Source: Chitinophagaceae bacterium
GTDB lineage: Bacteria; Bacteroidota; Bacteroidia; Chitinophagales; Chitinophagaceae
Assembly (NCBI GenBank): GCA_947446645.1
Contig: CANFHA010000010.1
Span: 1-64,000 of the forward strand
DNA: 64,000 nucleotides
Direction: 5' to 3'
In this document: positions 1 through 64,000 of the stretch, piece after piece
How positions within the stretch are numbered: position 1 is the stretch's first letter
Layout: each line of letters opens with the position of its first letter
Notes under the pieces: generated by a model
What the model was told of the DNA's origin: nothing
Database searches by the model: none
Seen by the model: the letters and a program-made list of their open reading frames with translations, nothing else
Made by a program: the position numbers and the translations under genes

Positions 1-313
1 GCACGTGAACTGGGTTCAGAACGTCGCAAGACAGTTCGGTCTCTATCTGTGGTGGGCGTTAGTAAATTGCGAGGACATGCTCTTAGTACGAGAGGACCGG
101 AGCGTATGTACCGCTGGTGTATCTGTTGTGCCGCCAGGCGCAGTGCAGAGTAGCTATGTACAGCCAGGATAAGCGCTGAAAGCATCTAAGCGCGAAACCT
201 TCCTCAAGATGAGTTTACTTTTAAGTGCCGTCAAAGACTATGACGTTGATAGGCTATAGGTGTAAAGGTGGTAACATCAAAGCCGAGTAGTACTAATTGC
301 ACGTAAGCTTTAA
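1..313 (+). rRNA. rrl: 23S ribosomal RNA, 3' end (partial)
   Basis: This is the last ~310 nt of a 23S rRNA whose 5' part lies outside the window. Recognisable landmarks are the sarcin-ricin loop (AGTACGAGAGGACCGG near 86-101) and the conserved GCTGAAAGCATCTAAGCGCG block near 174. The 3' boundary is an estimate from similarity to the E. coli 23S end. A 175-nt spacer without a tRNA separates it from the 5S gene. Confidence 0.95.
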
Positions 314-488
314 TCTTTTTATTACCTTATATTACTAAATAAAATTGCTATCCAATATGTCAAGATATTTTGTCTTTGACTTAGGTACAATAGTAAGTAG
401 TACATAGTACAATGTCGTAGCGTAATACCCGCGACTATCTGCTAAATACTAACCACTATCTACCAAAAATCAAACTGACTCAAGATCT

Positions 489-599
489 TATGGTGGTATT
501 GCCGGCGGTGTTCACCTCTTCCCTTTCCGAACAGAGAAGTTAAGCCCGCCATGGCCGATGGTACTGCACAACAATGCGGGAGAGTAGGTAGCTGCCATA
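489..599 (+). rRNA. rrf: 5S ribosomal RNA
   Basis: A complete 5S rRNA of about 111 nt. The terminal stem TATGG/CCATA closes it, and the conserved internal blocks TTCCGAACAGAGAAGTTAAG and GCGGGAGAGTAGGTAGCTG are present. It is the last gene of the rRNA operon and is followed within 10 nt by a strong terminator. Confidence 0.95.
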
Positions 600-606
600 T
601 TCCTTT

Positions 607-641
607 AAAAGCCTTTACATTCATTTGTAAAGGCTTTTTTT
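607..641 (+). terminator. rRNA operon terminator
   Basis: Inverted repeat AAAGCCTTTACA / TGTAAAGGCTTT with a short loop followed by a T run. It lies directly after the 5S gene. The same sequence recurs at 766-800. Confidence 0.9.
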
Positions 642-671
642 ATGACCCTACGTGAAGAGCGCGCACGCTTC

Positions 672-755
672 ACTTTCCGAACAAGGTAGTTAAGCCGTCC
701 CGAATGCTTTCGGGACCGATGGTACTGCACAACAATGCGGGAGAGTAGGTAGCTC
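672..755 (+). pseudogene. 5S rRNA remnant (truncated and rearranged)
   Basis: This stretch matches the 3' two thirds of the adjacent 5S gene: a TTCCGAACA block, GTTAAGCC, and an exact copy of the ~36 nt from GATGGTACTG through GTAGGTAGCT. The first ~35 nt and the closing 3' stem strand are missing. The loop that reads CCGCCATGGCC in the intact gene is replaced by a small perfect hairpin (TCCCGA...TCGGGA, 698-715). It cannot fold as a normal 5S rRNA. It looks like the scar of an unequal recombination between rRNA operon ends. Confidence 0.8.
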
Positions 756-765
756 TTATTCCTTT

Positions 766-800
766 AAAAGCCTTTACATTCATTTGTAAAGGCTTTTTTT
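766..800 (+). terminator. Second copy of the rRNA terminator
   Basis: Identical hairpin and T run to the terminator at 607-641, placed after the 5S remnant. The copy includes the flanking TATTCC and ATGAC bases, so the remnant and terminator were duplicated together. Confidence 0.85.
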
Positions 801-1238
801 ATGACTGGAGGTGATGGATTGAGTACACTTGAGCGTGTACCCCTGGCATTGTCCCTTCTTTCTTTTGCTTAGCCAAAAGAAATAAGCAAAGAAAAGGCGA
901 GGTTTGGCCAAAGGCTCCGCCGGCCAAAACATAGCCTTACGCTGTTGTTGTGGGGAATACAATTTGGCTCCGCAGCACGTGCGGCAACATTGGGCAGTAG
1001 CGCCTTGATTGGTGGCGTGTTGTTGCTATAGTAGTTTGATAGTTTTCCTGGTGTTCTCTGTTTTTTTACTTTTCCGGTGATCGGAAATAGTCGGTTTTTC
1101 GCAGCTTTGTATTGATATTCAATTGTTTGCCTTTTAAAAATTTCCGGTTTTTTCCGGTGCCGGAAATTGGGTTGGCATCGTTCCTATTTTGCGCTGTAGC
1201 CAAAGTGGCTGAGCAATGGCGGCTGTTCTTTTTAGTTT

Positions 1239-1286
1239 AAAATGCCCCATTCCTGAAATAGGAAATGTTGTTATATGGGGCATTTT
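1239..1286. repeat. 12-bp-stem hairpin, AAAATGCCCCAT arms
   Basis: AAAATGCCCCAT (1239-1250) and its exact complement (1275-1286) flank 24 nt. A T-rich tail follows on the plus strand, so it could end transcription. Partial copies of the arm recur at 1366-1378 (AAATGCCCCATTA) and 1477-1486. Confidence 0.6.
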
Positions 1287-1920
1287 GTTTTTGGTTGTAT
1301 TTTCTATTATTGTTTGATTTTCAATTAATTGCGGATATATTAGAGCCCGAGACAACAGTTTTAAAAATGCCCCATTATTACCCATATGCTCCCGTGTGCC
1401 GTCCTGATGCTCCTGGTGCTATTTGCCTGTGAACTGCAGGGACAGCTCCTATGGGAGTGTGAAAGATGGATGCCTCAAATGCCCCAACTTATGCCACATA
1501 ATTACCCACTTTTTCTGAATCGGAATTTACAACAGTAAAGAATTTTCAGGATTGCCTGGCGATTTTGGATGACTCATTTTGTGCCCCGTTTTTACCCATT
1601 ATGCCCGATACTTTATGCTGATTGATTATTCATATTGATCATCTAATAATGGCGCAAGAAAATTTCTCTCAAAGGCGCAATTTCACGTATCGTGTTTAAG
1701 GGCGAGGGATAAAAAACATCCCAATAATCATTTTCAGGTGTCGAAATCGTATTAGAAGTATGCCCAAAGGCCGAAAAAATGAGGATGAGCCTATATGGAG
1801 CGTGAAAAACCTCTAATTGCGGCACAAATTTAAGAAGCAAAGTGATGCGGGCCAAGATGAATTGCTTATAGGCCGATTGTGGATAACTTTTGCGTGGCAG
1901 AGGAGTAGGGTGCTTTCGTT

Positions 1921-1985
1921 GTGGTGATACCGGGTTGCGTGCGCATAGGTGTGGCACACTTCTAAGTGTGCCACACCGGGCGGGG
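1921..1985. repeat. REP-like palindromic repeat, copy 1
   Basis: Arms GGTGTGGCACACTT (1948-1961) and its complement (1964-1977) form a near-perfect palindrome. The 5' flank GTGGTGATACC and TGCGCATA are shared with the copy at 2392-2452. A conserved flank plus a palindrome is typical of dispersed REP-type units. Confidence 0.7.
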
Positions 1986-2097
1986 CTACTTTAGTTTTTC
2001 GATGATGGTTTTGAAGCTGGCGAGGGCGGATTTGATTAAAAATATAGATTTTGGTTAGAATATTTTGTGTTGGAAAAGCTGATGGAGGATTGTAAGA

Positions 2098-2380
2098 TTA
2101 GTTGGGTGAAGACACACCCCTAACCCCTCTCGAGAGGGGAAGAGTGGCGTGGGCCTGTGTTTCGTTGCGATCACCCCGCCTAGGGCACCCCTCTTTGAAA
2201 AAAGAGGGGTGTGTGTTACGTGGCGTGGGTGGTGTTTTCGTTTTTATCACCCCGCCTAAGAGCTTTGCTCGCTCCCTGCGTGAGCCCCTCGGTTGAATGA
2301 AAGAGGGGGATTGTGTGGCGTGGGTTGTGTTTGGTTTTATCACCCCGCCCGTCGCGGCGGGCCGCCCCTCTATGAAGGTT
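2098..2380. repeat. Degenerate tandem repeats with CCCCTC/GAGGGG hairpins
   Basis: Three to four diverged units of roughly 75-90 nt. Each has ATCACCCCGCC, then a hairpin of the type CCCCTC...GAGGGG, then a GTGGCGTGGG-GTGTTT segment. Open frames across this block on both strands (2098-2343, 2102-2296, 2216-2455) are artefacts of the repeat and are not genes. Confidence 0.7.
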
Positions 2381-2391
2381 CGTGGTGATAC

Positions 2392-2452
2392 CAGCTGGCC
2401 TGCGCATAGGTGTGGGACACTTGCAAGTGTCCCACACCGTGCCGGGCAGGCT
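2392..2452. repeat. REP-like palindromic repeat, copy 2
   Basis: The 30-nt segment 2409-2438 is a perfect palindrome with half-site GGTGTGGGACACTTG. The flank GTGGTGATACC and TGCGCATA match copy 1. Compensatory changes between copies (GGCACAC versus GGGACAC on both arms) show that the hairpin itself is conserved. Confidence 0.7.
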
Positions 2453-2544
2453 CAATAGCGGACTGAACGCAAAAGAGTGCGACGCAACGGACGGAGATAG
2501 TAGCAGGAAAGTTGGGACAAAGTCTTTTTTGTAGCTTTACGATC

Positions 2545-3072
2545 ATGATACATTATGTTGCTTTTCTGAGGGCCATAAATGTGGGTGGCAGGAATGTAAA
2601 GATGGATGAGCTAAAGAAACACCTTGCCATGCGGGGGTTTAATAATATTGGCACCTACATTCAGAGTGGCAATGTGATATTTGACCATGCCGATACAGAC
2701 CCAACGGCGATAGCCGATAAAATAGAGCAGAAGCTACAGAAGGCACTAGGGTATGAGGTGAGGACGTTTGTGAGGACGATACCTGAACTGGATTGCATTG
2801 TTGATAGCTGGCCGTTTGTGCATGTGCCCGAAGAAATGGGGCTTCACGTAAGTTTTCTGTCGGCTCCGCCGCTTGAGACTGCGGTGAAAGAACTGATGAG
2901 TTTGCAAAATGAGCTGGAGCAATTTTCGATAAACGGAACTGAGGCGTATATAATGGTAAAAAAAGGCGCTTATGGAGAGACCAAGTTTTCAAACACCTTC
3001 CTGGAAAAGAAACTGAAGGTGGCTGCTACTACACGGAACTGGGCTACGGTAAATAAGTTAAGGAGTATGTAG
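2545..3072 (+). CDS. DUF1697 family protein
   Basis: A 175-residue cytosolic protein of the DUF1697 family, whose biochemical role is not established. The family signature is clear: FLRAINVGGRNVKM near the N-terminus and GFNNIGTYIQSGNVIF around residues 31-46, followed by LHVSFL. The ATG at 2545 is chosen over the one at 2512 because family members begin two or three residues before YVAFLRAINVGG. A -7-like box (TAGCTTTA, 2532-2539) ends 5 nt before this ATG. The gene stands alone; the next gene is convergent and begins 1 nt after its stop. Confidence 0.85.
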   Translation: MIHYVAFLRAINVGGRNVKMDELKKHLAMRGFNNIGTYIQSGNVIFDHADTDPTAIADKIEQKLQKALGYEVRTFVRTIPELDCIVDSWPFVHVPEEMGLHVSFLSAPPLETAVKELMSLQNELEQFSINGTEAYIMVKKGAYGETKFSNTFLEKKLKVAATTRNWATVNKLRSM

Positions 3073-3073
3073 C

Positions 3074-3511
3074 TCATTGCTTTTTCTGTTGGCTGCTGTC
3101 ACGGTAGGGCCTAATAGCCGGACGATGCAATAGGGTAGCGGGTGTATCGTCGTAATTATTTTCGCTGAAGCTAGTTATTGTTCCGTTTTCAGCGAAATCG
3201 GTGACGGAACTGTACCATTGTATTCCTCCATCGGGCGCGCTGGACCATTCTGCCCTTTTTACTGCGCCGCTGGCATAATAGCTAAAGTTTACAGAACTGT
3301 GGCCTGCAACCCTGCGCAGCTCTTTCTCGTAGATAATGGTGCCTTTTGAACTATAGGCAATAGCTTTTCCCCAGCGATGATCTGCATCGTAACACTGCGA
3401 AGTGGAGAGTTTCCTGTTTTTAAAATAGTGCCTGGTGCAATTTGTATAATCGCGGGCTGCTGCGGCGGAACAATTTAAAAAGAAAAGCATAATCCATGCA
3501 AGTGCTCTCAT
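3074..3511 (-). CDS. Small exported protein of unknown function
   Basis: A 145-residue protein with a hydrophobic N-terminal signal (about residues 3-19, ending near SAAAARD), so probably periplasmic; LNC at 12-14 makes a lipoprotein conceivable but less likely. The mature part contains short Gly/Tyr turns (YSSKGTIIYEKE, FSYYASGAVKRAEW, DFAENGTITSF) that resemble MORN-like strand repeats. I do not recognise the family. It lies downstream of another small exported protein on the same strand (3604-4080), so the two may be co-transcribed. Confidence 0.6.
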   Translation of the reverse strand: MRALAWIMLFFLNCSAAAARDYTNCTRHYFKNRKLSTSQCYDADHRWGKAIAYSSKGTIIYEKELRRVAGHSSVNFSYYASGAVKRAEWSSAPDGGIQWYSSVTDFAENGTITSFSENNYDDTPATLLHRPAIRPYRDSSQQKKQ

Positions 3512-3603
3512 GGTTTTAAGAAATCAATTTTGGTGCCAGACGGGCGTGCAGTGCCGCATTTATAATTTTTACGAAATAGGTTTGAGGTATTGATGTTTTA
3601 GTT

Positions 3604-4080
3604 TTATGCGTGTACCTCAACCACATACCAGGTGGTGTCGGTGTTATAGGTGGTGAGCGCCAGCTGGAACGGTCCGTTGGAGTAATGGTATACCTGCCCC
3701 TGAACGCCATTGATGGTTTTCACCTCATCGTTCACCAGCTTGAAACCCATAGCGGCTAATTTAGACTTTACATCCAAATAATATTTCTTGTCTGTGCTAC
3801 TAAATTCGAGCCTGCATACGGCATTAGGAACCTGGTAGCGTGTTATTTTGTTTATTTTCCCGTCAGCAGATGGCTTGTCGCTGCGGTAAATCTTGAGCAC
3901 CTGGGTTGAGGCCTTAGTATCCAGCGAATAATCTTTCTCCATGACGTATGTGTCAAAATCGCCCAGATTCTTATTTGTAAGTTTTTCAAGCTCTGCGAGC
4001 GGAAAATTGTATTGTGCATGGCCTGCAAAGGGGAATAAAGTAATGAGCGTAACTGCAATGAGTATAAACGTTCTTTTCAT
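3604..4080 (-). CDS. Small exported protein of unknown function
   Basis: A 158-residue protein with a clear signal peptide (MKRTFILIAVTLITLFPFAG, cleavage likely after GHA). The mature protein has no Cys at the cleavage site, so it should be soluble in the periplasm or outside. It is rich in charged residues with Tyr and Thr in strand-like segments (VYHYSNGPFQLALTTYN). No family is recognised. About 90 nt separate it from the similarly oriented 3074-3511. Confidence 0.6.
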   Translation of the reverse strand: MKRTFILIAVTLITLFPFAGHAQYNFPLAELEKLTNKNLGDFDTYVMEKDYSLDTKASTQVLKIYRSDKPSADGKINKITRYQVPNAVCRLEFSSTDKKYYLDVKSKLAAMGFKLVNDEVKTINGVQGQVYHYSNGPFQLALTTYNTDTTWYVVEVHA

Positions 4081-4351
4081 TTCTGGCTGGTTTTATTGAG
4101 TAAATATTTCTTTATAGGTTACAAGAATTAACCGATTAAAGTTAAATAAAAATCTGAACTTATATCGAGGTCCTGGCTACAGGAAGATGATATCTGGTTA
4201 TTTTACTACTGTTATGTACTTTGGTAGCTTGTGTTAACGCATTCATAACAAAAAAAACATGTTGAATAAGGCTGATGTATGCAAGCGAAGTGGTAAATTG
4301 TGAGGCCAAAAATTAGAGTAAAATATATCCCCCGAATTTTTATTTAAACCA

Positions 4352-7300
4352 ATGTGTATGAGAAACAGATTTACATCAGGGCTACAGCGAGTGACCGGAT
4401 ATTGCGCCACGGCGCTAACCACCATCGCGATGGCCGCGAGCACTGCCTACGCGCATCCTCCCACGTCGACAACTACGACGTTTAACTACACAGGAGCGGT
4501 ACAGACTTATACGGTGCCCGGAGGTATTACCTCGTTGAGTATTAACGCAACTGGTGCTGCTGGTGGGATCGGCGGTACTGTTGGATCTCCATACGCCGGT
4601 GGCGCAGGTGGAAGAACGACGGCTATTCTGTCGGTAACTCCCGGTGATGTATTGTATATATATGTAGGTGGCAGAGGAAATGATGCAACGAATGTGAGCT
4701 CAACCGGTGCCGGTGGTTATAACGGAGGCGGAACGCGTTCCGGAGGTTTGGCTCCTTTTGCAGGCCAGGGTGGCGGCGCTTCGGATGTGCGCGTTGGCGG
4801 CACCGACCTGTACAGCAGGGTGCTGGTAGCAGGCGGCGGCGGCGGCGGCGGCTATATTCATAACGGAGGAAACGGCGGCGGCCTGACGGCGGCAAATGGC
4901 CAGAGCGATGTAACTGCGGCCGGCGGCGGCAGCCAGGCCGGCGGCGGTGCAGGAGAAACAGGCACAGGCGATCCCGGTAACGACGGTTCGTTCGGTCTTG
5001 GCGGAGACGTGGATCCGGCAGGCCAGGGCGGCGGGGGCGGCGGCGGCTATTATGGCGGCGGAGCAGGCAGCACGGCCAATGTAGGCGGCGGCGGCGGCGG
5101 TTCGTCATATGCTGGTGCCGGTACATCCTCAGTGTCATTCCTGGCTGCTGAAAGCGCGGGAAACGGGGTGGTGACCATTACCCCTATAGGCACAGTAGTG
5201 CATGCGCCCACATTTACCCATGGTGCCACGCAGAGCCTGATCGTATGCCAGAATGCTACTGCTACACCAATAAATACACTGCTTCAGATAAATGACCTGG
5301 ATGCAGGAAACCTGGAAACATGGACAGTTATTGAGGGGCCCGCCAACGGTACCGTAACATTGGGCCCACCAGCGAATTCACTGGGCGGAAATCTTACCCC
5401 ATATGGCTTCGCATTTACTCCGAGTGCGGGCTTCAGCGGTACAGACGCATTTACCGTGCAGGTTTCTGATGGTACTTTGACTGCTACTACGGTGATTAAT
5501 GTAATCGTCAATTCAATTTCTCCAATTAATGGCTCTAATACTGTTTGTATTGGTAACACTACGACACTGACTAATTCAATAGGCGGCGGATACTGGACTA
5601 GCAGCATTCCCGCTTCAGCGCTTATCGGCGCATCTAGCGGTGTACTTACGGGTTATACCGCAGGTACCGTTCTGATCTCTTATACAAATACTTCGGGTTG
5701 TGTGGCAAAGAAAGTGATGACTGTGAATCCACAGCCATATGCAATAACAGGATCTTCAAATCTCTGTATCGGCTCAACCGTTACTTATGCAGACCTGGCA
5801 CCAGGTGGATCGTGGAGCACAGGCAGTGCAAACATTACGCTAGACGGGTCGGGGAATGTAACGGGCAATACCGCAGGCGTTGCTACAATTAGCTACACGC
5901 TGCCGGCAACAGGCTGCTATGCTGTTAAGAGTATTAATGTATCGGCGCCACCAGCACCTATTACCGGCGCAAGCCAGGTATGTGTGGGCGCGACTATATT
6001 CCTTACGGATGCCACAACCGGCGGCGTAAGCTGGAGCACAAGCGATACCTCAATTGCTAAAGTAACAAATGCAGGTGCTGTAACCGGAGGTCGCTCTTCC
6101 GGCACGGCCACGATCACTTATACTCTTTCTACGGGGTGCTACGCAACAAAAAGCATTACGGCACTTGCTACACCGCCAGCCATCACGGGCATTATGACCG
6201 TGTGTGCAGGTTCATCGGTGGTTCTCAGCGATGCTTCAGGTGCGGGTACATGGAGCACAAGCAGCGCCGCAGTAGCAACCGTGGGCTCAGCAGACGGCAC
6301 TGTGACCGGCGTAAATGGCGGTACAGTACGTATCTATTATGTAGACGGTAACGGATGTGCGACGAGCACTATGGTAACTGTAAGCCCGATATCACCAATA
6401 ACCGGAGCATTTACGACCTGTGTCGGGTCTACAACCAGCCTGGTTAATGGAGGCTCTCCAGGTGGTACATGGACAAGCGGCTCAACCAGCGTTGCTACAA
6501 TAGGACTTACCTCCGGCCTTGTGACCGGCGTAGGTGCAGGATCTTCAATTATCACTTACACGATCTCCTCAGGTTGCAGCAGAATAGCTACAGTAAATGT
6601 GAACCCAGGACTGGCTGCAATAACAGGTGCAGCAACAATCTGCTCAGGATCTTCAACTGCTCTGACAAATGCTTCTACAGGAGGCACCTGGAGTAGCAGT
6701 ACGCCAACAGTAGCTACGGTGAATATTTATGGTACGGTTACCGGAGCAATAGCAGGAACCAGCACTATTACCTACACCACACCAGCCTGCAGGTCTACCC
6801 AGGTTGTTACCGTAAATGCGCTGCCATCGGTAATAGCAGGGGCAACCAAAGTTTGTACAGGATCTTCAATAACGCTTAGCGACTTTACCCTAAGCGGAAC
6901 ATGGAGCGGAACCAATGCAGTTGCAAACGTTGATGGGTCAGGCGGGAATATTGCAACCATTACGGGCCTTACAGCAGGCTCTGTAGTTGTTACCTATACA
7001 CTGGGTACAGGATGTGCAAAAACCTATACAGTGAACGTGAACCAAACTCCAGTAGCCATAACCGGAACTACTACAATTTGCGCCGGTAGGGTGTCTTATC
7101 TTACAGACGCTACCGGACCAGGCCTGTCTTGGAGCAGTAATACAACATCGGTGGCTACTGTGACCAACGCAGGTGCTGTAACCGGTGTGAGCAGCGGCAC
7201 TGCCACCATTACTTATTCGCTGGTATCAGGTTGCTATGTTACTACCGTGGTTGCCGTTAACCCATCACCTACTGTAACAGCAATACTTGGTGCATCTACT

Positions 7301-7966
7301 GTGGCTAATGGCGGCACCACTCAGCTGTCTGACCTGACTTTAGGAGGTGTATGGAGCAGTGCAAGTCCATCTATAATGACAGTAAGTGGCACGGGCCTTG
7401 TAACATCAGTTGCATCGTCTGGTTATGCTTATATCTACTATGTGGTAACCAACGGTTTCGGATGCTCAAACTATGTGTCTAAATACATTGGTACAACTGC
7501 ACCTCCGCAGCATGCGGGCGCTACAACTACTACGGTAGGCAACACTATAAACCTGGCTGCTGATATGTATGCCGGCGAGTGGACCAGCAGCGATGAAACT
7601 ATTGCTACTGTGAACGAAAACGGTGTAGTAAATGCTGTTGCTCCTGGTATTGTAACTATTACTAACACTACAACAGGTGCAGCTACGAAAGTGCTGGTAA
7701 ATGCGCTGCCAATCGAAGCAGGCATGTTCCCTAATCCAAACAAGGGTACATTTACTGTGAAGGGCAACACAGGAACTGCAAAAGATGTAGCAGTAGCTTT
7801 TGAAATATCAAATATGCTGGGCCAGGTAGTATATAGCAGCAATGCAATAGCTACAGGCGGGGTAATAAATGAACAAATTGCGGTAAGCAGCCTTGCAAAT
7901 GGTGCTTATATGCTGAACATAAAGAGCGGTGCCGAGCATAAAGCAATTCATTTTGTAATACAGTAA
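4352..7966 (+). CDS. Cell-surface protein: Gly-rich domain, Ig-like repeats, T9SS sorting domain
   Basis: A 1204-residue protein likely carried across the outer membrane by type IX secretion. Order: signal peptide (about 1-35), glycine-rich domain with GGGGGGG runs (about 45-280), a cadherin-like segment (about 300-385), ten repeats of ~70 residues (about 388-1120), and a C-terminal sorting domain from FPNPNKGTF (about 1126) to KAIHFVIQ. Each Ig-like (BIG2-type) repeat follows the pattern ITG...C.G...W.S...V.G..TG...Y...GC; repeats 9-10 lose the first Cys. The Gly domain is extremely GC-rich compared with its surroundings. A second ATG two codons on (4358) is an equally good start. The likely role is a surface or adhesion structure; its ligand is unknown. 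Confidence 0.85.
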   Translation: MCMRNRFTSGLQRVTGYCATALTTIAMAASTAYAHPPTSTTTTFNYTGAVQTYTVPGGITSLSINATGAAGGIGGTVGSPYAGGAGGRTTAILSVTPGDVLYIYVGGRGNDATNVSSTGAGGYNGGGTRSGGLAPFAGQGGGASDVRVGGTDLYSRVLVAGGGGGGGYIHNGGNGGGLTAANGQSDVTAAGGGSQAGGGAGETGTGDPGNDGSFGLGGDVDPAGQGGGGGGGYYGGGAGSTANVGGGGGGSSYAGAGTSSVSFLAAESAGNGVVTITPIGTVVHAPTFTHGATQSLIVCQNATATPINTLLQINDLDAGNLETWTVIEGPANGTVTLGPPANSLGGNLTPYGFAFTPSAGFSGTDAFTVQVSDGTLTATTVINVIVNSISPINGSNTVCIGNTTTLTNSIGGGYWTSSIPASALIGASSGVLTGYTAGTVLISYTNTSGCVAKKVMTVNPQPYAITGSSNLCIGSTVTYADLAPGGSWSTGSANITLDGSGNVTGNTAGVATISYTLPATGCYAVKSINVSAPPAPITGASQVCVGATIFLTDATTGGVSWSTSDTSIAKVTNAGAVTGGRSSGTATITYTLSTGCYATKSITALATPPAITGIMTVCAGSSVVLSDASGAGTWSTSSAAVATVGSADGTVTGVNGGTVRIYYVDGNGCATSTMVTVSPISPITGAFTTCVGSTTSLVNGGSPGGTWTSGSTSVATIGLTSGLVTGVGAGSSIITYTISSGCSRIATVNVNPGLAAITGAATICSGSSTALTNASTGGTWSSSTPTVATVNIYGTVTGAIAGTSTITYTTPACRSTQVVTVNALPSVIAGATKVCTGSSITLSDFTLSGTWSGTNAVANVDGSGGNIATITGLTAGSVVVTYTLGTGCAKTYTVNVNQTPVAITGTTTICAGRVSYLTDATGPGLSWSSNTTSVATVTNAGAVTGVSSGTATITYSLVSGCYVTTVVAVNPSPTVTAILGASTVANGGTTQLSDLTLGGVWSSASPSIMTVSGTGLVTSVASSGYAYIYYVVTNGFGCSNYVSKYIGTTAPPQHAGATTTTVGNTINLAADMYAGEWTSSDETIATVNENGVVNAVAPGIVTITNTTTGAATKVLVNALPIEAGMFPNPNKGTFTVKGNTGTAKDVAVAFEISNMLGQVVYSSNAIATGGVINEQIAVSSLANGAYMLNIKSGAEHKAIHFVIQ

Positions 7967-8054
7967 GGATCTTTTCCCGAGTCTTCCGGAAAGGAAGGTG
8001 GAAGCCGAGATCTTCCGGCTTTGGGAGAGAAAGAAGAATTATATGAGCATCGTT

Positions 8055-8082
8055 AAAGGGCTGGTGGAAACACCGGCCCTTT
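8055..8082 (+). terminator. Hairpin terminator
   Basis: Stem AAAGGGCTGGTG / CACCGGCCCTTT with a GAAA tetraloop. It lies between the large surface protein and yidC. The T run is short, so termination strength is uncertain. Confidence 0.7.
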
Positions 8083-8200
8083 CTCATAATCCTCATATAA
8101 AAAGTGCCTGACCAGGTGATTAATAGGTAAAGAAGCGCGTAAAGTCGGCGAAGGCAGGGGTTAAATAATCATTGCGGTATAACAATAAGTGTAAATGCGC

Positions 8201-8208
8201 TACCTTTG
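8201..8208 (+). promoter_or_regulatory. -7 promoter box of yidC
   Basis: TACCTTTG is a perfect match to the Bacteroidota -7 consensus TAnnTTTG. It ends 20 nt before the yidC ATG. No clear -33 TTTG at canonical spacing was found. Confidence 0.7.
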
Positions 8209-8228
8209 CGCCTCATTTTTAACCATTC

Positions 8229-10088
8229 ATGGATCGTAATCAGATTACAGGTTTTGCACTACTTGCGGCATTAGTTATAGGATATTTCCTTTATAATAAT
8301 CACGAACAAAAGGTTTTCCAGGAGAAAAAGATAGCAGACTCTATAGCTTATGCAGTGGCGCATCCGCATGCTAAGGTGGACAGTAGCATGGCTTTAAAAG
8401 CCGGAACTACGACTACAGCTAACCCGGTAGCCGACTCACTGGCGGAGGCACTGCGAAAGAGCCAGCCAGCTGCATTTAACGGGACCAGGGAAATAGTGAC
8501 TCTTGAGAATAAGAAGCTGTCACTCCAGTTTTCAACTAAGGGCGCATACCCTGTGGCCGCCAATATAAAGGGCTACAAAACTTATGATCAGAAACCGCTT
8601 TACTTATTTAACGGACCTAATAACTACCTGAGTGCTATACTGCCTTACGACAACGGGCGCTCAACCGCTGACCTGTATTTTGTGCCTGTAATGAAAGATG
8701 AGCCCAATGGAGATAAAACGGTGGATTTTGCTGCAGACCTGGGCGGTGGCAAGCGGGTGGACATTAAATATACCCTGCCCGCAGATGACTATATGATGCG
8801 GTGCAGCATATCGCTTACCGGTATGTCGGCAAGCAGCCTTCCGATCACATTGCAAACATATGGCCTGCAAACCGAAAAGGACGTAACCGTGGAGCGCGGC
8901 GGCAGTGGTGTAACGCAGATATACTATAAGAACAAGAATGGCGATGGCGACTACTTCTCCCTGCATGCTGAAGAGAAGACCATACATGATGATGGCACTG
9001 CACTGTGGATTGGTTTCAGAAAGCAATATTTTAGCACTGCTCTGATAAACGATGATGGCTTTACCAAGATGGATGTGAAGTTTGCCGCAAAAACAGATAG
9101 CAATAAGGCAGACTCAAATGTAGTAGCACAGTACCAAGCGAAAATGGACCTGCCACTGAAAGCGGGCAGTAATGAGCAGATAGCATCGCTGAAGTGGTAT
9201 ATAGGCCCTAATGATTATCGCACACTGCAGGCTTACAAAATAGGGCTGGACGACATGGTTCCTCTTGGCTATGGTATTATGGCGTTTGTAAAGTACATCA
9301 ACAAATTTGCGCTGATACCTTTCTTCTACTTCCTTGCCAGCTTCATCAATAGCTATGCGCTCATCATAATGCTGATGACCGTGTTTATAAGGTTGATACT
9401 TTCTTTCTTTACTTACAAGAGCTACCTGAGCAGCGCCAAGATGCGCGTGCTGAAGCCGGAACTGGATGAGCTGCGCGCCAAGATCGGCGATGACCAGCAG
9501 AAGTTCAGCATGGAGCAAATGAAGCTGTACAAATCAGCAGGGGTGAACCCGCTGGGTGGTTGCCTGCCTATGCTGTTCCAGCTGCCCATATTGCTGTCTA
9601 TGTACTATATGTTCCCGTCGTTCATAGAGTTCAGACAGCAGCATTTCCTGTGGTGCAATGACCTTTCTACTTATGACAGCATCTACAACTTCGGGTTCAA
9701 TATTCCGTTCTATGGCGATCACATCAGCTTGTTTACGTTGCTGATGACGGCATCGAGCTTATTCCTTGCGATCTATAACCGGAATATGACACCGCAGGAC
9801 CCTAACAACCCGATGATGAAGTACATGCCATTCATCTTCCCTATAATACTGATGGGTGTGTTCAATAAAATGGCTGCTGCCCTTACTTTCTACTACACAT
9901 TCAGTAACATTCTCAGCATTGCGCAGCAGTTCATTATTCAGAAGTACTTCATTAATGAAAAGGCAATTCACGCACAGCTACAGGAGAATAAAAACAAGCC
10001 TGTAACGCCATCGAAATGGTCGCAACGGCTGGAAGAAATGCAGAAAATGCAGGCTGAGCGTGCGAAGGTGCCACCAAGGAAGAAATAA
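8229..10088 (+). CDS. yidC: Membrane protein insertase YidC
   Basis: A 619-residue inner-membrane insertase that places membrane proteins into the bilayer alone or with SecYEG. The first helix (about 7-22, GFALLAALVIGYFLY) is followed by a large periplasmic beta domain (about 70-345). The conserved insertase core has about five helices, including the segments KSAGVNPLGGCLPMLFQLP and PMMKYMPFIFPI. The Lys-rich C-terminus (APPRKK-like) fits ribosome contact. Length and layout are normal for Gram-negative YidC. It has its own promoter and is not in the usual rpmH-rnpA setting here. Confidence 0.97.
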   Translation: MDRNQITGFALLAALVIGYFLYNNHEQKVFQEKKIADSIAYAVAHPHAKVDSSMALKAGTTTTANPVADSLAEALRKSQPAAFNGTREIVTLENKKLSLQFSTKGAYPVAANIKGYKTYDQKPLYLFNGPNNYLSAILPYDNGRSTADLYFVPVMKDEPNGDKTVDFAADLGGGKRVDIKYTLPADDYMMRCSISLTGMSASSLPITLQTYGLQTEKDVTVERGGSGVTQIYYKNKNGDGDYFSLHAEEKTIHDDGTALWIGFRKQYFSTALINDDGFTKMDVKFAAKTDSNKADSNVVAQYQAKMDLPLKAGSNEQIASLKWYIGPNDYRTLQAYKIGLDDMVPLGYGIMAFVKYINKFALIPFFYFLASFINSYALIIMLMTVFIRLILSFFTYKSYLSSAKMRVLKPELDELRAKIGDDQQKFSMEQMKLYKSAGVNPLGGCLPMLFQLPILLSMYYMFPSFIEFRQQHFLWCNDLSTYDSIYNFGFNIPFYGDHISLFTLLMTASSLFLAIYNRNMTPQDPNNPMMKYMPFIFPIILMGVFNKMAAALTFYYTFSNILSIAQQFIIQKYFINEKAIHAQLQENKNKPVTPSKWSQRLEEMQKMQAERAKVPPRKK

Positions 10089-10175
10089 AAGCCATTACCA
10101 TACCCCTGTTTGGTATTGAGACTAAATATATTCGAAGAAATTTTCGTTAAATGCTGGTTAATTTAAATTATTCGG

Positions 10176-10183
10176 TAACTTTG
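10176..10183 (+). promoter_or_regulatory. -7 promoter box of a possible small RNA
   Basis: TAACTTTG matches the Bacteroidota -7 consensus. No open frame follows; the next element downstream is the terminator at 10284-10312. Confidence 0.5.
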
Positions 10184-10189
10184 TATTAA

Positions 10190-10311
10190 CAAGGAAGGGA
10201 AAAGAACAATAGAGGATATAAAGATTTTTCGTTTCAATTAGGGGTAATAGGTTTTGGCTTTCCAGCCGAGGCTGAAATGAAATGAGGGGTGCGAAAGCGC
10301 CCCTTTTTTTG
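10190..10311 (+). ncRNA. Candidate small RNA downstream of yidC
   Basis: A stretch of ~120 nt lies between a consensus -7 box and a strong terminator and has no start codon leading to a useful frame. The predicted RNA is A/G-rich at its 5' end, has a small CAGCCGAGGCTG hairpin near 10262, and ends in the terminator hairpin. It matches no RNA family I recognise. It could also be the relic of a lost gene. Confidence 0.4.
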
Positions 10312-10312
10312 T
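10284..10312 (+). terminator. Intrinsic terminator
   Basis: Stem AGGGG-GCG / CGC-CCCT around a GAAA loop, followed by seven T. This is one of the strongest terminators in the window. Confidence 0.85.
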
Positions 10313-10418
10313 GTGCATACAGAGAGGGAAATTAGTGATTCGCTCAATTTTGAAGGCTGCAAGCTTTTTGCTCATGGTACATTAGCCCCTTTCGACCTCA
10401 GTAGGCGGTATCGGTAAG

Positions 10419-10991
10419 TCAGGCAGAGGTGTTGTTCAGCAGGTATTCTATGGTGCGTGGATAATAAAAATGCTCCAGCTTATGGATGCGCGATGCAAGA
10501 TCATCGGGGCTGTCACCAGGCTGCACAGGGCAGCGGGCCTGTAGTATTATATTGCCTTCATCATAGTGTTCGTTTACATAGTGTATGGTGATGCCGGATT
10601 CTTTTTCCCGGGCTGCTACCACAGCGTGATGAACATGGTGACCATACATACCCTTGCCACCATAGCCGGGCAGCAGGGCGGGGTGAATATTAATGATCTT
10701 ACCGGGGAAAGCATGCACTATGGCTTCCGGCATTTTCCACATAAAGCCTGCCAGCACTACCAGGAAAGGTTTTACATCACTTAGCTGCTCAATAATAAGG
10801 GTTTGGTTGAGTGTCTGTTTGTTGATGATAAGAAAGGGTATCTCTTCTTTTTTAGCGATATCAAGCACTCCGGCATCAGCTTTGTTGCTGACGATGAGGG
10901 ATACTTTGGCTTTACCGGTTTGTTTGAAATAGGCAATGATGGCGGCTGCATTAGAACCTGCGCCCGATGCGAAAATAATGAGTGAATGCAT
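10419..10991 (-). CDS. purN: Phosphoribosylglycinamide formyltransferase PurN
   Basis: A 190-residue enzyme that transfers a formyl group from 10-formyl-THF to GAR in purine synthesis. The formyltransferase signature is clear: FASGAGSNAAAI at the N-terminus, INIHPALLPGYGGKGMYG with the catalytic Asn-His-containing region around residue 105, and VHHAV. The start at 10991 (MHSLIIFASG) is preferred over the longer open frame to 11144, because family members begin just before the Rossmann strand and a -7 box lies 3 nt upstream of it. Divergent from the TMEM175-like gene. Confidence 0.93.
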   Translation of the reverse strand: MHSLIIFASGAGSNAAAIIAYFKQTGKAKVSLIVSNKADAGVLDIAKKEEIPFLIINKQTLNQTLIIEQLSDVKPFLVVLAGFMWKMPEAIVHAFPGKIINIHPALLPGYGGKGMYGHHVHHAVVAAREKESGITIHYVNEHYDEGNIILQARCPVQPGDSPDDLASRIHKLEHFYYPRTIEYLLNNTSA

Positions 10992-10994
10992 AGA

Positions 10995-11002
10995 CAAAGT
11001 TA
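10995..11002 (-). promoter_or_regulatory. -7 box immediately before purN
   Basis: On the minus strand this reads TAACTTTG and ends 3 nt before the purN ATG. Transcription should therefore begin at or next to the start codon, giving a leaderless mRNA. Confidence 0.6.
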
Positions 11003-11153
11003 ATGTGCAAATTTGAAAATGCGGAAATTTGAAAATGATGTGATGGCTGCCTTTGGCTATGCTCATAGTGCCACAGCTCAATCGCTCGAATCGCAGCATT
11101 TTTATCCTTGTAGAGATATAAGTATGTTTGTTCCATATTTTCAAAATAGGATC

Positions 11154-11735
11154 ATGAACAAATCGAGGCTAGAAGCTTTCAGCGACGGGGTATTTGCTAT
11201 TATCATCACCATAATGGTGCTGGAGCTGAAGGTGCCGGAAGGAACGAGCTGGGATACAATGAAGCATTTGCTGCCCGTGTTTGGCAGTTATATTATGAGC
11301 TTTGTGTTCATTGCTATCTACTGGATGAACCACCACCATATTATGCATACACTAAAGAAGGTGAACGGGGGCATACTGTGGGCTAATATGCACCTTCTAT
11401 TCTGGTTGTCGCTGATTCCATTTGCTACCGGCTGGATGGGCGAGAACAACTTTGAGCGTGTAACTGTGGCGCTTTACGGCGCGTTGCTAATACTGAGTGG
11501 CCTGGCCTATACCATACTGAGCAGCGCAATATGCAAAACCTATACCGAGCACACAAAACTATCAACGGCTATTGCAAAGGGAAATGTAAAAGGGGTATGG
11601 TCGATCATACTTTATTCGGCTTCTATTCCGCTTGCGCTTTTTATTCATCCTGCGCTTGCTGCAGTGCTCATAGTTGCTGTATCTGTGATGTGGATAATAC
11701 CCAGCAAGGATATAGAGCGGGCGCTTGAAGATTAG
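11154..11735 (+). CDS. TMEM175-like (DUF1211) membrane protein, probable K+ channel
   Basis: A 193-residue integral membrane protein. The N-terminal RLEAFSDGVFAIIITI segment carries the FSDGVFAI motif that lines the pore of TMEM175-family potassium channels. Five or six hydrophobic segments follow. Bacterial members usually have one six-helix unit of about 200 residues, as here. The ATG at 11154 is chosen because the motif sits at the family's normal distance from it; upstream ATGs at 11013 and 11124 would add unrelated residues. A -7-like box TATCCTTG lies at 11103-11110. Confidence 0.85.
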   Translation: MNKSRLEAFSDGVFAIIITIMVLELKVPEGTSWDTMKHLLPVFGSYIMSFVFIAIYWMNHHHIMHTLKKVNGGILWANMHLLFWLSLIPFATGWMGENNFERVTVALYGALLILSGLAYTILSSAICKTYTEHTKLSTAIAKGNVKGVWSIILYSASIPLALFIHPALAAVLIVAVSVMWIIPSKDIERALED

Positions 11736-11742
11736 GCGAGTA

Positions 11743-12480
11743 TTATTTCCATAGTTCCAGCCGGCCTTTCTCCCATAGGTAAGGAATGTTCTGCACAACG
11801 AATGCACTGGCTAGTACAAGCCCCTTAATTGCCAGGCTGTTCACGAATTCTACATTGCCCCGAATGACCTCTGCAGGAGCGGAGTCCCAATGTTCCCGTA
11901 CGCCCTCTACAATTAATACCTCGTTTGTTTTCTCGTTGTAGGTGAATGTATAGGGTAGCAGGCCTGCGTATTCCCTTGCGTCTTTCCAATCAATGAACGG
12001 AGACCGTGCAGGTAGCGGTGGGCGATCATTATTCAATTTTACAGCAACGTCTATGCCTGATTTTATAGACTTTACCGATAGGGTAGACGCAGCGGAATTA
12101 ATATTTATATCGGTAGTCTTGTAGTCGTTATGTGTAAAAAGATTGCCCAAAAACGACATTTTCTGTTTATTGGTTTCTGACCCTATGGTGTAAAAGCCGC
12201 GGAGCCTTTTTCCCTGCCTTGTGATATAACGAACAAAAACACGGTAGCTGACAAGGTTGAAGTGTGTGCCCATAAAGGAAGGGTAGCCCACCGGGCGCAG
12301 ATCTTTGGACTTCGCCATAGCAACAGCAATAAAGGCCCATTTATCATCAAAGGTATCGAGGGCGAGGCAGGAGGGGATCATGCCTTTCAGCTCTTCTTTG
12401 GGCACTGCAAAGGTGAGTACCAATGAACTTTCAAATATAGCTTCAACAGCAAAAGGGTGGTTTTTCAAAAATGACAGCAT
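11743..12480 (-). CDS. DUF2071 (YqjF-like) protein
   Basis: A 245-residue soluble protein of the DUF2071/YqjF type, whose function is not established. The pattern of a strand-rich half (FVRYITRQGKRLRGFYTIGSE) followed by a Trp/Arg-rich C-terminal half (REHWDSAPAEV) fits. It has no signal peptide. Convergent with the TMEM175-like gene, with 7 nt between the stops. Confidence 0.65.
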   Translation of the reverse strand: MLSFLKNHPFAVEAIFESSLVLTFAVPKEELKGMIPSCLALDTFDDKWAFIAVAMAKSKDLRPVGYPSFMGTHFNLVSYRVFVRYITRQGKRLRGFYTIGSETNKQKMSFLGNLFTHNDYKTTDININSAASTLSVKSIKSGIDVAVKLNNDRPPLPARSPFIDWKDAREYAGLLPYTFTYNEKTNEVLIVEGVREHWDSAPAEVIRGNVEFVNSLAIKGLVLASAFVVQNIPYLWEKGRLELWK

Positions 12481-12659
12481 AGCAATGCATGCAAGATATT
12501 AATGTTCAAAGAAACCCCGGAAACAATAACAAATGCAAAGAATAATACTATAGCTATCCGCAAGCTTACAGAGCCCTGCTGACCAGTCCATTTAAGCTGC
12601 CGAGAGCGAAAATGGAAATGTTTAAGATCGGATTTGTAACCTTAGAAATGCTCAAAAAA

Positions 12660-13880
12660 CTATCTGCACCATTCCCTGATCTTACGGAAGGCTTCAGTGC
12701 TGCCCAGATCTTTGGCCATCTGCAGGTCGCTGCAAACTTCAGCCCGCTGGCCCAGCAGGTATTTTTGAATGGCGCGGTTGTAATAAGCGCCTGCGTCTTT
12801 TGGCCGAATAGCGATGATGCCGGTGTAGCTCTCTATGGCGCCTTTGTAATCTTCCTGCTGCACCTTGAGCCGTGCGCTCTCGTGGTATGCGGCAATCAGC
12901 CTGGGGTTTACCCTAGTAGCGCGGTCGAAGTCTTCGATAGCGCCATCCACGCTGCCCATTTTGCTTTTTACTATGCCGCGGTTGTAATAGAACTCAGCAT
13001 GCTTAGGATCTACCTGTATGGCTTTGCTATAGTCATTGAGTGCTCCTTTGGTGTCGCCAAGAGTGCTTTTTGCCGTACCGCTATAGAACAGTGCCCATGC
13101 ATCATTCTTATCCAGCGATATGGCTTTGGTAAAGTCGGCGAGGGCTCCTTTGTGGTCATGCAGCCGCATGTTCTTTATTAGACCGCGCTCGCTATAGGCT
13201 TTTTCATCGTCGGGATTTATTTCTATTGCTTTGGAATAGTCTGCTGCTGCTGCCGGGTAGTTTTTAAGCGCATAATTGGCCATGCCCCTGTGTGTATAAG
13301 CGGCGGCATTTTTAGGGTTCATTTCTATTGCCTTTGTAAAGTCTGCTTTCGCAGCTTTGAAATCATCCAGGTCTGCATTGTTGAGGCCACGGGAGTAGTA
13401 GGCTGCTGAATTTTTAGGGTCGATTGCCAGGGCTTTGTTGAACCTAACCAGCGCGCCGGTGTCGTTGTTCTGCTTTGCCAGTATGTCTCCCATTTTCACA
13501 TAAGCATCAGCATCGCGAGGGTTCATTGTTACAGCCATATCATAGTCTATAAGCGCCATAGAGTCGTTGCCGAGGCCCAGGCGGGCATCTCCGCGCTTTT
13601 CATAGGCAGGGGCATAGCGCACATCCAGGTCTATCACTTTTGTAAAGTCTGTGATCGCTGCTTTATAGTCGTGCAGCTCCAGGTGGGCTTTTCCGCGACC
13701 ATAATACGCAACAGTATCGTTCGATTCAATCTTTATTGCTTTGGAATAGTCGTCAACCGCTCCCTTATAATCATGATGATTGAATTTCTCGCTGCCGCTA
13801 ATTTCAAAAATCCTGCTGCCTTCATTTTTACAGCTTGTGAGGGCGAAAAATCCGGCAATAAAAAACAATGTTTTCTTCAT
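12660..13880 (-). CDS. TPR-repeat lipoprotein
   Basis: A 406-residue lipoprotein: signal MKKTLFFIAGFFALTSC with the acylated Cys at residue 17. The rest is about eleven 34-residue tetratricopeptide repeats, recognisable by repeated AYY.RG...L.D...A..D..KAI...P. Several adjacent repeats (IEMNPKNAAAYTHRGMANY, IEINPDDEKAYSERG) are very alike, indicating recent repeat duplication. TPR lipoproteins act as scaffolds; the partner is unknown. It is monocistronic. Confidence 0.88.
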   Translation of the reverse strand: MKKTLFFIAGFFALTSCKNEGSRIFEISGSEKFNHHDYKGAVDDYSKAIKIESNDTVAYYGRGKAHLELHDYKAAITDFTKVIDLDVRYAPAYEKRGDARLGLGNDSMALIDYDMAVTMNPRDADAYVKMGDILAKQNNDTGALVRFNKALAIDPKNSAAYYSRGLNNADLDDFKAAKADFTKAIEMNPKNAAAYTHRGMANYALKNYPAAAADYSKAIEINPDDEKAYSERGLIKNMRLHDHKGALADFTKAISLDKNDAWALFYSGTAKSTLGDTKGALNDYSKAIQVDPKHAEFYYNRGIVKSKMGSVDGAIEDFDRATRVNPRLIAAYHESARLKVQQEDYKGAIESYTGIIAIRPKDAGAYYNRAIQKYLLGQRAEVCSDLQMAKDLGSTEAFRKIREWCR

Positions 13881-13966
13881 ATTGTCTGAATGGGAAAAAT
13901 GTGTGGAGCATAAATATAACTAAAACAATCTAACATTGCCAGCTTATCGGCGGCAGGCTGTGCCCG

Positions 13967-14383
13967 CTATTTGTATGTCTTCTTCATATAGGCCACTGAT
14001 TCTTTCACAAGAGACTTTAGCACAGCGGTATCTACATCGGCCAACTTGCTTATATACAGGCAGGCCTTGCCGGTTTTATGCTTTCCCAGTTTTTGCAGCA
14101 ATGCCTCCCTTTTTTCGAAAGATGAGGAGAGATAAAGGGAAATATCTCCTTTGCGGGGAGAGAAGCCTACCAGGCACATATCGCCTTCGCGGCCGCTTTC
14201 GTACTTATAGTGGTAGCTGTCGAAACCAACGATCGCATTGCCCCACATTCTGGCCGGATGCTTAGTTACATCGGTCATTATTTTTATTATCTCGAAACAG
14301 TCTTTTCTTTTTTGCTCGTCGGGCACGGTGTTGATGAAGTCTTCAACACTACCGCTGTTTTCCTTTGTTTTGTTCTCTGCCAT
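13967..14383 (-). CDS. DUF1801 domain protein
   Basis: A 138-residue cytosolic protein of the DUF1801 (YdhG-like) fold. Signature segments are FINTVPDEQKRKDCFEII near the N-terminus, RMWGNAIVGF, and GFSPRKGDISLYL followed by LGKHKTGKACLYI. The exact function is unknown, although the fold is related to frataxin-like and SufE-like shapes. Monocistronic. Confidence 0.85.
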   Translation of the reverse strand: MAENKTKENSGSVEDFINTVPDEQKRKDCFEIIKIMTDVTKHPARMWGNAIVGFDSYHYKYESGREGDMCLVGFSPRKGDISLYLSSSFEKREALLQKLGKHKTGKACLYISKLADVDTAVLKSLVKESVAYMKKTYK

Positions 14384-14464
14384 TTAGATGTGTTTGTTGT
14401 GATACACTGGTTCTATTTAACTCCTAAGATACTTTCAGCATCCAGGTCTCCATGCTAATTTTGA

Positions 14465-14776
14465 CTATTTTGATCTTATTATTTGGGTTAGCTTATCAGG
14501 ATTTTGGCGTGTATCGAAAATTGCGAGAATTTCAATTCTGTATCTTCTTTCGCGATAATAAATTGTATTCTGTTTAGTCAAAATGCACTTTCTGATACGC
14601 TCTTTCTTATGGATTAAACTATACATGCGCGGGGTTGCCGAAATGATATTACAAACCTCTTCGAATCTGGCTAAGAATTTGTTGCATATAGCATTTCCCC
14701 AATTTTCAAAAATGTAGTCTGTTATCTCCTCTATGTCGCGCTTTGCGACGTCAGTGAGTACTACAAGCTTAGCCAT
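14465..14776 (-). CDS. ParE/RelE-family toxin
   Basis: A 103-residue type II toxin of the ParE/RelE superfamily. It shows the family helix (AKRDIEEITDYIFENWG), the central RFEEVCNIISATP segment, and a C-terminal strand part with YYRERRYRIEILAIFDTRQNP, where ParE proteins carry the conserved ...I..ifh.rqnp pattern. It follows its antitoxin with an 8-nt overlap, so the two are translationally coupled. Whether it targets gyrase (ParE) or mRNA (RelE) cannot be told; the FDTRQNP end favours ParE. Confidence 0.85.
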   Translation of the reverse strand: MAKLVVLTDVAKRDIEEITDYIFENWGNAICNKFLARFEEVCNIISATPRMYSLIHKKERIRKCILTKQNTIYYRERRYRIEILAIFDTRQNPDKLTQIIRSK

Positions 14777-15020
14777 TTAAACCATGTTTTTTCCTGAGCA
14801 TCTTTGTTACCTGTGCTAACGGTGTAACCTTATTTGCATTTGCTTCATCAATCCCGGTCATGATCTTTGCCTGCTGTGTGAGCGTAAGATCAGCCCAATC
14901 CTCCACGTCATCTCCACTGTTTAGGTAATTCTGAAACAATGCATAAATCTCCTTCACCTTTTTGGGCGGTAGCGCATCTATCTTTTGAAACAAATCTGAT
15001 TTCAATTGGACTGTATTCAT
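14769..15020 (-). CDS. Antitoxin of the ParE-type module
   Basis: An 83-residue protein encoded just before the toxin and overlapping it. The N-terminal half (VQLKSDLFQKIDALPPKKVK) looks like the dimerising helices of small Bacteroidota antitoxins. The C-terminal half is acidic then basic and should wrap the toxin. Identification rests on position and size more than on sequence. Confidence 0.75.
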   Translation of the reverse strand: MNTVQLKSDLFQKIDALPPKKVKEIYALFQNYLNSGDDVEDWADLTLTQQAKIMTGIDEANANKVTPLAQVTKMLRKKHGLNG

Positions 15021-15137
15021 TTATTTATGCGATTTTGAGTTCACTTGCAATATAAAGTTAAGTGATTTAAACGTTTTGCGGAAAGCCAGAATTCAAACTA
15101 CGCATGAGGCCGGATAAGTCATTATTTACATAAATCG

Positions 15138-15145
15138 TATTTTTG
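15138..15145 (+). promoter_or_regulatory. -7 box directly before the di-haem peroxidase gene
   Basis: TATTTTTG matches TAnnTTTG and ends 5 nt before the ATG at 15151. The predicted transcript would have almost no leader. Confidence 0.55.
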
Positions 15146-15150
15146 CAGCA

Positions 15151-16122
15151 ATGGGAAGACTGAGGCTGTTGATAGTGGCTGTGGCAGCGCTGGTGATATG
15201 CCGGTCTATGACACCACGTGAGCCTGTGAATGAGTTGTCTTTTAAGGGTGACCCACAGACACAGGAACAACTGGGGGAGAAGCTGTTCTTCGAAAAAAAG
15301 CTCTCCGCCGATCAGTCTATCAGTTGCGCTTCCTGCCACATACCCAGTCATGGCTTTGCAGATACCGTTGCATTTAGCACAGGGGTAGGAGGGCGCAGGG
15401 GTAAGCGCAATGCGCCGGGCTGTACTAACCTTTCCGGACGGCCTTATTTGTTTTATGATGGCCGTGCCCCCACGCTGGAGGACCAGGTGCGTTTTCCGAT
15501 AGAGGACAAGCTGGAGATGGGACTGCCGATAGAAAAGGCGGTAGGCAGGCTACAGGCAGATAAAAAGTACGTGGCCCTGTTTACGAAAATATACGGTGCA
15601 CCACCATCGCAGGAGCGCCTGGAAGGAGCTATTGCAGCTTTTGAGCGCACGCTGGAGACTTCGCACACGCCATTTGACCGGTATATGGCCGGAGACTCGC
15701 TGGCTATATCTGCCTCTGCAATAAGAGGAAGAGAGCTGTTTATGGGCTCTAAAACAAAATGTTTCGACTGCCATTTTTCGCCTGATTTTACCGGTGATGA
15801 GTTTCGCAATATTGGTTTGTATGATGGCGTGAAGCTGAAGGATACCGGCCGATATGTGATCACCCGGAATGCCGCCGATATTGGCAAATTTAAAGTGCCC
15901 GGCCTGCGCAATGTAGCGGTGACCGCACCGTATATGCATAATGGCATGTTCAGAACGCTGAAAGAGGTGATAGAATATTATGACGATCCTTACAAGGTGG
16001 TGCCCAAGCCAATAAACATGGATACCCTTATGGCTAAGCCACTTAAGCTAACTGCTGAGGAGAAGCTGGATATTGAACAGTTCCTGATATCGCTGACGGA
16101 TGACCGGTTTGTAAAGAAATAA
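15151..16122 (+). CDS. Di-haem cytochrome c peroxidase (MauG/CcpA family)
   Basis: A 323-residue exported protein with an N-terminal hydrophobic segment (4-18) and two c-type haem sites, CASCH (59-63) and CFDCH (204-208). The PYMHNGMFRTLKEVIEYY segment near residue 265 carries the conserved distal Met region. These proteins reduce H2O2 or oxidise protein partners in the periplasm. Length is normal. The next gene encodes an exported lipoprotein that may be its partner; 76 nt separate the two. Confidence 0.92.
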   Translation: MGRLRLLIVAVAALVICRSMTPREPVNELSFKGDPQTQEQLGEKLFFEKKLSADQSISCASCHIPSHGFADTVAFSTGVGGRRGKRNAPGCTNLSGRPYLFYDGRAPTLEDQVRFPIEDKLEMGLPIEKAVGRLQADKKYVALFTKIYGAPPSQERLEGAIAAFERTLETSHTPFDRYMAGDSLAISASAIRGRELFMGSKTKCFDCHFSPDFTGDEFRNIGLYDGVKLKDTGRYVITRNAADIGKFKVPGLRNVAVTAPYMHNGMFRTLKEVIEYYDDPYKVVPKPINMDTLMAKPLKLTAEEKLDIEQFLISLTDDRFVKK

Positions 16123-16198
16123 ATGATAATATGGTAACTGCACCGTAGGGCTGGATATATTTATAGTATTATCTTTATCACTTCATTTATCGAATGCT

Positions 16199-17179
16199 AT
16201 GCGTAAGACCTTATTGATTCTGTTCCTTTTTGTGATATCGCTGGCGGCATGTGTGAAGCCTGACAACAATACGAACAATAACAACAATGGCACTGGTCCG
16301 CGGCTTCGGTTTGTGCTGAAGCTGGACTCGACACAGGTGCGGCTGGATGCGATTGGCAACCCGTCTACCATACCATCCAACCATCGCGCGCAGTCGCCTA
16401 GGTTCAATAGTTTTGGGGCGCACTATATAGAGCTGGCAGCTACAGATACTACCGGAGTGGGCAGAGGCTCAGTACTGTATGTGACCCATACCGTACCTAC
16501 CGCTCCGCTCACTATAGGATCTTCCACTTTCAGCAACGCTATTTCTTTCGACTCGCTGGTATTGAAGAACAGTGGTGAAGAAATATTTTCAATTCCATTA
16601 TCGCAAGTGACACCGGGTAGCTATAAGTGGTACCGCATGTCTGTGGCCTACCAGAACTATGACGTGAATTACGTAATAAAGGCTGGTACTACGGTGAACA
16701 GCTATACGTACCCAAGCGACTACTTTGGCACCGGCACACTGGCATCATTCGTTGGTTTCCAGACCTACATAAATTCGTATACGCTGAAGACACAATCAAT
16801 ACCCGTAAATGAACCTAAGGCGCAGGGGTACTGGGGCTTTGAGTCACCATTTGTATATGCAGGCATCACTTACAGCACCACGCCAACACAGGGCCAGGCA
16901 CCGGCCGGGGCAACCACTGTAGTGAACCCAATATTCGCCAGCTCACCCATACCCCAGGGATCATGCCTGGTAACCGGGCAGTTCAAGAATAAATCGCTTG
17001 TGGCGCAGAACCTTACTATTACCGGTACAGAGACCTCTGATATAACAGTGATTGTATCGATGTCTACCAACAATAGTTTTGAGTGGCAGGAAAATTCCGG
17101 CGACAACTATTATTGCCCGCTGAATGGCGATGTTGTTACTGATATGGGGCTAAGGGGGCTGGTGCCTATTATTCAGTAA
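16199..17179 (+). CDS. Lipoprotein of unknown function next to the di-haem peroxidase
   Basis: A 326-residue lipoprotein (MRKTLLILFLFVISLAAC, Cys 18) followed by an Asn-rich linker. The mature part looks like a beta-sandwich and contains SPIPQGSCLVTGQ, TETSDITVIVSMSTNNSFEW and a C-terminal DMGLRGLVP. I believe I have seen similar hypothetical proteins in Chitinophagaceae, but can name no domain. The arrangement resembles MbnH/MbnP pairs, where a MauG-like enzyme oxidises a neighbouring secreted protein; conserved Trp residues (KWYRMSVAYQNYDV, GYWGFE) would be candidate sites. That link is an inference. Confidence 0.6.
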   Translation: MRKTLLILFLFVISLAACVKPDNNTNNNNNGTGPRLRFVLKLDSTQVRLDAIGNPSTIPSNHRAQSPRFNSFGAHYIELAATDTTGVGRGSVLYVTHTVPTAPLTIGSSTFSNAISFDSLVLKNSGEEIFSIPLSQVTPGSYKWYRMSVAYQNYDVNYVIKAGTTVNSYTYPSDYFGTGTLASFVGFQTYINSYTLKTQSIPVNEPKAQGYWGFESPFVYAGITYSTTPTQGQAPAGATTVVNPIFASSPIPQGSCLVTGQFKNKSLVAQNLTITGTETSDITVIVSMSTNNSFEWQENSGDNYYCPLNGDVVTDMGLRGLVPIIQ

Positions 17180-17201
17180 AACATTCCTATGCCTTTAAGG
17201 G

Positions 17202-17651
17202 CTAGCTCTGCTTCGAGACGGTAGGCTTTCCTTTCCCTGAGGTCAATAAAGGCAGCAGGCTTTGCTGCAGATATTCAGCCCAGGCATTTGAGCAGGCATC
17301 ATAGCATTCGATCTCGGGAACAAGCCCCTCGTGTGTGAAGCGGAGCATGGTTTTTTCGTCTTTTTCTGAGATGTCCCAGGTCATGTTGGTGCCGTTCCAT
17401 TCCTTTGTGTTTTTAAGCCAGGGCTTGTTGCAGTCGAGCACATGCCATACTATTCTCATGCCGGGAACAAGTTCTGTGACTTTTGACGTTATATACACGG
17501 CACCAAAGCGGACAGTGAAAACATCATTGAGCTCTTTTGTGCTGCCTTCAAAGCTTGTGGACCACCATGCGGGCACATCATTGATAGCGCTAAAAACCTG
17601 GTCCGGAGCCTGTGCCACCAGTAGTGTGGTAGCGTAGTCTGTTGTTGTCAT
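17202..17651 (-). CDS. AHSA1/SRPBCC-domain protein
   Basis: A 149-residue single-domain protein of the START-like Activator-of-Hsp90-ATPase type. The N-terminal TTTLLVAQAPDQVFSAI-like strand-helix start, the WW pair in VPAWWSTSFEG, and the C-terminal helix AWAEYLQQSLLPLLTSGKG are family features. Such proteins bind hydrophobic ligands; no ligand is known here. It lies 24 nt downstream of a DinB-like gene and probably shares its transcript. Confidence 0.85.
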   Translation of the reverse strand: MTTTDYATTLLVAQAPDQVFSAINDVPAWWSTSFEGSTKELNDVFTVRFGAVYITSKVTELVPGMRIVWHVLDCNKPWLKNTKEWNGTNMTWDISEKDEKTMLRFTHEGLVPEIECYDACSNAWAEYLQQSLLPLLTSGKGKPTVSKQS

Positions 17652-17675
17652 TTGTGTTGTTTTAGAAGATCGTGA

Positions 17676-18155
17676 TTATTTAAGTAATACCAGCTGACCC
17701 AGGTGGTATGAGAGATGCGATGTGCGGGTAACGAGAATGTTCAGCTTATTGCGGTGCGGCTCGTTAGCGAAGTCTTCAGCAGAAACAGAGCTGTGTTTTT
17801 CAAACCACTCATCAGGCTGCAGGCTGCTGAATTTTTGTGCAAGGAATTCGCTTTGCTTACTCCAGATATCCCTCAATTCTTTTGCTGAAGGTACCACGGC
17901 ACCTGATTTGTCGGGCGACTTCAGGAAGGGCTCATACAAATCGGGATATTGCTTATCGCCTAAGCTAAGCAGTGGCAACATGTCATCATGCACAGCAATA
18001 AGATGGCCCAGCAGGTAGATGCCCCTGTTTTTACCTGGTGCTATTTCCTTTTGCAATTGCTCGTCCGTTACAGCATTGAGGATAGTGTCGCAGTTTTTTG
18101 TCAGTGCGTTCCATCTGTCCAGGATCATTTTTACCATTACCTGTTTTGTTTCCAT
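17676..18155 (-). CDS. DinB-family protein
   Basis: A 159-residue four-helix protein of the DinB/YfiT-like type. The metal-binding His positions are plausible at GHLIAVHDD (early) and HLSYHLGQL (end). These proteins are often thiol-dependent transferases or metalloproteins, but this one's substrate is unknown. It is in a likely two-gene operon with the AHSA1 protein downstream and divergent from the broken AraC-type regulator. Confidence 0.85.
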   Translation of the reverse strand: METKQVMVKMILDRWNALTKNCDTILNAVTDEQLQKEIAPGKNRGIYLLGHLIAVHDDMLPLLSLGDKQYPDLYEPFLKSPDKSGAVVPSAKELRDIWSKQSEFLAQKFSSLQPDEWFEKHSSVSAEDFANEPHRNKLNILVTRTSHLSYHLGQLVLLK

Positions 18156-18258
18156 TGTTGCTTTTTAAAGTTTGTGTTACAAAAGTAGTGTCTGAATATT
18201 ACTTGTAAAGGGTGTAAAATGGACTTCGTAGCGGGTTGATATGGACAATATACTTTTC

Positions 18259-18266
18259 TATCTTTG
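18259..18266 (+). promoter_or_regulatory. -7 box of the AraC-type regulator
   Basis: TATCTTTG matches the consensus exactly and ends 15 nt before the ATG at 18282. Its survival argues that the gene was disrupted recently or is still transcribed. Confidence 0.65.
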
Positions 18267-18281
18267 TGCAAACATTTGCAA

Positions 18282-19259
18282 ATGAAACACCTGACAATAG
18301 TAGTGCCTGATGGTGAGAACAATATTAGCAGCATTGCAGGCGCTTACAAAATATTTACTAAGGCTAATTAGTACCGGAAGGGTACCGGGAAAAGTGAATT
18401 GTTTACCATACAGCTGGCCGGGCTATCTAAGGAGGTAGATTTTCATGGAGGTTTATTTAGCGTAAGGCCCCATACGTATATCTCGGCAATTGCAAAAACT
18501 GATCTCATCATTATTCCGTCGCTGAATCATAACTACGAGCTGGCGCTGAAGGAAAATAAGAAACTGGTGGACTGGGTTGCTGCCCGGTATAAAGATGGCG
18601 CAGAGGTGGCCACAATATGTACAGGTGCATTTATGCTGGCGGCATCCGGCTTGCTGGACGGGAAAAACTGCTCTACGCACTGGGCGGTGGCAGAAAATTT
18701 CAGGATGATGTTTCCTAAGGTGAAGTTGGAGCCAGGCAGGCTAATAACGGATGAACATGGGATATACACCAATGGCGGCGCTTTTTCTTTCCTGAACCTG
18801 ATGATATACCTGGTGGAGAAGTACTATGACCGCCAGACAGCCATCTTTTGCGCTAAGGTTTTCCAGATAGATATAGACAGAAACAGCCAGTCCGCGTTTG
18901 CCATATTTACAGGGCAGAAACAACATGGTGATGAGGTGGTAAAAGAGGCGCAAACCTATATAGAACGGAATATGCAAGAGAAGTTGTCGATCGAAAGTAT
19001 CTCGGCGAAGTTTGCTATTGGCCGGCGCAATTTCGACCGCCGGTTTATAAAAGCTACGGGCAACACACCTGTGGAGTACCTGCAGCGGGTGAAAATAGAA
19101 GCGGCAAAGAAAACACTGGAGAATACGCGTAAGACCATAAATGAAGTAATGTGTGAAGTGGGCTATTCTGACGTGAAGGCATTTCGCGAGGTGTTCAGGA
19201 AGATAACTGGTATGTCGCCGGTGGAATATAAGGGGAGGTATAATAAGGAGGCTGTATAA
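18282..19259 (+). pseudogene. GATase1/DJ-1-type AraC-family regulator with an in-frame amber codon
   Basis: From the ATG at 18282 one reading frame runs to the stop at 19257 and is interrupted only by TAG at 18369-18371 (codon 30). Before it is MKHLTIVVPDG...FTKAN; after it YRKGTGKSELFTIQLAG. The whole reads as a standard regulator: a DJ-1/PfpI-like domain (to about residue 200, with CTGAFMLAASGLLDGK and HWAVAENF) and a C-terminal AraC DNA-binding domain (IESISAKFAIGRRNFDRRF, GYSDVKAFREVFRKITG). A G-to-T change of a GAG Glu codon would explain the stop. Translation could restart in the GATase domain (no good ATG before 18445), or the amber could be read through; otherwise it is a pseudogene. 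Confidence 0.85.
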
Positions 19260-19302
19260 GGCCCGCAATCACAGGCCTTATTTATTCATGGTCGTAATGC
19301 AA

Positions 19303-19698
19303 TTAAAACTGTCGCTGTGTGCCATAGGCAAGTATCGCGCTGATCTGAGCATCGGTTAAAGAGGGGAAGGATGGCATTGTTATCTTTCCCCATTTGTTAT
19401 ACAACTGTGCGGGATAAGAGTTGTCACCACTCGTTTTTATAGATTCAGTGGAGTTGCGGATGAAGGCGTAGAGCTTTGTTGTGTCATGCCCCCAGCGGGT
19501 AATAGCATCTATTGTTGCTGGGCCGGTCGCATCCTTCACCGGGTTGTGGCAAGAGGAACAATAAGTCATGTACAGTGCTTTTCCGTCGGGAGCGGTTTGT
19601 CTGCTGGTGGAACCTTGATCCGCATTTTGATGAGGCTCGCCACAGGCGGCGACAAATAGAATGCTGGTGCAAAGGAGGATGTGTATTTTGCGTGTCAT
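19303..19698 (-). CDS. Mono-haem cytochrome c lipoprotein
   Basis: A 131-residue lipoprotein (lipobox VAAC, Cys 19) with one c-type haem site CSSCH (47-51) and a likely axial Met in KITMPSFPSL near the C-terminus. The spacing fits a small class I cytochrome that carries electrons on the periplasmic side. It is on the strand opposite the regulator and 14 nt downstream of the aminotransferase gene, suggesting co-transcription with it. Confidence 0.9.
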   Translation of the reverse strand: MTRKIHILLCTSILFVAACGEPHQNADQGSTSRQTAPDGKALYMTYCSSCHNPVKDATGPATIDAITRWGHDTTKLYAFIRNSTESIKTSGDNSYPAQLYNKWGKITMPSFPSLTDAQISAILAYGTQRQF

Positions 19699-19711
19699 AA
19701 ATATTTGTGTG

Positions 19712-20893
19712 TTAGTAGTATTTGGTCAGCAATTGCCCCTCGCTCAAAATCTCTGCGAGTGCGCTATACAATCTATCTAAATCGCTTTGATCATTAAATG
19801 CCTGTATAGAGTAGCGGAGGAAAATATTGGCCCCATGTACCATTACCGGTACTTCGATCTTATAATGTTCAAAGAGGTGGCGTTGCAATTGCTGTGGCTG
19901 CAATGTGCGAATGGGTATACTGCACATCTGGCCCAGGAAATCATCGCTTACAGGGCATAGAGTGGCACTGCCAAGAAGATCGCAAAAGCGCTGATAGTTG
20001 GTCTGCACCAGTTGCCTGCAGCGCTGAGCTACCTGCTCCCAGTTATTTTCCTTCATAAACGCAATAGCGGCAGGCGTATTGAGGAATGCGGAGAAGTCGC
20101 GCGTGCCCTGCATCTGGTGATAGTCGAGAAAGCGGGAGTGCGATGGTACGGCGCTTTCGTAGCCCCAGCTTACAACAAGGGGGTCGAAGCGATCCTGGAA
20201 TTCTTTCTTCACATAGAGAAAGGTATTCCCTTTTGCCGTCATCATCCATTTGTGGCAAGCTCCTGTATAAATATCAGCTTTCAGCGTGGAGAGGTTTAGT
20301 GGAATGTGGCCGGGCACATGAGCGCCATCTACTATGGTAAGCAGGCCTTTCGCTTTGGCTATTTCACATATTTCTTCTACCGGTAACCGCAGGGCGGTGC
20401 TGCTGGTAATTTGCGATATGAATATGGCTTTGGTGCGCGACGAATAACCTTTCCAGAACTGCTCAACGATGGCCTCTTTTGAAACCACAGGTAACGAGAT
20501 AGGTTGACGCACGTATGTTGCCTTCTTTTGCCTGCAATAGTAATTCCAGGTGCGGTCGAGTGCGCCGTATTCCAGGTCTGTAGATAGTATTTCATCCCCT
20601 TCCTGCAGGTTCAGCCCTTTTGCTATTATGTTGATGGCATAGGTAGGGTTGGTGACATACACCAGGTCGTCTGCATCGCAATGCACATAGTCTGCAAGGG
20701 CTTCGCGCGACGTTTGGAGCCGCGCACTACTGTCTACTGCTATATACTGGACGGGTTCTCTTTCGAGCACTAATTGCCAGTCCTGGTAGTCTTTGAAGAC
20801 TGGCTTTGGGCAAGCGCCGAAGGATGCAAAATTCAGGTAAGTAATATCTGGCTGCAGTAAAAACTGTGCCTTAAGCTGGTTGTAGTCGGTCAT
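19712..20893 (-). CDS. Class V aminotransferase (isopenicillin-N epimerase-like)
   Basis: A 393-residue PLP enzyme of fold type I. The DGAHVPGHIPLNL segment holds the PLP-binding Asp and the TGACHKWMM segment the Schiff-base Lys. NFASFGACPKPVF near the N-terminus is typical of the class V group related to isopenicillin-N epimerase and cysteine desulfurases. The substrate cannot be told. The start at 20893 (MTDYNQLK) is preferred over the ATG at 20917, which only adds MCPKGIDT. Confidence 0.88.
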   Translation of the reverse strand: MTDYNQLKAQFLLQPDITYLNFASFGACPKPVFKDYQDWQLVLEREPVQYIAVDSSARLQTSREALADYVHCDADDLVYVTNPTYAINIIAKGLNLQEGDEILSTDLEYGALDRTWNYYCRQKKATYVRQPISLPVVSKEAIVEQFWKGYSSRTKAIFISQITSSTALRLPVEEICEIAKAKGLLTIVDGAHVPGHIPLNLSTLKADIYTGACHKWMMTAKGNTFLYVKKEFQDRFDPLVVSWGYESAVPSHSRFLDYHQMQGTRDFSAFLNTPAAIAFMKENNWEQVAQRCRQLVQTNYQRFCDLLGSATLCPVSDDFLGQMCSIPIRTLQPQQLQRHLFEHYKIEVPVMVHGANIFLRYSIQAFNDQSDLDRLYSALAEILSEGQLLTKYY

Positions 20894-20954
20894 GGTATCA
20901 ATGCCCTTTGGGCACAAGATAAAAATAGCAAAAGGAATTGAAATGAAATGCCGG

Positions 20955-21194
20955 TTATTCCATGGATATCATAACGCAGGTATCTACAGCATCATTCAGG
21001 ATAAAGCACCTGGGGTAGGCTTCGGATTGTGGTATTTCTCCTAACGAAAGTACTGTGTCGTGGCCGGTGCCGTTGACCCTGGCTGTGCATTGGCACAGGT
21101 AGTATCTCTTCTTGTGGTGGCAGGCGCTTATTGCTAAAGCAATGGTTAATACGGCAATGGCTGTTTTTGTTTTCCCCTGGCGGATGCTGCTCAT
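20955..21194 (-). CDS. Small lipoprotein, Cys-rich
   Basis: A 79-residue lipoprotein with a basic N-terminus and signal (AIAVLTIALAISAC, Cys 25). The mature 55 residues contain four further Cys (YLCQC, RCF, DTCV). I do not recognise it. It starts well away from neighbouring genes and shows lipoprotein features, so it is probably real. Confidence 0.55.
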   Translation of the reverse strand: MSSIRQGKTKTAIAVLTIALAISACHHKKRYYLCQCTARVNGTGHDTVLSLGEIPQSEAYPRCFILNDAVDTCVMISME

Positions 21195-21311
21195 CAGTGC
21201 TGGTTTAGTTTGTGTGCACTATAACGCGTGGTTGACGGTTTTCTTGTGCAAAGTTTTTAAAAGAATTGTGCAAAGTCCGAATCCGCGAGTGCTGTTTTCT
21301 GTTTCTTTTAT

Positions 21312-21899
21312 CTAATGAAATTTCTCACCCTTAGCCAGCATTTCCATGATGATGTTCATTCGTTTTTCGCGGGTCTCCGGTTTTTTAGCGGTCTGAAGCC
21401 GCCACGTGATCGCGTATTTATTGGCTTTGTTCAGCGAGTCGAAAAAAGCTTTTGCTTTTTCGTTCTTTTCCAGGAGTTTGAGCAGATCGTCAGGTACTGT
21501 TGAGTTAGAAGGTGAATCATAGGCGGCAGCCAGGCGCCCGTCTGCCCTTGCGTCTTCAAAGGCCTTCAATCCGGCGGTTTTCATTCTCTTTTCGTTCGTA
21601 AGCCGTTCAATATGCTCTATGTTTCTTTTAGACCAAATGCTGCGTGCGCGGCGTGGTGTGAATTTCTGAATCCAGGACTCACTGTCGAATTTCTTCTTTT
21701 GCCCGTCAATCCAGCCATGGCAGAGGGCTTCGTCGAGAGCCTCCGCATAGGTAACAGTTTTTTCACCCGACTCTTTTTTGAAAATGCGCAGCCATATACC
21801 ATCTGACTTTGCATGATTGGCAGCAAGCCATTTCTCCCACGCACCTATAGACGCAAATGATTTGGTGGGAGCATCGTTCTTGTTTTCTATAGTACTCAT
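21312..21899 (-). CDS. YdeI/OmpD-associated family protein
   Basis: A 195-residue cytosolic protein. The N-terminal segment WEKWLAANHAKSDGIWLRI followed by TVTYAEALDEALCHGWIDG and the FTPRRARSIWSKRNIEH block are hallmarks of the YdeI family. The C-terminus carries the LNKANKYAITWRLQTAKKPE helices. The family has been linked to peptide or bacteriocin resistance in some species, but its biochemical role is unclear. Monocistronic. Confidence 0.9.
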   Translation of the reverse strand: MSTIENKNDAPTKSFASIGAWEKWLAANHAKSDGIWLRIFKKESGEKTVTYAEALDEALCHGWIDGQKKKFDSESWIQKFTPRRARSIWSKRNIEHIERLTNEKRMKTAGLKAFEDARADGRLAAAYDSPSNSTVPDDLLKLLEKNEKAKAFFDSLNKANKYAITWRLQTAKKPETREKRMNIIMEMLAKGEKFH

Positions 21900-21970
21900 T
21901 TAGCCGCTCCATTTACAGCAGGAGCAGATACTAACTTACGGAAATGTTTTTGAAATTGGAGTTGGAAAGT

Positions 21971-22235
21971 TTATCTCCACCGGTCATAGCAGCGCTTTGC
22001 CCGCGTCCAGAAGCATCCCGATTCATAATTGCCGATGCCGTTTAGTCCTCTGTAGGAGGTCTGGCGGGGACGTGGTAAAGCTATGAATCTATAGTTGCCG
22101 AAATCAGGGGAAACCACCACGCCGCTTCTGACGTCACAGCAGGGGCGTGCATGAAGGGAATGAAGTATGCGGATGTTTTTTGCAGGAGATACATGCAGAC
22201 AATAACAAGGACGCCATCGCTAGCGGTTTTTTCAT
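21971..22235 (-). pseudogene. Frameshifted lipoprotein remnant, FISUMP-like
   Basis: On the minus strand an ATG at 22233-22235 opens a lipoprotein signal (MKKPLAMASLLLSACISC) that runs 33 codons to a stop at 22134-22136. In another frame the sequence continues as SPDFGNYRFIALPRPRQ, then SYRGLNGIGNYESGCFWT and ends RCYDRW at a stop at 21971. The second part resembles the end of Fibrobacter-major-paralogue (FISUMP) domains (ALP-GYR..G....LG..GYWWS). A full gene would be several hundred codons, so the middle is deleted and one frameshift is present. It lies next to the RAYT gene. The family assignment is tentative. Confidence 0.5.
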
Positions 22236-22359
22236 AGCTACATGATTTGGAATAAAACGAGGAAAAATAAAAAATATTGTTCAGTATGTTTTCGCTACCT
22301 GCATGTTCAACAATGGTGCAGAAACTTCCAATACCACTGGTGCGGTTTTTATTCTGAAA

Positions 22360-23001
22360 TCAGCTCCAAAATCGGTCTTCTTTCCAGTTCTTCGGATTGT
22401 TGGCTATGTAGGCTGAAATATTAAGATAAGATATTTGGTCTCGAATGATATGATCATGGTAGTAGCGTTGCCATATCTTTCTCTCATGCGGGAAATCGGC
22501 AGGATGGATATCGCGAAACCATTTAGTAACCCCAATTTTGAATCCTTTTACAATAGAACCAATAGACCGTGGAATCATTTTTTGAAAATCGTGTTGTTGT
22601 ACATCAGGTATGGTTTTATCCGGGTGGTGGTTTTCCGGCGTACGTAGGGGTTGAAAATTTTCACCCCCTACATGATGCACATCCCGTGCGTTGCGGCTGT
22701 CCCTTATATCGTGTGGAACCGCAGCGTGTGGGTATTGAATTTCAATAATTCCATGTATATGGTTTGGCATTACAACATGCTCATGTAATACTGCATTGGG
22801 AAAATGATTCGGGATATCCTGCCAGCAATCATCGGCAACTTTTCCTGCGTCATTCAATATCATTTCATGATCAGTTATTTGCCCAAATAGACATTCTTTG
22901 TTTTGGGTGCAAGCAGTAATAAAATACAATCCCTCCCGCGAATAGTCGTACCCTTTTAGCCGGGTAGATTTTCGGTGATGAATGTTTGAGTTAGAACCCA
23001 T
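22360..23001 (-). CDS. REP-associated tyrosine transposase (RAYT, IS200-like)
   Basis: A 213-residue Y1/HUH-type nuclease. The N-terminal RLKGYDYSREGLYFITACT, the HUH motif in VVMPNHIHGIIEI (about 85-98) and the C-terminal WQRYYHDHIIR...YIANNPKNW segment with the likely catalytic Tyr are typical of RAYT proteins, which process REP palindromes as single strands. The start at 23001 (MGSNSNIHHRK) avoids overlap with comM; it begins 25 nt after the comM stop. The segment between HUH and the Tyr region contains a palindrome in its DNA (22644-22671). No IS ends flank it, as expected for a domesticated RAYT. Confidence 0.88.
   Translation of the reverse strand: MGSNSNIHHRKSTRLKGYDYSREGLYFITACTQNKECLFGQITDHEMILNDAGKVADDCWQDIPNHFPNAVLHEHVVMPNHIHGIIEIQYPHAAVPHDIRDSRNARDVHHVGGENFQPLRTPENHHPDKTIPDVQQHDFQKMIPRSIGSIVKGFKIGVTKWFRDIHPADFPHERKIWQRYYHDHIIRDQISYLNISAYIANNPKNWKEDRFWS
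22644..22671. repeat. Palindrome inside the RAYT coding sequence
   Basis: A 28-nt near-perfect palindrome: GTAGGGGTTGAAAA followed by its complement with a single mismatched pair. It is read in frame as HVGGENFQPLR in the transposase. The shape is that of a REP element. Confidence 0.75.
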
Positions 23002-23026
23002 TTTCTCCAGGCTGATAAAATTCCGC

Positions 23027-24568
23027 TTACCCAGCCCATCCCTCTCTATCCAAGCTCCGGTACTGTATTGCTTCTGCGAGATGTTCCGGACGTATTTCTT
23101 CGCTGCCCGCGAGGTCGGCAATGGTGCGGCTCACTTTTAGTATGCGATCGTATGCGCGTGCTGAGAGATTGAGCCGATCCATGGCAGTTTTGAGCAGGTT
23201 GGCGCCTACGCTGCTGATCACGCATATTTCTTTCAGCTGCTTGCTGCCCATCTGTGCATTGCAGTATACGCCTTCATTGTTTTCAAATCGTTTTTCCTGT
23301 ATCTCCCGCGCTCTTATTACACGCTCACGCACATCATCGCTGTGCTCAGATGTTTTAATGCTGGACAGTTCGCTGAAGGGCACGGGAGTTACTTCTACAT
23401 GCAGGTCTATACGGTCCAGCAACGGGCCGCTGATTTTATTAAGGTATTTCTGCACCATTATTGGAGAGCAGGTACACTCTTTTTCGGGGTGGTTAAAGTA
23501 GCCGCAGGGACATGGATTCATAGATGCTATGAGCATGAATGATGCGGGGAAATCTATGCTCATTTTAGCGCGGCTTATACATACTTTGCGCTCCTCCATA
23601 GGCTGGCGCATTACTTCCAGCGCGCTGCGCTTGAATTCCGGCAGCTCGTCAAGAAACAGCACTCCATTGTGTGCCAGCGATATTTCACCGGGCTGTGGTA
23701 CACCGCCGCCGCCTACAAGGGCTGCGTCAGAAATAGTATGGTGTGGACTGCGAAAAGGCCGCTGCGCTATAAGAGCCGTATTCACTGCCAGCTTACCAGC
23801 CACCGAGTGTATCTTGGTTGTCTCCAGTGCTTCGTGCAGCGATAGGGGAGGTAAAATTGTAGGCAACCTTTTGGCCAGCATTGTTTTACCTGCGCCGGGC
23901 GGGCCTATGAGGATAGCGTTATGTCCGCCGGCAGCGGCGATCTCCAATGCCCGTTTTACATTTTCCTGTCCCTTTACATCGCTGAAGTCTATTTCAAAAT
24001 TGCTTTGCGCATCAAAGAATTCTTCCCGGGTATTTACCACCGTAGGCTTTAAAGTGCCGGTTTTATTGAAAAATGCGGTTACGTCAGAAATGCTTTCTAC
24101 ACCAAACACGTCCAGGTTGTTTACAATGCCGGCTTCGCGTGCATTTGCTATCGGCAGTATCAGTCCTTTATATTTTTCCTTTCTTGCCTGTATGGCCATA
24201 GGGAGTGCTCCCTTTATGGGCTGCACAGAGCCATCGAGCGACAGCTCGCCCATTATTATGTATTGGTTCAGCTCATCGGCGGGTATTTGCCCGGTGGCTG
24301 CAAGCATACCCAGCGCAATGGGTAAGTCGTAGGCAGAGCCTGCTTTCTTGATATCTGCTGGCGCCATGTTTACCACCACTTTGGTGCGCGGCCGCTCAAA
24401 ACCGGTATTCTTTATTGCGGACAATATCCGCTCTATACTTTCTTTTACGGCATTATCAGGAAGGCCTACAATAAAGTAGCCAGTAGTGCCCTGTGCCAGG
24501 TCTACTTCCATAGTGATAGTCATTGCCTCTACTCCATACACCGCACTGCCAAATACTTTTACTAACAT
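23027..24568 (-). CDS. comM: YifB/ComM family Mg-chelatase-like ATPase
   Basis: A 513-residue AAA+ protein. An N-terminal Lon-protease-like domain (about 1-170) precedes the ATPase with Walker A GPPGAGKTMLAKRL (about 216), Walker B VLFLDELPEF and the NPCPCGY zinc-like loop. The C-terminal ARAYDRILKVSRTIADL domain ends the protein at EAIQYRSLDR. ComM is a branch-migration helicase that aids DNA integration during transformation in some species. Length and order match the family. A -7 box lies 20 nt upstream. Confidence 0.93.
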   Translation of the reverse strand: MLVKVFGSAVYGVEAMTITMEVDLAQGTTGYFIVGLPDNAVKESIERILSAIKNTGFERPRTKVVVNMAPADIKKAGSAYDLPIALGMLAATGQIPADELNQYIIMGELSLDGSVQPIKGALPMAIQARKEKYKGLILPIANAREAGIVNNLDVFGVESISDVTAFFNKTGTLKPTVVNTREEFFDAQSNFEIDFSDVKGQENVKRALEIAAAGGHNAILIGPPGAGKTMLAKRLPTILPPLSLHEALETTKIHSVAGKLAVNTALIAQRPFRSPHHTISDAALVGGGGVPQPGEISLAHNGVLFLDELPEFKRSALEVMRQPMEERKVCISRAKMSIDFPASFMLIASMNPCPCGYFNHPEKECTCSPIMVQKYLNKISGPLLDRIDLHVEVTPVPFSELSSIKTSEHSDDVRERVIRAREIQEKRFENNEGVYCNAQMGSKQLKEICVISSVGANLLKTAMDRLNLSARAYDRILKVSRTIADLAGSEEIRPEHLAEAIQYRSLDREGWAG

Positions 24569-24587
24569 TGTTCAATATTAAGGAGCA

Positions 24588-24595
24588 CAAATATA
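24588..24595 (-). promoter_or_regulatory. -7 box of comM
   Basis: Reads TATATTTG on the minus strand and ends about 19 nt before the comM ATG. Confidence 0.6.
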
Positions 24596-24687
24596 ACTAT
24601 CGGGTGGCAGTGTTAAATATATTTTAGTTCAATGTCTAACGTTTTCTTATTACATCACGTCAATACCATGGAGTAAGCTTTTGTTTT

Positions 24688-25722
24688 ATGAATCGCCTGT
24701 ATAGATCCTTATTGTTATTTTGCTTTGGCCTGGTGGCTTTTTGCGCCACTTCGTGCAGAAAGGGCGCATACGTTGCTCCTGTTTCCACAGTAACCGTTGC
24801 CAGCGATGAAAACGGGTTAAATGCGCTTTTTGCAGCGCTGCAATCTGCGCCACAGCAAATGACAGTAGCGGCGGGGCGCGAGCAAACTATCTATGGCTTA
24901 TATGGCACAAAGATCACTTTCTACCCTAATTCTTTTAAGGATAAGAACGGCAACGTGCTTCGGAACGGCGCGGTAAACATACAACTGCGGGAGATATACA
25001 CAGTAGGGGATATGGTGGCCAACAGGGCTGCAACAACTGCAAATGGCAAGCTGCTAACCAGTGGCGGCCAGGTGCAAATAACAGCTAACGCAAATGGACA
25101 GGAAGTTTTTGCAAATAAGTATGGCATAGGCTTCCGGCACCTGAAACCATCGGCCCAGCCCATGACTTTGTTTTACGGAGACAATGCAGATTTTGTGAGT
25201 AACTGGACTATATGTGGCGACCCGCAGGCTGGAAACTTTGTGCCTGGCACCAGCACAAGCGCAGATACCAATGTGATCTTCGTAATTACCAGCAGTGGGG
25301 TAGATACCGTTATCACCCACGGTATAGTCACCAATTACTACCAGTTTGATAGTTGCACAAATTTTAACTGGATAAACTGCGATTACTTCTACACATCCGG
25401 TGCGCAGCTTACCAACGTTAAGGTGGCCCTGCCAGATAGTACTTATAACCAGTCGAATACCGAAGTATTCTTAGTGTTCCCTGCAATTAACGCGGCATCT
25501 CATATGACCCGCTACAACCCGGCTACTAATACTTTTGAGCTGCAGAATGGGTATTATGTGCCTATAGGCATGCAGGTGGATGTGGTAGTAGTGTCGAAAA
25601 TCGGCGTTAGTTATTATTTCAACAGTCATAAAGGGATGACCACCTCAGACAATATGGTTGTATATGCGGACATGGCGCTTGTGAGCCTGGACTATATACG
25701 GGCCCAGCTCAGTGCATTGTGA
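24688..25722 (+). CDS. Lipoprotein of unknown function
   Basis: A 344-residue lipoprotein (signal to ATSC, Cys 23). The mature protein looks like a beta-rich extracellular domain: GTKITFYPNSFKDKNG, AVNIQLREIYTVGDM and LTSGGQVQITANANGQE form a segment often seen in Bacteroidota exported proteins, where a Ser/Gly-rich strand pattern follows an ITFYPNSF-like start. A fourth element is YYVPIGMQVDVVVVSKIG. No enzyme motif is visible. Divergent from comM, with 119 nt between them; no clear operon partner. Confidence 0.65.
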   Translation: MNRLYRSLLLFCFGLVAFCATSCRKGAYVAPVSTVTVASDENGLNALFAALQSAPQQMTVAAGREQTIYGLYGTKITFYPNSFKDKNGNVLRNGAVNIQLREIYTVGDMVANRAATTANGKLLTSGGQVQITANANGQEVFANKYGIGFRHLKPSAQPMTLFYGDNADFVSNWTICGDPQAGNFVPGTSTSADTNVIFVITSSGVDTVITHGIVTNYYQFDSCTNFNWINCDYFYTSGAQLTNVKVALPDSTYNQSNTEVFLVFPAINAASHMTRYNPATNTFELQNGYYVPIGMQVDVVVVSKIGVSYYFNSHKGMTTSDNMVVYADMALVSLDYIRAQLSAL

Positions 25723-25827
25723 TATAAATTTTGAAGAAGTTAATAAAGCCTATCATCGCTCCGCCCTCGCGGCGCTTTTTATTTTATTTAACAAGGTACT
25801 GTGCATTGTATAGTACTGTCTTTTACC

Positions 25828-25835
25828 TACCTTTG
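25828..25835 (+). promoter_or_regulatory. -7 box of the padR-pspC operon
   Basis: TACCTTTG is a perfect consensus match and ends 7 nt before the padR ATG, leaving little or no leader. Confidence 0.65.
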
Positions 25836-25842
25836 TGTTTAA

Positions 25843-26184
25843 ATGATACAGGCAGCAATAGAAAATACGGAGTCGCAGATGCGAAAGGGCCTGCTGGAGC
25901 TATGTATACTAGGGATTATACAGAGGCAGAAGGAGGCATATCCCAGTGATATACTGGAACAGCTAAAGGATTCAAAACTGGTGGTACTGGAGGGTACGTT
26001 GTATCCTTTGCTTACCCGCCTTAAGAACGCAGGTATGCTCAGCTACCGCTGGGAAGAGTCGGTGTCCGGACCACCGCGAAAATACTTTACACTTACCAGC
26101 GACGGAGTAAAGTTTTACGAGCAACTCCGCACCACCTGGGAAGAACTAAGCAAAGCAGTAAATAACCTTACAATTCCATTATAA
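25843..26184 (+). CDS. PadR-family transcriptional regulator
   Basis: A 113-residue winged-helix regulator. The N-terminal ESQMRKGLLELCILGIIQ helix, the SDILEQLKDSKLVVLEGTLYPLLTRLKNAG recognition region and the PPRKYFTLTSDGVKFYEQL wing are diagnostic of PadR proteins of the short subgroup. It is 10 nt upstream of a PspC-domain gene and very likely controls that operon, as PadR/PspC pairs do in many Bacteroidota. Confidence 0.93.
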   Translation: MIQAAIENTESQMRKGLLELCILGIIQRQKEAYPSDILEQLKDSKLVVLEGTLYPLLTRLKNAGMLSYRWEESVSGPPRKYFTLTSDGVKFYEQLRTTWEELSKAVNNLTIPL

Positions 26185-26194
26185 AAACCACTTT

Positions 26195-26884
26195 ATGCAA
26201 CGTATTATCCAGATCAACATCGCCGGCCGCATTCTGCCTATAGAAGAGGATGCGTATACAATACTCAAAGAATACATCAACACACTCAATCGCCAGTTCA
26301 CTGGAGACGACGGTAAGGAGATAATAGAAGATATAGAGAACCGTATAGCAGAGCTCTTTGGCATACGCCTGCAAGGCGGCTCGCCGGCTATAGACAGGGC
26401 TGATGTGCAAAAGGTTATGGATACCCTTGGAGCGGCATCTGACCTTCATGATGGGCCTGCTATGGGCAGCGGCGGCCAGGGCAGGGCCCGGTCATCCTCT
26501 TCCTATAGCTACGGCAGTAACCAGAAGAGTAGTGCCCGCCCATACCCATACTCCCATGATCGCCTGCTGCGCGACCCATTCGACAAAGTGATAGGTGGCG
26601 TATGTAGCGGTGTGGCGCATTATTTTGATATAGACCCGGTAATGATCAGGTTACTGATGGCTATACTGTTCATGGTATTTGGTATCGGTTTTATTGCTTA
26701 CATAATAGCCTGGATGGTAATACCCGCAGCCCGCAGCCGTGAAGAGTTATTTAATATGAACAACGGCAACCCAGTAACCTTTCATGACATCACACGCAAT
26801 GTAGAGTCTGAGATGCAGGATATGAAACGCCGTGGTGAGCAAATGAGCAGGGAACTGAAGGAGTTCTTTAGTAAGAAGAAGTAG
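26195..26884 (+). CDS. PspC-domain membrane protein
   Basis: A 229-residue protein. The N-terminal half (RIIQINIAGRILPIEEDAYT) is a helical segment found before PspC in Bacteroidota. A Ser/Tyr/Pro-rich linker (about 98-125) leads to the PspC domain (DRLLRDPFDKVIGGVCSGVA, YFDIDPVMIRLLMAI) with one or two transmembrane helices, then a Lys-rich end. PspC is part of envelope-stress systems; with the PadR gene before it this forms a two-gene stress operon. Confidence 0.88.
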   Translation: MQRIIQINIAGRILPIEEDAYTILKEYINTLNRQFTGDDGKEIIEDIENRIAELFGIRLQGGSPAIDRADVQKVMDTLGAASDLHDGPAMGSGGQGRARSSSSYSYGSNQKSSARPYPYSHDRLLRDPFDKVIGGVCSGVAHYFDIDPVMIRLLMAILFMVFGIGFIAYIIAWMVIPAARSREELFNMNNGNPVTFHDITRNVESEMQDMKRRGEQMSRELKEFFSKKK

Positions 26885-26908
26885 TCAGTATACTTACAAT
26901 ACTATGTA

Positions 26909-26936
26909 GCAGAGACAGGATGCATCCTGTCTCTGC
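26909..26936. repeat. REP-like palindrome, GAGACAGGATGCATCC type
   Basis: A perfect 28-nt palindrome with half-site GCAGAGACAGGATG. A related 44-nt palindrome at 62251-62294 shares the GAGACnGGATG core with compensated changes. It sits 24 nt after the pspC stop and could also act as a terminator-like hairpin. Confidence 0.75.
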
Positions 26937-26980
26937 GCGTTTATACTGTTTTCTTTCTGTATTTTTACACGCACAGACTT

Positions 26981-27703
26981 ATGACTCACGACTCACTACC
27001 TTCGACTAAGAAAACATACAAACATCTTTTTTTTGACCTGGATCATACGCTTTGGGATTTTGATAAAAATTCTGAGGCGACCATGAAGCAGCTGTATCAT
27101 GAGTATGAGTTGCAGAAACGGGGTATTCCGGATTTCGATGAAATGTTTAAGGTGTATGTAGTGCACAATGATAAGCTGTGGGACCGCTATCGCAATGGGT
27201 TTATAAAGCGTGATGAGCTGCGCTGGAAGCGGATGTGGCATACTCTGCTTGACTACAAGATAGCGGATACCTCGCTTGCTCATGAACTAAGTACTGCTTA
27301 CCTGGAGATATTGCCTACGCAAACACTTCTATGTCCACATGCAAAGCAAGTGCTGGATCATTGTAAGGGCCGCTATGAGATGCATTTGATCACAAATGGC
27401 TTCGAGACCACACAACGGCTTAAGCTGCAGTACTCCGGTATATCCCGCTACTTCACGCACCTCGTTACCTCAGAGAAAAGCAACAGTATGAAGCCGCACC
27501 GTGATATATTTGATTTTGCACTCAATATCTCAAAGGCCGAAGCCGAACACAGCATAATGATAGGCGATGCAATAGATATAGATATTCTTGGCGCTATTAA
27601 TGCAGGCTGGGACACAGTTTATTACAATCCTCATAATGTTGCCCATCTGCGAAAGCCTACTTATGAGATCACTCATCTTGAAGAGTTGATGAGGATATTT
27701 TAA
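26981..27703 (+). CDS. yjjG: YjjG-family noncanonical pyrimidine nucleotidase (HAD)
   Basis: A 240-residue HAD phosphatase. Motif I is LFFDLDHTLWDFD (catalytic Asp about residues 18-20), motif II is LITNGF, motif III includes KPHRDIF, and motif IV is MIGDAIDIDILGA. This combination is typical of YjjG/YfnB nucleotidases that clear non-standard pyrimidine nucleotides. The first 12 residues (MTHDSLPSTKKT) fall in a short repeat-like sequence and may not be conserved. Its last ~50 nt are repeated at 28381-28431. Confidence 0.9.
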   Translation: MTHDSLPSTKKTYKHLFFDLDHTLWDFDKNSEATMKQLYHEYELQKRGIPDFDEMFKVYVVHNDKLWDRYRNGFIKRDELRWKRMWHTLLDYKIADTSLAHELSTAYLEILPTQTLLCPHAKQVLDHCKGRYEMHLITNGFETTQRLKLQYSGISRYFTHLVTSEKSNSMKPHRDIFDFALNISKAEAEHSIMIGDAIDIDILGAINAGWDTVYYNPHNVAHLRKPTYEITHLEELMRIF

Positions 27704-27717
27704 GGGCAGGGTGAAGG

Positions 27718-28014
27718 TCAATACTCCTGCTGGTCCATACTTGAATGGCGAAGTCTTAATATTGTTATTTCTGAATTTTCTATTTTATAGGATATGCGGT
27801 AGCGATACAAAACAAAAACCCTGTAGCTGCCATCATTATTGATTTTATCTTTATCCGCCGGATGTTTTTTGGGATGTGCAGCCAGCGCTCTTGAAGCTTC
27901 AAGAATGCCCTGCCTTACTTTCTCGGAATTAGCAAAGGAATCTTTTCTAATGTAACTAATTGCTTCTTTAAATTGAAGTCGGGCAAGATGATCCCATTTT
28001 ACTTTTGGATTCAT
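27718..28014 (-). CDS. RelE/ParE-family toxin, module 2
   Basis: A 98-residue toxin. The helical start (VKWDHLARLQFKEAISYIRKD), the central EASRALAAHP region and the terminal GSYRVFVLYRYRISYKI then ITILRLRHSSMD match the RelE/ParE fold. The final LRLRHSS is the typical active-site strand. It follows its antitoxin by 1 nt and is convergent with yjjG, its stop lying 14 nt after that of yjjG. Confidence 0.85.
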   Translation of the reverse strand: MNPKVKWDHLARLQFKEAISYIRKDSFANSEKVRQGILEASRALAAHPKKHPADKDKINNDGSYRVFVLYRYRISYKIENSEITILRLRHSSMDQQEY

Positions 28015-28015
28015 T

Positions 28016-28258
28016 TTACCACTTTTCGGATTCTTTTTCGAGATCCTCCTGGGAAATAAAATGACCTGCTTTTACCCTTGCTTCTGCCTCATCAAGCTCT
28101 TTGTTATATTGGGTAATAAACTCATCTTTCGTTAATCTTGCTGGAACTTCCTTAGCAACCAGCAGCGATTTCAGATACTTAAGCAAGGATTTTTTTTCTT
28201 CATTTCCCAGCTTAGGCAAATAATTCATTATTTCTTTGTCCAATGATATTGCTCCCAT
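28016..28258 (-). CDS. Antitoxin, module 2
   Basis: An 80-residue protein just upstream of the toxin gene. The N-terminal half is helical (SLDKEIMNYLPKLGNEEKKS); the C-terminal half (LDEAEARVKAGHFISQEDLE) matches the common toxin-binding end of antitoxins paired with RelE/ParE proteins (AEA..kaG...s.ee...). Function assigned from this and from position. Confidence 0.8.
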   Translation of the reverse strand: MGAISLDKEIMNYLPKLGNEEKKSLLKYLKSLLVAKEVPARLTKDEFITQYNKELDEAEARVKAGHFISQEDLEKESEKW

Positions 28259-28309
28259 AGCAGCATTTTGTACTACAAAGTTACAGTTCTTTATCTAACA
28301 CTCCAATCT

Positions 28310-28425
28310 ATACCCGGCACCATAAATACCCATTGGGATGATGTGTACGACAATAATATAGCCCACCTGCGCAAGTGCCGACTTATGAGATCACTCATCT
28401 TGAGGAGTTGATGAGGATATTTTAG
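28310..28425 (+). pseudogene. Second, decayed copy of the yjjG 3' end
   Basis: The first part reads IPGTINTHWDDVYDNNIAHLRK and aligns with ILGAINAGWDTVYYNPHNVAHLRK of the intact YjjG. A 2-nt insertion then shifts the frame. The last 51 nt (28381-28431) differ from 27659-27709 at only three positions, including the stop codon (TAG instead of TAA). The 5' part of the gene is absent. The first part is more diverged than the last, which suggests an origin from a related gene followed by conversion of the end. Confidence 0.85.
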
Positions 28426-28444
28426 GGGTAGTAAATTGGTTGCC

Positions 28445-28747
28445 TTAAAGCTTTCTGTATTTTCCTCTTGGATTTCTACTTGTGTGGAATATAGAAGAAA
28501 TGTAGACCTCTTTTTGTCTCGCATTTACTTTGAAAACAATGACAAACGGGAAAGTCCGTGTGATGGCCTGCCGGTATAGGTTCCTTGTTTTTGGGAAAGC
28601 AGAAGGGGTGTGCAATATCTGACTGATCTTATTGTCTATCGTTCTTTCAAAACGTATACCTAAACCTTCCTTTTGCTCTTCATACCAAATGCTGGCTGCA
28701 CTATATTCACGTAGAGCTTCAGGGTGAAATGTGACAGAATAAATCAT
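28445..28747 (-). CDS. RelE/ParE-family toxin, module 3
   Basis: A 100-residue toxin. YSVTFHPEALREYSAASIWY is the canonical first strand and helix (with the EA..E...A..WYe pattern), and YRQAITRTFPFVIVFKV plus YISSIFHTSRNPRGKYRKL form the active-site sheet and tail. The SRNP motif near the end is typical of this branch. Coupled to its antitoxin by an ATGA overlap. Convergent with the yjjG remnant, as the module-2 toxin is with yjjG. Confidence 0.88.
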   Translation of the reverse strand: MIYSVTFHPEALREYSAASIWYEEQKEGLGIRFERTIDNKISQILHTPSAFPKTRNLYRQAITRTFPFVIVFKVNARQKEVYISSIFHTSRNPRGKYRKL

Positions 28748-29004
28748 TTTCTCTTTATTTCTGTCAGTGATTTTCTTGTTATCTGTTTTACTTCATCCCA
28801 AGAGTATCCCTTCACTTTACCACTTTCGAGATCCTTTGTTCTTCTGTCCATTTCTTTTACGAAATCCTTATCATCCCAAATATCGTCGTTGATCCCTTCT
28901 TCTGCAAATGCCTTAGCTACGCTCAACACCGCTTTCTTTTGCTTTATACTAAGCTGCTCAACGTAGTTGGCAATCTTCTTATCCAATGCTGCTGTAGTAT
29001 TCAT
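28744..29004 (-). CDS. Antitoxin, module 3
   Basis: An 86-residue protein overlapping the toxin start by 4 nt. The N-terminal helices (LDKKIANYVEQLSIKQKKAV) resemble those of module 2. The C-terminal DRRTKDLESGKVKGYSWDEV is a recognisable antitoxin end (R..dlesGk..gyswdevk). It is separated from the downstream end of pnp by a terminator-like hairpin. Confidence 0.85.
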   Translation of the reverse strand: MNTTAALDKKIANYVEQLSIKQKKAVLSVAKAFAEEGINDDIWDDKDFVKEMDRRTKDLESGKVKGYSWDEVKQITRKSLTEIKRK

Positions 29005-29043
29005 AATTATTCTTTACACAAATTTAAGAAATTAGGGCATCAA

Positions 29044-29075
29044 AATAAAAACAGCCCATCCTTTCAGATGGGCTG
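29044..29075 (-). terminator. Terminator of pnp
   Basis: Reading the minus strand, stem CAGCCCATC / GATGGGCTG is followed by a U-rich run. It lies 25 nt after the pnp stop. Confidence 0.85.
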
Positions 29076-29100
29076 CAATTCAATTTCAAATAAAGGCAAT

Positions 29101-31476
29101 TTAAAGTGCCATATCAGCATCGTCGCTTTCGCTCACCTGTGGTGCCTGCTGCTCAGTAGCTTGTGGCTTGCTGTCGTTGTTATTGTTCTCACGACGTGGG
29201 CGATCTTCGCGAGGGCCACGGTCATTTCTGTCGCCACCACCACGGTTACGGTCGCCGCCATTACGGTTGCCACCGTCACGGCGTGGGCCACGATCTCCGC
29301 GATCACCACCTTCGCTGCGCTCACGTGGAGCTGGTTCTACATAGCCTTCTGGTTTTGGCATGAGCACTTTACGGCTCAGGCGCAGTTTACCAGTTTTAGG
29401 ATCAGTACCTACCAGCTGTATCTTCACCTTGTCGCCTTCTTTCAGCACACCATCAAGTGTGTCCAGGCGCTTCCAGCTAACTTCAGAGATATGGAGCAAG
29501 CCCTGCTTGCCCGGCATGAACTCTATGAACGCACCGAAAGGCATGATGCTCTTCACGGTACCCTCATAAGTAGCGCCTATTTCAGGGATAGCTACTATGC
29601 CACGTATCCAGCCGAGTGCCTTATCAATGCTCTCTTTGTTTGCAGAGAATATTTTGATGATGCCCTGGTCGCCTACTTCTTCTATATTGATCTTAGCGCC
29701 AGTCTCACGCTGTATTTCCTGTATTATCTTACCGCCCGGGCCTATTACAGCGCCTATGAATTCACGGTCTATATTCAGCTGCTCTATGCGTGGTGCATGT
29801 GGCTTCAGGTCTGCATTTGGTGCTGGTATACACTGATACATAGCGTCCAGTATGTGCAACCTGCCACGTTTAGCCTGCTCCAGTGCCTGCATCATTATTT
29901 CCATGCTCAGGCCGTCGCACTTAATGTCCATCTGTATACCACAGATACCATCGCGTGTGCCGGTCACTTTAAAGTCCATATCACCCAGGTGATCTTCATC
30001 GCCCAGTATGTCTGTGAGTACTGCAAATTTTCCGCCTTCTGCAATAAGGCCCATTGCCACACCGCTTACGTGCTTAGGGAAAGGAACGCCGGCATCCATC
30101 AGCGCCAGTGAGCCTGCGCACACAGTAGCCATTGATGATGAACCATTGCTTTCCAGGATATCAGATACTACACGTACTGTGTATGGGTATTCGGCTGGCA
30201 TCATTTGCTTCAGCGAGCGCATAGCCAGGTTGCCATGGCCTACTTCGCGGCGGCTCTGGCCGCGCATCATTTTCACCTCGCCGGTAGAGAATGGCGGGAA
30301 GTTGTAATGCAGGAAGAAAGGCACATAGTCAGATGTAGCTGCAGTTTCTGCCAGCAGCTCATCTTCGCTTGTACCAAATGTTACTGATGTAAGTGACTGA
30401 GTTTCGCCACGGGTAAACAGTGAAGAACCGTGTGGAGAAGGTACTACGTTCACTTCCATGGTCAGCGGACGCACAACTTCCAGTGTACGGCCATCAAGGC
30501 GTACCTTTTCATTGAGCATCATATCGCGGATCACTTTCTTTTCCAGGTCGTGGAAATAAGTGCCTATAAGTGCAACGTCTTCAGGTGCCAGGTAATTTGA
30601 CGCTGTTGCATCTGTACTCTGCATCTGTGCTTTAAAATCTTCTTTTACCTGCTTGAAGGCTGCGCTGCGCTCATGCTTGCCTAGTGCGCCCTTAGCAATA
30701 TCATAGATGCGCTTAGTGCCATAATCAGCTATCTGCGCTTCAAATGCAGGGTTGGTATATGGTTTTGTGTAGTCGCGTTTGGTAGTAACACCAGCTGCTG
30801 CGCGCAGATCGTGCTGCAGCTTTATCTGGCCTTTTATTGCTTCGTGGCCTACTTCTATTGCTTTTACCAGGCCGGCTTCATCACACTCTTTGCCTTCGCC
30901 TTCCACCATCATTATGTTCTTGTCGGTAGCGGCTACTATTATGTTTATGTCAGCTTCTTTCAGCTGGGCGCGGCTTGGGTTAATAACAAATTCGCCGTTT
31001 ATGCGTGCTACACGTACTTCAGAAATTACTTCCTGAATTGGAATGTCGCTCACTGCAAGTGCAGCAGATGCTGCCAGGCAAGCCAGCGCATCGGGCATTA
31101 CTTCGTCATCAGAGGAAATAAGAGAAACCAGTACCTGAACCTCGCACAGATAATCATCCGGGAACAAAGGGCGCAGCGCACGGTCTATAAGGCGTGAGGT
31201 GAGTATTTCGTAATCATTAAGGCGGGCTTCACGCTTGAAGAATGAGCCTGGTATGCGGCCTGCTGATGCAAATTTTTCCTGGTAGTCAACGCTAAGCGGG
31301 AAGAAAGACTGACCTGGTTTAGGATCTTTGGTAGCTACTACTGTAGCCAGTATCATACAGTTGCCCTGACGAACAACTACAGAACCATCGGCCTGGCGGG
31401 CCATTTTGCCCGTTTCGATGGATATTTCGCGGCCGTCAGCAAGTTTCATTGAGACGGTCTTTGGATTTGGGATCAT
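29101..31476 (-). CDS. pnp: Polyribonucleotide nucleotidyltransferase (PNPase)
   Basis: A 791-residue 3'-5' phosphorolytic exoribonuclease. Two RNase PH domains are present (GKMARQADGSVVVRQGN early; RGETQSLTSVTFGTSEDE and MMRGQSRREVGHGNLAMRSL later), then a KH domain (IGPGGKIIQEIQRETGAKI, about 575-635) and an S1 domain (YEGTVKSIMPFGAFIEF, about 640-710). Beyond S1 is a 77-residue low-complexity tail rich in RGG, DRG and GGN (about 715-791), absent from E. coli PNPase. Upstream of the two toxin-antitoxin modules; rpsO is the preceding gene on this strand, the classical rpsO-pnp order. Confidence 0.97.
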   Translation of the reverse strand: MIPNPKTVSMKLADGREISIETGKMARQADGSVVVRQGNCMILATVVATKDPKPGQSFFPLSVDYQEKFASAGRIPGSFFKREARLNDYEILTSRLIDRALRPLFPDDYLCEVQVLVSLISSDDEVMPDALACLAASAALAVSDIPIQEVISEVRVARINGEFVINPSRAQLKEADINIIVAATDKNIMMVEGEGKECDEAGLVKAIEVGHEAIKGQIKLQHDLRAAAGVTTKRDYTKPYTNPAFEAQIADYGTKRIYDIAKGALGKHERSAAFKQVKEDFKAQMQSTDATASNYLAPEDVALIGTYFHDLEKKVIRDMMLNEKVRLDGRTLEVVRPLTMEVNVVPSPHGSSLFTRGETQSLTSVTFGTSEDELLAETAATSDYVPFFLHYNFPPFSTGEVKMMRGQSRREVGHGNLAMRSLKQMMPAEYPYTVRVVSDILESNGSSSMATVCAGSLALMDAGVPFPKHVSGVAMGLIAEGGKFAVLTDILGDEDHLGDMDFKVTGTRDGICGIQMDIKCDGLSMEIMMQALEQAKRGRLHILDAMYQCIPAPNADLKPHAPRIEQLNIDREFIGAVIGPGGKIIQEIQRETGAKINIEEVGDQGIIKIFSANKESIDKALGWIRGIVAIPEIGATYEGTVKSIMPFGAFIEFMPGKQGLLHISEVSWKRLDTLDGVLKEGDKVKIQLVGTDPKTGKLRLSRKVLMPKPEGYVEPAPRERSEGGDRGDRGPRRDGGNRNGGDRNRGGGDRNDRGPREDRPRRENNNNDSKPQATEQQAPQVSESDDADMAL

Positions 31477-31607
31477 AACATCATGTTATTTACTGCGTTA
31501 ATAATTGTTGCTCTGCGCCGCCCTGCAACTAATAAGGGTTTCATGAAATGGCGTCATTATATAATACATTACTGATATCAGGAAGGCAGGATATAACATT
31601 CAGCAAT

Positions 31608-31642
31608 AAAAAACAATTCCCAACCTGAACAGTTGGGAATTG
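31608..31642 (-). terminator. Terminator of rpsO
   Basis: On the minus strand, stem CAATTCCCAAC / GTTGGGAATTG followed by TTTTTT. It lies between rpsO and pnp. Confidence 0.9.
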
Positions 31643-31657
31643 CTTAAGTATTTTTGC

Positions 31658-31930
31658 TTATTTACGTAAGCCAAGCTTTTCTATCAGGCTACGATATGAC
31701 TGCAGGTTGTTGTTGCTGAGGTAAGTAAGCAAGCGCTTACGGCGGCCTACCATCGACATTAATCCACGGTTTGTAGAGAAGTCTTTTCTATTAGTCTTCA
31801 GGTGGCCGGAGATATGGTTAATACGCTCTGTGAGCATTGCAATCTGCGCTTCGATGGAGCCAGTGTTGGTTTCGTTTCCACCGAAGGTCTTAAAAATATT
31901 CGCTTTCTTTTCAGCTGTAAAATGAGACAT
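31658..31930 (-). CDS. rpsO: 30S ribosomal protein S15
   Basis: A 90-residue primary 16S-binding protein. GGNETNTGSIEAQIAMLTER, the HLKTNRKDFSTNRGLMSMVG block and the LIEKLGLRK end are the S15 signature. The start at 31930 (MSHFTAEKK) gives the normal length; the longer frame to 32011 would add an unrelated hydrophobic stretch. A -7 box is found 40 nt upstream. Confidence 0.97.
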   Translation of the reverse strand: MSHFTAEKKANIFKTFGGNETNTGSIEAQIAMLTERINHISGHLKTNRKDFSTNRGLMSMVGRRKRLLTYLSNNNLQSYRSLIEKLGLRK

Positions 31931-31970
31931 TTGCATCAATTTTTTAAAAAATACATTTTTTTTCGAGCGG

Positions 31971-31978
31971 CAAAGATA
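31971..31978 (-). promoter_or_regulatory. -7 box of rpsO
   Basis: Reads TATCTTTG on the minus strand, 40 nt before the S15 ATG. The A/T-rich leader between them may hold the S15 binding site, but no fold is evident. Confidence 0.6.
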
Positions 31979-32256
31979 AGGAAATATTGTTGAAATGTGA
32001 TAATTTTTCAATTAGATAATGCAGATTTTTTGCCATCTCCATAATATATAAATAAAAATGTGTTTTAGTTTGTTGGTAGTTAATTTAATGCTTAGGCGAT
32101 AGTTCATCGGCAGGGAGTTTGCTGACATTGCTGCGCTCCAATTGGAATCTTAAACTGTTATACTGGATGTTATTGATCAAAATCTATGATCTTTAGTGTA
32201 AAGTTCCGCTTGCAACTATTAATAGTCAAAAAATGGCCTGATAGGTATTATAATCC

Positions 32257-32264
32257 TAAATTTG
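32257..32264 (+). promoter_or_regulatory. -7 box directly before the PDZ-protein gene
   Basis: TAAATTTG matches the consensus and ends 3 nt before the ATG at 32268, so the mRNA is probably leaderless. The upstream intergenic stretch from rpsO (31979-32256) shows nothing else. Confidence 0.55.
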
Positions 32265-32267
32265 AGC

Positions 32268-33017
32268 ATGAAAAAAGCGGTCTTTTTCTTCTGTTTTACA
32301 ATATCGTTAAGCTCTTTATATGCCCAAAACATAGGCGGCATAGGCGCGCAACTACTCATGGACACCGCCGGTGGCCATTCCATGCCCGAAATATCCGGTC
32401 TGGTGAAGGGTTCTTCGGCGGACCAGTTTCTAAAGGCCACGGACTACATTATTAAAGTAAACGGGACAAGCTGCCTGGATAAAACGCTTGTAGAAGTAGT
32501 AGGTATGATACGAGGGGAAGTGGGTACTACCGTGCACGTGACTGTAGCCGACACTAAAGAAGGCAAAAATCCGCGTGAGTATGACCTTACCCGTGGCGCT
32601 ATTTCAGCAATAAACACAAAGTCTATAGATCCGGTGGAAGCTTTCAATGAACAATGTGTGACTGAGGTAAAGGAGATGAAGAAGAGGGGAGTGACCGTGG
32701 TGAAAACTTTTCCATCGGAATGCGGCAACTATTTTTTCAACTTTGATGCAGAGGCTGGCCAATACCGGGTAAGAGTGATGACGCTTGATGAGCAGGCAGC
32801 AACAAAGGGAGACAAGCAGTTAACCATTAGCGCGCGCGTATTTGATAACGCCAGCGAGAAGGAAGCAACGGCGATCAGTAAATATGATGTCAGAGATACC
32901 AGGGGATTGCTTGAAGGCCTGGTCACTTTCAAAAAGGCATGCGTGGGGACTATAAGCGTGCAGCTGCATGGTGATGAGAAAAAGTGTAAGGCCATGTACG
33001 TGGTTGTATGCAAGTGA
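32268..33017 (+). CDS. Exported PDZ-domain protein
   Basis: A 249-residue exported protein (signal MKKAVFFFCFTISLSSLYAQ). Residues about 22-95 form a PDZ-like domain (GIGAQLLMD, SGLVKGSSADQFLKATDYII, VNGTSCLDKTLVEVVGMIRG, VGTTVHVTVAD). The rest has no known domain. There is no protease domain, so it probably binds peptides or acts as an adaptor. The ATG at 32268 is used; the upstream in-frame TTG at 32262 lies inside the promoter box. Alone on its strand, followed by an unrelated exported protein. Confidence 0.8.
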   Translation: MKKAVFFFCFTISLSSLYAQNIGGIGAQLLMDTAGGHSMPEISGLVKGSSADQFLKATDYIIKVNGTSCLDKTLVEVVGMIRGEVGTTVHVTVADTKEGKNPREYDLTRGAISAINTKSIDPVEAFNEQCVTEVKEMKKRGVTVVKTFPSECGNYFFNFDAEAGQYRVRVMTLDEQAATKGDKQLTISARVFDNASEKEATAISKYDVRDTRGLLEGLVTFKKACVGTISVQLHGDEKKCKAMYVVVCK

Positions 33018-33154
33018 GTCATAAATCATAAGTTGTGAGTCGTAAGTCTGCGAGATGGGAATGGTTTATTACCTGAGCCGAACAAATAGTTGGCCGGCGG
33101 CAACCGGCGGAACTTTAACCATATCTACGCTTAAAATTATTTATTTTGCACAGC

Positions 33155-33841
33155 ATGAAGAATTTGATGTGCCTGCTTTTTTTGCTGTTTGCCTGTAATG
33201 CTTTTGCACAGGTGACTGTAGATACTACAGGTGGTAATGTGATCGTAAAAGAATCGACTCCAACGGCGAAAAAGAGCGTAAGCATATACAGGACTATGAG
33301 TGAGCATGACGGGTGGCAGCACCACATTGTTTACGAGCCCAATTATGCTGTTTACGGCGACAATCCTGATTCCCTGTTTCTTAATTTCAGCGCAGAAGAG
33401 CCGCACATTATTTCTATGATAAACGAGGCGCTGAAATGGAAGAAATATAACTTTTACCGTTTTGCTTTTGATGTGGCTCCTTATCGTGACCTGGTGAGTA
33501 AGCTTGCAGATATATATGCGGTCTCGCCGGAATGGAATGAATATCTGAAAAGATCAGGGAGTCTGCAGGTAACAGATACGCTTTGGGACGGTAACCAGAT
33601 AAACGAGATACGGTATGATGTGGCACTGGCGTCAAAAGTGCTCGATAAAAGCGATTTTCTGGAGCAGCTGAATGCCTTATTTCTGCGCTATGGTTACAAG
33701 CTTACGGCTAATGGTTTCCCGGTAGACCGCCAACCCCTGGTGAGCCGGAACGAACTGAGATCGCTGGGCAAACCAGAAACATTGCTGGTGCCTATACCCA
33801 ACGGATATTTTACTATGGTGCGGTTGGCAAAAAGTAAATAG
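33155..33841 (+). CDS. Exported protein of unknown function
   Basis: A 228-residue exported protein: signal MKNLMCLLFLLFACNAFAQ (the Cys precedes the AFAQ site, so lipidation is unlikely). The mature part has an acidic first half (HIVYEPNYAVYGDNPDSLFL) and helical middle (EEPHIISMINEALKWKK). No family is recognised. The following gene starts 10 nt after its stop, suggesting co-transcription with the DUF721 gene. Confidence 0.65.
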   Translation: MKNLMCLLFLLFACNAFAQVTVDTTGGNVIVKESTPTAKKSVSIYRTMSEHDGWQHHIVYEPNYAVYGDNPDSLFLNFSAEEPHIISMINEALKWKKYNFYRFAFDVAPYRDLVSKLADIYAVSPEWNEYLKRSGSLQVTDTLWDGNQINEIRYDVALASKVLDKSDFLEQLNALFLRYGYKLTANGFPVDRQPLVSRNELRSLGKPETLLVPIPNGYFTMVRLAKSK

Positions 33842-33851
33842 ATTTGCCAAT

Positions 33852-34133
33852 ATGGGCTCATATAGTATGGCGGAGGCTTTAAAGCTGTTGCTTGAGAAAT
33901 CGCACTGGAAACCTAAAGTAACAGAGTTGCGCATGCGCGAGGAGTGGGAGACTATTGTGGGCAAAACAATATCCAAATATACCCGCAGCATAAGCCTGTA
34001 TAACAAAACCCTGACGATATATACCGATGTGGCCCCCCTGAAGCAGGAACTGCAAATGGGCAAGGAACAGCTGATCGTGCGCCTTAACGAGTACTTTGAG
34101 GACAGGATAGTGGAAGAGATAATCATAAAATAG
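33852..34133 (+). CDS. DUF721 family protein (DciA-like)
   Basis: A 93-residue basic protein. The order of helix-strand segments (AEALKLLLEKSHWKPKVTEL, EEWETIVGKTISKYTRSISL, KTLTIYTDVAPLKQELQMGK) is that of DUF721, the KH-like domain of DciA proteins that load the replicative helicase. The Trp in EEWETIVG is the conserved one. It is in a probable operon with the exported protein before it; whether this protein loads DnaB here is unproven. Confidence 0.85.
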   Translation: MGSYSMAEALKLLLEKSHWKPKVTELRMREEWETIVGKTISKYTRSISLYNKTLTIYTDVAPLKQELQMGKEQLIVRLNEYFEDRIVEEIIIK

Positions 34134-34134
34134 A

Positions 34135-34158
34135 AATGCCCCGCATTGGCAGGGCATT
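34135..34158. terminator. Bidirectional terminator hairpin
   Basis: AATGCCC / GGGCATT around a 10-nt loop, between two convergent genes. The short stem gives moderate confidence. Confidence 0.6.
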
Positions 34159-34179
34159 CTATATTTTAGTATCCGTTCC

Positions 34180-36294
34180 TTATTTCTTTGATATTCGTGG
34201 ATCCGGCTTCATTGCCTTCTTTTTCCCGGTGTCTTTCCTGGCTATCAACAGCGATGCATTATTGAAGTCCGCTGCAGCGTTTACAACCTCGCGGTAGCGC
34301 GAGTAGTATTCCGGAGAAAAATGAAGCTGCACATAAGATTCGCTTATTTTTATAACGAGTTTATCTCCTTTTTTCTTGTCAGGTATCAGCTTGTAGTCGG
34401 AATTGAAACTGATAACCGGCTCAATATCGCGGTTTACGTATTCTGCATGTTTACGCAGTACTTCCGGATTCAATATTTTGGCGCCTACAGGTAAGTTCAC
34501 CGTTATTGTACGGTTATACGTTTGGGCATAGTCCAGGTCTACTGGCAATACGCGCTCCTCTTCATTATACAATTCTGTTTGATGACCTATAATTTCGCCC
34601 ACTTTAAAAATGGTATTCTTGCCGGCATCTTCAGTCAGCTCTGTGGTATTTACAGTAGCTGTGATCTCAAGCGGCTTGTTTCCGTAGTAGCTGTCTGGCG
34701 TTTCATTAGTGATTGTATACTTCTGTATGTCCCCTTCTTTTTTGCCAAATGAAATGATGTTTTTTACCAGGTCTTTTTGCCTTTCTTTAGTTGTGGTAAG
34801 CAGCTGTGTTCTAAGGTCGCTTGATGGGTAGCCTGTGAACGAGTATGAAATATCTACCTGCGCATTCATGTCTTTGTCGAAGCTCACTGCAGCGGCAATG
34901 TTGCTCTGGTTTGCAGCGGCCGGTAACGAGGTTATTTTCCTGATCTTTACCAGGTTGCCTGTTACATAGCCGTTGGCAGGTATGGCGCAGAATATGCCCT
35001 TGTTGTTTACCAGCTGTGCCGGTACCATAGGGTAGCGGTAGAGTGGTCGTGATGGATCAAGGAATTTCTTGAAATCCGGGAAGTAGAAGAGGTGCTCGTT
35101 GAGGTTGTCCCAATTTACAAAGTCGGTATTCAGCACGTGCTCATGTCGATCGCCTACAAGGCCCAGCTCAAAATTGACGCCGGCCTGTACAAAACAAGCT
35201 ACAAAGAGCTTGATAATGCCTGCAGGTGTGGCTGCTCTTTTTGAAAGTATGCTGTCCAGCGGATTCCTGGGTTCGTCATAGTTCACGTCATATACCGAAA
35301 TAGAGCGGATCTCTTTTGTCGCATTCACTTCACGGCCATCGTCGTATGACACGAAACCATATTGCGCAATAGTTGTCTTGATGCCCGTTTCAATTTTCTT
35401 CATTTTGTCATATTCCTTCGTGCTGGGGCGCACACCCAGCTCTGACAGGTATTGGTTTACAGCGGCTCTTTCTTTTTCTGTGATCTTATAATATTCATTA
35501 TAAAATTTTCTGCCAAGGCTGTCCCAGGTATAGGTCATCAGCTTATTGGTGGCATTATGCTCATAGTTGTGATCCAGACGATACTCAGCACGCATGGTGT
35601 AGAGGTCGTAAAAGCTGTGCGGCTCAGGGCGCAGCTTGGGTATGTCGTACACAGAAATAGAGATGCGGCGCCTGTTGTTTATGAGGGTGTCCTTAGCTGT
35701 AGGGAAGCCGTTATAGCCACGCTCTGAGAAGTAATAGTTCTTTGGGCATGACATGGTAAAGTGTGTTTCCAGCACAGGGATATTGCCCTGGAAAGGCATG
35801 CTGCCAAAAAGTGATGCAGGGTGTATCTCCTTGATCAGGTATTCTATCTCGGCATTTTTTTCTACGCCTTCTAAAGCTATGATCACAGAGTGGTAGCCAT
35901 GCGGGTTGCGCGTTACCAGCATCATTTCTTTGTTGATCTCCCTTGTTTTTCCATTTGGCAGTATTACACGTGCCTTTATCAATGGTACGCGGGTATCAAA
36001 GTAAACAGGAATATCCAGCGTGTTAAAACGCTCAATGCCGTGATCGTCGAGCACCTTTACAATACGGTGTTCGCTGGTGTACATGTTTATGCTTTCTCCC
36101 TCTGCACGATAGTCGAGCGAGACATCATTCAGCAATACTATTGCAGACTCATTGGCATATTCCGGGGGCGCAGGGTGAACGATCGGCTTCGACGCCCATT
36201 CCTCTGCTACCGGCCGTGTGTTCACATATTTCTGTGCCATAGCCGGCAGTGCCGATGCTGAAAAAAGTAAAATAAAGGAAGCGAATTTTTTCAT
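34180..36294 (-). CDS. DUF3857-domain exported protein lacking the transglutaminase Cys
   Basis: A 704-residue exported protein (signal MKKFASFILLFSASALPAMA from 36294; the frame opens at 36312 and would add MNKHFQ). The N-terminal third is a DUF3857 beta domain (MYTSEHRIVKVLDDHGIE). The middle corresponds to a transglutaminase-like domain, but where active members have a GDCKD Cys loop this reads RAATPAGIIKLFVACF. A C-terminal domain follows (EYVNRDIEPVISFNSDYKLI). It appears to be a catalytically dead paralogue of the gene directly upstream (36343-38301), separated by 48 nt, so both should be one operon. Confidence 0.8.
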   Translation of the reverse strand: MKKFASFILLFSASALPAMAQKYVNTRPVAEEWASKPIVHPAPPEYANESAIVLLNDVSLDYRAEGESINMYTSEHRIVKVLDDHGIERFNTLDIPVYFDTRVPLIKARVILPNGKTREINKEMMLVTRNPHGYHSVIIALEGVEKNAEIEYLIKEIHPASLFGSMPFQGNIPVLETHFTMSCPKNYYFSERGYNGFPTAKDTLINNRRRISISVYDIPKLRPEPHSFYDLYTMRAEYRLDHNYEHNATNKLMTYTWDSLGRKFYNEYYKITEKERAAVNQYLSELGVRPSTKEYDKMKKIETGIKTTIAQYGFVSYDDGREVNATKEIRSISVYDVNYDEPRNPLDSILSKRAATPAGIIKLFVACFVQAGVNFELGLVGDRHEHVLNTDFVNWDNLNEHLFYFPDFKKFLDPSRPLYRYPMVPAQLVNNKGIFCAIPANGYVTGNLVKIRKITSLPAAANQSNIAAAVSFDKDMNAQVDISYSFTGYPSSDLRTQLLTTTKERQKDLVKNIISFGKKEGDIQKYTITNETPDSYYGNKPLEITATVNTTELTEDAGKNTIFKVGEIIGHQTELYNEEERVLPVDLDYAQTYNRTITVNLPVGAKILNPEVLRKHAEYVNRDIEPVISFNSDYKLIPDKKKGDKLVIKISESYVQLHFSPEYYSRYREVVNAAADFNNASLLIARKDTGKKKAMKPDPRISKK

Positions 36295-36342
36295 CTGAAA
36301 ATGTTTATTCAATTAGTCGCCGCGGCGAGCAAATGGTATGTA

Positions 36343-38301
36343 TTATTTCTTTGCGGTTAGGATCACAGATTCTTTATACTCTTTGTTGAGCTGATCTACA
36401 ATTTTGTTATTTGCTGCAAACTTATCAGCGCCCAGGGAAAGTGACTGCAACTGGTATTCCTTGGTAAGCACTACTTGTTTTTTATCTGCTTTGTAAGATA
36501 TGTTGTACTGCCACACGCCGTCCATGCCGCCATGCGCATCTGCAGGCATATGGGTTACTTTATAGCCTTCCGGTATGTCCAGTACCACTACTTCTTTCAC
36601 TTTTTCTTTGTAGGGGAAGAAGTAGCCCACTTTGCGTTCGCTATCGTTCATGCGCAGGTTTTTGTAAGTGCGGGCCAGGTTCATGTTTACTACATAGTCC
36701 TTACCCACTTTATGTGCATACTCACCTACAGTGAATGTAGCGTTCAGGCCGGCATCTTTATTTCCTTTGTTAGTTGTGTTTAGCTCATACTTCACCTGTG
36801 TGAAATTATCAGATCCGCGCATAAGCCTTGTTCGCACCATATCGTCCAGGTCTTTTCCTTTCACGTATTTTTTTACGTAGGTCATTTCCCAGGCATCATA
36901 GCCGGTGGCATGCTGTGTTACTTTACCTTTCAGATCTTTGTTGTCAATGCGAAGGAATGTGCTGTCTGTTACTGTGTTTTTGTCGGCAGGCACCACGGGT
37001 ATTTTTACTGTATTGTGGTGAGCTGCGTCTATATAGATAAACGCTTCTTTATCCTGCATATCGTACCTGTTGGCACCAATTGGCTGGGTATTATCGGTAC
37101 CATCAAGGAATAGCCACTCGTCACCCAGTTTAACAGCGCAGATCATGTGGTTGAAGCAGGATTGCGTAGGTATTTCATCGATAGCATAGGGTATTGCCCT
37201 TGTGCCAATGGTGGCAAAATAAGCTTTGAGGCCCACGTGGCGGCACATGCCCATGCACATGCTTGCCATGTCCTTACAGTCGCCATACATTCTTTTGTAA
37301 ACAGTGTCTGCCGGGCGCGGTACCAATCCCTGCAGTCCTTTCTCGAATGCGATGTAGTGTATGTGGTCCTGCACCCAGTTGTAGATGTGCTCTGCTTTCT
37401 GGCGATCTGTTTTGTCGTTTTTAGTTATCTGCTCTGCAATCCTTGCCAGAGGCGTATCCAGCTTTATATTCAGGTCCTTTACGTAAGCAAAGTGGTGGCG
37501 TGCAAGCGCATCAGCATCCCTGAGTATCACAGAATCTTTCTTTGCGCCAGGCAGGCGGTAGGAGGTGATATAAGGCATTATTCGCGGAACATAATAGGCG
37601 GACGAAGGCACCAGGTTATATTGTTTCGCAGGCCTCAGGTTGTTTGCTGTGAAGGTGTAAATTGTCTTTCCGTCCCTTACTTCCTTATCCTGCTTTATAG
37701 CAATATTGTCTTTGTTTTTTATTGCAAAATCAAGGTGCACAAATTCCGGAGCTTCCACTATAAATTTCGTTGCAGCTACAGGTAGTTGGTTGCCGAATGA
37801 AAAGCCGTTGAGCATGGTTACATCCATGTTCTCAAGTGTATACCGTGTTTCGGTTACCGTCCCCTTTGGCAAGGCCGTATAATAAGCAACTACCAGCCGC
37901 TCGTCATCATAAAAGCTGCCGCCCACCTGGCCGGCAAGGCTAAAGCCGGAATTGTCGTCCACTCTTTTGTAACCGCCTTTCTTATCGGGGATATAAGATA
38001 CACAGGACACATGCCTCAACTGAAAAAAATCGCTGAAGTCGAAGACATCCATGTTCTCCGTAGTAGGCGCCAGGTCACTGATCAGGAGCTTGTTCATGGT
38101 TACGTATGTATTCGCTACAAGGCTACCATCATATTCATCCTGGGAGATAACAAGCTTCTCTGTATAATTGGTATATACCGCATTGTCATCTTTATACTTA
38201 GCTGCTATGCTTTCATTCTTTACACGATCTTCGGTTTTCTGTGCTTTCAGGGCTGGAGTCAGCAGTAGTGCAGCCACCAGCAAGCTCACGGTCTTATTCA
38301 T
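36343..38301 (-). CDS. DUF3857/transglutaminase-like exported protein
   Basis: A 652-residue exported protein with a signal (MNKTVSLLVAALLLTPALKA). Domains in order: DUF3857 (about 40-250), a transglutaminase-like domain (about 280-420) and a C-terminal DUF3858-type beta domain. The catalytic triad is intact: Cys 342 in YGDCKDMASMC, His 385 in CFNHMICAVK and Asp in WLFLDGTDNTQP. The start at 38301 gives the best signal peptide; the ATG at 38331 adds ten residues. The substrate is unknown; these proteins probably act on peptides in the periplasm or at the surface. Confidence 0.88.
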   Translation of the reverse strand: MNKTVSLLVAALLLTPALKAQKTEDRVKNESIAAKYKDDNAVYTNYTEKLVISQDEYDGSLVANTYVTMNKLLISDLAPTTENMDVFDFSDFFQLRHVSCVSYIPDKKGGYKRVDDNSGFSLAGQVGGSFYDDERLVVAYYTALPKGTVTETRYTLENMDVTMLNGFSFGNQLPVAATKFIVEAPEFVHLDFAIKNKDNIAIKQDKEVRDGKTIYTFTANNLRPAKQYNLVPSSAYYVPRIMPYITSYRLPGAKKDSVILRDADALARHHFAYVKDLNIKLDTPLARIAEQITKNDKTDRQKAEHIYNWVQDHIHYIAFEKGLQGLVPRPADTVYKRMYGDCKDMASMCMGMCRHVGLKAYFATIGTRAIPYAIDEIPTQSCFNHMICAVKLGDEWLFLDGTDNTQPIGANRYDMQDKEAFIYIDAAHHNTVKIPVVPADKNTVTDSTFLRIDNKDLKGKVTQHATGYDAWEMTYVKKYVKGKDLDDMVRTRLMRGSDNFTQVKYELNTTNKGNKDAGLNATFTVGEYAHKVGKDYVVNMNLARTYKNLRMNDSERKVGYFFPYKEKVKEVVVLDIPEGYKVTHMPADAHGGMDGVWQYNISYKADKKQVVLTKEYQLQSLSLGADKFAANNKIVDQLNKEYKESVILTAKK

Positions 38302-38444
38302 GTGCAGCATATATTTCTTATGGTTGGTCATTTCATCGGGGGTGTTAACGGCCTGAAAATGGAAGTATAAATATAATAATAAAAACAGAGCAGGTACTTA
38401 TTTTTTAGATAATTACGTTTGCCTGCTTTTGCCAGTGCCGGGCT

Positions 38445-38487
38445 AAAAAAATAAAGGCTGGCAAACGAAATAACGCTGCCAGCCTTT
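38445..38487 (-). terminator. Terminator of the rplM-tsf operon
   Basis: On the minus strand, stem AAAGGCTGGC / GCCAGCCTTT with a 15-nt loop and a U run. It lies 19 nt after the tsf stop. Confidence 0.85.
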
Positions 38488-38505
38488 AAAGAAATAATAT
38501 TGATA

Positions 38506-39345
38506 TTAACCTACAGCAAGACGCTTGAAAGAAGAAACAGTAAGTCCCTTAGCTACAGAGCCAAGGTATTCACCTACAGTCTTTCCATTGTCTTTTACGA
38601 ATGCCTGTGGCAACAAAGTATTCTCTTTAAAGAATTTGTTCAGCTTGCCGGCAGCAATTTTTTCTGCCATGTCAGCTGCTTTGCCTTCAGCCATTATCTG
38701 CTCTACTGCAATAGCTTTTTCACGAGCTATTGTTTCTTCAGACACGCTTTCTGCGTCTACAGCCATTGGGTTCATTGCAGCTATCTGCATAGCTACGTCT
38801 TTACCTGCGCCAATGATCTCAGCAGTTGCGGGCAGGTTCATACCTACCAGCACACCTATGCGGTAGCCTGAGTGTATGTAAGGAACTACGGCAGCGGCAG
38901 TGATCTGCTCAAAACGGCTGATGTCTATCTTTTCGCCGATCTTAGCTACCATTTCCATCAGTTTTTCGCCCACTGTAGCGCCGCCCATTGCAGCTGCTTT
39001 CAGTTCGTCTACCGATGTAGATTTAGTATTCAACGCTATGTCAGCTACCTGCTGTGCGAATTGTACGAATTCCTCGTTCTTTGCAACGAAGTCAGTTTCA
39101 GAGCTCAGGCATATTACAACACCATAAGTATTGTCAGCCGATGCCTTTGCTATTACCACACCTTCTTTTGCTTCACGATCACTGCGGTTTGCAGCTACTT
39201 TCTGGCCTTTTTTGCGCAGGTAATCTATAGCGGCTTCAAAATCTCCGTTGCTTTCTGTAAGGGCTTTGCGACAGTCCATCATTCCGGCTCCTGTCTGCTG
39301 GCGCAGCTTGTTTACTTCCGCTGCTGATATTGTTACTGTACTCAT
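38506..39345 (-). CDS. tsf: Translation elongation factor Ts
   Basis: A 279-residue nucleotide exchange factor for EF-Tu. The N-terminal UBA-like part (VNKLRQQTGAGMMDCRKALT, then DFEAAIDYLRKKGQKVA) and the core TDFVAKNEEFVQFAQ loop are diagnostic; this TDFV loop contacts EF-Tu. C-terminal ...FVKDNGKTVGEYL is also typical. Located after rpsB, the universal order. A palindrome between the two may modulate read-through. Confidence 0.97.
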   Translation of the reverse strand: MSTVTISAAEVNKLRQQTGAGMMDCRKALTESNGDFEAAIDYLRKKGQKVAANRSDREAKEGVVIAKASADNTYGVVICLSSETDFVAKNEEFVQFAQQVADIALNTKSTSVDELKAAAMGGATVGEKLMEMVAKIGEKIDISRFEQITAAAVVPYIHSGYRIGVLVGMNLPATAEIIGAGKDVAMQIAAMNPMAVDAESVSEETIAREKAIAVEQIMAEGKAADMAEKIAAGKLNKFFKENTLLPQAFVKDNGKTVGEYLGSVAKGLTVSSFKRLAVG

Positions 39346-39402
39346 TGTAGTATTTTCCTTTTATTGGTTTTTAAATCAGGGTGCAAAATTCGTATTTTAT
39401 TA

Positions 39403-39428
39403 TTAAAGCCCCAAATATGGGGCTTTAA
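39403..39428 (-). terminator. Hairpin between rpsB and tsf
   Basis: TTAAAGCCCCA / TGGGGCTTTAA with a 4-nt loop. No long U run follows, so it may be a partial terminator or a processing site that sets the S2 to EF-Ts ratio. Confidence 0.55.
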
Positions 39429-39505
39429 ATTAACTCAAAAGTTAAAAGTCAATATCAAATAGTAACCGGTTACTGACTTACTAACCCATCAACTATTTAA
39501 CTTAC

Positions 39506-40522
39506 TTAGTGCCTTGTAGGGGCTGGCCTGCTGCCACCGCCACCTGGACGGGCACCTGGACCACCTGGCCTGCTACCGCCACCGCCTGGACGACTGCCGC
39601 CGCCACCTGCGCCACCACGGCTACCGCCCGGACCACCTGCGCTGCCACGACCACCGCCGGGACCACGACCAGGAGCACCTGCACCAGCTCCAGCGCCTGC
39701 ACCAGTTCCACGGCCACGACCGCGACCACCACGACGGCCACCTTCGCCGTCTTCTTCTGTAATATCAAGACCACGTGACTGGTTTTCAGAAGCATCATCA
39801 TTTGATTCTTCTTCTGTTTCTTTCACCTGTGCACGCTCCTGCAGACCTTCAAGTATTGCTGCTGTAAGGTACTGTGTAATGATAGCTATCGACTTTGTAG
39901 CGTCATCATTTGCTGGTATAGCGAAGTCTACTTTAGTAGGGTCACTATTGGTATCTACCATTGCAAATGTAGCAATGCCAAGGCGTTTTGCTTCAGCCAG
40001 TGCAATGTGCTCATGGCTGATATCCACCATGAAAAGAGCAGCTGGAGTACGGCCCATCTGGGAGATACCACCAAGCACTTTTTCCATTTTTTCCTTGCTG
40101 CGGGTCAAGGTCAGGCGCTCTTTCTTGGTAACGCTGTCCATTGTTCCGTCCTGGAGCATTTTTTCGATGCTCAACATTTTCTTTACGCTCTTACGTATAG
40201 TCTGGAAGTTGGTAAGCATACCACCCAGCCAACGCTCTGTAACGAAAGGCATATTTGCCCTTGCTGCCGCTTCGGCCACTATTTCCTTCGCTTGTTTCTT
40301 AGTAGCTACAAACATGATCTTCTTACCGCTTTTTGCGATAGATTTCAGGGCTGCTGCAGCTTCATCGAGGCCATCAATAGTTTTATTGAGGTCTATGATG
40401 TGGATGCCATTTTTTTCAGCAAAGATGTAAGGCAACATCTTTGGATTCCATTTTTTCTTAAGGTGACCAAAGTGAACGCCGGCCTCGAGTAGCTGCTGGT
40501 GCAATGTTTTATTATCTTCCAT
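39506..40522 (-). CDS. rpsB: 30S ribosomal protein S2 with an Arg/Gly-rich tail
   Basis: A 338-residue S2 protein. The core (about 1-230) has [37 protein letters not shown], and [17 protein letters not shown] motifs, all typical of S2. An acidic linker ([11 protein letters not shown]) is followed by a ~79-residue low-complexity tail of Gly, Arg, Pro and Ala ([21 protein letters not shown], repeated GGGGSRPG). E. coli S2 has 241 residues, so the tail is an addition of about 100. The start at 40522 ([10 protein letters not shown]) gives the normal N-terminus. Third gene of the rplM-rpsI-rpsB-tsf operon. Confidence 0.95.
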
Positions 40523-40600
40523 TTGAATGATTTCTTGTTGGTTAAAAAAATATTTTCCCATCGCAAACACACAAAATATTGAGTCTTTGCAATACCCGGA

Positions 40601-40990
40601 CTAACGTTTAGAGAACTGGAAGCTACGACGTGCTTTAGCTTTACCGAATTTCTTACGCTCTACAGAACGGCTGTCGCGGGTCATCAGGCCTTCTTTTTTC
40701 AAAGCAGGGCGATACTCGGGATTCACTTCGCATAATACGCGGGCAATACCCATCTTTATAGCTTCAGCCTGTCCTTTTGGACCACCACCCTGTACATTTA
40801 CAATAATGTCGAAAGAGGTTTGCAGTTCAACTGTTTTCAGCGGTAATTCTACCTGGTTTTGCAGGTACATGATTGGGAAATAAGCTTTATATTCCTTCTC
40901 ATTAACCGTAATGTTGCCTGTGCCTTTGCTCAGGTATACACGAGCAACAGCTTCTTTACGGCGGCCAACGGCGTTTTTCTGTTTTTCCAT
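40601..40990 (-). CDS. rpsI: 30S ribosomal protein S9
   Basis: A 129-residue S9 protein. NAVGRRKEAVARVYLSKGTG at the start, NVQGGGPKGQAEAIKMGIAR in the middle and the basic KKFGKAKARRSFQFSKR end that reaches the P site are all present. The order rplM-rpsI is conserved across bacteria. Confidence 0.98.
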   Translation of the reverse strand: MEKQKNAVGRRKEAVARVYLSKGTGNITVNEKEYKAYFPIMYLQNQVELPLKTVELQTSFDIIVNVQGGGPKGQAEAIKMGIARVLCEVNPEYRPALKKEGLMTRDSRSVERKKFGKAKARRSFQFSKR

Positions 40991-41071
40991 TTTATATTAA
41001 AATTCAAAAGTTAAAAGTTATAACTTAAAGTGTCCTTGCTACCTGAATAAAGGAAAAGTCCCTGCAGGGGG

Positions 41072-41512
41072 TTATTTCATTTCCTTTGGGTTCTGCGCCT
41101 GATGCGGATGCTCAGCACCTTCATAAACGAACAGTTTCTTGTACATAGCACGACCAAGGCGATTTTTGGGGAGCATACCCTTTACTGCGCGCTCAATCAT
41201 AAGATTAGGGCGGCGCTGCTGCATTTCTTTAGCCATTTCTATTTTCTGACCACCCGGGTACATAGAATAGGTCTGGTATTCCTTGTCTTCCAGCTTGTTG
41301 CCGGTAAGCACAACCTTTGAAGAGTTGATTACGATAACGTAATCGCCACAATCGAAGTGCGGTGTGAAATAAGCCTTGTTCTTACCGCGCAGTACTGCAG
41401 CGATCTTAGAACTCATACGGCCAAGCGTTTGATTGGTTGCATCAACAACGTGCCAATCGCGTTTTACTATCTTTTCGTTGGCAGATTGTGTTTTAAAGCT
41501 CAGATGTCTCAT
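41072..41512 (-). CDS. rplM: 50S ribosomal protein L13
   Basis: A 146-residue L13. [20 protein letters not shown], the [20 protein letters not shown] segment and [20 protein letters not shown] are diagnostic. It is the first gene of the operon, with a -7 box and a leader of about 108 nt before it. Confidence 0.98.
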
Positions 41513-41620
41513 TACTAATTTTTAAAGTTTATCCTCCTTCGCAATCGCTCCGGCGGGTAGTCAAAAAATATCCCTTAAATCAACTCTGTAAGGCCTAAGG
41601 AGCAAACGGAATTGTTCGGG
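41513..41620 (-). promoter_or_regulatory. Leader of the rplM operon
   Basis: About 108 nt from the expected transcription start to the L13 ATG, long compared with most leaders in the window. It contains a possible CCTTA...TAAGG stem and a GGAGGAT Shine-Dalgarno-like element 19-24 nt before the ATG. An autoregulatory L13 binding structure is plausible, but I cannot assign a known motif. Confidence 0.4.
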
Positions 41621-41625
41621 GAGTG

Positions 41626-41633
41626 CAAAAGTA
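41626..41633 (-). promoter_or_regulatory. -7 box of the rplM operon
   Basis: Reads TACTTTTG on the minus strand, a consensus match. Confidence 0.65.
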
Positions 41634-41639
41634 GAGCAG

Positions 41640-42133
41640 CTACATGAAAGTGCCAAGAAATTTATTAGTTTTTTTTATCGCTCAGTTGCAACTAATTGAT
41701 TATCAATATAAATATCAACAAAAATAAATCGACTCCTCTCTTGAAAGCAATGTTATTGCGTTGAAATTTGCCCAGCTATTCTGCGTGTGCCGGAGAAAGG
41801 ATAGTTTTGAATCCGCTATATAGTGGCATGATAATTATGCAAGGGAGCAACGTACCGAAATATATCAGGAAAGGATAGGGAAAGACGAAGTTCAGTGGCA
41901 TAGATGCCGTCTTAGCTGGCGTTTAAACAGTTGATTTTAAATAGGTTATGGCGTGTTTTGCCGTTGGCAGACTGCGACATTAAAAAAATGTTAAGTAATT
42001 TTATCGGAAAGCTTTGTTAATTCGGAATCTTATAATAATTTCACCTCCAGATTCACCCTGTAACACGGGTGATGTTGAAGATATTAAGCCATACATTGTT
42101 TAAATTTTCCAGCGCACACATAAAAAAGATAGT
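41640..42133. other. Intergenic region before the susC-like gene
   Basis: A stretch of ~490 nt between divergent operons. It holds the upstream part of the rplM promoter and presumably the susC promoter. A small hairpin CACCC...GGGTG lies at 42055-42072. No frame of note and no sigma/anti-sigma gene are present. Confidence 0.5.
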
Positions 42134-45100
42134 ATGAAAAGAATCGTCTTACTAGTTACATTATTACTTACTGTTGGGCTACATGCATTCGCGCAGACCC
42201 GTAATGTAACCGGAAAAATTCAGGATGAGAACGGGCAGGGATATCCGGGAGCGGGTATTACTGTAAAGGGCACCCAGATCGGGACTGTTTCTGATGTAAA
42301 CGGAGACTTTACACTGGAAGTACCCGACGGGAAGAACACATTTGTGATACAGGCGGTAGGGTACGGCACAAAAACTGTTACCGACGAGGGCGCTTCAATA
42401 GTGGTGAAACTGCAGCCAACGGCTAAGCAGCTGGAAGGCTCTGTAGTTACAGCCCTTGCCTTTAAGCGTGAAAAAAGGGAGTTGGGCTATGCCACAACTA
42501 CTCTTAATAATGATGAGCTTACATCTGGCCAGAACACGAGCGCCATATCGGGCCTGGCAGGTAAAGTAGCCGGTGCTAATATCACCAGCTCTACAGGTGG
42601 CCCCGGCGGCTCTACCCGTATAGTATTGAGGGGTGAAAAATCTATCCTTAAGAATAATAACGCACTTATCGTTATTGACGGTGTTATCATTAATAACTAC
42701 GACCGTACACAAGATGCGTCTGGCCTTGCCCAGGTGGATTTTGGTAACAGCGCAAACGATATCGATCCTGATGAAATTGAATCAATGAGTGTACTGGAAG
42801 GTCCTGCTGCTGCTGCGCTTTATGGTGCTGCAGGTGCTAACGGAGCGATAATGATCACCACAAAAGCCGGTAAGCGCAATCCATCTAAAGATGGTAAAGC
42901 GTCTAAAATGGACATTACCTACAAGGCATCATACACCCAATCAGACATCCTGAAGTATGCAGATGTTCAGCACCAGTTTGGACAGGGTAATCTGTACGGT
43001 GGTGTAGCTGATGACAGGCGTGAGAATTTCAGCTGGGGCTACCAGTTTGATGGCCACCTGCGTCCATGGGGCCAGATCATTGATGGCAAGCAACTTGTAA
43101 AACCATATTCTGACCAGCCAAATAACATCAAGAGCTTCTTCAACCATGGTAAAGACCTGAATAACTTTGTTTCGGTATCTGGTGGTACAGAAACATCTAC
43201 TTATTATTTGTCTCTGAGCTCGGTTAACAGCACAGGCCTGGTACCAAATACATTCTACAACAAATACAGCGTACGTTTTAACGGAACTACGCAGTTATCA
43301 AACAATTTTTACTCAGGTATCAATCTGAACTATATCAACACCTACTCAAGGGCAGAAAACAGCGGCCAGGGTACTGGTTCTGTAGTAGATGCCCTCTACG
43401 AAGTAGCTCGTGACATTCCTATCTGGGAACTTAAAAATTACAATGATCCAAGTCACTTCTACTCTATGCAATACTATGATAAGGATGGCATTGAGCGTTA
43501 TGGTTACTACGGTGCTTACTACAAAAACCCATATTGGGTAGCTAAGAACTACGATAACAGGAATAAGTCAGATAGGGTTTTAGGTGACTTTAAGGTAGGT
43601 TACAAGAAAGGTGACTTCAATGTATATGACCGCGCTGGTGTAGACGTTACTGCAGACAGGAGCCGCTACAACACGCCGGTGCTAAATTCACAGCCAACAG
43701 AAAGTCCTTTTTATGATGGACTGACTTATACAAATTCAGGCGGATATAGCCAGAATTCATACAACGGATTCCGGTTTACCAATGACCTTATATTTACGTT
43801 TACTCACCAGCTGAGCTCTAATTTCGGCATGAACGCTACCGCGGGCCATAATATGAGTATGAGCAGCGATGAATCACTTACAGGAACTATCGACCCAGGT
43901 ACAAATGGATTGGTGATCCCGAACTACTATAGCCTTACAAATAATAAGGGACCAGTAGCCGCTTCTAACACGCTTACTCAGCGCAGAGTGGTTGGTGTTT
44001 ACGCAGATCTTACGTTTAACTATCAAAGGGAGCTTTTCCTTGAGGTTACCGGAAGGAATGACTGGTCTTCTTCGCTGATATCAGGACACAATTCTTATTT
44101 CTACCCAAGCCTAAATGCATCATGGGTGTTTACCGAGCGCATGAAAGGCCCGGTTAAGGATAAAGTGCTTAACTATGGTAAAGTTCGTTTTGGTGTAGCT
44201 GGTGTGGGTAATGATGCGATACCTTATGCAAACAACAACGCAGGTTACAGTCAGTCAGCGATCAGTTCAGGTTTTGGTTCTATTGTTCCTCCGTTCAACG
44301 GGGTTCCGGCATACCAGATCAACGGTACGTTCGGCGATAATAAGTTAAAGCCAGAACAGACGCGTTCTTATGAAGTTGGTACAGACCTTTCTTTCTTTAA
44401 AGATCGCCTGAGCACAAGCTTCACTTACTATTATTCACTTACGCATGACCTGATCACTGCTGTGCCTGTACCGACATCGAGCGGTTACAATTTCAGCTAT
44501 GTGAATGTTGGTTCTATCTCTAACAGGGGGATAGAGCTAAGCATGAGAGGCGCACCAATATCTACAAAATATGGCTTGAAATGGGAACTCTTTGGTACAC
44601 TCAGCAAGAATAAGAGCAATGTAGAATCATTGACAGGTGGTGTGGACAATGTAGTATTAGGCGGCTATAGTGGCATGTCTATTACAGCAGCTGTTGGTCG
44701 TCCATATGGTACTTTCTACGCCGCTGATATATCATATGAAAAAGACCCCGCTACAGGAAAATGGCATGCTATAGTAGACAAAAACACAGGACTCCCGGTT
44801 GCTACCAGCAAGCCTGTATATAAAGGAACGTACAACCCTGACTTTATTGCATCATGGGGTACAGACCTTACTTACAAGGGCCTGAAACTGCATGTACTGT
44901 TTACAACCAAGCAAGGCGGCCAGTTCTACAGCAGGAATAAGTCAAACATGGACTTTAACGGCACATCAGTTGAGAGTACGATCAACAACCGCAATCCGCT
45001 GGTGTGGGCTAACTCAGTTAATAACATAGCCCCAGCGGGAGCTACTCCAATTTACCAGACGAACACTACCAAGTATTCACCATACGATTATTATGTAAAC

Positions 45101-45391
45101 GATGCTCCGCAGAATCTTCCTGCGCAGAACCTTATCAATGCAACTTACATTAAGCTGCAGGAGCTGGCACTGTCATATAAGATACCTGCAAAGTATTATA
45201 GCAAATCTCCGTTTGGCTCTCTTGAGGCTGGTATCTTCGGCAATAACCTGATCATCTGGACAGCAAAAAGCAACCAGTATGACGATCCTGAAGAAACTTC
45301 ATCAGGCGCTGCTGGTAATGCCCAGGGCTTCAACTACACCGCTCGTCCTTCCATGAGAAATTACGGCGGATACATTAAAGTAACATTCTAA
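42134..45391 (+). CDS. SusC/RagA-family TonB-linked outer-membrane protein
   Basis: A 1085-residue outer-membrane transporter. A signal peptide (1-20, ending HAFAQ) precedes a carboxypeptidase-regulatory-like domain (NVTGKIQDENGQGYPGAGIT, about 24-100), the plug domain (IVLRGEKSILKNNNALIVID, SMSVLEGPAAAALYGAAGANG) and a 22-strand barrel ending in a terminal Phe (GGYIKVTF). No separate N-terminal STN domain is present, so no anti-sigma factor partner is expected. With the SusD partner 22 nt downstream it forms a nutrient-uptake complex; the substrate is unknown. Confidence 0.96.
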   Translation: MKRIVLLVTLLLTVGLHAFAQTRNVTGKIQDENGQGYPGAGITVKGTQIGTVSDVNGDFTLEVPDGKNTFVIQAVGYGTKTVTDEGASIVVKLQPTAKQLEGSVVTALAFKREKRELGYATTTLNNDELTSGQNTSAISGLAGKVAGANITSSTGGPGGSTRIVLRGEKSILKNNNALIVIDGVIINNYDRTQDASGLAQVDFGNSANDIDPDEIESMSVLEGPAAAALYGAAGANGAIMITTKAGKRNPSKDGKASKMDITYKASYTQSDILKYADVQHQFGQGNLYGGVADDRRENFSWGYQFDGHLRPWGQIIDGKQLVKPYSDQPNNIKSFFNHGKDLNNFVSVSGGTETSTYYLSLSSVNSTGLVPNTFYNKYSVRFNGTTQLSNNFYSGINLNYINTYSRAENSGQGTGSVVDALYEVARDIPIWELKNYNDPSHFYSMQYYDKDGIERYGYYGAYYKNPYWVAKNYDNRNKSDRVLGDFKVGYKKGDFNVYDRAGVDVTADRSRYNTPVLNSQPTESPFYDGLTYTNSGGYSQNSYNGFRFTNDLIFTFTHQLSSNFGMNATAGHNMSMSSDESLTGTIDPGTNGLVIPNYYSLTNNKGPVAASNTLTQRRVVGVYADLTFNYQRELFLEVTGRNDWSSSLISGHNSYFYPSLNASWVFTERMKGPVKDKVLNYGKVRFGVAGVGNDAIPYANNNAGYSQSAISSGFGSIVPPFNGVPAYQINGTFGDNKLKPEQTRSYEVGTDLSFFKDRLSTSFTYYYSLTHDLITAVPVPTSSGYNFSYVNVGSISNRGIELSMRGAPISTKYGLKWELFGTLSKNKSNVESLTGGVDNVVLGGYSGMSITAAVGRPYGTFYAADISYEKDPATGKWHAIVDKNTGLPVATSKPVYKGTYNPDFIASWGTDLTYKGLKLHVLFTTKQGGQFYSRNKSNMDFNGTSVESTINNRNPLVWANSVNNIAPAGATPIYQTNTTKYSPYDYYVNDAPQNLPAQNLINATYIKLQELALSYKIPAKYYSKSPFGSLEAGIFGNNLIIWTAKSNQYDDPEETSSGAAGNAQGFNYTARPSMRNYGGYIKVTF

Positions 45392-45413
45392 ATTGTAGTA
45401 AAAAACGAATAAT

Positions 45414-46943
45414 ATGCCAATCAATAAAAGAATAGTTCTTGGAGCTGCGGCAGTACTTGCGTTAGGTGCATCTTCTTGCAAGAAGTTTCTGAACGTAAAC
45501 ACTAACCCAAACCAATCTCAGACAGCTACGGTAGAAACCCTTTTGCCTGGCGCTGAGCTTTATGTAGCCACTTCAGTAGGTGCAAACCTGCAGATAGTAG
45601 GGTCCATCTGGTCCCAGTACTGGACGCAGACACCTGTCGCCAGTCAATATGTGACTTTTGAGCAATTCGCTCCTGGTCAGGATGCATTCTCAAACGCGTG
45701 GTCTAATCTTTACAGTGGTGCAGAAAACCTGTATCAACTGGCGAAGCTGGCTGACACGCAGCACAAGCGAAACTATACAGCAATAGCACTGTTGCTTCAG
45801 GCCTACACCTTCCAGTGTATCACTGACGGTTGGGACCAAGCTCCTTTTATGCAGGCGCTAAAGGGTCAATATTCTGACGGCCATCTTGTGAATCCGAAGT
45901 ATGATTCTCAAAGGGTGATCTATAATGGTATTATCGCTTATATAGATACGGCAGTAAGTATCATTAACCAGGCTCTTCCGCTTACGCCTTCTACTGATGA
46001 TCTGATATACGGAGGTGATATGACGAAATGGACAAAATTTGCAAATACACTAAAACTGAAAGTGTTGCTGCGTTTGTCTGCTGTCGATCCTGCAGGAACA
46101 CAGGCGGCTATTGATTCGTTCTATGCTACAAATCCTGTATTTATTGCAGACGGAGATGATGCAGCAATTAGTTCATATGGCTCCAATACGGCTAATAAAA
46201 ACCCATTAAATGCGGAGATGACATCAACCACCCTTAACAGCATTCAGAACCTTGCAGGAAGTTCTACCTGCATAGATAGTATGAACAGCAACGGGGATCC
46301 AAGGGCTTATTTATTCTATACATATCTCGCCTCAAGTCAGGCCGTTGTTGGCATTCCTCAGGGCAAGTACGACATTAAGGCACTTCCTGCTGATTACTGC
46401 ATTCCAACTGCATATGTAGGAGGTAACGCAAGTGACGATAATTCAGCAAAAGCCCCAGTAAACCTGATCTCCAGCTGGGAAAGTTATTTCCTGCAGGCTG
46501 AAGTTGTTGCTCGTGGCTGGCAGGCTCAAAGCTCAGGTATGGACGATGCACAGCTCTTTGATGCGGGTATAGCTGCAAACTTTAATTATGCACCTTATGC
46601 AACAGGTCTTGCGGACATCTGGGGACCGACAGCACTGACTGATTATACAACTGGTGGTGGCTACTGGACTATTTACCCAACCGGTGGTTCTGTAGCAGAC
46701 AAGATCCGCTTCATCATTACTCAGAAATGGTTTGCAATGTGCGGTAACCAGGGCTTTGAAGCATGGACTGAATGGCGCCGTACCGGCTATCCGGACTTCC
46801 TGGTAATCCCTCCACACAGCTTCCTGGGAACTAACCGTCCACAGCGATTCTTATACCCAACATCTGAGAGCACTGTAAACTCAAACTTCCCGTCGTCTGG
46901 CGTTGTGCCATTGACTACGAATGTATGGTGGGATAAACTTTAA
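45414..46943 (+). CDS. SusD/RagB-family nutrient-binding lipoprotein
   Basis: A 509-residue surface lipoprotein (Cys 22 in LGASSC, followed by KKFLNVNTNPNQSQ). The sequence has the SusD-like helical TPR scaffold (TAIALLLQAYTFQCITDGWD, LKLKVLLRLSAVDP) and the C-terminal KWFAMCGNQGFEAWTEWRRTG region of the SusD_2 type. It caps the SusC barrel in front of it and binds the ligand. Directly followed by another lipoprotein of the same locus. Confidence 0.93.
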   Translation: MPINKRIVLGAAAVLALGASSCKKFLNVNTNPNQSQTATVETLLPGAELYVATSVGANLQIVGSIWSQYWTQTPVASQYVTFEQFAPGQDAFSNAWSNLYSGAENLYQLAKLADTQHKRNYTAIALLLQAYTFQCITDGWDQAPFMQALKGQYSDGHLVNPKYDSQRVIYNGIIAYIDTAVSIINQALPLTPSTDDLIYGGDMTKWTKFANTLKLKVLLRLSAVDPAGTQAAIDSFYATNPVFIADGDDAAISSYGSNTANKNPLNAEMTSTTLNSIQNLAGSSTCIDSMNSNGDPRAYLFYTYLASSQAVVGIPQGKYDIKALPADYCIPTAYVGGNASDDNSAKAPVNLISSWESYFLQAEVVARGWQAQSSGMDDAQLFDAGIAANFNYAPYATGLADIWGPTALTDYTTGGGYWTIYPTGGSVADKIRFIITQKWFAMCGNQGFEAWTEWRRTGYPDFLVIPPHSFLGTNRPQRFLYPTSESTVNSNFPSSGVVPLTTNVWWDKL

Positions 46944-46966
46944 TTGTATTATTTAAAACAAAGAAA

Positions 46967-47626
46967 ATGAAAAAAATATTTTTATTGTCAGTAGTAGCGG
47001 CAGTTGCCTTCACCGGCTGTAAGAAAACGATGAGCACCGTTTCTGAAGCTCACCACGTTTCTTACCCTACAATACTCCTTTCAAGCGATCTTTACTACAG
47101 CATTCCTGTAGGTGGTACTTTGCCTACAATTACAGCTACCGCCTACGATTCATTTTATCGTGAGGTGGACCCTGTTGTAATAGACCAGAGTTCACTGGAT
47201 AATTCAACACCTGGTTTGTATGCCGTAACCTTGTCTGCTAAGAATAAGTATGGCATGACAGCATATTCATCTGTGTATATAGGTGTAACCAGCGCAAGCC
47301 CTGCTCTTGACCTGTCTGGTACTTACATCAGGTTGGCTACAGCGGGCCGCGTAGCTCATGTAAGCAAATTAGGCACAGGTCTGTTCATGACTGACAATGT
47401 AGGTGGTGTGAATGTTACTGACCCTACTACCGGGGCAGCAGTAAGCGCTGTTTTCGTGGTTACCAGCGATACCACACTTGATCTTGGTACCCAGCTTACC
47501 AGTGCAGGTACACTAGTCGCTATTGAGCCACAGACGCTTACTCTTACACCGGGCGATACTACGCTCAACTATGGTATCAATCTGTCCGGTTTCGGTAAGC
47601 AGATCCGCTCTTTTGTTAAGCAGTAA
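46967..47626 (+). CDS. Lipoprotein of the SusCD locus, Ig-like
   Basis: A 219-residue lipoprotein (FTGC, Cys 18). The first ~100 residues read like a DUF5011-type Ig-like strand pattern (SIPVGGTLPTITATAYDSFY, NSTPGLYAVTLSAKNKYG). The second half (DLSGTYIRLATAGRVAHVSK) looks like the beta-sandwich found in accessory lipoproteins of SusCD loci. No enzyme in the locus points to a substrate. A strong terminator follows 26 nt after the stop. Confidence 0.8.
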   Translation: MKKIFLLSVVAAVAFTGCKKTMSTVSEAHHVSYPTILLSSDLYYSIPVGGTLPTITATAYDSFYREVDPVVIDQSSLDNSTPGLYAVTLSAKNKYGMTAYSSVYIGVTSASPALDLSGTYIRLATAGRVAHVSKLGTGLFMTDNVGGVNVTDPTTGAAVSAVFVVTSDTTLDLGTQLTSAGTLVAIEPQTLTLTPGDTTLNYGINLSGFGKQIRSFVKQ

Positions 47627-47651
47627 TATTTGTGTAATTATTTTATATTTG

Positions 47652-47686
47652 CTCCCTGCAAGGTACTTGCAGGGAGTATTTTTTTA
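47652..47686 (+). terminator. Terminator of the SusCD operon
   Basis: Perfect stem CTCCCTGCAAG / CTTGCAGGGAG with a 3-nt loop and a T run. It marks the end of the three-gene operon. Confidence 0.95.
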
Positions 47687-47744
47687 GAATTGTTCAACCC
47701 CTGCTATTGTTCTTTTTTTAACAAATTATCCATTGCGCAGCGAT

Positions 47745-47752
47745 TATATTTG
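47745..47752 (+). promoter_or_regulatory. -7 box of an outer-membrane protein gene
   Basis: TATATTTG matches the consensus and ends 18 nt before the ATG at 47771. Confidence 0.6.
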
Positions 47753-47770
47753 CTGCTCCAATTATTTAGT

Positions 47771-48490
47771 ATGCGAAAAATCCTTGCCTTAGTGGCATTA
47801 TTACTGATACCAGCATCTATGCTGCTGGCACAGGATGAAAAGATGAATAACAATGCAGCTCCGCCGCCTATAGTAAAACCATCGCGCGACTTCCTGATGC
47901 TGCAGTTTACGTATAACAACTGGCTGAAGAAGCCAGATAGCATCAAAACAAAGCCATTTGGCTATGGCTTTAACGGCTATTTGTGTTACGACTTCCCCAT
48001 AAAGAAGACAAGACTCAGCTTTGCAGCAGGTCTTGGTATCAGCGCATCGGTGGTATACCTTAATCAGCAGCGTATCATAAATACAGATACCGGTGCTTTG
48101 GGTGCTGAGGCACGTTTTGCGCCAGACCCGGTAGATACCAACTACAAGCGATATAAGTTTGTGACTACTTACCTTACGGCTCCCTTTGAGCTCCGTTATT
48201 TTGGCAACCCGCAGAACCGTAACAAAGGTTTTAAGGCAGCAATCGGCCTGCAGGTAGGCACACTGCTAGGTGCTCATACAAAGGCACTTACATCGGTATC
48301 CGGAACCAATGTGAAATTGAAAGACAATACTAAGCGTTATTTGAGTCCATGGGACTTTGCAGCGACTGCCAGGATAGGGTGGGGTAATTTTTCCCTGTTC
48401 GCCTCCTACAACCTGACAAACGTATTCAAGGAGAATGCCGGGCCAACTATTACACCGGGATCCGCAGGTATTTGTATAACAGGATTATAG
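47771..48490 (+). CDS. Outer-membrane beta-barrel-like protein
   Basis: A 239-residue exported protein (signal MRKILALVALLLIPASMLLA, cleavage before QDEK). The sequence alternates hydrophobic strands (FLMLQFTYNNWL, YGFNGYLCYDFPI, LSFAAGLGISASVVYL, FELRYFGNP, KAAIGLQVGTLLG, ATARIGWGNFSLFASYNL) as in small porin-type barrels of the outer-membrane protein family. The open frame begins at 47630, but only the ATG at 47771 follows the promoter and gives a signal peptide. Confidence 0.85.
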   Translation: MRKILALVALLLIPASMLLAQDEKMNNNAAPPPIVKPSRDFLMLQFTYNNWLKKPDSIKTKPFGYGFNGYLCYDFPIKKTRLSFAAGLGISASVVYLNQQRIINTDTGALGAEARFAPDPVDTNYKRYKFVTTYLTAPFELRYFGNPQNRNKGFKAAIGLQVGTLLGAHTKALTSVSGTNVKLKDNTKRYLSPWDFAATARIGWGNFSLFASYNLTNVFKENAGPTITPGSAGICITGL

Positions 48491-48555
48491 AGATTTGCTT
48501 CCACAGGTGTGAGCGGTGTTGCGTACTGTGTTCATCAGCCTGAAAATCAATTTAA

Positions 48556-48590
48556 AAGCCCGGGTGCAGTCGCATCCGGGCTTCTTTGTT
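48556..48590 (+). terminator. Terminator
   Basis: Stem AAGCCCGGGTGC / GCATCCGGGCTT with a 4-nt loop and T-rich end, 65 nt after the outer-membrane protein stop. A second weaker hairpin (AAGGGTGCC / GGTACCCTT) follows at 48616-48644. Confidence 0.85.
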
Positions 48591-48822
48591 TATGAGCCTT
48601 CGGTATTACGCAACAAAAAAGGGTGCCTGAAAAGGTACCCTTTTGTGGAAATCTAAATCGGACATCCCCCGCACCTTAGTTTCCATCAAACACACACACA
48701 CTATTCGGGGATGCAATAGCTATAGTTCAAAAACTGTACCGTAAATCTACTGTATTACGCCTTTTAACAAAATGCACTGAGCTGTGACATTTACATGCCT
48801 CAACGGTGTTGAACAACTGCAC

Positions 48823-48850
48823 AAAAAAAGGGTTCGCTTGTGCGAACCCT
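48823..48850 (-). terminator. Terminator of the minus-strand gene at 48874
   Basis: On the minus strand GGGTTCGC / GCGAACCC is followed by seven U. It lies 24 nt after the stop of 48874-49596. Confidence 0.9.
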
Positions 48851-48873
48851 AAAGAAGTTAAAGGTTTTACGAT

Positions 48874-49596
48874 TTAGAACCTCCACCTGATTCCCATAGT
48901 CTCGGGGAAGTAAAGTAAGTGATAATTGGCATTTTCACCTCCGTACTGGGTGGTATGGGTGCCCACACCAGCATAGCGTACTGCCAATTCCACATGTACG
49001 CCAAGGCGCGGTACTATGTAGTAGGTATAACCCATCTGCAGGCCGTAGCTGAGTCCGATGCCATACCCATAATGATAGCTGGACACATAGGTATTCGCCG
49101 AGTCGGGCAGGGCATTATACTTGCTATAACCGAGTGAGCCATCATTCATGGTGGTTACCAGCCCCAGCATAGCGCCAAAGTATAGGTTAGACCTGTTGAA
49201 AGTATGGAAACGGGTATAAAACGGTATAGTATAGTTGATCTGGAATGATTCTGTAATAGCGTGGCTGGCCTCCAGGAAGGAGATTTCGCGTGTTTTTAAC
49301 GTGCGGCCAAAGGTCGTATTGGGTGTCCAGTCGCCAAAAGTTTCCCATTTCCTGTCTCCAAGATCGAATGCAAGGAACCAATGCTCGTGAACATACCAGT
49401 TGAGGCGAAGCGAATAGTCGTGCACAACGTTGGTGCGGGTGCCCTGGTAGCCGGTAGCAGGTCCCAAAGGTCTTGTCATCACGCTGAGACCACCATTAAT
49501 ACCAACTTCCCAGTTATACTCCGGGGGCATATTCTGGGCAAATACAGAGCCCGTGTAAGCCATCAGAGCAGCAACGGTGAGTAACAATCCCTTCAT
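48874..49596 (-). CDS. Outer-membrane beta-barrel-like protein
   Basis: A 240-residue exported protein (signal MKGLLLTVAALMAYTGSVFA). Alternating strands WEVGINGGLSVM, YSLRLNWYVHEHWFLAF, YFGAMLGLVTT, IGLSYGLQMGYTYYIVP, GVHVELAVRYAGVGTH and a final Phe-ending strand (MGIRWRF) mark an outer-membrane barrel with the typical aromatic last residue. Function unknown. Monocistronic with its own terminator. Confidence 0.85.
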   Translation of the reverse strand: MKGLLLTVAALMAYTGSVFAQNMPPEYNWEVGINGGLSVMTRPLGPATGYQGTRTNVVHDYSLRLNWYVHEHWFLAFDLGDRKWETFGDWTPNTTFGRTLKTREISFLEASHAITESFQINYTIPFYTRFHTFNRSNLYFGAMLGLVTTMNDGSLGYSKYNALPDSANTYVSSYHYGYGIGLSYGLQMGYTYYIVPRLGVHVELAVRYAGVGTHTTQYGGENANYHLLYFPETMGIRWRF

Positions 49597-49722
49597 ACTA
49601 TGAACGTATTTATTGAAATAAGAATCAAATCTAAGTAAATAAAGTGAAACCTAAAAGCCCGCAACCCCTTAGGGGCTTTGCATATGAATTTATTTTCAGT
49701 AGCTAATTTAAATTTAGCCCTG

Positions 49723-49752
49723 ATTTCAGAATAGCTAACGCTATTCTGAAAT
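49723..49752. repeat. Perfect hairpin, 13-bp stem
   Basis: ATTTCAGAATAGC, loop TAAC, then the exact complement. No U run follows on either strand, so it may be a processing site or a weak terminator of the ATPase gene. Confidence 0.6.
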
Positions 49753-49787
49753 ATTACCTATCAGTAAAACATGCGCAGTATCAACAA

Positions 49788-51296
49788 CTACTCGTCATCG
49801 TCTTCCTCAAAATTCATGTTCAGCATACTGCCCAGCATATCGCCAAATGCATATCCGCCTTTTTCCACGCCCTTTTTACTGATCAGTGAGAACTCTGCGA
49901 GGCCATGAAGTAAAAACTCCATAAGCAGCCCGGCCTGTGTTTCATTTGCGTTAGGATAAAACTGTTTTACCGCAGCATAGAGGCCATCTACCGTATAAAG
50001 GTGGGCGAGGTATGCCTCGTCACTCTCATCCTGCAAAACAACAAGATCATTGCCTTTGCCAAACCAATCGATAACCGGCTGGTAAGGGCTTGATTTTGCT
50101 TTTGCACTCTGCGTATCCCTGCCTTTTTTAAACGACATAGGATCAGGGAAATATTTGGTGAAAGACGAACGGATGGCAAGGCCTAGCAAGCGGTAAGCCA
50201 CATTCAGCGGTCCTTCCTGCTCACCTTCGTACACCAGTTCTATTTTGCCGGTAATAGAAGGCACTACACCAATAAAGTCGGCTATGCGCACCATGGTTTT
50301 GGCATGGCCGGCCTTTAGTGCACGCAGTTCTGCGGTGCTCACCAGGTTTTCGTAGGCTGATATGGTGAGGCGGGCAGATACGCCGCTTTTCTGATCCACA
50401 AATTCACTTTTGCGCGCTTCCATAGCCAGCTCCTCTATCAGCATAGCGCACATATCCGGCACATCTACAGTGTTTTTCTGTTCAGGCAGCAGGTGGGCTT
50501 CCTGCTCGGTAATAGCCCTGGATATTTCTATTGTTTTAGGATAGTGGGTTATTATCTGGCTTTCAATACGGTCTTTAAGCGGGGTTACAATGCTTCCACG
50601 GTTAGTATAGTCTTCAGGGTTAGCCGTGAATATGAAGAGGATATCCAGCGGCAGGCGCAGCTTAAAGCCCCGTATCTGTATGTCGCCTTCCTGCAGAATG
50701 CTGAACAGCGAAACCTGTATGCGGGCCTGGAGATCTGGCAGCTCATTGATCACAAATATGCCCCTGTGCGAGCGGGGGATAATACCATAGTGGAGCGCTT
50801 GCTCATCTGCAAAGCTAAGGCGCATATTAGCTGCCTTTATAGGGTCTATATCGCCTATCAGGTCTGCTACTGATACATCAGGCGTAGCCAGCTTTTCGCC
50901 ATACCTGCTGCTGCTGTGCAGCCAGGAGATGGGTGTGTCGTCACCTTTTTGCTCCAGCAGTTGCCGCGCATATAGCGACACCGGCGCAAACGGATCGTCA
51001 TTTATTTCACTGCCGGCGATCACGGGTATCCACTCATCCAGCAGGTTTATCATTTCACGCGCCATACGTGTTTTTGCCTGCCCACGGAGGCCCAGGAAAA
51101 GAATGTTGTGCCTGGATAAAAGCGCCCGTTCTACATCCGGTATTACCGTATGCTCATAACCAATCACGGTATCAAACGGACTTTCCTTTTTCTGTAGGAA
51201 CTTAATTAGATTGTCACGCACCTCCTGCTTTATGGGCTTTGGCGTATATCCTGATTTCTTAAGTTCTGCTAATGTTTTTATTCCCGGCTGTGTCAT
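49788..51296 (-). CDS. MoxR/ChlI-like AAA+ ATPase
   Basis: A 502-residue cytosolic ATPase. The Walker A is GLRGQAKTRMAR, with Ala in place of the usual Gly before Lys; Walker B is GIFVINELPDL; FTANPEDYTNRG is the sensor-1 loop, all typical of the Mg-chelatase I/MoxR group. The C-terminal half (DWFGKGNDLVVLQDESDE, VKQFYPNANETQAGLLMEF) is an all-helical lid plus an acidic tail FEEDDDE. Such ATPases usually act with a VWA-domain partner; none is next to it. Function unknown. Confidence 0.85.
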   Translation of the reverse strand: MTQPGIKTLAELKKSGYTPKPIKQEVRDNLIKFLQKKESPFDTVIGYEHTVIPDVERALLSRHNILFLGLRGQAKTRMAREMINLLDEWIPVIAGSEINDDPFAPVSLYARQLLEQKGDDTPISWLHSSSRYGEKLATPDVSVADLIGDIDPIKAANMRLSFADEQALHYGIIPRSHRGIFVINELPDLQARIQVSLFSILQEGDIQIRGFKLRLPLDILFIFTANPEDYTNRGSIVTPLKDRIESQIITHYPKTIEISRAITEQEAHLLPEQKNTVDVPDMCAMLIEELAMEARKSEFVDQKSGVSARLTISAYENLVSTAELRALKAGHAKTMVRIADFIGVVPSITGKIELVYEGEQEGPLNVAYRLLGLAIRSSFTKYFPDPMSFKKGRDTQSAKAKSSPYQPVIDWFGKGNDLVVLQDESDEAYLAHLYTVDGLYAAVKQFYPNANETQAGLLMEFLLHGLAEFSLISKKGVEKGGYAFGDMLGSMLNMNFEEDDDE

Positions 51297-51384
51297 ATCT
51301 GCTGCAATTTCGTTTTAATAAACTGTATCCTTAATAGTATATCGTTATCGGCCTATCAGCTAGGCTATTTGTTTGTTTCTCATA

Positions 51385-52581
51385 TTAGTTGCCGTCATTG
51401 CCCCGTTCGTCATTCATTTTCTTTTGTTTTTCCTTTCTTACTTCGTCAGGATTTTTTTCAGGTATCGTTTCCTGGCTCGCACTGCCAGATAGTCCACGTT
51501 CAATAATGCGTTCCAGCTCTTCCATCTTTCGTTGCGGCAGGTCGGCCTGTTTCATATACACATCATAACCTGTCCCGTTTTCACTGTTCAGCCACGAACC
51601 GGTATATGCGCGGTCTTTTAGGGTCAATTCCAGAGTGCCTACCGGCGGATCGTCCTCCATCACCCATTTACCATCTATAAGTGTGATCTCCAGCCGCACA
51701 TAGCTTTTCTGGTCGCCAAATTTATACAAGCCATCATAGTAAGATACTTTGCCGGTGCGCACATCCTTCATATAGCGCACGTACAATTTTACCGGTATTT
51801 CATTGTCGAATTTACCTTCGTAATACTTACGGTCTACTACTTCCTTTCGCACCTTGCTCAGGTCTTCATCTTCTGCAGCAGCGATCAATGAATCCATAGC
51901 TGCATTGTGGGCGGTATCTGTTTTTACTGTGTCAACAATATGGTTTTTAGCGCGCCACTCAAAGTACTGGCGCTCCTTTTCCTCCTTTGCCAGGAACTCG
52001 TCTTTAGTAGATGCCTCCAGGATATTTACCACCTGACCGCCAAAAAAGTAGCCTTCGATCTTCTGTATCTCAGCAATGGTGATACAAAAGGTGGTTCGGC
52101 CTATCATGTCTTTAACAAACAGATAGCCCTTTAGTCTTTCGGGGGCTATTTTATCATAGCCAATAAGATCGCGGGTAAGCGGTTCGTTCTGGAGCTCATA
52201 TCGTTGAATGACTATACCGTTCCAGTGGATGCCGGAGTCTTCGCCCTTGGCCAGCACATGCATATACTGGCTCATTATATGCCGGTTGTAAAATGGATCG
52301 AAGTCTATAAGCGCCTGGGGATGCTCTTTAAGATTTTGCAATTGCTGCTCTGCGGCCGGCGTATGGTCGGAGTTGTGCGTCACCCGTTGCCATAGCGTGT
52401 CAAACGGAGGAAACAGGTAGTAATACCCAATAGTATCTTTATGGCGCATACAGCCCATCAGGCTGTTCATCAGTTCCACCTCTGTCTTAGCGCCACCCCT
52501 GTGCTTATGCTTTTTGCCTTGTGCACTAAATGCGCCTGTAAGCAGCATGCATAAAAAAAACAGGGCAACAAAATACCTCAT
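51385..52581 (-). CDS. Exported protein of unknown function
   Basis: A 398-residue exported protein (signal MRYFVALFFLCMLLTGAFSA). Residues ~35-190 form one region (MGCMRHKDTIGYYYLFPPFD); a second, more charged region (EEKERQYFEWRAKNHI) leads to YYEGKFDNEIPVKLYVRYMK and DPPVGTLELTLKDRAYTGSW, strands typical of a small exported beta domain. The C-terminus is strongly charged (KNPDEVRKEKQKKMNDERG). No family is recognised. 85 nt upstream of the ATPase gene. Confidence 0.65.
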   Translation of the reverse strand: MRYFVALFFLCMLLTGAFSAQGKKHKHRGGAKTEVELMNSLMGCMRHKDTIGYYYLFPPFDTLWQRVTHNSDHTPAAEQQLQNLKEHPQALIDFDPFYNRHIMSQYMHVLAKGEDSGIHWNGIVIQRYELQNEPLTRDLIGYDKIAPERLKGYLFVKDMIGRTTFCITIAEIQKIEGYFFGGQVVNILEASTKDEFLAKEEKERQYFEWRAKNHIVDTVKTDTAHNAAMDSLIAAAEDEDLSKVRKEVVDRKYYEGKFDNEIPVKLYVRYMKDVRTGKVSYYDGLYKFGDQKSYVRLEITLIDGKWVMEDDPPVGTLELTLKDRAYTGSWLNSENGTGYDVYMKQADLPQRKMEELERIIERGLSGSASQETIPEKNPDEVRKEKQKKMNDERGNDGN

Positions 52582-52638
52582 TCAAGTCTATTAGGAACTA
52601 CTAAAGTTAGGGAATTAACCCTTAATCAGCATGTTAGT

Positions 52639-53004
52639 TTATTGCCCTGCCGGCAAGGTAAGAATTTCAAATACCCGCTCAGCAGGTCGTGCTACTACCG
52701 CCTTGTCGCCACAAGCCACAATGGGGCGCTCAAGGAGTATTGGGTTTTCTATAAGAATGGTAAACCATTCTGGTTCCGGAATCTCGTTATCCTGGTATTT
52801 GGCCAAATACAGCGCCTCATGTTTCCGCATCAGTTGAGAAGGTTGCATCCGGAGTTTTCCGAGCAGAGCCATTAATTCAGCCGGAGTGAGCGGGTCTGCA
52901 AGATACCAACGTATAGTGTGCGGTATGCCACGCTCCTGCAGCAGCTCCAGCGCACCCTTGCTCTTGCTGCATTCACCGTTGTGGTAAATAATGATCTCAG
53001 GCAT
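52639..53004 (-). CDS. ArsC-family (arsenate reductase-like) protein
   Basis: A 121-residue thioredoxin-fold protein. The IIYHNGECSKSKGALELL start carries the catalytic Cys in the CSKS loop of ArsC/YffB-type proteins, and ENPILLERPIVACGDKAVVARP is the conserved second motif (with the ArsC Arg in LLERPI). Many such proteins reduce arsenate using glutathione or thioredoxin; others of the family are not arsenate-specific. Eight nt after the CoA-transferase gene, so likely in its operon. Confidence 0.88.
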   Translation of the reverse strand: MPEIIIYHNGECSKSKGALELLQERGIPHTIRWYLADPLTPAELMALLGKLRMQPSQLMRKHEALYLAKYQDNEIPEPEWFTILIENPILLERPIVACGDKAVVARPAERVFEILTLPAGQ

Positions 53005-53012
53005 AAAAGAGG

Positions 53013-53669
53013 CTAAACTGCGATCTCTTTAACATCGGCAGCTATAGTGAGCCTGCCTGCAGTTTTTGCTTTTATTTCATCTATGGTTACTCCGGGTGCG
53101 TATTCTATACAGGTGAAGCCGTCAGGCGTAACATCAAAAACACCAAGGTCCGTCACCACTTTTCTTACACATCCTACGCCGGTCAGCGGCAGGCTGCACT
53201 TTGCAAGCAGTTTGCTTTCACCCTTTGGATTAGTATGCTGCATGGCCACTATTATATTTTTGGCTGCAGCTACCAGGTCCATAGCGCCACCCATGCCTTT
53301 TACCATTTTGCCGGGTATCTTCCAGTTGGCTATATCGCCATTATCAGCTACTTCCATAGCCCCGAGCACAGTAAGGTCTACCTTGCCCGCGCGTATCATA
53401 CCAAAGCTCATGGCACTATCGAAGAATACGGAACCGGGCACCGTGGTGATGGTCTGCTTGCCTGCATTGATAAGGTCTGCATCCTCATCACCCTCAAATG
53501 GGAATGGACCCATTCCCAGCAGCCCGTTCTCGCTCTGCAGCACTACATCCACACCCTCTGGTATGTAATTGGCCACCAGCGTAGGGATGCCGATCCCCAG
53601 GTTTACATAGAAACCATCCTTCAGTTCGCGTGCTATCCGTTGTGCTATTTGTTCTTTATTTAAAGGCAT
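53013..53669 (-). CDS. scoB: 3-oxoacid CoA-transferase, subunit B
   Basis: A 218-residue beta subunit. The LQSENGLLGMGPFP motif contains the catalytic Glu (the S-E-N-G pattern), and DGFYVNLGIGIPTLVANYIP is the N-terminal signature. With subunit A it moves CoA from succinyl-CoA to acetoacetate. It is 57 nt downstream of subunit A; the gap holds T-rich near-repeats (ACTTTTCAACTTATCAC type). Confidence 0.93.
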   Translation of the reverse strand: MPLNKEQIAQRIARELKDGFYVNLGIGIPTLVANYIPEGVDVVLQSENGLLGMGPFPFEGDEDADLINAGKQTITTVPGSVFFDSAMSFGMIRAGKVDLTVLGAMEVADNGDIANWKIPGKMVKGMGGAMDLVAAAKNIIVAMQHTNPKGESKLLAKCSLPLTGVGCVRKVVTDLGVFDVTPDGFTCIEYAPGVTIDEIKAKTAGRLTIAADVKEIAV

Positions 53670-53726
53670 TTTTGACTTTTTAACCAGTTAACTTTTCGAC
53701 TTTTCAACCTATCACTTTTCAACTTA

Positions 53727-54422
53727 TCACTTCTTCCTCACCGTCCGCTGCTCTATTCTTTTCTCATATTTATCGCCCTGGAAAATACGGTGCACATAAA
53801 TGCCCGGTACGTGAATGGCATTAGGATCCAGTTCGCCGGCAGGCACCAGGTGCTCCACCTCAGCAATGGTGATCTTACCGGCCATTGCCATCATAGGGCT
53901 GAAATTCCGGGCTGTTCCTTTGAAAATAAGATTGCCCTGCGTATCGCCTTTCCATGCTTTTACTATCGCAAAGTCTGAATCGAATGCAAGTTCCATCAGG
54001 TAGTCTTTGCCGTTGAAATTGCGTATCTCTTTGCCCTCAGCCACCTCTGTGCCTATACCAGCAAGCAGGTAAACCGCGGGCATGCCGTAACCGGCCGCCA
54101 TGCAGCGGGTAGCCAGTGTGCCCTGTGGCACCAGTTCCACTTCCAGTTCGCCGCTCAGCATCTGGCGCTCAAACTCTGCGTTTTCGCCCACGTAAGATGC
54201 TATCATCTTTTTCACCTGCCGGCCCTGCAGCATCAGCCCTATGCCGAAATCGTCTACACCGGCATTGTTAGATATGCAGGTAAGGTTGTTAATGCCTTTT
54301 TTCACTATCGCATGTATACAGTTCTCAGGTATGCCGCACAGCCCGAACCCTCCGAGCATAAGTGTAGCTCCCGATGGAATATCCTTTATCGCTTCATCAG
54401 CGCCAGCAACTACTTTATTCAT
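53727..54422 (-). CDS. scoA: 3-oxoacid CoA-transferase, subunit A
   Basis: A 231-residue alpha subunit. GATLMLGGFGLCGIPENCIH and VELVPQGTLATRCMAAGYGM are family motifs, and the protein ends KRIEQRTVRKK. First gene of a likely scoA-scoB-arsC operon. Its role is ketone-body or acetoacetate use. Confidence 0.94.
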   Translation of the reverse strand: MNKVVAGADEAIKDIPSGATLMLGGFGLCGIPENCIHAIVKKGINNLTCISNNAGVDDFGIGLMLQGRQVKKMIASYVGENAEFERQMLSGELEVELVPQGTLATRCMAAGYGMPAVYLLAGIGTEVAEGKEIRNFNGKDYLMELAFDSDFAIVKAWKGDTQGNLIFKGTARNFSPMMAMAGKITIAEVEHLVPAGELDPNAIHVPGIYVHRIFQGDKYEKRIEQRTVRKK

Positions 54423-54528
54423 CTATTTTGGAATTTGAGTGCTAAATTAGTGGATTAGTTGGATAGTTGTACCCATCATATTGGTAGACCGCGTGTCTGC
54501 CCAAACTCGCGAGGTAATCAAATAAAGC

Positions 54529-55227
54529 ATGGGCTTAGATAGTGTTGAAATTGTAATGAAAGTTGAACAGGCGCTCGGTATAAATATACCAGATGCTGAA
54601 ACTGAGAAAATGGTGACTGTTGGCCATATGTATCAATATATCTGGTCGCGGGTGAACAACCAGGTAACTAGCGATTGCATTACTCAAAAGGTCTTTTTTA
54701 GATTAAGAAGACAGTTGAGAGAACAGCTGGAAATTCCGGACACTCTCGCTATAAAGCCCGCAACAAAGCTAGCGGACCTTATACCGAGAAAAGGGCGAAA
54801 ACAAAAATGGCGTAAGCTTGAAAAAGGCCTCGGCCTTCGTTTACCACATCTGCATATCCCGATACCGGTGTTTCTTTTAATGGTGCTTTCTTTCTGTATT
54901 GTGGCTGGCTTGTCATGGTATGATGCCTTTGGCATTAGTAAGTATATCGGATACCAAAACAAGCTTATTCTTCTGTTGCCTGTCATACCGGTCTTCTTCA
55001 TGACTAAATTTCTTTTTCGCATGTTGAAAACTGAGTTTGTTGAAGCGGATGTCAGGGCTCTTTCACTAAAAGTATCCGAGCTGAATTTCGAAGAATTAGC
55101 TAAAAATGGTGTGACTGAAACTGATGTTCGTCAAATAATCGATAGCATACTTGTTGAGCTGGCCGGTGTGCGGCCGGAGGAAATCGCGCCTGAAAAATCA
55201 TTTGTTTCTGATTTAGGAATAAACTAA
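54529..55227 (+). CDS. Membrane protein with acyl-carrier-protein halves at both ends, in reversed order
   Basis: A 232-residue protein. It begins MGLDSVEIVMKVEQALGINI, followed by PDAETEKMVTVGHMYQYIW, which is the C-terminal half of an acyl carrier protein starting at the DSx phosphopantetheine loop (Ser 5). A helical middle region (about 50-105) and two membrane segments (about 112-130 and 145-163) follow. It ends VRQIIDSILVELAGVRPEEI and PEKSFVSDLGIN, which is the N-terminal half of an ACP up to just before the DSx loop. An in-frame TAA lies two codons before the ATG, so no upstream half is missing by mis-annotation. A circular permutation or an intermolecular split ACP is suggested. I recall similar short-N-terminus ACP-like proteins in other Bacteroidota, but no function. 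Confidence 0.8.
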   Translation: MGLDSVEIVMKVEQALGINIPDAETEKMVTVGHMYQYIWSRVNNQVTSDCITQKVFFRLRRQLREQLEIPDTLAIKPATKLADLIPRKGRKQKWRKLEKGLGLRLPHLHIPIPVFLLMVLSFCIVAGLSWYDAFGISKYIGYQNKLILLLPVIPVFFMTKFLFRMLKTEFVEADVRALSLKVSELNFEELAKNGVTETDVRQIIDSILVELAGVRPEEIAPEKSFVSDLGIN

Positions 55228-55304
55228 TCGTGCCAATTGATGTGATTGTAATTACAACTCACCGCCCCAAAAAAATTGAGGACTAATTTTTGCTTTTGAA
55301 TTTT

Positions 55305-55312
55305 TACTTTTG
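55305..55312 (+). promoter_or_regulatory. -7 box of the SUI1 gene
   Basis: TACTTTTG matches the consensus and ends 10 nt before the ATG. Confidence 0.55.
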
Positions 55313-55322
55313 AATTTGAAAC

Positions 55323-55661
55323 ATGTCCAAAAAAAACATTGCCCGCCCCGATGGTCTGGCTTACTCCACCGATAAGAATTTCTTCAATGATTTTCCTGAG
55401 CAGGAAAGCATGGAGACACTGCCCAAGGACAAACAAAAACTGCGGGTAACGCTGGACAAAAAACAGCGCGCAGGTAAGGTAGTAACGCTGGTAGACGGCT
55501 TCTCCGGCACCCTGGAAGATATGGAGGCGCTGGGCAAGCAACTGAAAACCAAATGCGGCGCAGGTGGCAGCATAAAAGACGGCTATATTATAGTGCAGGG
55601 AGACTATAGGGAGAAAATCATTGGCTGGCTCAAGGATTGGGGATATGTTTTAACCAAATAG
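55323..55661 (+). CDS. SUI1-domain translation factor (YciH-like)
   Basis: A 112-residue protein. The C-terminal ~75 residues have the SUI1/eIF1 pattern: LRVTLDKKQRAGKVVTLVDG, LGKQLKTKCGAGGSIKDGYI and VQGDYREKIIGWL. In bacteria, YciH-type proteins resemble eIF1 and may affect start-site fidelity. The N-terminal 35 residues are an unstructured extension. It is likely expressed on its own. Confidence 0.92.
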   Translation: MSKKNIARPDGLAYSTDKNFFNDFPEQESMETLPKDKQKLRVTLDKKQRAGKVVTLVDGFSGTLEDMEALGKQLKTKCGAGGSIKDGYIIVQGDYREKIIGWLKDWGYVLTK

Positions 55662-55724
55662 TTCCATGGTATGTACTCAATCATATAATTCGAATTGCTT
55701 AAATTTGCCGTAAAATCAACTGTA

Positions 55725-55964
55725 ATGGAAGTAGCAGAACTGCGTGAAAAACTACATGAATATATTGATAACGCTGATGAGCAACACCTTTCAGCAATAT
55801 ATTTATTGGTGGAAGATGATATTCCCTCAAACAGCGCGGATATCTTCGATGAAGCTACAATGAACATGATTTACCAAAGAAGGGAAAATCACAGGAAAGG
55901 TATCTCAAAATCCTACACGGTTGAAGAAAGCATGAATTTTATCAGGCAACATAAAAAAGCATAA
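55725..55964 (+). CDS. Antitoxin, module 4
   Basis: A 79-residue protein followed immediately by a RelE/ParE-type toxin reading frame, with the stop and start sharing one base. The start helix (VAELREKLHEYIDNADEQHL) and the later EESMNFIRQHKK end are antitoxin-like; the middle (NMIYQRRENHRKGISKSYTV) resembles the toxin-binding segments of related Bacteroidota antitoxins. It is intact while the toxin is not. Confidence 0.8.
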   Translation: MEVAELREKLHEYIDNADEQHLSAIYLLVEDDIPSNSADIFDEATMNMIYQRRENHRKGISKSYTVEESMNFIRQHKKA

Positions 55965-56251
55965 TGGTTTACACGCTTGTCGTAAATGAAGAAGCACAGG
56001 ATGATGCGTTGGAAGCTTATTTGTATTATTAAGATCGGTTAGCCGGACTGGGTGAAAGATTTTTGAAAGAACTCACATTGCGTTATCAACAAATTGCCGA
56101 AAATCCACAACATTATAGTTATTTGCACGAGGATAAAGAAAAAACATTGCGCAGAGTAAAAATAAAGCACTTTCCATTCCTGGTAGTTTATGATTTTACC
56201 GAAACGGAAGTAATTGTATATACGGTTCATAATTGCTACAAAAATCCCTAA
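55964..56251 (+). pseudogene. RelE/ParE-family toxin with an in-frame stop, module 4
   Basis: From the ATG at 55964 the frame reads MVYTLVVNEEAQDDALEAYL, then YY followed by TAA (56030-56032), then DRLAGLGERFLKELTLRYQQ and on to a stop at 56249. Family members read YYE.Q..GLGERFL here, so the stop replaced a Glu codon (GAA to TAA, one base). The remainder of the toxin (RRVKIKHFPFLVVYDF and the terminal VYTVHNCYKNP) is undamaged. A fragment from an internal ATG at 56063 is open but lacks the first helix. The module would leave a free antitoxin. Confidence 0.85.
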
Positions 56252-56273
56252 ACACATCTGATATAAAAACATT

Positions 56274-57233
56274 ATGCTCAACGATATAGTAATACTCAAC
56301 GAGAAAGAAACCCGTGGCGGTTTTGGCGAAGGAATTTTAGAGGCTGGACGCCGCAACCCCAATGTGGTTGCCCTTACTGCCGACCTTTTAGGTTCGCTAA
56401 AGCTGAATGCCTTTGTAAAAGAGTTCCCGGATCGTTTTATTCAGTGCGGCATCGCCGAGGCCAACATGATCGGTGTTGCTGCTGGTTTAACCATAGGCGG
56501 CAAAATTCCGTTTACCACCACTTTTGCCAATTTTTCTACCTCCCGTGTTTATGACCAGATCCGCCAGTCGGTGGCCTATAGCGGTAAGAATGTGAAGATA
56601 TGCGCGTCGCATGCCGGGCTTACACTCGGTGAAGATGGTGCTACCCACCAGGTGCTCGAAGACATAGGTATGATGAAAATGCTGCCCGGTATGACAGTTA
56701 TTGTGCCCTGTGACTTTAACCAGACCAAGGCTGCTACCATTGCAGTTGCAGAATATGAAGGGCCTGTATACCTGCGTTTCGGCAGGCCAAAGTGGCCGAA
56801 TTTCACTGCGGAAGACCAGAAGTTTGATATAGGCAAAGCGCAGGTGCTGGCAGAAGGAACAGATATTAGCATTTTTGCATGTGGCCACATGGTGTGGCTG
56901 GCGGTGGAAGCAGCAAAAATACTTGCCGAAAAAGGAATATCTGTTGAGCTAATAAATATACATACCATAAAGCCGCTTGATGAAGCTGCGGTTATTAAGT
57001 CGATACGTAAGACCGGATGTATGGTTACAGCTGAGGAGCACCAAATAAATGGTGGCCTCGGTGACAGCATAGCCAATGTAGCATCGCGCGAGTGCCCTGT
57101 ACCACATGAATACGTAGCGGTGATGGATACTTTTGGCGAAAGCGGCACACCTAAACAGCTGCTGGATAAGTATGGCCTCACTACTGCGCACATTGTGGCT
57201 GCTGCAGAAAAAGCGTTGAGCAGAAAAAAATAG
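56274..57233 (+). CDS. Transketolase, C-terminal (pyrimidine/C) subunit
   Basis: A 319-residue protein that matches the second half of a transketolase or 1-deoxyxylulose-type enzyme: GFGEGILEAGRRNPNVVALT, CGIAEANMIGVAAGLTIGGK (with the TPP-domain Glu), TTFANFSTSRVYDQIRQSVA and the C-terminal domain from LAEGTDISIFACGHMVW. The N-terminal TPP-binding half is not in this window. In many Bacteroidota transketolase is split into two genes. 22 nt after the toxin remnant, with no clear promoter box of its own. Confidence 0.9.
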   Translation: MLNDIVILNEKETRGGFGEGILEAGRRNPNVVALTADLLGSLKLNAFVKEFPDRFIQCGIAEANMIGVAAGLTIGGKIPFTTTFANFSTSRVYDQIRQSVAYSGKNVKICASHAGLTLGEDGATHQVLEDIGMMKMLPGMTVIVPCDFNQTKAATIAVAEYEGPVYLRFGRPKWPNFTAEDQKFDIGKAQVLAEGTDISIFACGHMVWLAVEAAKILAEKGISVELINIHTIKPLDEAAVIKSIRKTGCMVTAEEHQINGGLGDSIANVASRECPVPHEYVAVMDTFGESGTPKQLLDKYGLTTAHIVAAAEKALSRKK

Positions 57234-57398
57234 ATTTTTAAATATATAGTGAGAGCGGAAGAGTTTATCTCTTTCGCTTTTTTCGTTTATCACCGTAAGC
57301 CTATCTTTTGAAATAGAACGAAAAAGCATATTGGTTTTAAAACATACGTGGGGTGTGGGTTACTATGCAATATCGGCACGCCTAATGCGTTATTTCTT

Positions 57399-57406
57399 TA
57401 CTTTTG
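57399..57406 (+). promoter_or_regulatory. -7 box of the porZ-recO operon
   Basis: TACTTTTG matches the consensus and ends 19 nt before the ATG at 57426. Confidence 0.65.
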
Positions 57407-57425
57407 GTAATTGACAACCCCAACA

Positions 57426-59720
57426 ATGATTAAAACGCGATTATACGGCTTTATTGCTGTTTTTATATTAAATGCAATAGTTCTTAAAGCCCAGGATAAG
57501 CCTATCGGCTACTGGGATTCTTATTTGCCATACAATTCTTCTGTGGGTGTCGTTTCTGACGGGAATACAGTTTATAATATATGCAACCAAGGGTTCTTTA
57601 CGATCAATAAACTTACAAATACGGTAGAAACTTACAGTAAGGTAAATGGCATGTCTGATATAGGTATGTCTTGTATCGCGTATGATGCGGCTACGTCTAC
57701 CGTGGTGCTGGTATATAAGGACGGCAATATCGACCTATTTAAGGACAATACTTTTTACAACATTCCCGATTTTAAGATCAAGACGATTTCCGGCGCAAAA
57801 GTGATCTACAATGCATATACGGAAAACGGCATTGCCTATTTAAGTACTTCTATTGGTGTGCTGGTAATAGACCTTGCAACGCACAATATTACGGAGACCT
57901 ATAAGTTCACGGCCAACGGTGGCCTGGCGGCAGTTAAAGATTTCATAGGAGTAGCAGACTCGTTTTATGCGGTTACGAGCATCGGGCTATACAAGGCCAG
58001 AAAGAGCAACCCGGAACTGCAGAATTTTGCGGTGTGGACCCTTGTTGACAATGCCAGCACATTCAGCAGCATTGCTAGTGCGAATAATGATTTATACCTG
58101 GCGAATCCCACAAGTGTTTACAAACTGATCAATGGTGTTGCTACGCCAATTTATGTGCCCGACTCCGCCACTATTGAGCATATAGATGGAATAGGTGGCA
58201 AGCTCTATATATCTGAATATGTCAGCTACAGGTACTTCGGTCGCGTAAAAATAGTTGACAATTCAGGTAGCTTTGTCGACTCCTTTACCTGTCCGGGCGT
58301 TCCGGTTCGGGTAGCGCAGACCCGGGATTCCGTGCTGTGGATTTCTGACTCGTACAGAGGACTTCAATTCAGGGTTGCGACTACCGGCAACAACCAGGTA
58401 TCCTATTATGTGCCACCGGGGCCCTGGAATGTAAATGCGTACGACATTATTGTAAAAAATGGCGACTTGTGGGTGGCGCATGGCGGCTTTAATGATACTT
58501 ATGGCCCCAACTTTAACCGGGATGGACTTTCACATTTCAGTGGTAGCTGGAAGTGGTTCGGCCTGGGTATAAATATAGCTTTTGATACTATTCGTGATAT
58601 CTGCTCCGTAGTAAAGGATGACAAAAAGGGAAACGTGTATGCAACATCTTTCCTGGATGGGCTGGTAACCATCAATCCAGCTAATGAAGTATCTGTAATA
58701 AAGCTAAACTCCATTTTTGATTCCACCTATTCATTTGGCCGTACACAAAGGCAGATGTTAGGTGCCGCCATGGATAAATATGATAATCTGTGGCTGGGCT
58801 CTTACCAGGCGCCTCATGCCCTTAATGTACGGACTGCAGATAGTAACTGGTATAAGTTTGCATTACCCGGTATCACCAATGGCGGACCTATTGTCACCGA
58901 CGATAATGGACAAGTGTGGATTGCAGGTGTTTATGGGCAAGGCGTAGGCGTATATTATACTAATAATACTCCCGGCGATCCTTCCGACGACAGCTACTAT
59001 AAATTGAGCGCCGGGTTAGGAAATGGTAATCTGCCCAGCAACAATATCTTCTGTCTTGCAAAAGATAAGAACGACAATATTTGGATCGGGTCAGACAACG
59101 GAATAGGTATTGTCAGCAATTGTAATGCTCCCTTTACCGGCACTCAGCCTTGCGATGCTCAGCTACCTATCGTTCAATATGATCAGTATGCAGGTTACCT
59201 GTTTGCAGGTAACAATGTAAGGACTATAGCTGTAGATGGTGCTAACCGTAAGTGGGTGGGTACTGACGCTGGCGTGTGGCTACTCTCTTCAGATGCCAGC
59301 CAGATCATTTTCAGGTTCACAAAAGATAACAGTCCGCTTCCTTCCAATATGATACAGAAGATAGCGGTAGACGATGTCACCGGCGATGTATATATAGGTA
59401 CGGATCAGGGTTTGGTAAGCTATCGCAGCACTGCTACGGAAGGCAGCTCGTCAAATTCAAACGTCATTATATTCCCCGACCCTGTGCCGGCTGGATATAA
59501 TGGCACTATTGCGATAAAGGGGCTTACGGCTAATGCCGATGTGCGTATCACCGATATTTCCGGTCAGTTAGTTTACCGCACAAAGGCGCTCGGTGGCCAG
59601 GCTGTGTGGAATGGCATGGACTACAAAGGTCACAGACCACAGAGTGGGGTATACCTGGTTTTTGTGTCCAGCAGCGATGGCTCACAGACCTTTTCCGGCA
59701 AATTGGTTTTCCTGCAATAG
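57426..59720 (+). CDS. porZ: PorZ-like beta-propeller protein of type IX secretion
   Basis: A 764-residue exported protein (signal MIKTRLYGFIAVFILNAIVL, cleavage near LKAQ). The N-terminal half has propeller repeats (VYNICNQGFFTINKLTNTVE, GIAYLSTSIGVLVIDL), followed by a second set with NIWIGSDNGIGIVS and RKWVGTDAGVWLLSSD. It ends in a sorting-type domain (FPDPVPAGYNGTIAIKG, GVYLVFVSSSDGSQ). This layout and the gene's position right before recO match PorZ, the type IX secretion component that helps deliver the surface anchor. The start at 57426 is used because the upstream TTG (57411) follows the promoter box too closely. Confidence 0.85.
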   Translation: MIKTRLYGFIAVFILNAIVLKAQDKPIGYWDSYLPYNSSVGVVSDGNTVYNICNQGFFTINKLTNTVETYSKVNGMSDIGMSCIAYDAATSTVVLVYKDGNIDLFKDNTFYNIPDFKIKTISGAKVIYNAYTENGIAYLSTSIGVLVIDLATHNITETYKFTANGGLAAVKDFIGVADSFYAVTSIGLYKARKSNPELQNFAVWTLVDNASTFSSIASANNDLYLANPTSVYKLINGVATPIYVPDSATIEHIDGIGGKLYISEYVSYRYFGRVKIVDNSGSFVDSFTCPGVPVRVAQTRDSVLWISDSYRGLQFRVATTGNNQVSYYVPPGPWNVNAYDIIVKNGDLWVAHGGFNDTYGPNFNRDGLSHFSGSWKWFGLGINIAFDTIRDICSVVKDDKKGNVYATSFLDGLVTINPANEVSVIKLNSIFDSTYSFGRTQRQMLGAAMDKYDNLWLGSYQAPHALNVRTADSNWYKFALPGITNGGPIVTDDNGQVWIAGVYGQGVGVYYTNNTPGDPSDDSYYKLSAGLGNGNLPSNNIFCLAKDKNDNIWIGSDNGIGIVSNCNAPFTGTQPCDAQLPIVQYDQYAGYLFAGNNVRTIAVDGANRKWVGTDAGVWLLSSDASQIIFRFTKDNSPLPSNMIQKIAVDDVTGDVYIGTDQGLVSYRSTATEGSSSNSNVIIFPDPVPAGYNGTIAIKGLTANADVRITDISGQLVYRTKALGGQAVWNGMDYKGHRPQSGVYLVFVSSSDGSQTFSGKLVFLQ

Positions 59721-59738
59721 CGGTACACAATTACACTT

Positions 59739-60473
59739 ATGCTGGACAAGACAAAGGGGATAGTGTTGCGGTCTGTGAAGTATGGAGAGACCAGTCTTGT
59801 TACTACTATTTTCACCTCGGCATTTGGCATCCAAACCTACATGGTGCAGGGAGTTAGAAGCGCCAAAGGACGCCAGAACAAAGCGGCCTTTTTTCAGCCG
59901 GGTACATTGCTGGAGCTGGTGGTATATCAGCAGCCCCTTAAAAATATGCAGCGCCTGCGCGAATACCAGGCCGCGCACATATACAATGGCTTGCAGGAGG
60001 ATGTTGTAAAGAACAGTATTGTCCTTTTTTCTGCAGAGCTGCTACTGCGCTTGCTTCCGGAACTAGGCCCGCTTCCCACCTTATTCGATATCGCGTTTGA
60101 ATACTTCGTAACGCTAGACAAATTGCCCCTTCATGATGTAGCTAACTTCCCTTTGTTCTTCATCATTCAGTGCAGCCGGGAGCTCGGCTACAACATAAAA
60201 GAAAGTTACAGCAAAGAGACGCCATATCTTAACCTGCAGGATGGTGGTTTCACAGAACATATGCCTGCCCAGGCATCAATAATATCAGACGACGAAGCAC
60301 GCCTGCTCAGCGCGCTGCTGGATGTATCAGAACTGAAAGATCTGAACGCCGTAGAAATGAATGCAGATATACGCCTGAGGCTGATAGACTGGTATGTAGC
60401 CTACCTGCAGCAGCATACGCAGCATATGGGCAATATTCGTTCGCTATCAGTGCTCAGGGCTATACTTCATTGA
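59739..60473 (+). CDS. recO: DNA repair protein RecO
   Basis: A 244-residue recombination mediator of the RecFOR pathway. MLDKTKGIVLRSVKYGETSL is the N-terminal OB-fold signature; GVRSAKGRQNKAAFFQPGTL and the LEIIVYQQPLKNMQRLRE-type segment follow; the C-terminal helical part (FEYFVTLDKLPLHDVAN) is typical. It lies 18 nt after porZ and is expected to be co-transcribed. Confidence 0.93.
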   Translation: MLDKTKGIVLRSVKYGETSLVTTIFTSAFGIQTYMVQGVRSAKGRQNKAAFFQPGTLLELVVYQQPLKNMQRLREYQAAHIYNGLQEDVVKNSIVLFSAELLLRLLPELGPLPTLFDIAFEYFVTLDKLPLHDVANFPLFFIIQCSRELGYNIKESYSKETPYLNLQDGGFTEHMPAQASIISDDEARLLSALLDVSELKDLNAVEMNADIRLRLIDWYVAYLQQHTQHMGNIRSLSVLRAILH

Positions 60474-60474
60474 T

Positions 60475-61191
60475 CTACTGAAAAAGGTAAGAAGCCTTTT
60501 CTATACTCTCCGGCTTACCAACGTCGATAAAAATGTTCCCGGAATGGTCATGCCCTTTTAATATTTCCGTTTTTGCAAGATGCAGGTATAGATCTATCAA
60601 TGAGAATTTGCCATCAAAAGGGATGTTTTTTAGCACATCGCCTGACAATACCTGGATGCCGCTGAATGCAAAGGGCTGCAATGGTGTCGCATTGCGCGAT
60701 ATTCTTTTCTCCCCGGTGCCGTTATTCGTCCAGCCACACAGGGTCATTTCAGCGTCGAACAGCAAGTGCCGGGATGATTCCCTGTTCATCACTGCCAGGG
60801 TCGCCATTGCCCTGCTTTCAGCGTGGGCTGTCAGCATTTTTTCAAGATCCAGTGTGGTAAGCACATCTACGTTCATGACCACAAAACTATCCTCGCCCTC
60901 AAAGAAGTGAGCTGCTTTCTTCAGTCCTCCGCCTGTTTCAAGAACTTCCTGCCGCTCATCAGAGATCACAACATTACTGCCAAAGTTATCGTGCTCATAA
61001 AGCACATCTTCTATCATGCCAGCAAAATGATGAACATTCACAATGACATCATATATTCCAAAGCGCTGCAGGTACCGTATGTTGTGCTCAAGAAGGGTTT
61101 TGTTATTTACCTCAGCCAGGGCTTTCGGGGCGTGATCAGTAAATGGTTTCAGGCGTGTGCCCAGGCCTGCGGCAAAAAGCATTGCTTTCAT
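60475..61191 (-). CDS. Nucleotidyltransferase (MurU/RmlA-like)
   Basis: A 238-residue NTP transferase. MKAMLFAAGLGTRLKPFTDH is the GxGxRxxP-type start with the nucleotide-binding Gly-rich loop and Arg; ETGGGLKKAAHFF and VVMNVDVLTT contain the metal-binding Asp; the C-terminus has FAFSGIQVLSGDVL. The size and the ETGGG motif resemble MurU, the uridylyltransferase of peptidoglycan recycling. No AmgK kinase is adjacent, so the substrate is uncertain. Convergent with recO: 1 nt lies between the stops. Confidence 0.85.
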   Translation of the reverse strand: MKAMLFAAGLGTRLKPFTDHAPKALAEVNNKTLLEHNIRYLQRFGIYDVIVNVHHFAGMIEDVLYEHDNFGSNVVISDERQEVLETGGGLKKAAHFFEGEDSFVVMNVDVLTTLDLEKMLTAHAESRAMATLAVMNRESSRHLLFDAEMTLCGWTNNGTGEKRISRNATPLQPFAFSGIQVLSGDVLKNIPFDGKFSLIDLYLHLAKTEILKGHDHSGNIFIDVGKPESIEKASYLFQ

Positions 61192-61317
61192 ATTTCAAAG
61201 CTAATCCAAAATTCAGAATTTAAAATTTGTAAAGGGTTATCGGCGTGCAACAATCCGCTGCACAAATTCCTATTTCCCGATTCCAAACCTTACATTTGCT
61301 GCAAATTTTATACACGT

Positions 61318-62238
61318 ATGTCTTTATTGTTAGTAGGTACAATGGCGTTTGATGCGCTTGAAACTCCATTTGGTAAGGTAGATCGTATTATTGGTGGGTC
61401 AGCAACATATGCTGCATGGGCTGCATCTTGTTTTACAAAACCTATACAGCTTGTTTCTATAGTAGGTGGTGATTTCCCGGATACGGAAAAGACGGAGCTG
61501 GAAGAGCGCAGTGTGAACTTTGAAGGGGTGGAAGTAGTGCCTGATGGCAAGTGTTTTTTCTGGAGCGGTAAATACCATATGGATCTCAATACCCGCGATA
61601 CGCTGGTTACAGAGCTGAACGTGCTTGCTGATTTTAACCCTAAAGTGCCTGCCGGCTACCAGGGTGCTGATTATGTAATGCTCGGCAATCTTGCTCCGGG
61701 TATACAAATAAGTGTGCTCAACCAGTTGGAGAAAAAGCCTAAGCTGGTGATCATGGATACCATGAACTACTGGATAGACACAGCCATGGACGATCTTACC
61801 AAGGTTCTTGGTATGATAGACCTGCTGATGATCAATGACAGCGAAGCCCGCCAGCTTACAGGTGAGCACTCACTGGTAAAAGCAGCAAAGAAGATACAGG
61901 GAATGGGCACCAAGTATGTGATCATAAAGAAAGGTGAACACGGCGCATTGCTGTTTTACGGAGATAAGATATTCTCGGCTCCGGCTATGCCGCTTGAAGA
62001 TGTATTTGATCCTACCGGTGCAGGTGATACGTTTGCGGGTGGTTTCATTGGCTACCTTGCCCGTATCGATGATATTTCGTTCGAAGCTATGAAAGCAGCC
62101 ATCATTATGGGCTCTTCTTTAGCATCTTACTGCGTTGAAAAATTCGGACCGATCAGGATGAAGGAAATTAACGCCGCTGATATACAGAACCGGGTGAATG
62201 AGTTCATAAGCCTGGCTAATTTCGAAATTAGAAATTGA
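61318..62238 (+). CDS. PfkB-family sugar kinase
   Basis: A 306-residue kinase. GGSATYAAWAASCFTKPIQL at the N-terminus is the PfkB substrate-binding region, and EDVFDPTGAGDTFAGGFIGY carries the DxxGAGD anion-hole and catalytic Asp. ASYCVEKFGPIRMKEI lies near the C-terminus. The substrate is not evident. The real start is 61318; the upstream open frame is antisense to the nucleotidyltransferase gene. Confidence 0.92.
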   Translation: MSLLLVGTMAFDALETPFGKVDRIIGGSATYAAWAASCFTKPIQLVSIVGGDFPDTEKTELEERSVNFEGVEVVPDGKCFFWSGKYHMDLNTRDTLVTELNVLADFNPKVPAGYQGADYVMLGNLAPGIQISVLNQLEKKPKLVIMDTMNYWIDTAMDDLTKVLGMIDLLMINDSEARQLTGEHSLVKAAKKIQGMGTKYVIIKKGEHGALLFYGDKIFSAPAMPLEDVFDPTGAGDTFAGGFIGYLARIDDISFEAMKAAIIMGSSLASYCVEKFGPIRMKEINAADIQNRVNEFISLANFEIRN

Positions 62239-62250
62239 TCTTAGTGAATA

Positions 62251-62294
62251 TTTAAATTGTAGAGACGGGATGCATCCCGTCTCTACAATTTAAA
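62251..62294. repeat. REP-like 44-nt perfect palindrome
   Basis: TTTAAATTGTAGAGACGGGA-TG followed by its exact complement. It shares the GAGACnGGATG core and the TGCA centre with the palindrome at 26909-26936, while the arms differ in a compensated way (CGG/CCG versus CAG/CTG). It lies 12 nt after the kinase stop. Confidence 0.8.
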
Positions 62295-62322
62295 CCCCTA
62301 CGTATTTTTAAACACAGTTATT

Positions 62323-63204
62323 ATGAAAATCACTCCCGGCGAAATTAAAACAGCGCAGCTGCACGCCTACTTACTTGGTTCTGTGGCCCCCAGGCCTATT
62401 TGTTTTGCCAGCACTATAGACAGCGAAGGAAACGCCAATCTGTCGCCGTTCAGCTTTTTTAATGTATTCGGGAGTAAGCCGCCAATATGTATTTTTTCTC
62501 CGGCACGCCGCGTGCGGGACAACACCATAAAGCATACACTGGAAAATGTGTATGATACCAAAGAGGTGGTTATAAACGTAGTGAACTTCAACATGGTGCA
62601 GCAGATGAACCTATCGAGCTGTGAGTATCCTAAAGGCACTGATGAGTTTGTGAAATCCGGCTTTACCCCCATAAAATCAGACCTGGTAAAGCCTTTCCGG
62701 GTAAAGGAATCGCCTGTGCAACTGGAGTGTAAGCTGCTGCAGGTGATAGAGACCGGCAAAGAGGGTGGGGCGGCCAACCTGATCATTTGTGAAGTAGTGT
62801 GTATGCACATCGACGACAATGTGCTGGATGAACATTTGAGGATAGATCCAAATAAAATTGACCTTGTTGCCCGCATGGGTGGCGATTACTATTGCCGTGC
62901 ATCCGGCAGTTCACTGTTTGAAGTACATAAGCCCAATGTAGAGCTGGGTGTAGGCGTAGATGCGCTCCCAGCGCACATTCGCCACAGCAGCATACTTACC
63001 GGCAACAATCTGGGTATGCTTGGCAACTGCACTACCATACCGGTAGTAAGCGAATTGTTGCAAGACGACCGATTAATGTCAATTCTAAAGGAATATGCGC
63101 ATGATGAGGACACGAAAACAGAGGCGCTGCATCAGTATGCAAAGGAGCTGCTTGATGGAAAGCAGGTAGACAAAGCGTGGCAGGTATTGATGGCTGGCGT
63201 GTAG
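62323..63204 (+). CDS. Flavin reductase-like (FMN-binding) protein
   Basis: A 293-residue flavoprotein. GSVAPRPICFASTIDSEGNA and NLSPFSFFNVFGSKPPICIF form the FMN-binding split barrel; the C-terminal 100 residues are an added helical extension (ALPAHIRHSSILTGNNLGML). Such proteins either reduce flavin or bind FMN in a small oxidoreductase. The substrate is unknown. Monocistronic after the REP-like palindrome. Confidence 0.9.
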   Translation: MKITPGEIKTAQLHAYLLGSVAPRPICFASTIDSEGNANLSPFSFFNVFGSKPPICIFSPARRVRDNTIKHTLENVYDTKEVVINVVNFNMVQQMNLSSCEYPKGTDEFVKSGFTPIKSDLVKPFRVKESPVQLECKLLQVIETGKEGGAANLIICEVVCMHIDDNVLDEHLRIDPNKIDLVARMGGDYYCRASGSSLFEVHKPNVELGVGVDALPAHIRHSSILTGNNLGMLGNCTTIPVVSELLQDDRLMSILKEYAHDEDTKTEALHQYAKELLDGKQVDKAWQVLMAGV

Positions 63205-63264
63205 AATAGTTCGCTTTCGACTCATCAAGGTAGGCATACAAAAAGTAAGAGCTATTTTGATTTT

Positions 63265-63459
63265 TTATTTGCCGATCGCAAGCAATACTTCTTTAACGAT
63301 CTTTGGGTGAAGCGACTTTCCAGCATGAAACGGAATAACTATCCTGTTTTTGCCCTTCATATAAATTCGGTGGCTACCGTTTGTTCTGATATGTCCATAC
63401 TCTGCTTTGAGCAACATGCTCTCGGCTTCCTTTGCAGTCAATATAGGCAGCTTAGGCAA
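63265..63459 (-). CDS. hicA: HicA-family toxin
   Basis: A 64-residue dsRBD-like toxin. The SHRIYMKGKNRIVIPFHAGK segment has the catalytic His of HicA (GSH), and the end is VLLAIGK. HicA cuts mRNA or tmRNA when not bound by HicB. It overlaps the end of hicB by 8 nt. Confidence 0.93.
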   Translation of the reverse strand: MPKLPILTAKEAESMLLKAEYGHIRTNGSHRIYMKGKNRIVIPFHAGKSLHPKIVKEVLLAIGK

Positions 63460-63676
63460 CCTTTACCTCCATTGTAGTTGTTAGCATTTCTTTATTCAGA
63501 GAATCTGCAATTTCTTCAGGGCTCATTGTTTCCAGGTATAAGTCAATTGCCTCTCTAATATTGGCTTTTGCTTCTTCAAAGCTATTACCTTGTGACTGAC
63601 AGCCGGGCAATTCAGGGCAATGAACATAATAGCCGTGCTCGTCTTCCATAAAAACAACATTCACCTTGTAAATCAT
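63452..63676 (-). CDS. hicB: HicB-family antitoxin
   Basis: A 74-residue antitoxin. DEHGYYVHCPELPGCQSQGN followed by SFEEAKANIREAIDLYLETM is the HicB core. The C-terminus is short, without an obvious ribbon-helix-helix or HTH DNA-binding domain, so it may bind DNA weakly. The hicB-hicA order is the less common one; it makes the antitoxin first. Confidence 0.93.
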   Translation of the reverse strand: MIYKVNVVFMEDEHGYYVHCPELPGCQSQGNSFEEAKANIREAIDLYLETMSPEEIADSLNKEMLTTTMEVKVA

Positions 63677-63834
63677 AAGCTCTCTTTAATCAAAACAAAT
63701 TTACCGGTTTTTCAACAATGTAAAACAATTCCATTTGTGTTAATAACGCGTGAATTTCACTTTCGCATAATACGGAAATAATATTTTGGTAATGTATTTG
63801 CAGGTAACTTTAGTATAACTAAAATGTTACTTGT

Positions 63835-64000
63835 ATGCTTTGGAGAAGATTTAGCGGGGAACCCCTGCGCACATCCATTAAAAATGCGGTAGAAGAAACG
63901 ATCATCAGGGAAACCGAAGCTGGTTATAAGCTCAAGGTATGTATAGGCACCGATTCGCAGGTGCGTGGAACAGATACTGAGTTTGCAACCGTCATCGTTT
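63835..64000 (+). CDS. YkuK/DUF458 family protein, 5' part (runs off the window)
   Basis: The first 55 codons are present: MLWRRFSGEPLRTSIKNAVE followed by KLKVCIGTDSQVRGTDTEF and ATVIV. The IGTDSQV segment is the first RNase H-like strand of the DUF458/YkuK family, whose Asp is a likely metal ligand. The start at 63835 is in frame with this core; an earlier ATG at 63824 is not. A -7-like box TAACTTTA (63805-63812) lies 22 nt upstream. Confidence 0.75.
   Translation, partial: MLWRRFSGEPLRTSIKNAVEETIIRETEAGYKLKVCIGTDSQVRGTDTEFATVIV

Follow-up and report, generated by a model that had tools for sequence, protein, structure and literature searches.

The window analysed here is a stretch of 64,000 nucleotides from a Chitinophagaceae bacterium (contig CANFHA010000010.1), and it carries on its forward strand, at positions 54529-55227, a single open reading frame of 232 amino acids ending in a TAA stop codon (55225-55227). 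Another in-frame TAA lies upstream at 54523-54525, with one serine codon between it and the ATG, and because this stop stands two codons before the ATG the frame has no possible earlier start. The initial annotation of this DNA had taken the frame to be closed on both sides and not a fragment, and the two TAA codons bear this out; a fragment or a wrongly placed start was ruled out by the upstream stop together with the ATG start of the coding sequences in all 21 family members described below. The gene can be divided into the following parts:

54529-55227 (+): whole gene, predicted membrane protein of 232 amino acids with acyl carrier protein (ACP) ends in permuted order; supported by the frame and by 21 distinct full-length family members
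54529-54663 (+): A2, residues 1-45, putative second half of ACP domain A (helices II, III and IV)
54532-54534 (+): codon of Gly2, at the place of the phosphopantetheine serine; Gly in 21/21 members
54541-54543 (+): codon of Ser5, aligned with the Thr of DSLDTVE; Ser in 20 and Thr in 1 of 21
54664-54858 (+): B1, residues 46-110, first part of a degenerate ACP-like domain B with a basic helix II; motif CxxQxxFFxLR
54859-55029 (+): predicted membrane hairpin, residues 111-167; hydrophobic windows at 110-128 and 145-163, model confidence low here
55030-55116 (+): B2, residues 168-196, possible last helix of domain B; membership weak
55117-55224 (+): A1, residues 197-232, putative first half of ACP domain A (helix I and loop), ending at the Asp/Asn that precedes the missing Ser

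In the genus of the window, the three intact copies seen are flanked by what we take to be the gene of a CoA-transferase subunit on one side and a SUI1-like gene on the other. Two small open reading frames nearby, at 55695-55964 and 56063-56251, may be a toxin-antitoxin pair of type II with a RelE/ParE-like toxin.

Similarity to ACPs was found at both ends of the protein, in exchanged order. The Pfam profile PF00550 (PP-binding) matched the window protein in two stretches (E 5.7e-6; 26.9 bits, above the cut-off of 20.8), residues 3-38 being aligned with profile positions 32-67 and the last 29 residues with positions 3-30, although the C-terminal piece by itself was weak (E 0.069). The NCBIfam ACP models also matched both ends, with scores that all lie under their curated cut-offs whereas PF00550 passes its own; TIGR00517 reached 46.3 bits, below its equivalog cut-off of 70.45, as is expected because the chain is permuted. 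Profile-profile comparison of the family with ACPs (hhalign, the pairwise E-values of which are not database E-values) gave 97.8% for the C half, 99.3% for the N half and 99.8% over 74 columns for the two rejoined, each of the three scoring above all 100 column-shuffled controls. Pfam, NCBIfam and the profile-profile comparison thus agree with what the initial annotation had proposed: judged from sequence, the halves of a single ACP lie at the two ends of the window protein in exchanged places, and the usual succession of helix I, loop, DSL motif and helices II to IV is abandoned in 21 of 21 members. We consider a permuted ACP fold very likely, the structure model discussed below adding moderate support to that of the sequences.

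The searches covered 40 relatives, 298 genomes of the order, 395 of the phylum and 394 of the family, and the final count kept 45 distinct full-length proteins, namely 21 members with the permuted ends (the window protein included) and 24 cousins. Open reading frames shorter than 200 amino acids or scoring 35 bits or less were excluded from the count, among them L113 and the broken copies L003/L021, L025 and L028/L107, and so were L082 and identical duplicates. Sorting was based on the start M-G-[L/M]-D-[S/T], found in 21 of the 45 (the motif used for sorting was looser, accepting G or A at position 2 and leaving position 5 free), and all 21 end in D-[L/F]-G-x-[D/N] followed by the stop codon. 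Because every protein sorted by its start has the matching C-terminal end, the pairing is not due to chance. The same 21 proteins lie on one side of a branch in the midpoint-rooted tree of the 45 (support 97/90), and none of the 45 is an ancestor in normal order that carries domain B. Homologues with an N half running on upstream of the ATG, which the initial annotation had named as grounds against its reading, were not found: the open frame upstream of the ATG spans between 1 and 67 codons across the 21 members, and that of the 10 members with at least 10 open codons has no significant ACP similarity (best E 0.97).

The distribution of the gene is patchy, with an intact copy in 20 of the 394 family genomes. 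Among the 40 relatives, G011 of the same genus carries a full-length copy and G001 a broken one; scans of genome contigs returned first none and then two named MAG loci, coding for the same proteins as in G289 and G011, and among the 12 records of a plasmid tblastn search none covers 80% of the query. Most relatives lack the gene and at least two genomes (G001 and G172) carry it in broken form, which makes it dispensable. Anti-phage models of PADLOC gave no match, at E up to 1, in any of the three family members scanned. Conservation along the chain is uneven, the entropy per column being 0.62 bits in residues 1-16, 1.13 in the tail of A1, 1.36 in A1, 1.38 in the rest of A2, 1.75 in B1, 1.95 in B2 and 2.08 in the membrane part, so that residues 1-16, mostly helix II, are the best conserved of the seven stretches measured and the membrane part the least. 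In the six pairs compared, all from one genus that is not the window's, dN/dS was always below 0.2 (dN 0.14-0.27, dS 0.79-1.87), and this together with the conserved layout indicates that the layout is old and has been under purifying selection, at least in that other genus.

To place the cut within the ACP domain we used an HMM built from 47 ordinary ACPs of the fetched loci, which mostly came from searches using the window protein or its relatives and in which the phosphopantetheine serine is position 46. The N halves of all 21 members start aligning at residue 3, which corresponds to HMM position 47, and the C halves stop at positions 43-45. With the C end fused to an N end shortened by 0 to 8 residues, the median scores against this HMM were 66.7, 72.7, 65.7, 61.9, 61.1, 56.6, 53.0, 50.2 and 47.2 bits, respectively. 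Dropping Met1 alone was the best register in 21/21, whereas placing Ser5 on the serine requires four residues to be dropped and gives a median of 61.1 bits. In the best register the C-terminal Asp/Asn is the residue before the phosphopantetheine serine, Gly2 takes the place of this serine and Leu3 follows. Likewise, phmmer aligned residue 2 to residue 36 of 1acp_A, the E. coli ACP chain of 77 residues, and we take this residue 36 to be the phosphopantetheine serine. The PDB ACPs whose strongest match lies in the N half begin at query residue 2 or 3 (60 of 73 among the matches listed). The rejoined domain of the window protein and the ordinary ACP of the same genome are identical at 28 of 76 positions with no internal gap, Gly2 standing opposite the serine. 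Compared with AcpP (TIGR00517 and PF00550), both halves match, the alignment is gapless once they are rejoined and helix II is kept, whereas the window protein differs in its permuted halves, in Gly2 for Ser and in the approximately 150 residues, including the membrane hairpin, that separate the halves.

The serine that accepts phosphopantetheine is consequently not present in this register, its column being occupied by Gly2 in all 21 members. The initial annotation was right in that the C half stops just before the serine and wrong in that the N half begins with it: Ser5 lies three residues later, on a threonine, and the consensus of the 47 ordinary ACPs at the columns of Asp4 and Ser5 is already Asp-Thr. 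Conservation in homologues, which had been suggested as a check, held entirely for the permuted order and in part for position 5, since Asp4 is found in 21/21 and Ser5 in 20/21, the remaining member having Thr, as does the broken Persicobacter copy L025, while a 90-amino acid Gemmatirosa relative (L087) has Ile. Met1-Gly2 is invariant in the 21, as are Gly at position -3 and Asp at position -5 of the C end, and the last residue is Asp in 17 and Asn in 4. The register with Gly2 at the serine place is well supported by these alignments, and because the Met1-dropped register is best throughout, Ser5 should not be the attachment serine. With Gly2 replacing the serine in all 21, the proposed mass shift of +340 Da on Ser5 is unlikely, and in all probability the window protein is not phosphopantetheinylated.

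The region between the two halves had been described as helical with two membrane segments. The hydropathy scan agrees with the two segments, placing them at 110-128 and 145-163, and the middle has in addition an ACP-like character of its own that had been overlooked. Residues 46-110 and 168-196, with the hairpin left out, were matched to ordinary ACPs by hhalign at 88% with a score of 36.0, the maximum among 100 column shuffles being 17.9. Residues 46-110 alone score 35.5, and because the addition of B2 hardly changes this value the membership of B2 in domain B is weak. The helix II of domain B is strongly basic (RKGRKQKWRKLEKG), no serine is found at the active place, the motif C-x-x-Q-x-x-F-x-x-L-R is kept throughout the family (Cys50 in 44/45), and the hydrophobic hairpin is located where helix III of an ACP would be. 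The middle of the protein hence resembles, with moderate confidence, a second and degenerate ACP-like domain interrupted by a membrane hairpin. A crude hydropathy scan found exactly two separate segments in 13 of the 21 members; 6 others gave additional windows that mostly overlapped and 2 gave a single segment. A membrane hairpin would bring the two chain termini to the same face of the membrane; the basic residues of the window protein (4 of 15 before the first segment, 3 of 15 after the second and one in the loop) suggest the cytosolic side for the domains, and this charge pattern is faint in some members.

The AlphaFold2 model, built on an alignment of 3 sequences, had a pLDDT of 73.9 and a pTM of 0.62. 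Its helices include residues 5-16, 22-27, 31-44, 48-67, 90-101, 112-133, 152-166, 175-185 and 197-212, and DSSP assigned single bridge residues at 30, 80, 174 and 224, of which 30 and 224 belong to opposite halves. These bridges may pair as 30-224 in domain A and 80-174 in domain B, as would be expected in two ACP-like domains. That the halves make one ACP fold, as initially suggested, thus draws support from the sequences and moderate support from the ACP-like helices and the bridges at 30 and 224 of the model. Foldseek returned 33 matches, none of them with E <= 0.001; bestrophins and other helical membrane proteins came on top (E 1.5 and up), and the ACP chains 5kp6_B, 6sm4_A and 6h0q appeared with E 7.3-9.1 and TM-scores of 0.45-0.51 by target length, an outcome that is weakly supportive, being consistent with a permuted domain inside a larger chain, and that proves nothing.

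The 24 distinct cousins, all from Bacteroidota (L029-L037, L056-L063 and L108-L116), share with the 21 members the layout, the hydrophobic middle, the degenerate domain B and a near-invariant C..Q..FY.LR motif. They differ in having no MGLD start and degenerate ACP ends, with 22 of the 24 stopping before the LGxD tail and leaving alignment columns 230-232 empty. Because proteins without the MGLD start mostly have nothing in these columns, both ends tend to vanish together. No Pfam family passed its cut-off in the four cousins scanned (L029, L030, L031 and L035). Among the cousins, L056 still ends in DDLHID and, on a long branch, clusters with the 21 (100/99); L037 has a longer and unrelated tail; and L061 alone of the 24 has a serine in the column of Gly2, where the surrounding stretch is otherwise dissimilar. 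A different kind of relative is the 90-amino acid open reading frame L087:2501-2773 on the Gemmatirosa kalamazoonensis plasmid NZ_CP007129.1, whose record as analysed carries no annotation. The encoded protein starts with MGLDIVELVM and ends with DLRLD. The N half reaches 40.3 bits and the C half alone a weak 9.1, and the rejoined protein scores best with Met1 dropped (60.5 bits). It has the same cut as the window protein, and differs from it in having no membrane hairpin and no domain B, in Ile5 and in belonging to another phylum (Gemmatimonadota). Since the cut is shared, a permuted ACP of this kind probably occurs in a second phylum. A search of 296 Bacteroidota genomes with the Gemmatirosa protein found no short permuted ACP, and the matches to this query in 100 genomes (E up to 1e-5) reach residue 80 of 90 at most.

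Three other readings of these data deserve consideration. The protein could be a working permuted ACP with a helix II that begins three residues further on and with the phosphopantetheine on Ser5, within D-S-V/I, so that it would act as a membrane-tethered acyl carrier in lipid synthesis. The near-invariance of Ser5 and the invariance of Asp4 would fit a serine that is needed, the motif resembles D-S-L, both halves are conserved and their ends would be adjacent; yet every member prefers the register with Gly2 at the serine place, ordinary ACPs already have Asp-Thr at these two columns, the residue is exchanged in one member, in L025 and in L087, and the N-half matches to ACPs of known structure begin at residue 2 or 3, all of which makes such a carrier improbable. 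Another reading is a domain swap, each C half completing the ACP of a neighbouring molecule, so that the proteins would assemble into membrane-bound dimers or chains. The sequence holds nothing that speaks against it, and the two membrane segments of the window protein leave both termini on one side, but that same hairpin already brings the chain back for closure in one molecule, and the single-chain model has ACP-like helices and bridge residues in both halves. We regard the swap as unlikely.

Finally, the chain ends themselves could be the functional group, with the amine that loss of Met1 frees on Gly2 at the place of the phosphopantetheine oxygen, next to the C-terminal Asp/Asn, and either acylated or ligated to the C-terminus. 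The strict conservation of Met1-Gly2 and of the C end speaks for this possibility, as does the same cut, again best with Met1 dropped, in the Gemmatimonadota protein that has no hairpin. On the other hand, common descent alone could preserve the ends, the clustering of neighbours gave no widely recurring gene, and we know of no enzyme that acylates or ligates such chain ends. This reading is very doubtful; if it were true, the protein would be a phosphopantetheine-free and membrane-bound acyl acceptor on an ACP scaffold.

The explanation that we favour, and to which we give about an even chance, is that of a membrane-anchored pseudo-ACP, in which a permuted domain that has lost its serine offers the recognition helix without the arm. 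The ACP domain would be circularly permuted, with both chain termini precisely at the prosthetic-group site, Met1 being probably removed before Gly2, and its halves would fold back inside one molecule. The two-helix hairpin, itself within the second degenerate ACP-like domain, would anchor the protein and hold both domains on one side of the membrane, probably facing the cytosol. Helix II of ACPs is the surface recognised by the enzymes that use them, and because helix II is the best conserved part of this family and the arm is gone, docking by a membrane-bound pseudo-ACP is our best guess. The pattern of conservation points tentatively to such a role: the pseudo-ACP may dock an ACP-dependent enzyme at the inner membrane while carrying no acyl chain itself or, alternatively, an acyl-ACP may be docked through the basic domain B. 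As ordinary ACPs are encoded in the same genome, the permuted protein is no replacement for them.

Genomic context offers little guidance on the partner. We clustered the neighbours of 22 regions, comprising 19 around intact copies, the broken G172 copy, the window and L086 (in one of the 22, L135, the ORF-picking script skipped the gene itself). The copy of G011 has the same flanking neighbours as that of the window, and outside the window's genus the neighbours differ. No neighbour gene was widely shared among the 22 regions, the commonest clusters being present in 7, six of the seven from one genus (one cluster joins the six genomes of this genus with G906 and another joins the same six with G803). 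A neighbour that we take to be MutS-like adjoins the gene in two genomes of one genus, and in 20 regions of the cousin family no neighbour is common to more than two. An operon partner was accordingly rejected, and with no widely shared neighbour no docking partner can be named.

ACPs are among the best studied small proteins, and this family, conserved in 21 distinct proteins, would provide a candidate for a natural permutant. Searches of open PMC, a scope outside which lie most subscription journals and bioRxiv, listed no title or abstract beginning that describes a natural circularly permuted ACP. A permuted ACP would allow testing which functions of ACPs need docking alone and which need the arm, and the pseudo-ACP reading hints that Bacteroidota may bring ACP-using enzymes to their inner membrane by a route not recognised so far.

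A Novosphingobium plasmid open reading frame (L117:2800-3324, NZ_CP063447.1) was considered as a further permuted ACP and rejected, the ACP HMM giving only 2.2 and 3.6 bits; by eye, the ACP-like pieces of this hypothetical protein stand in permuted order, the Ser is missing and a hydrophobic segment lies at the C-terminal end. Among the broken copies, L003:1036-1598 and L025:6001-6580 have no membrane hairpin, and in both the reading frame shifts near one and the same point of domain B, a change that could be due to decay, to sequencing error or to a split gene.
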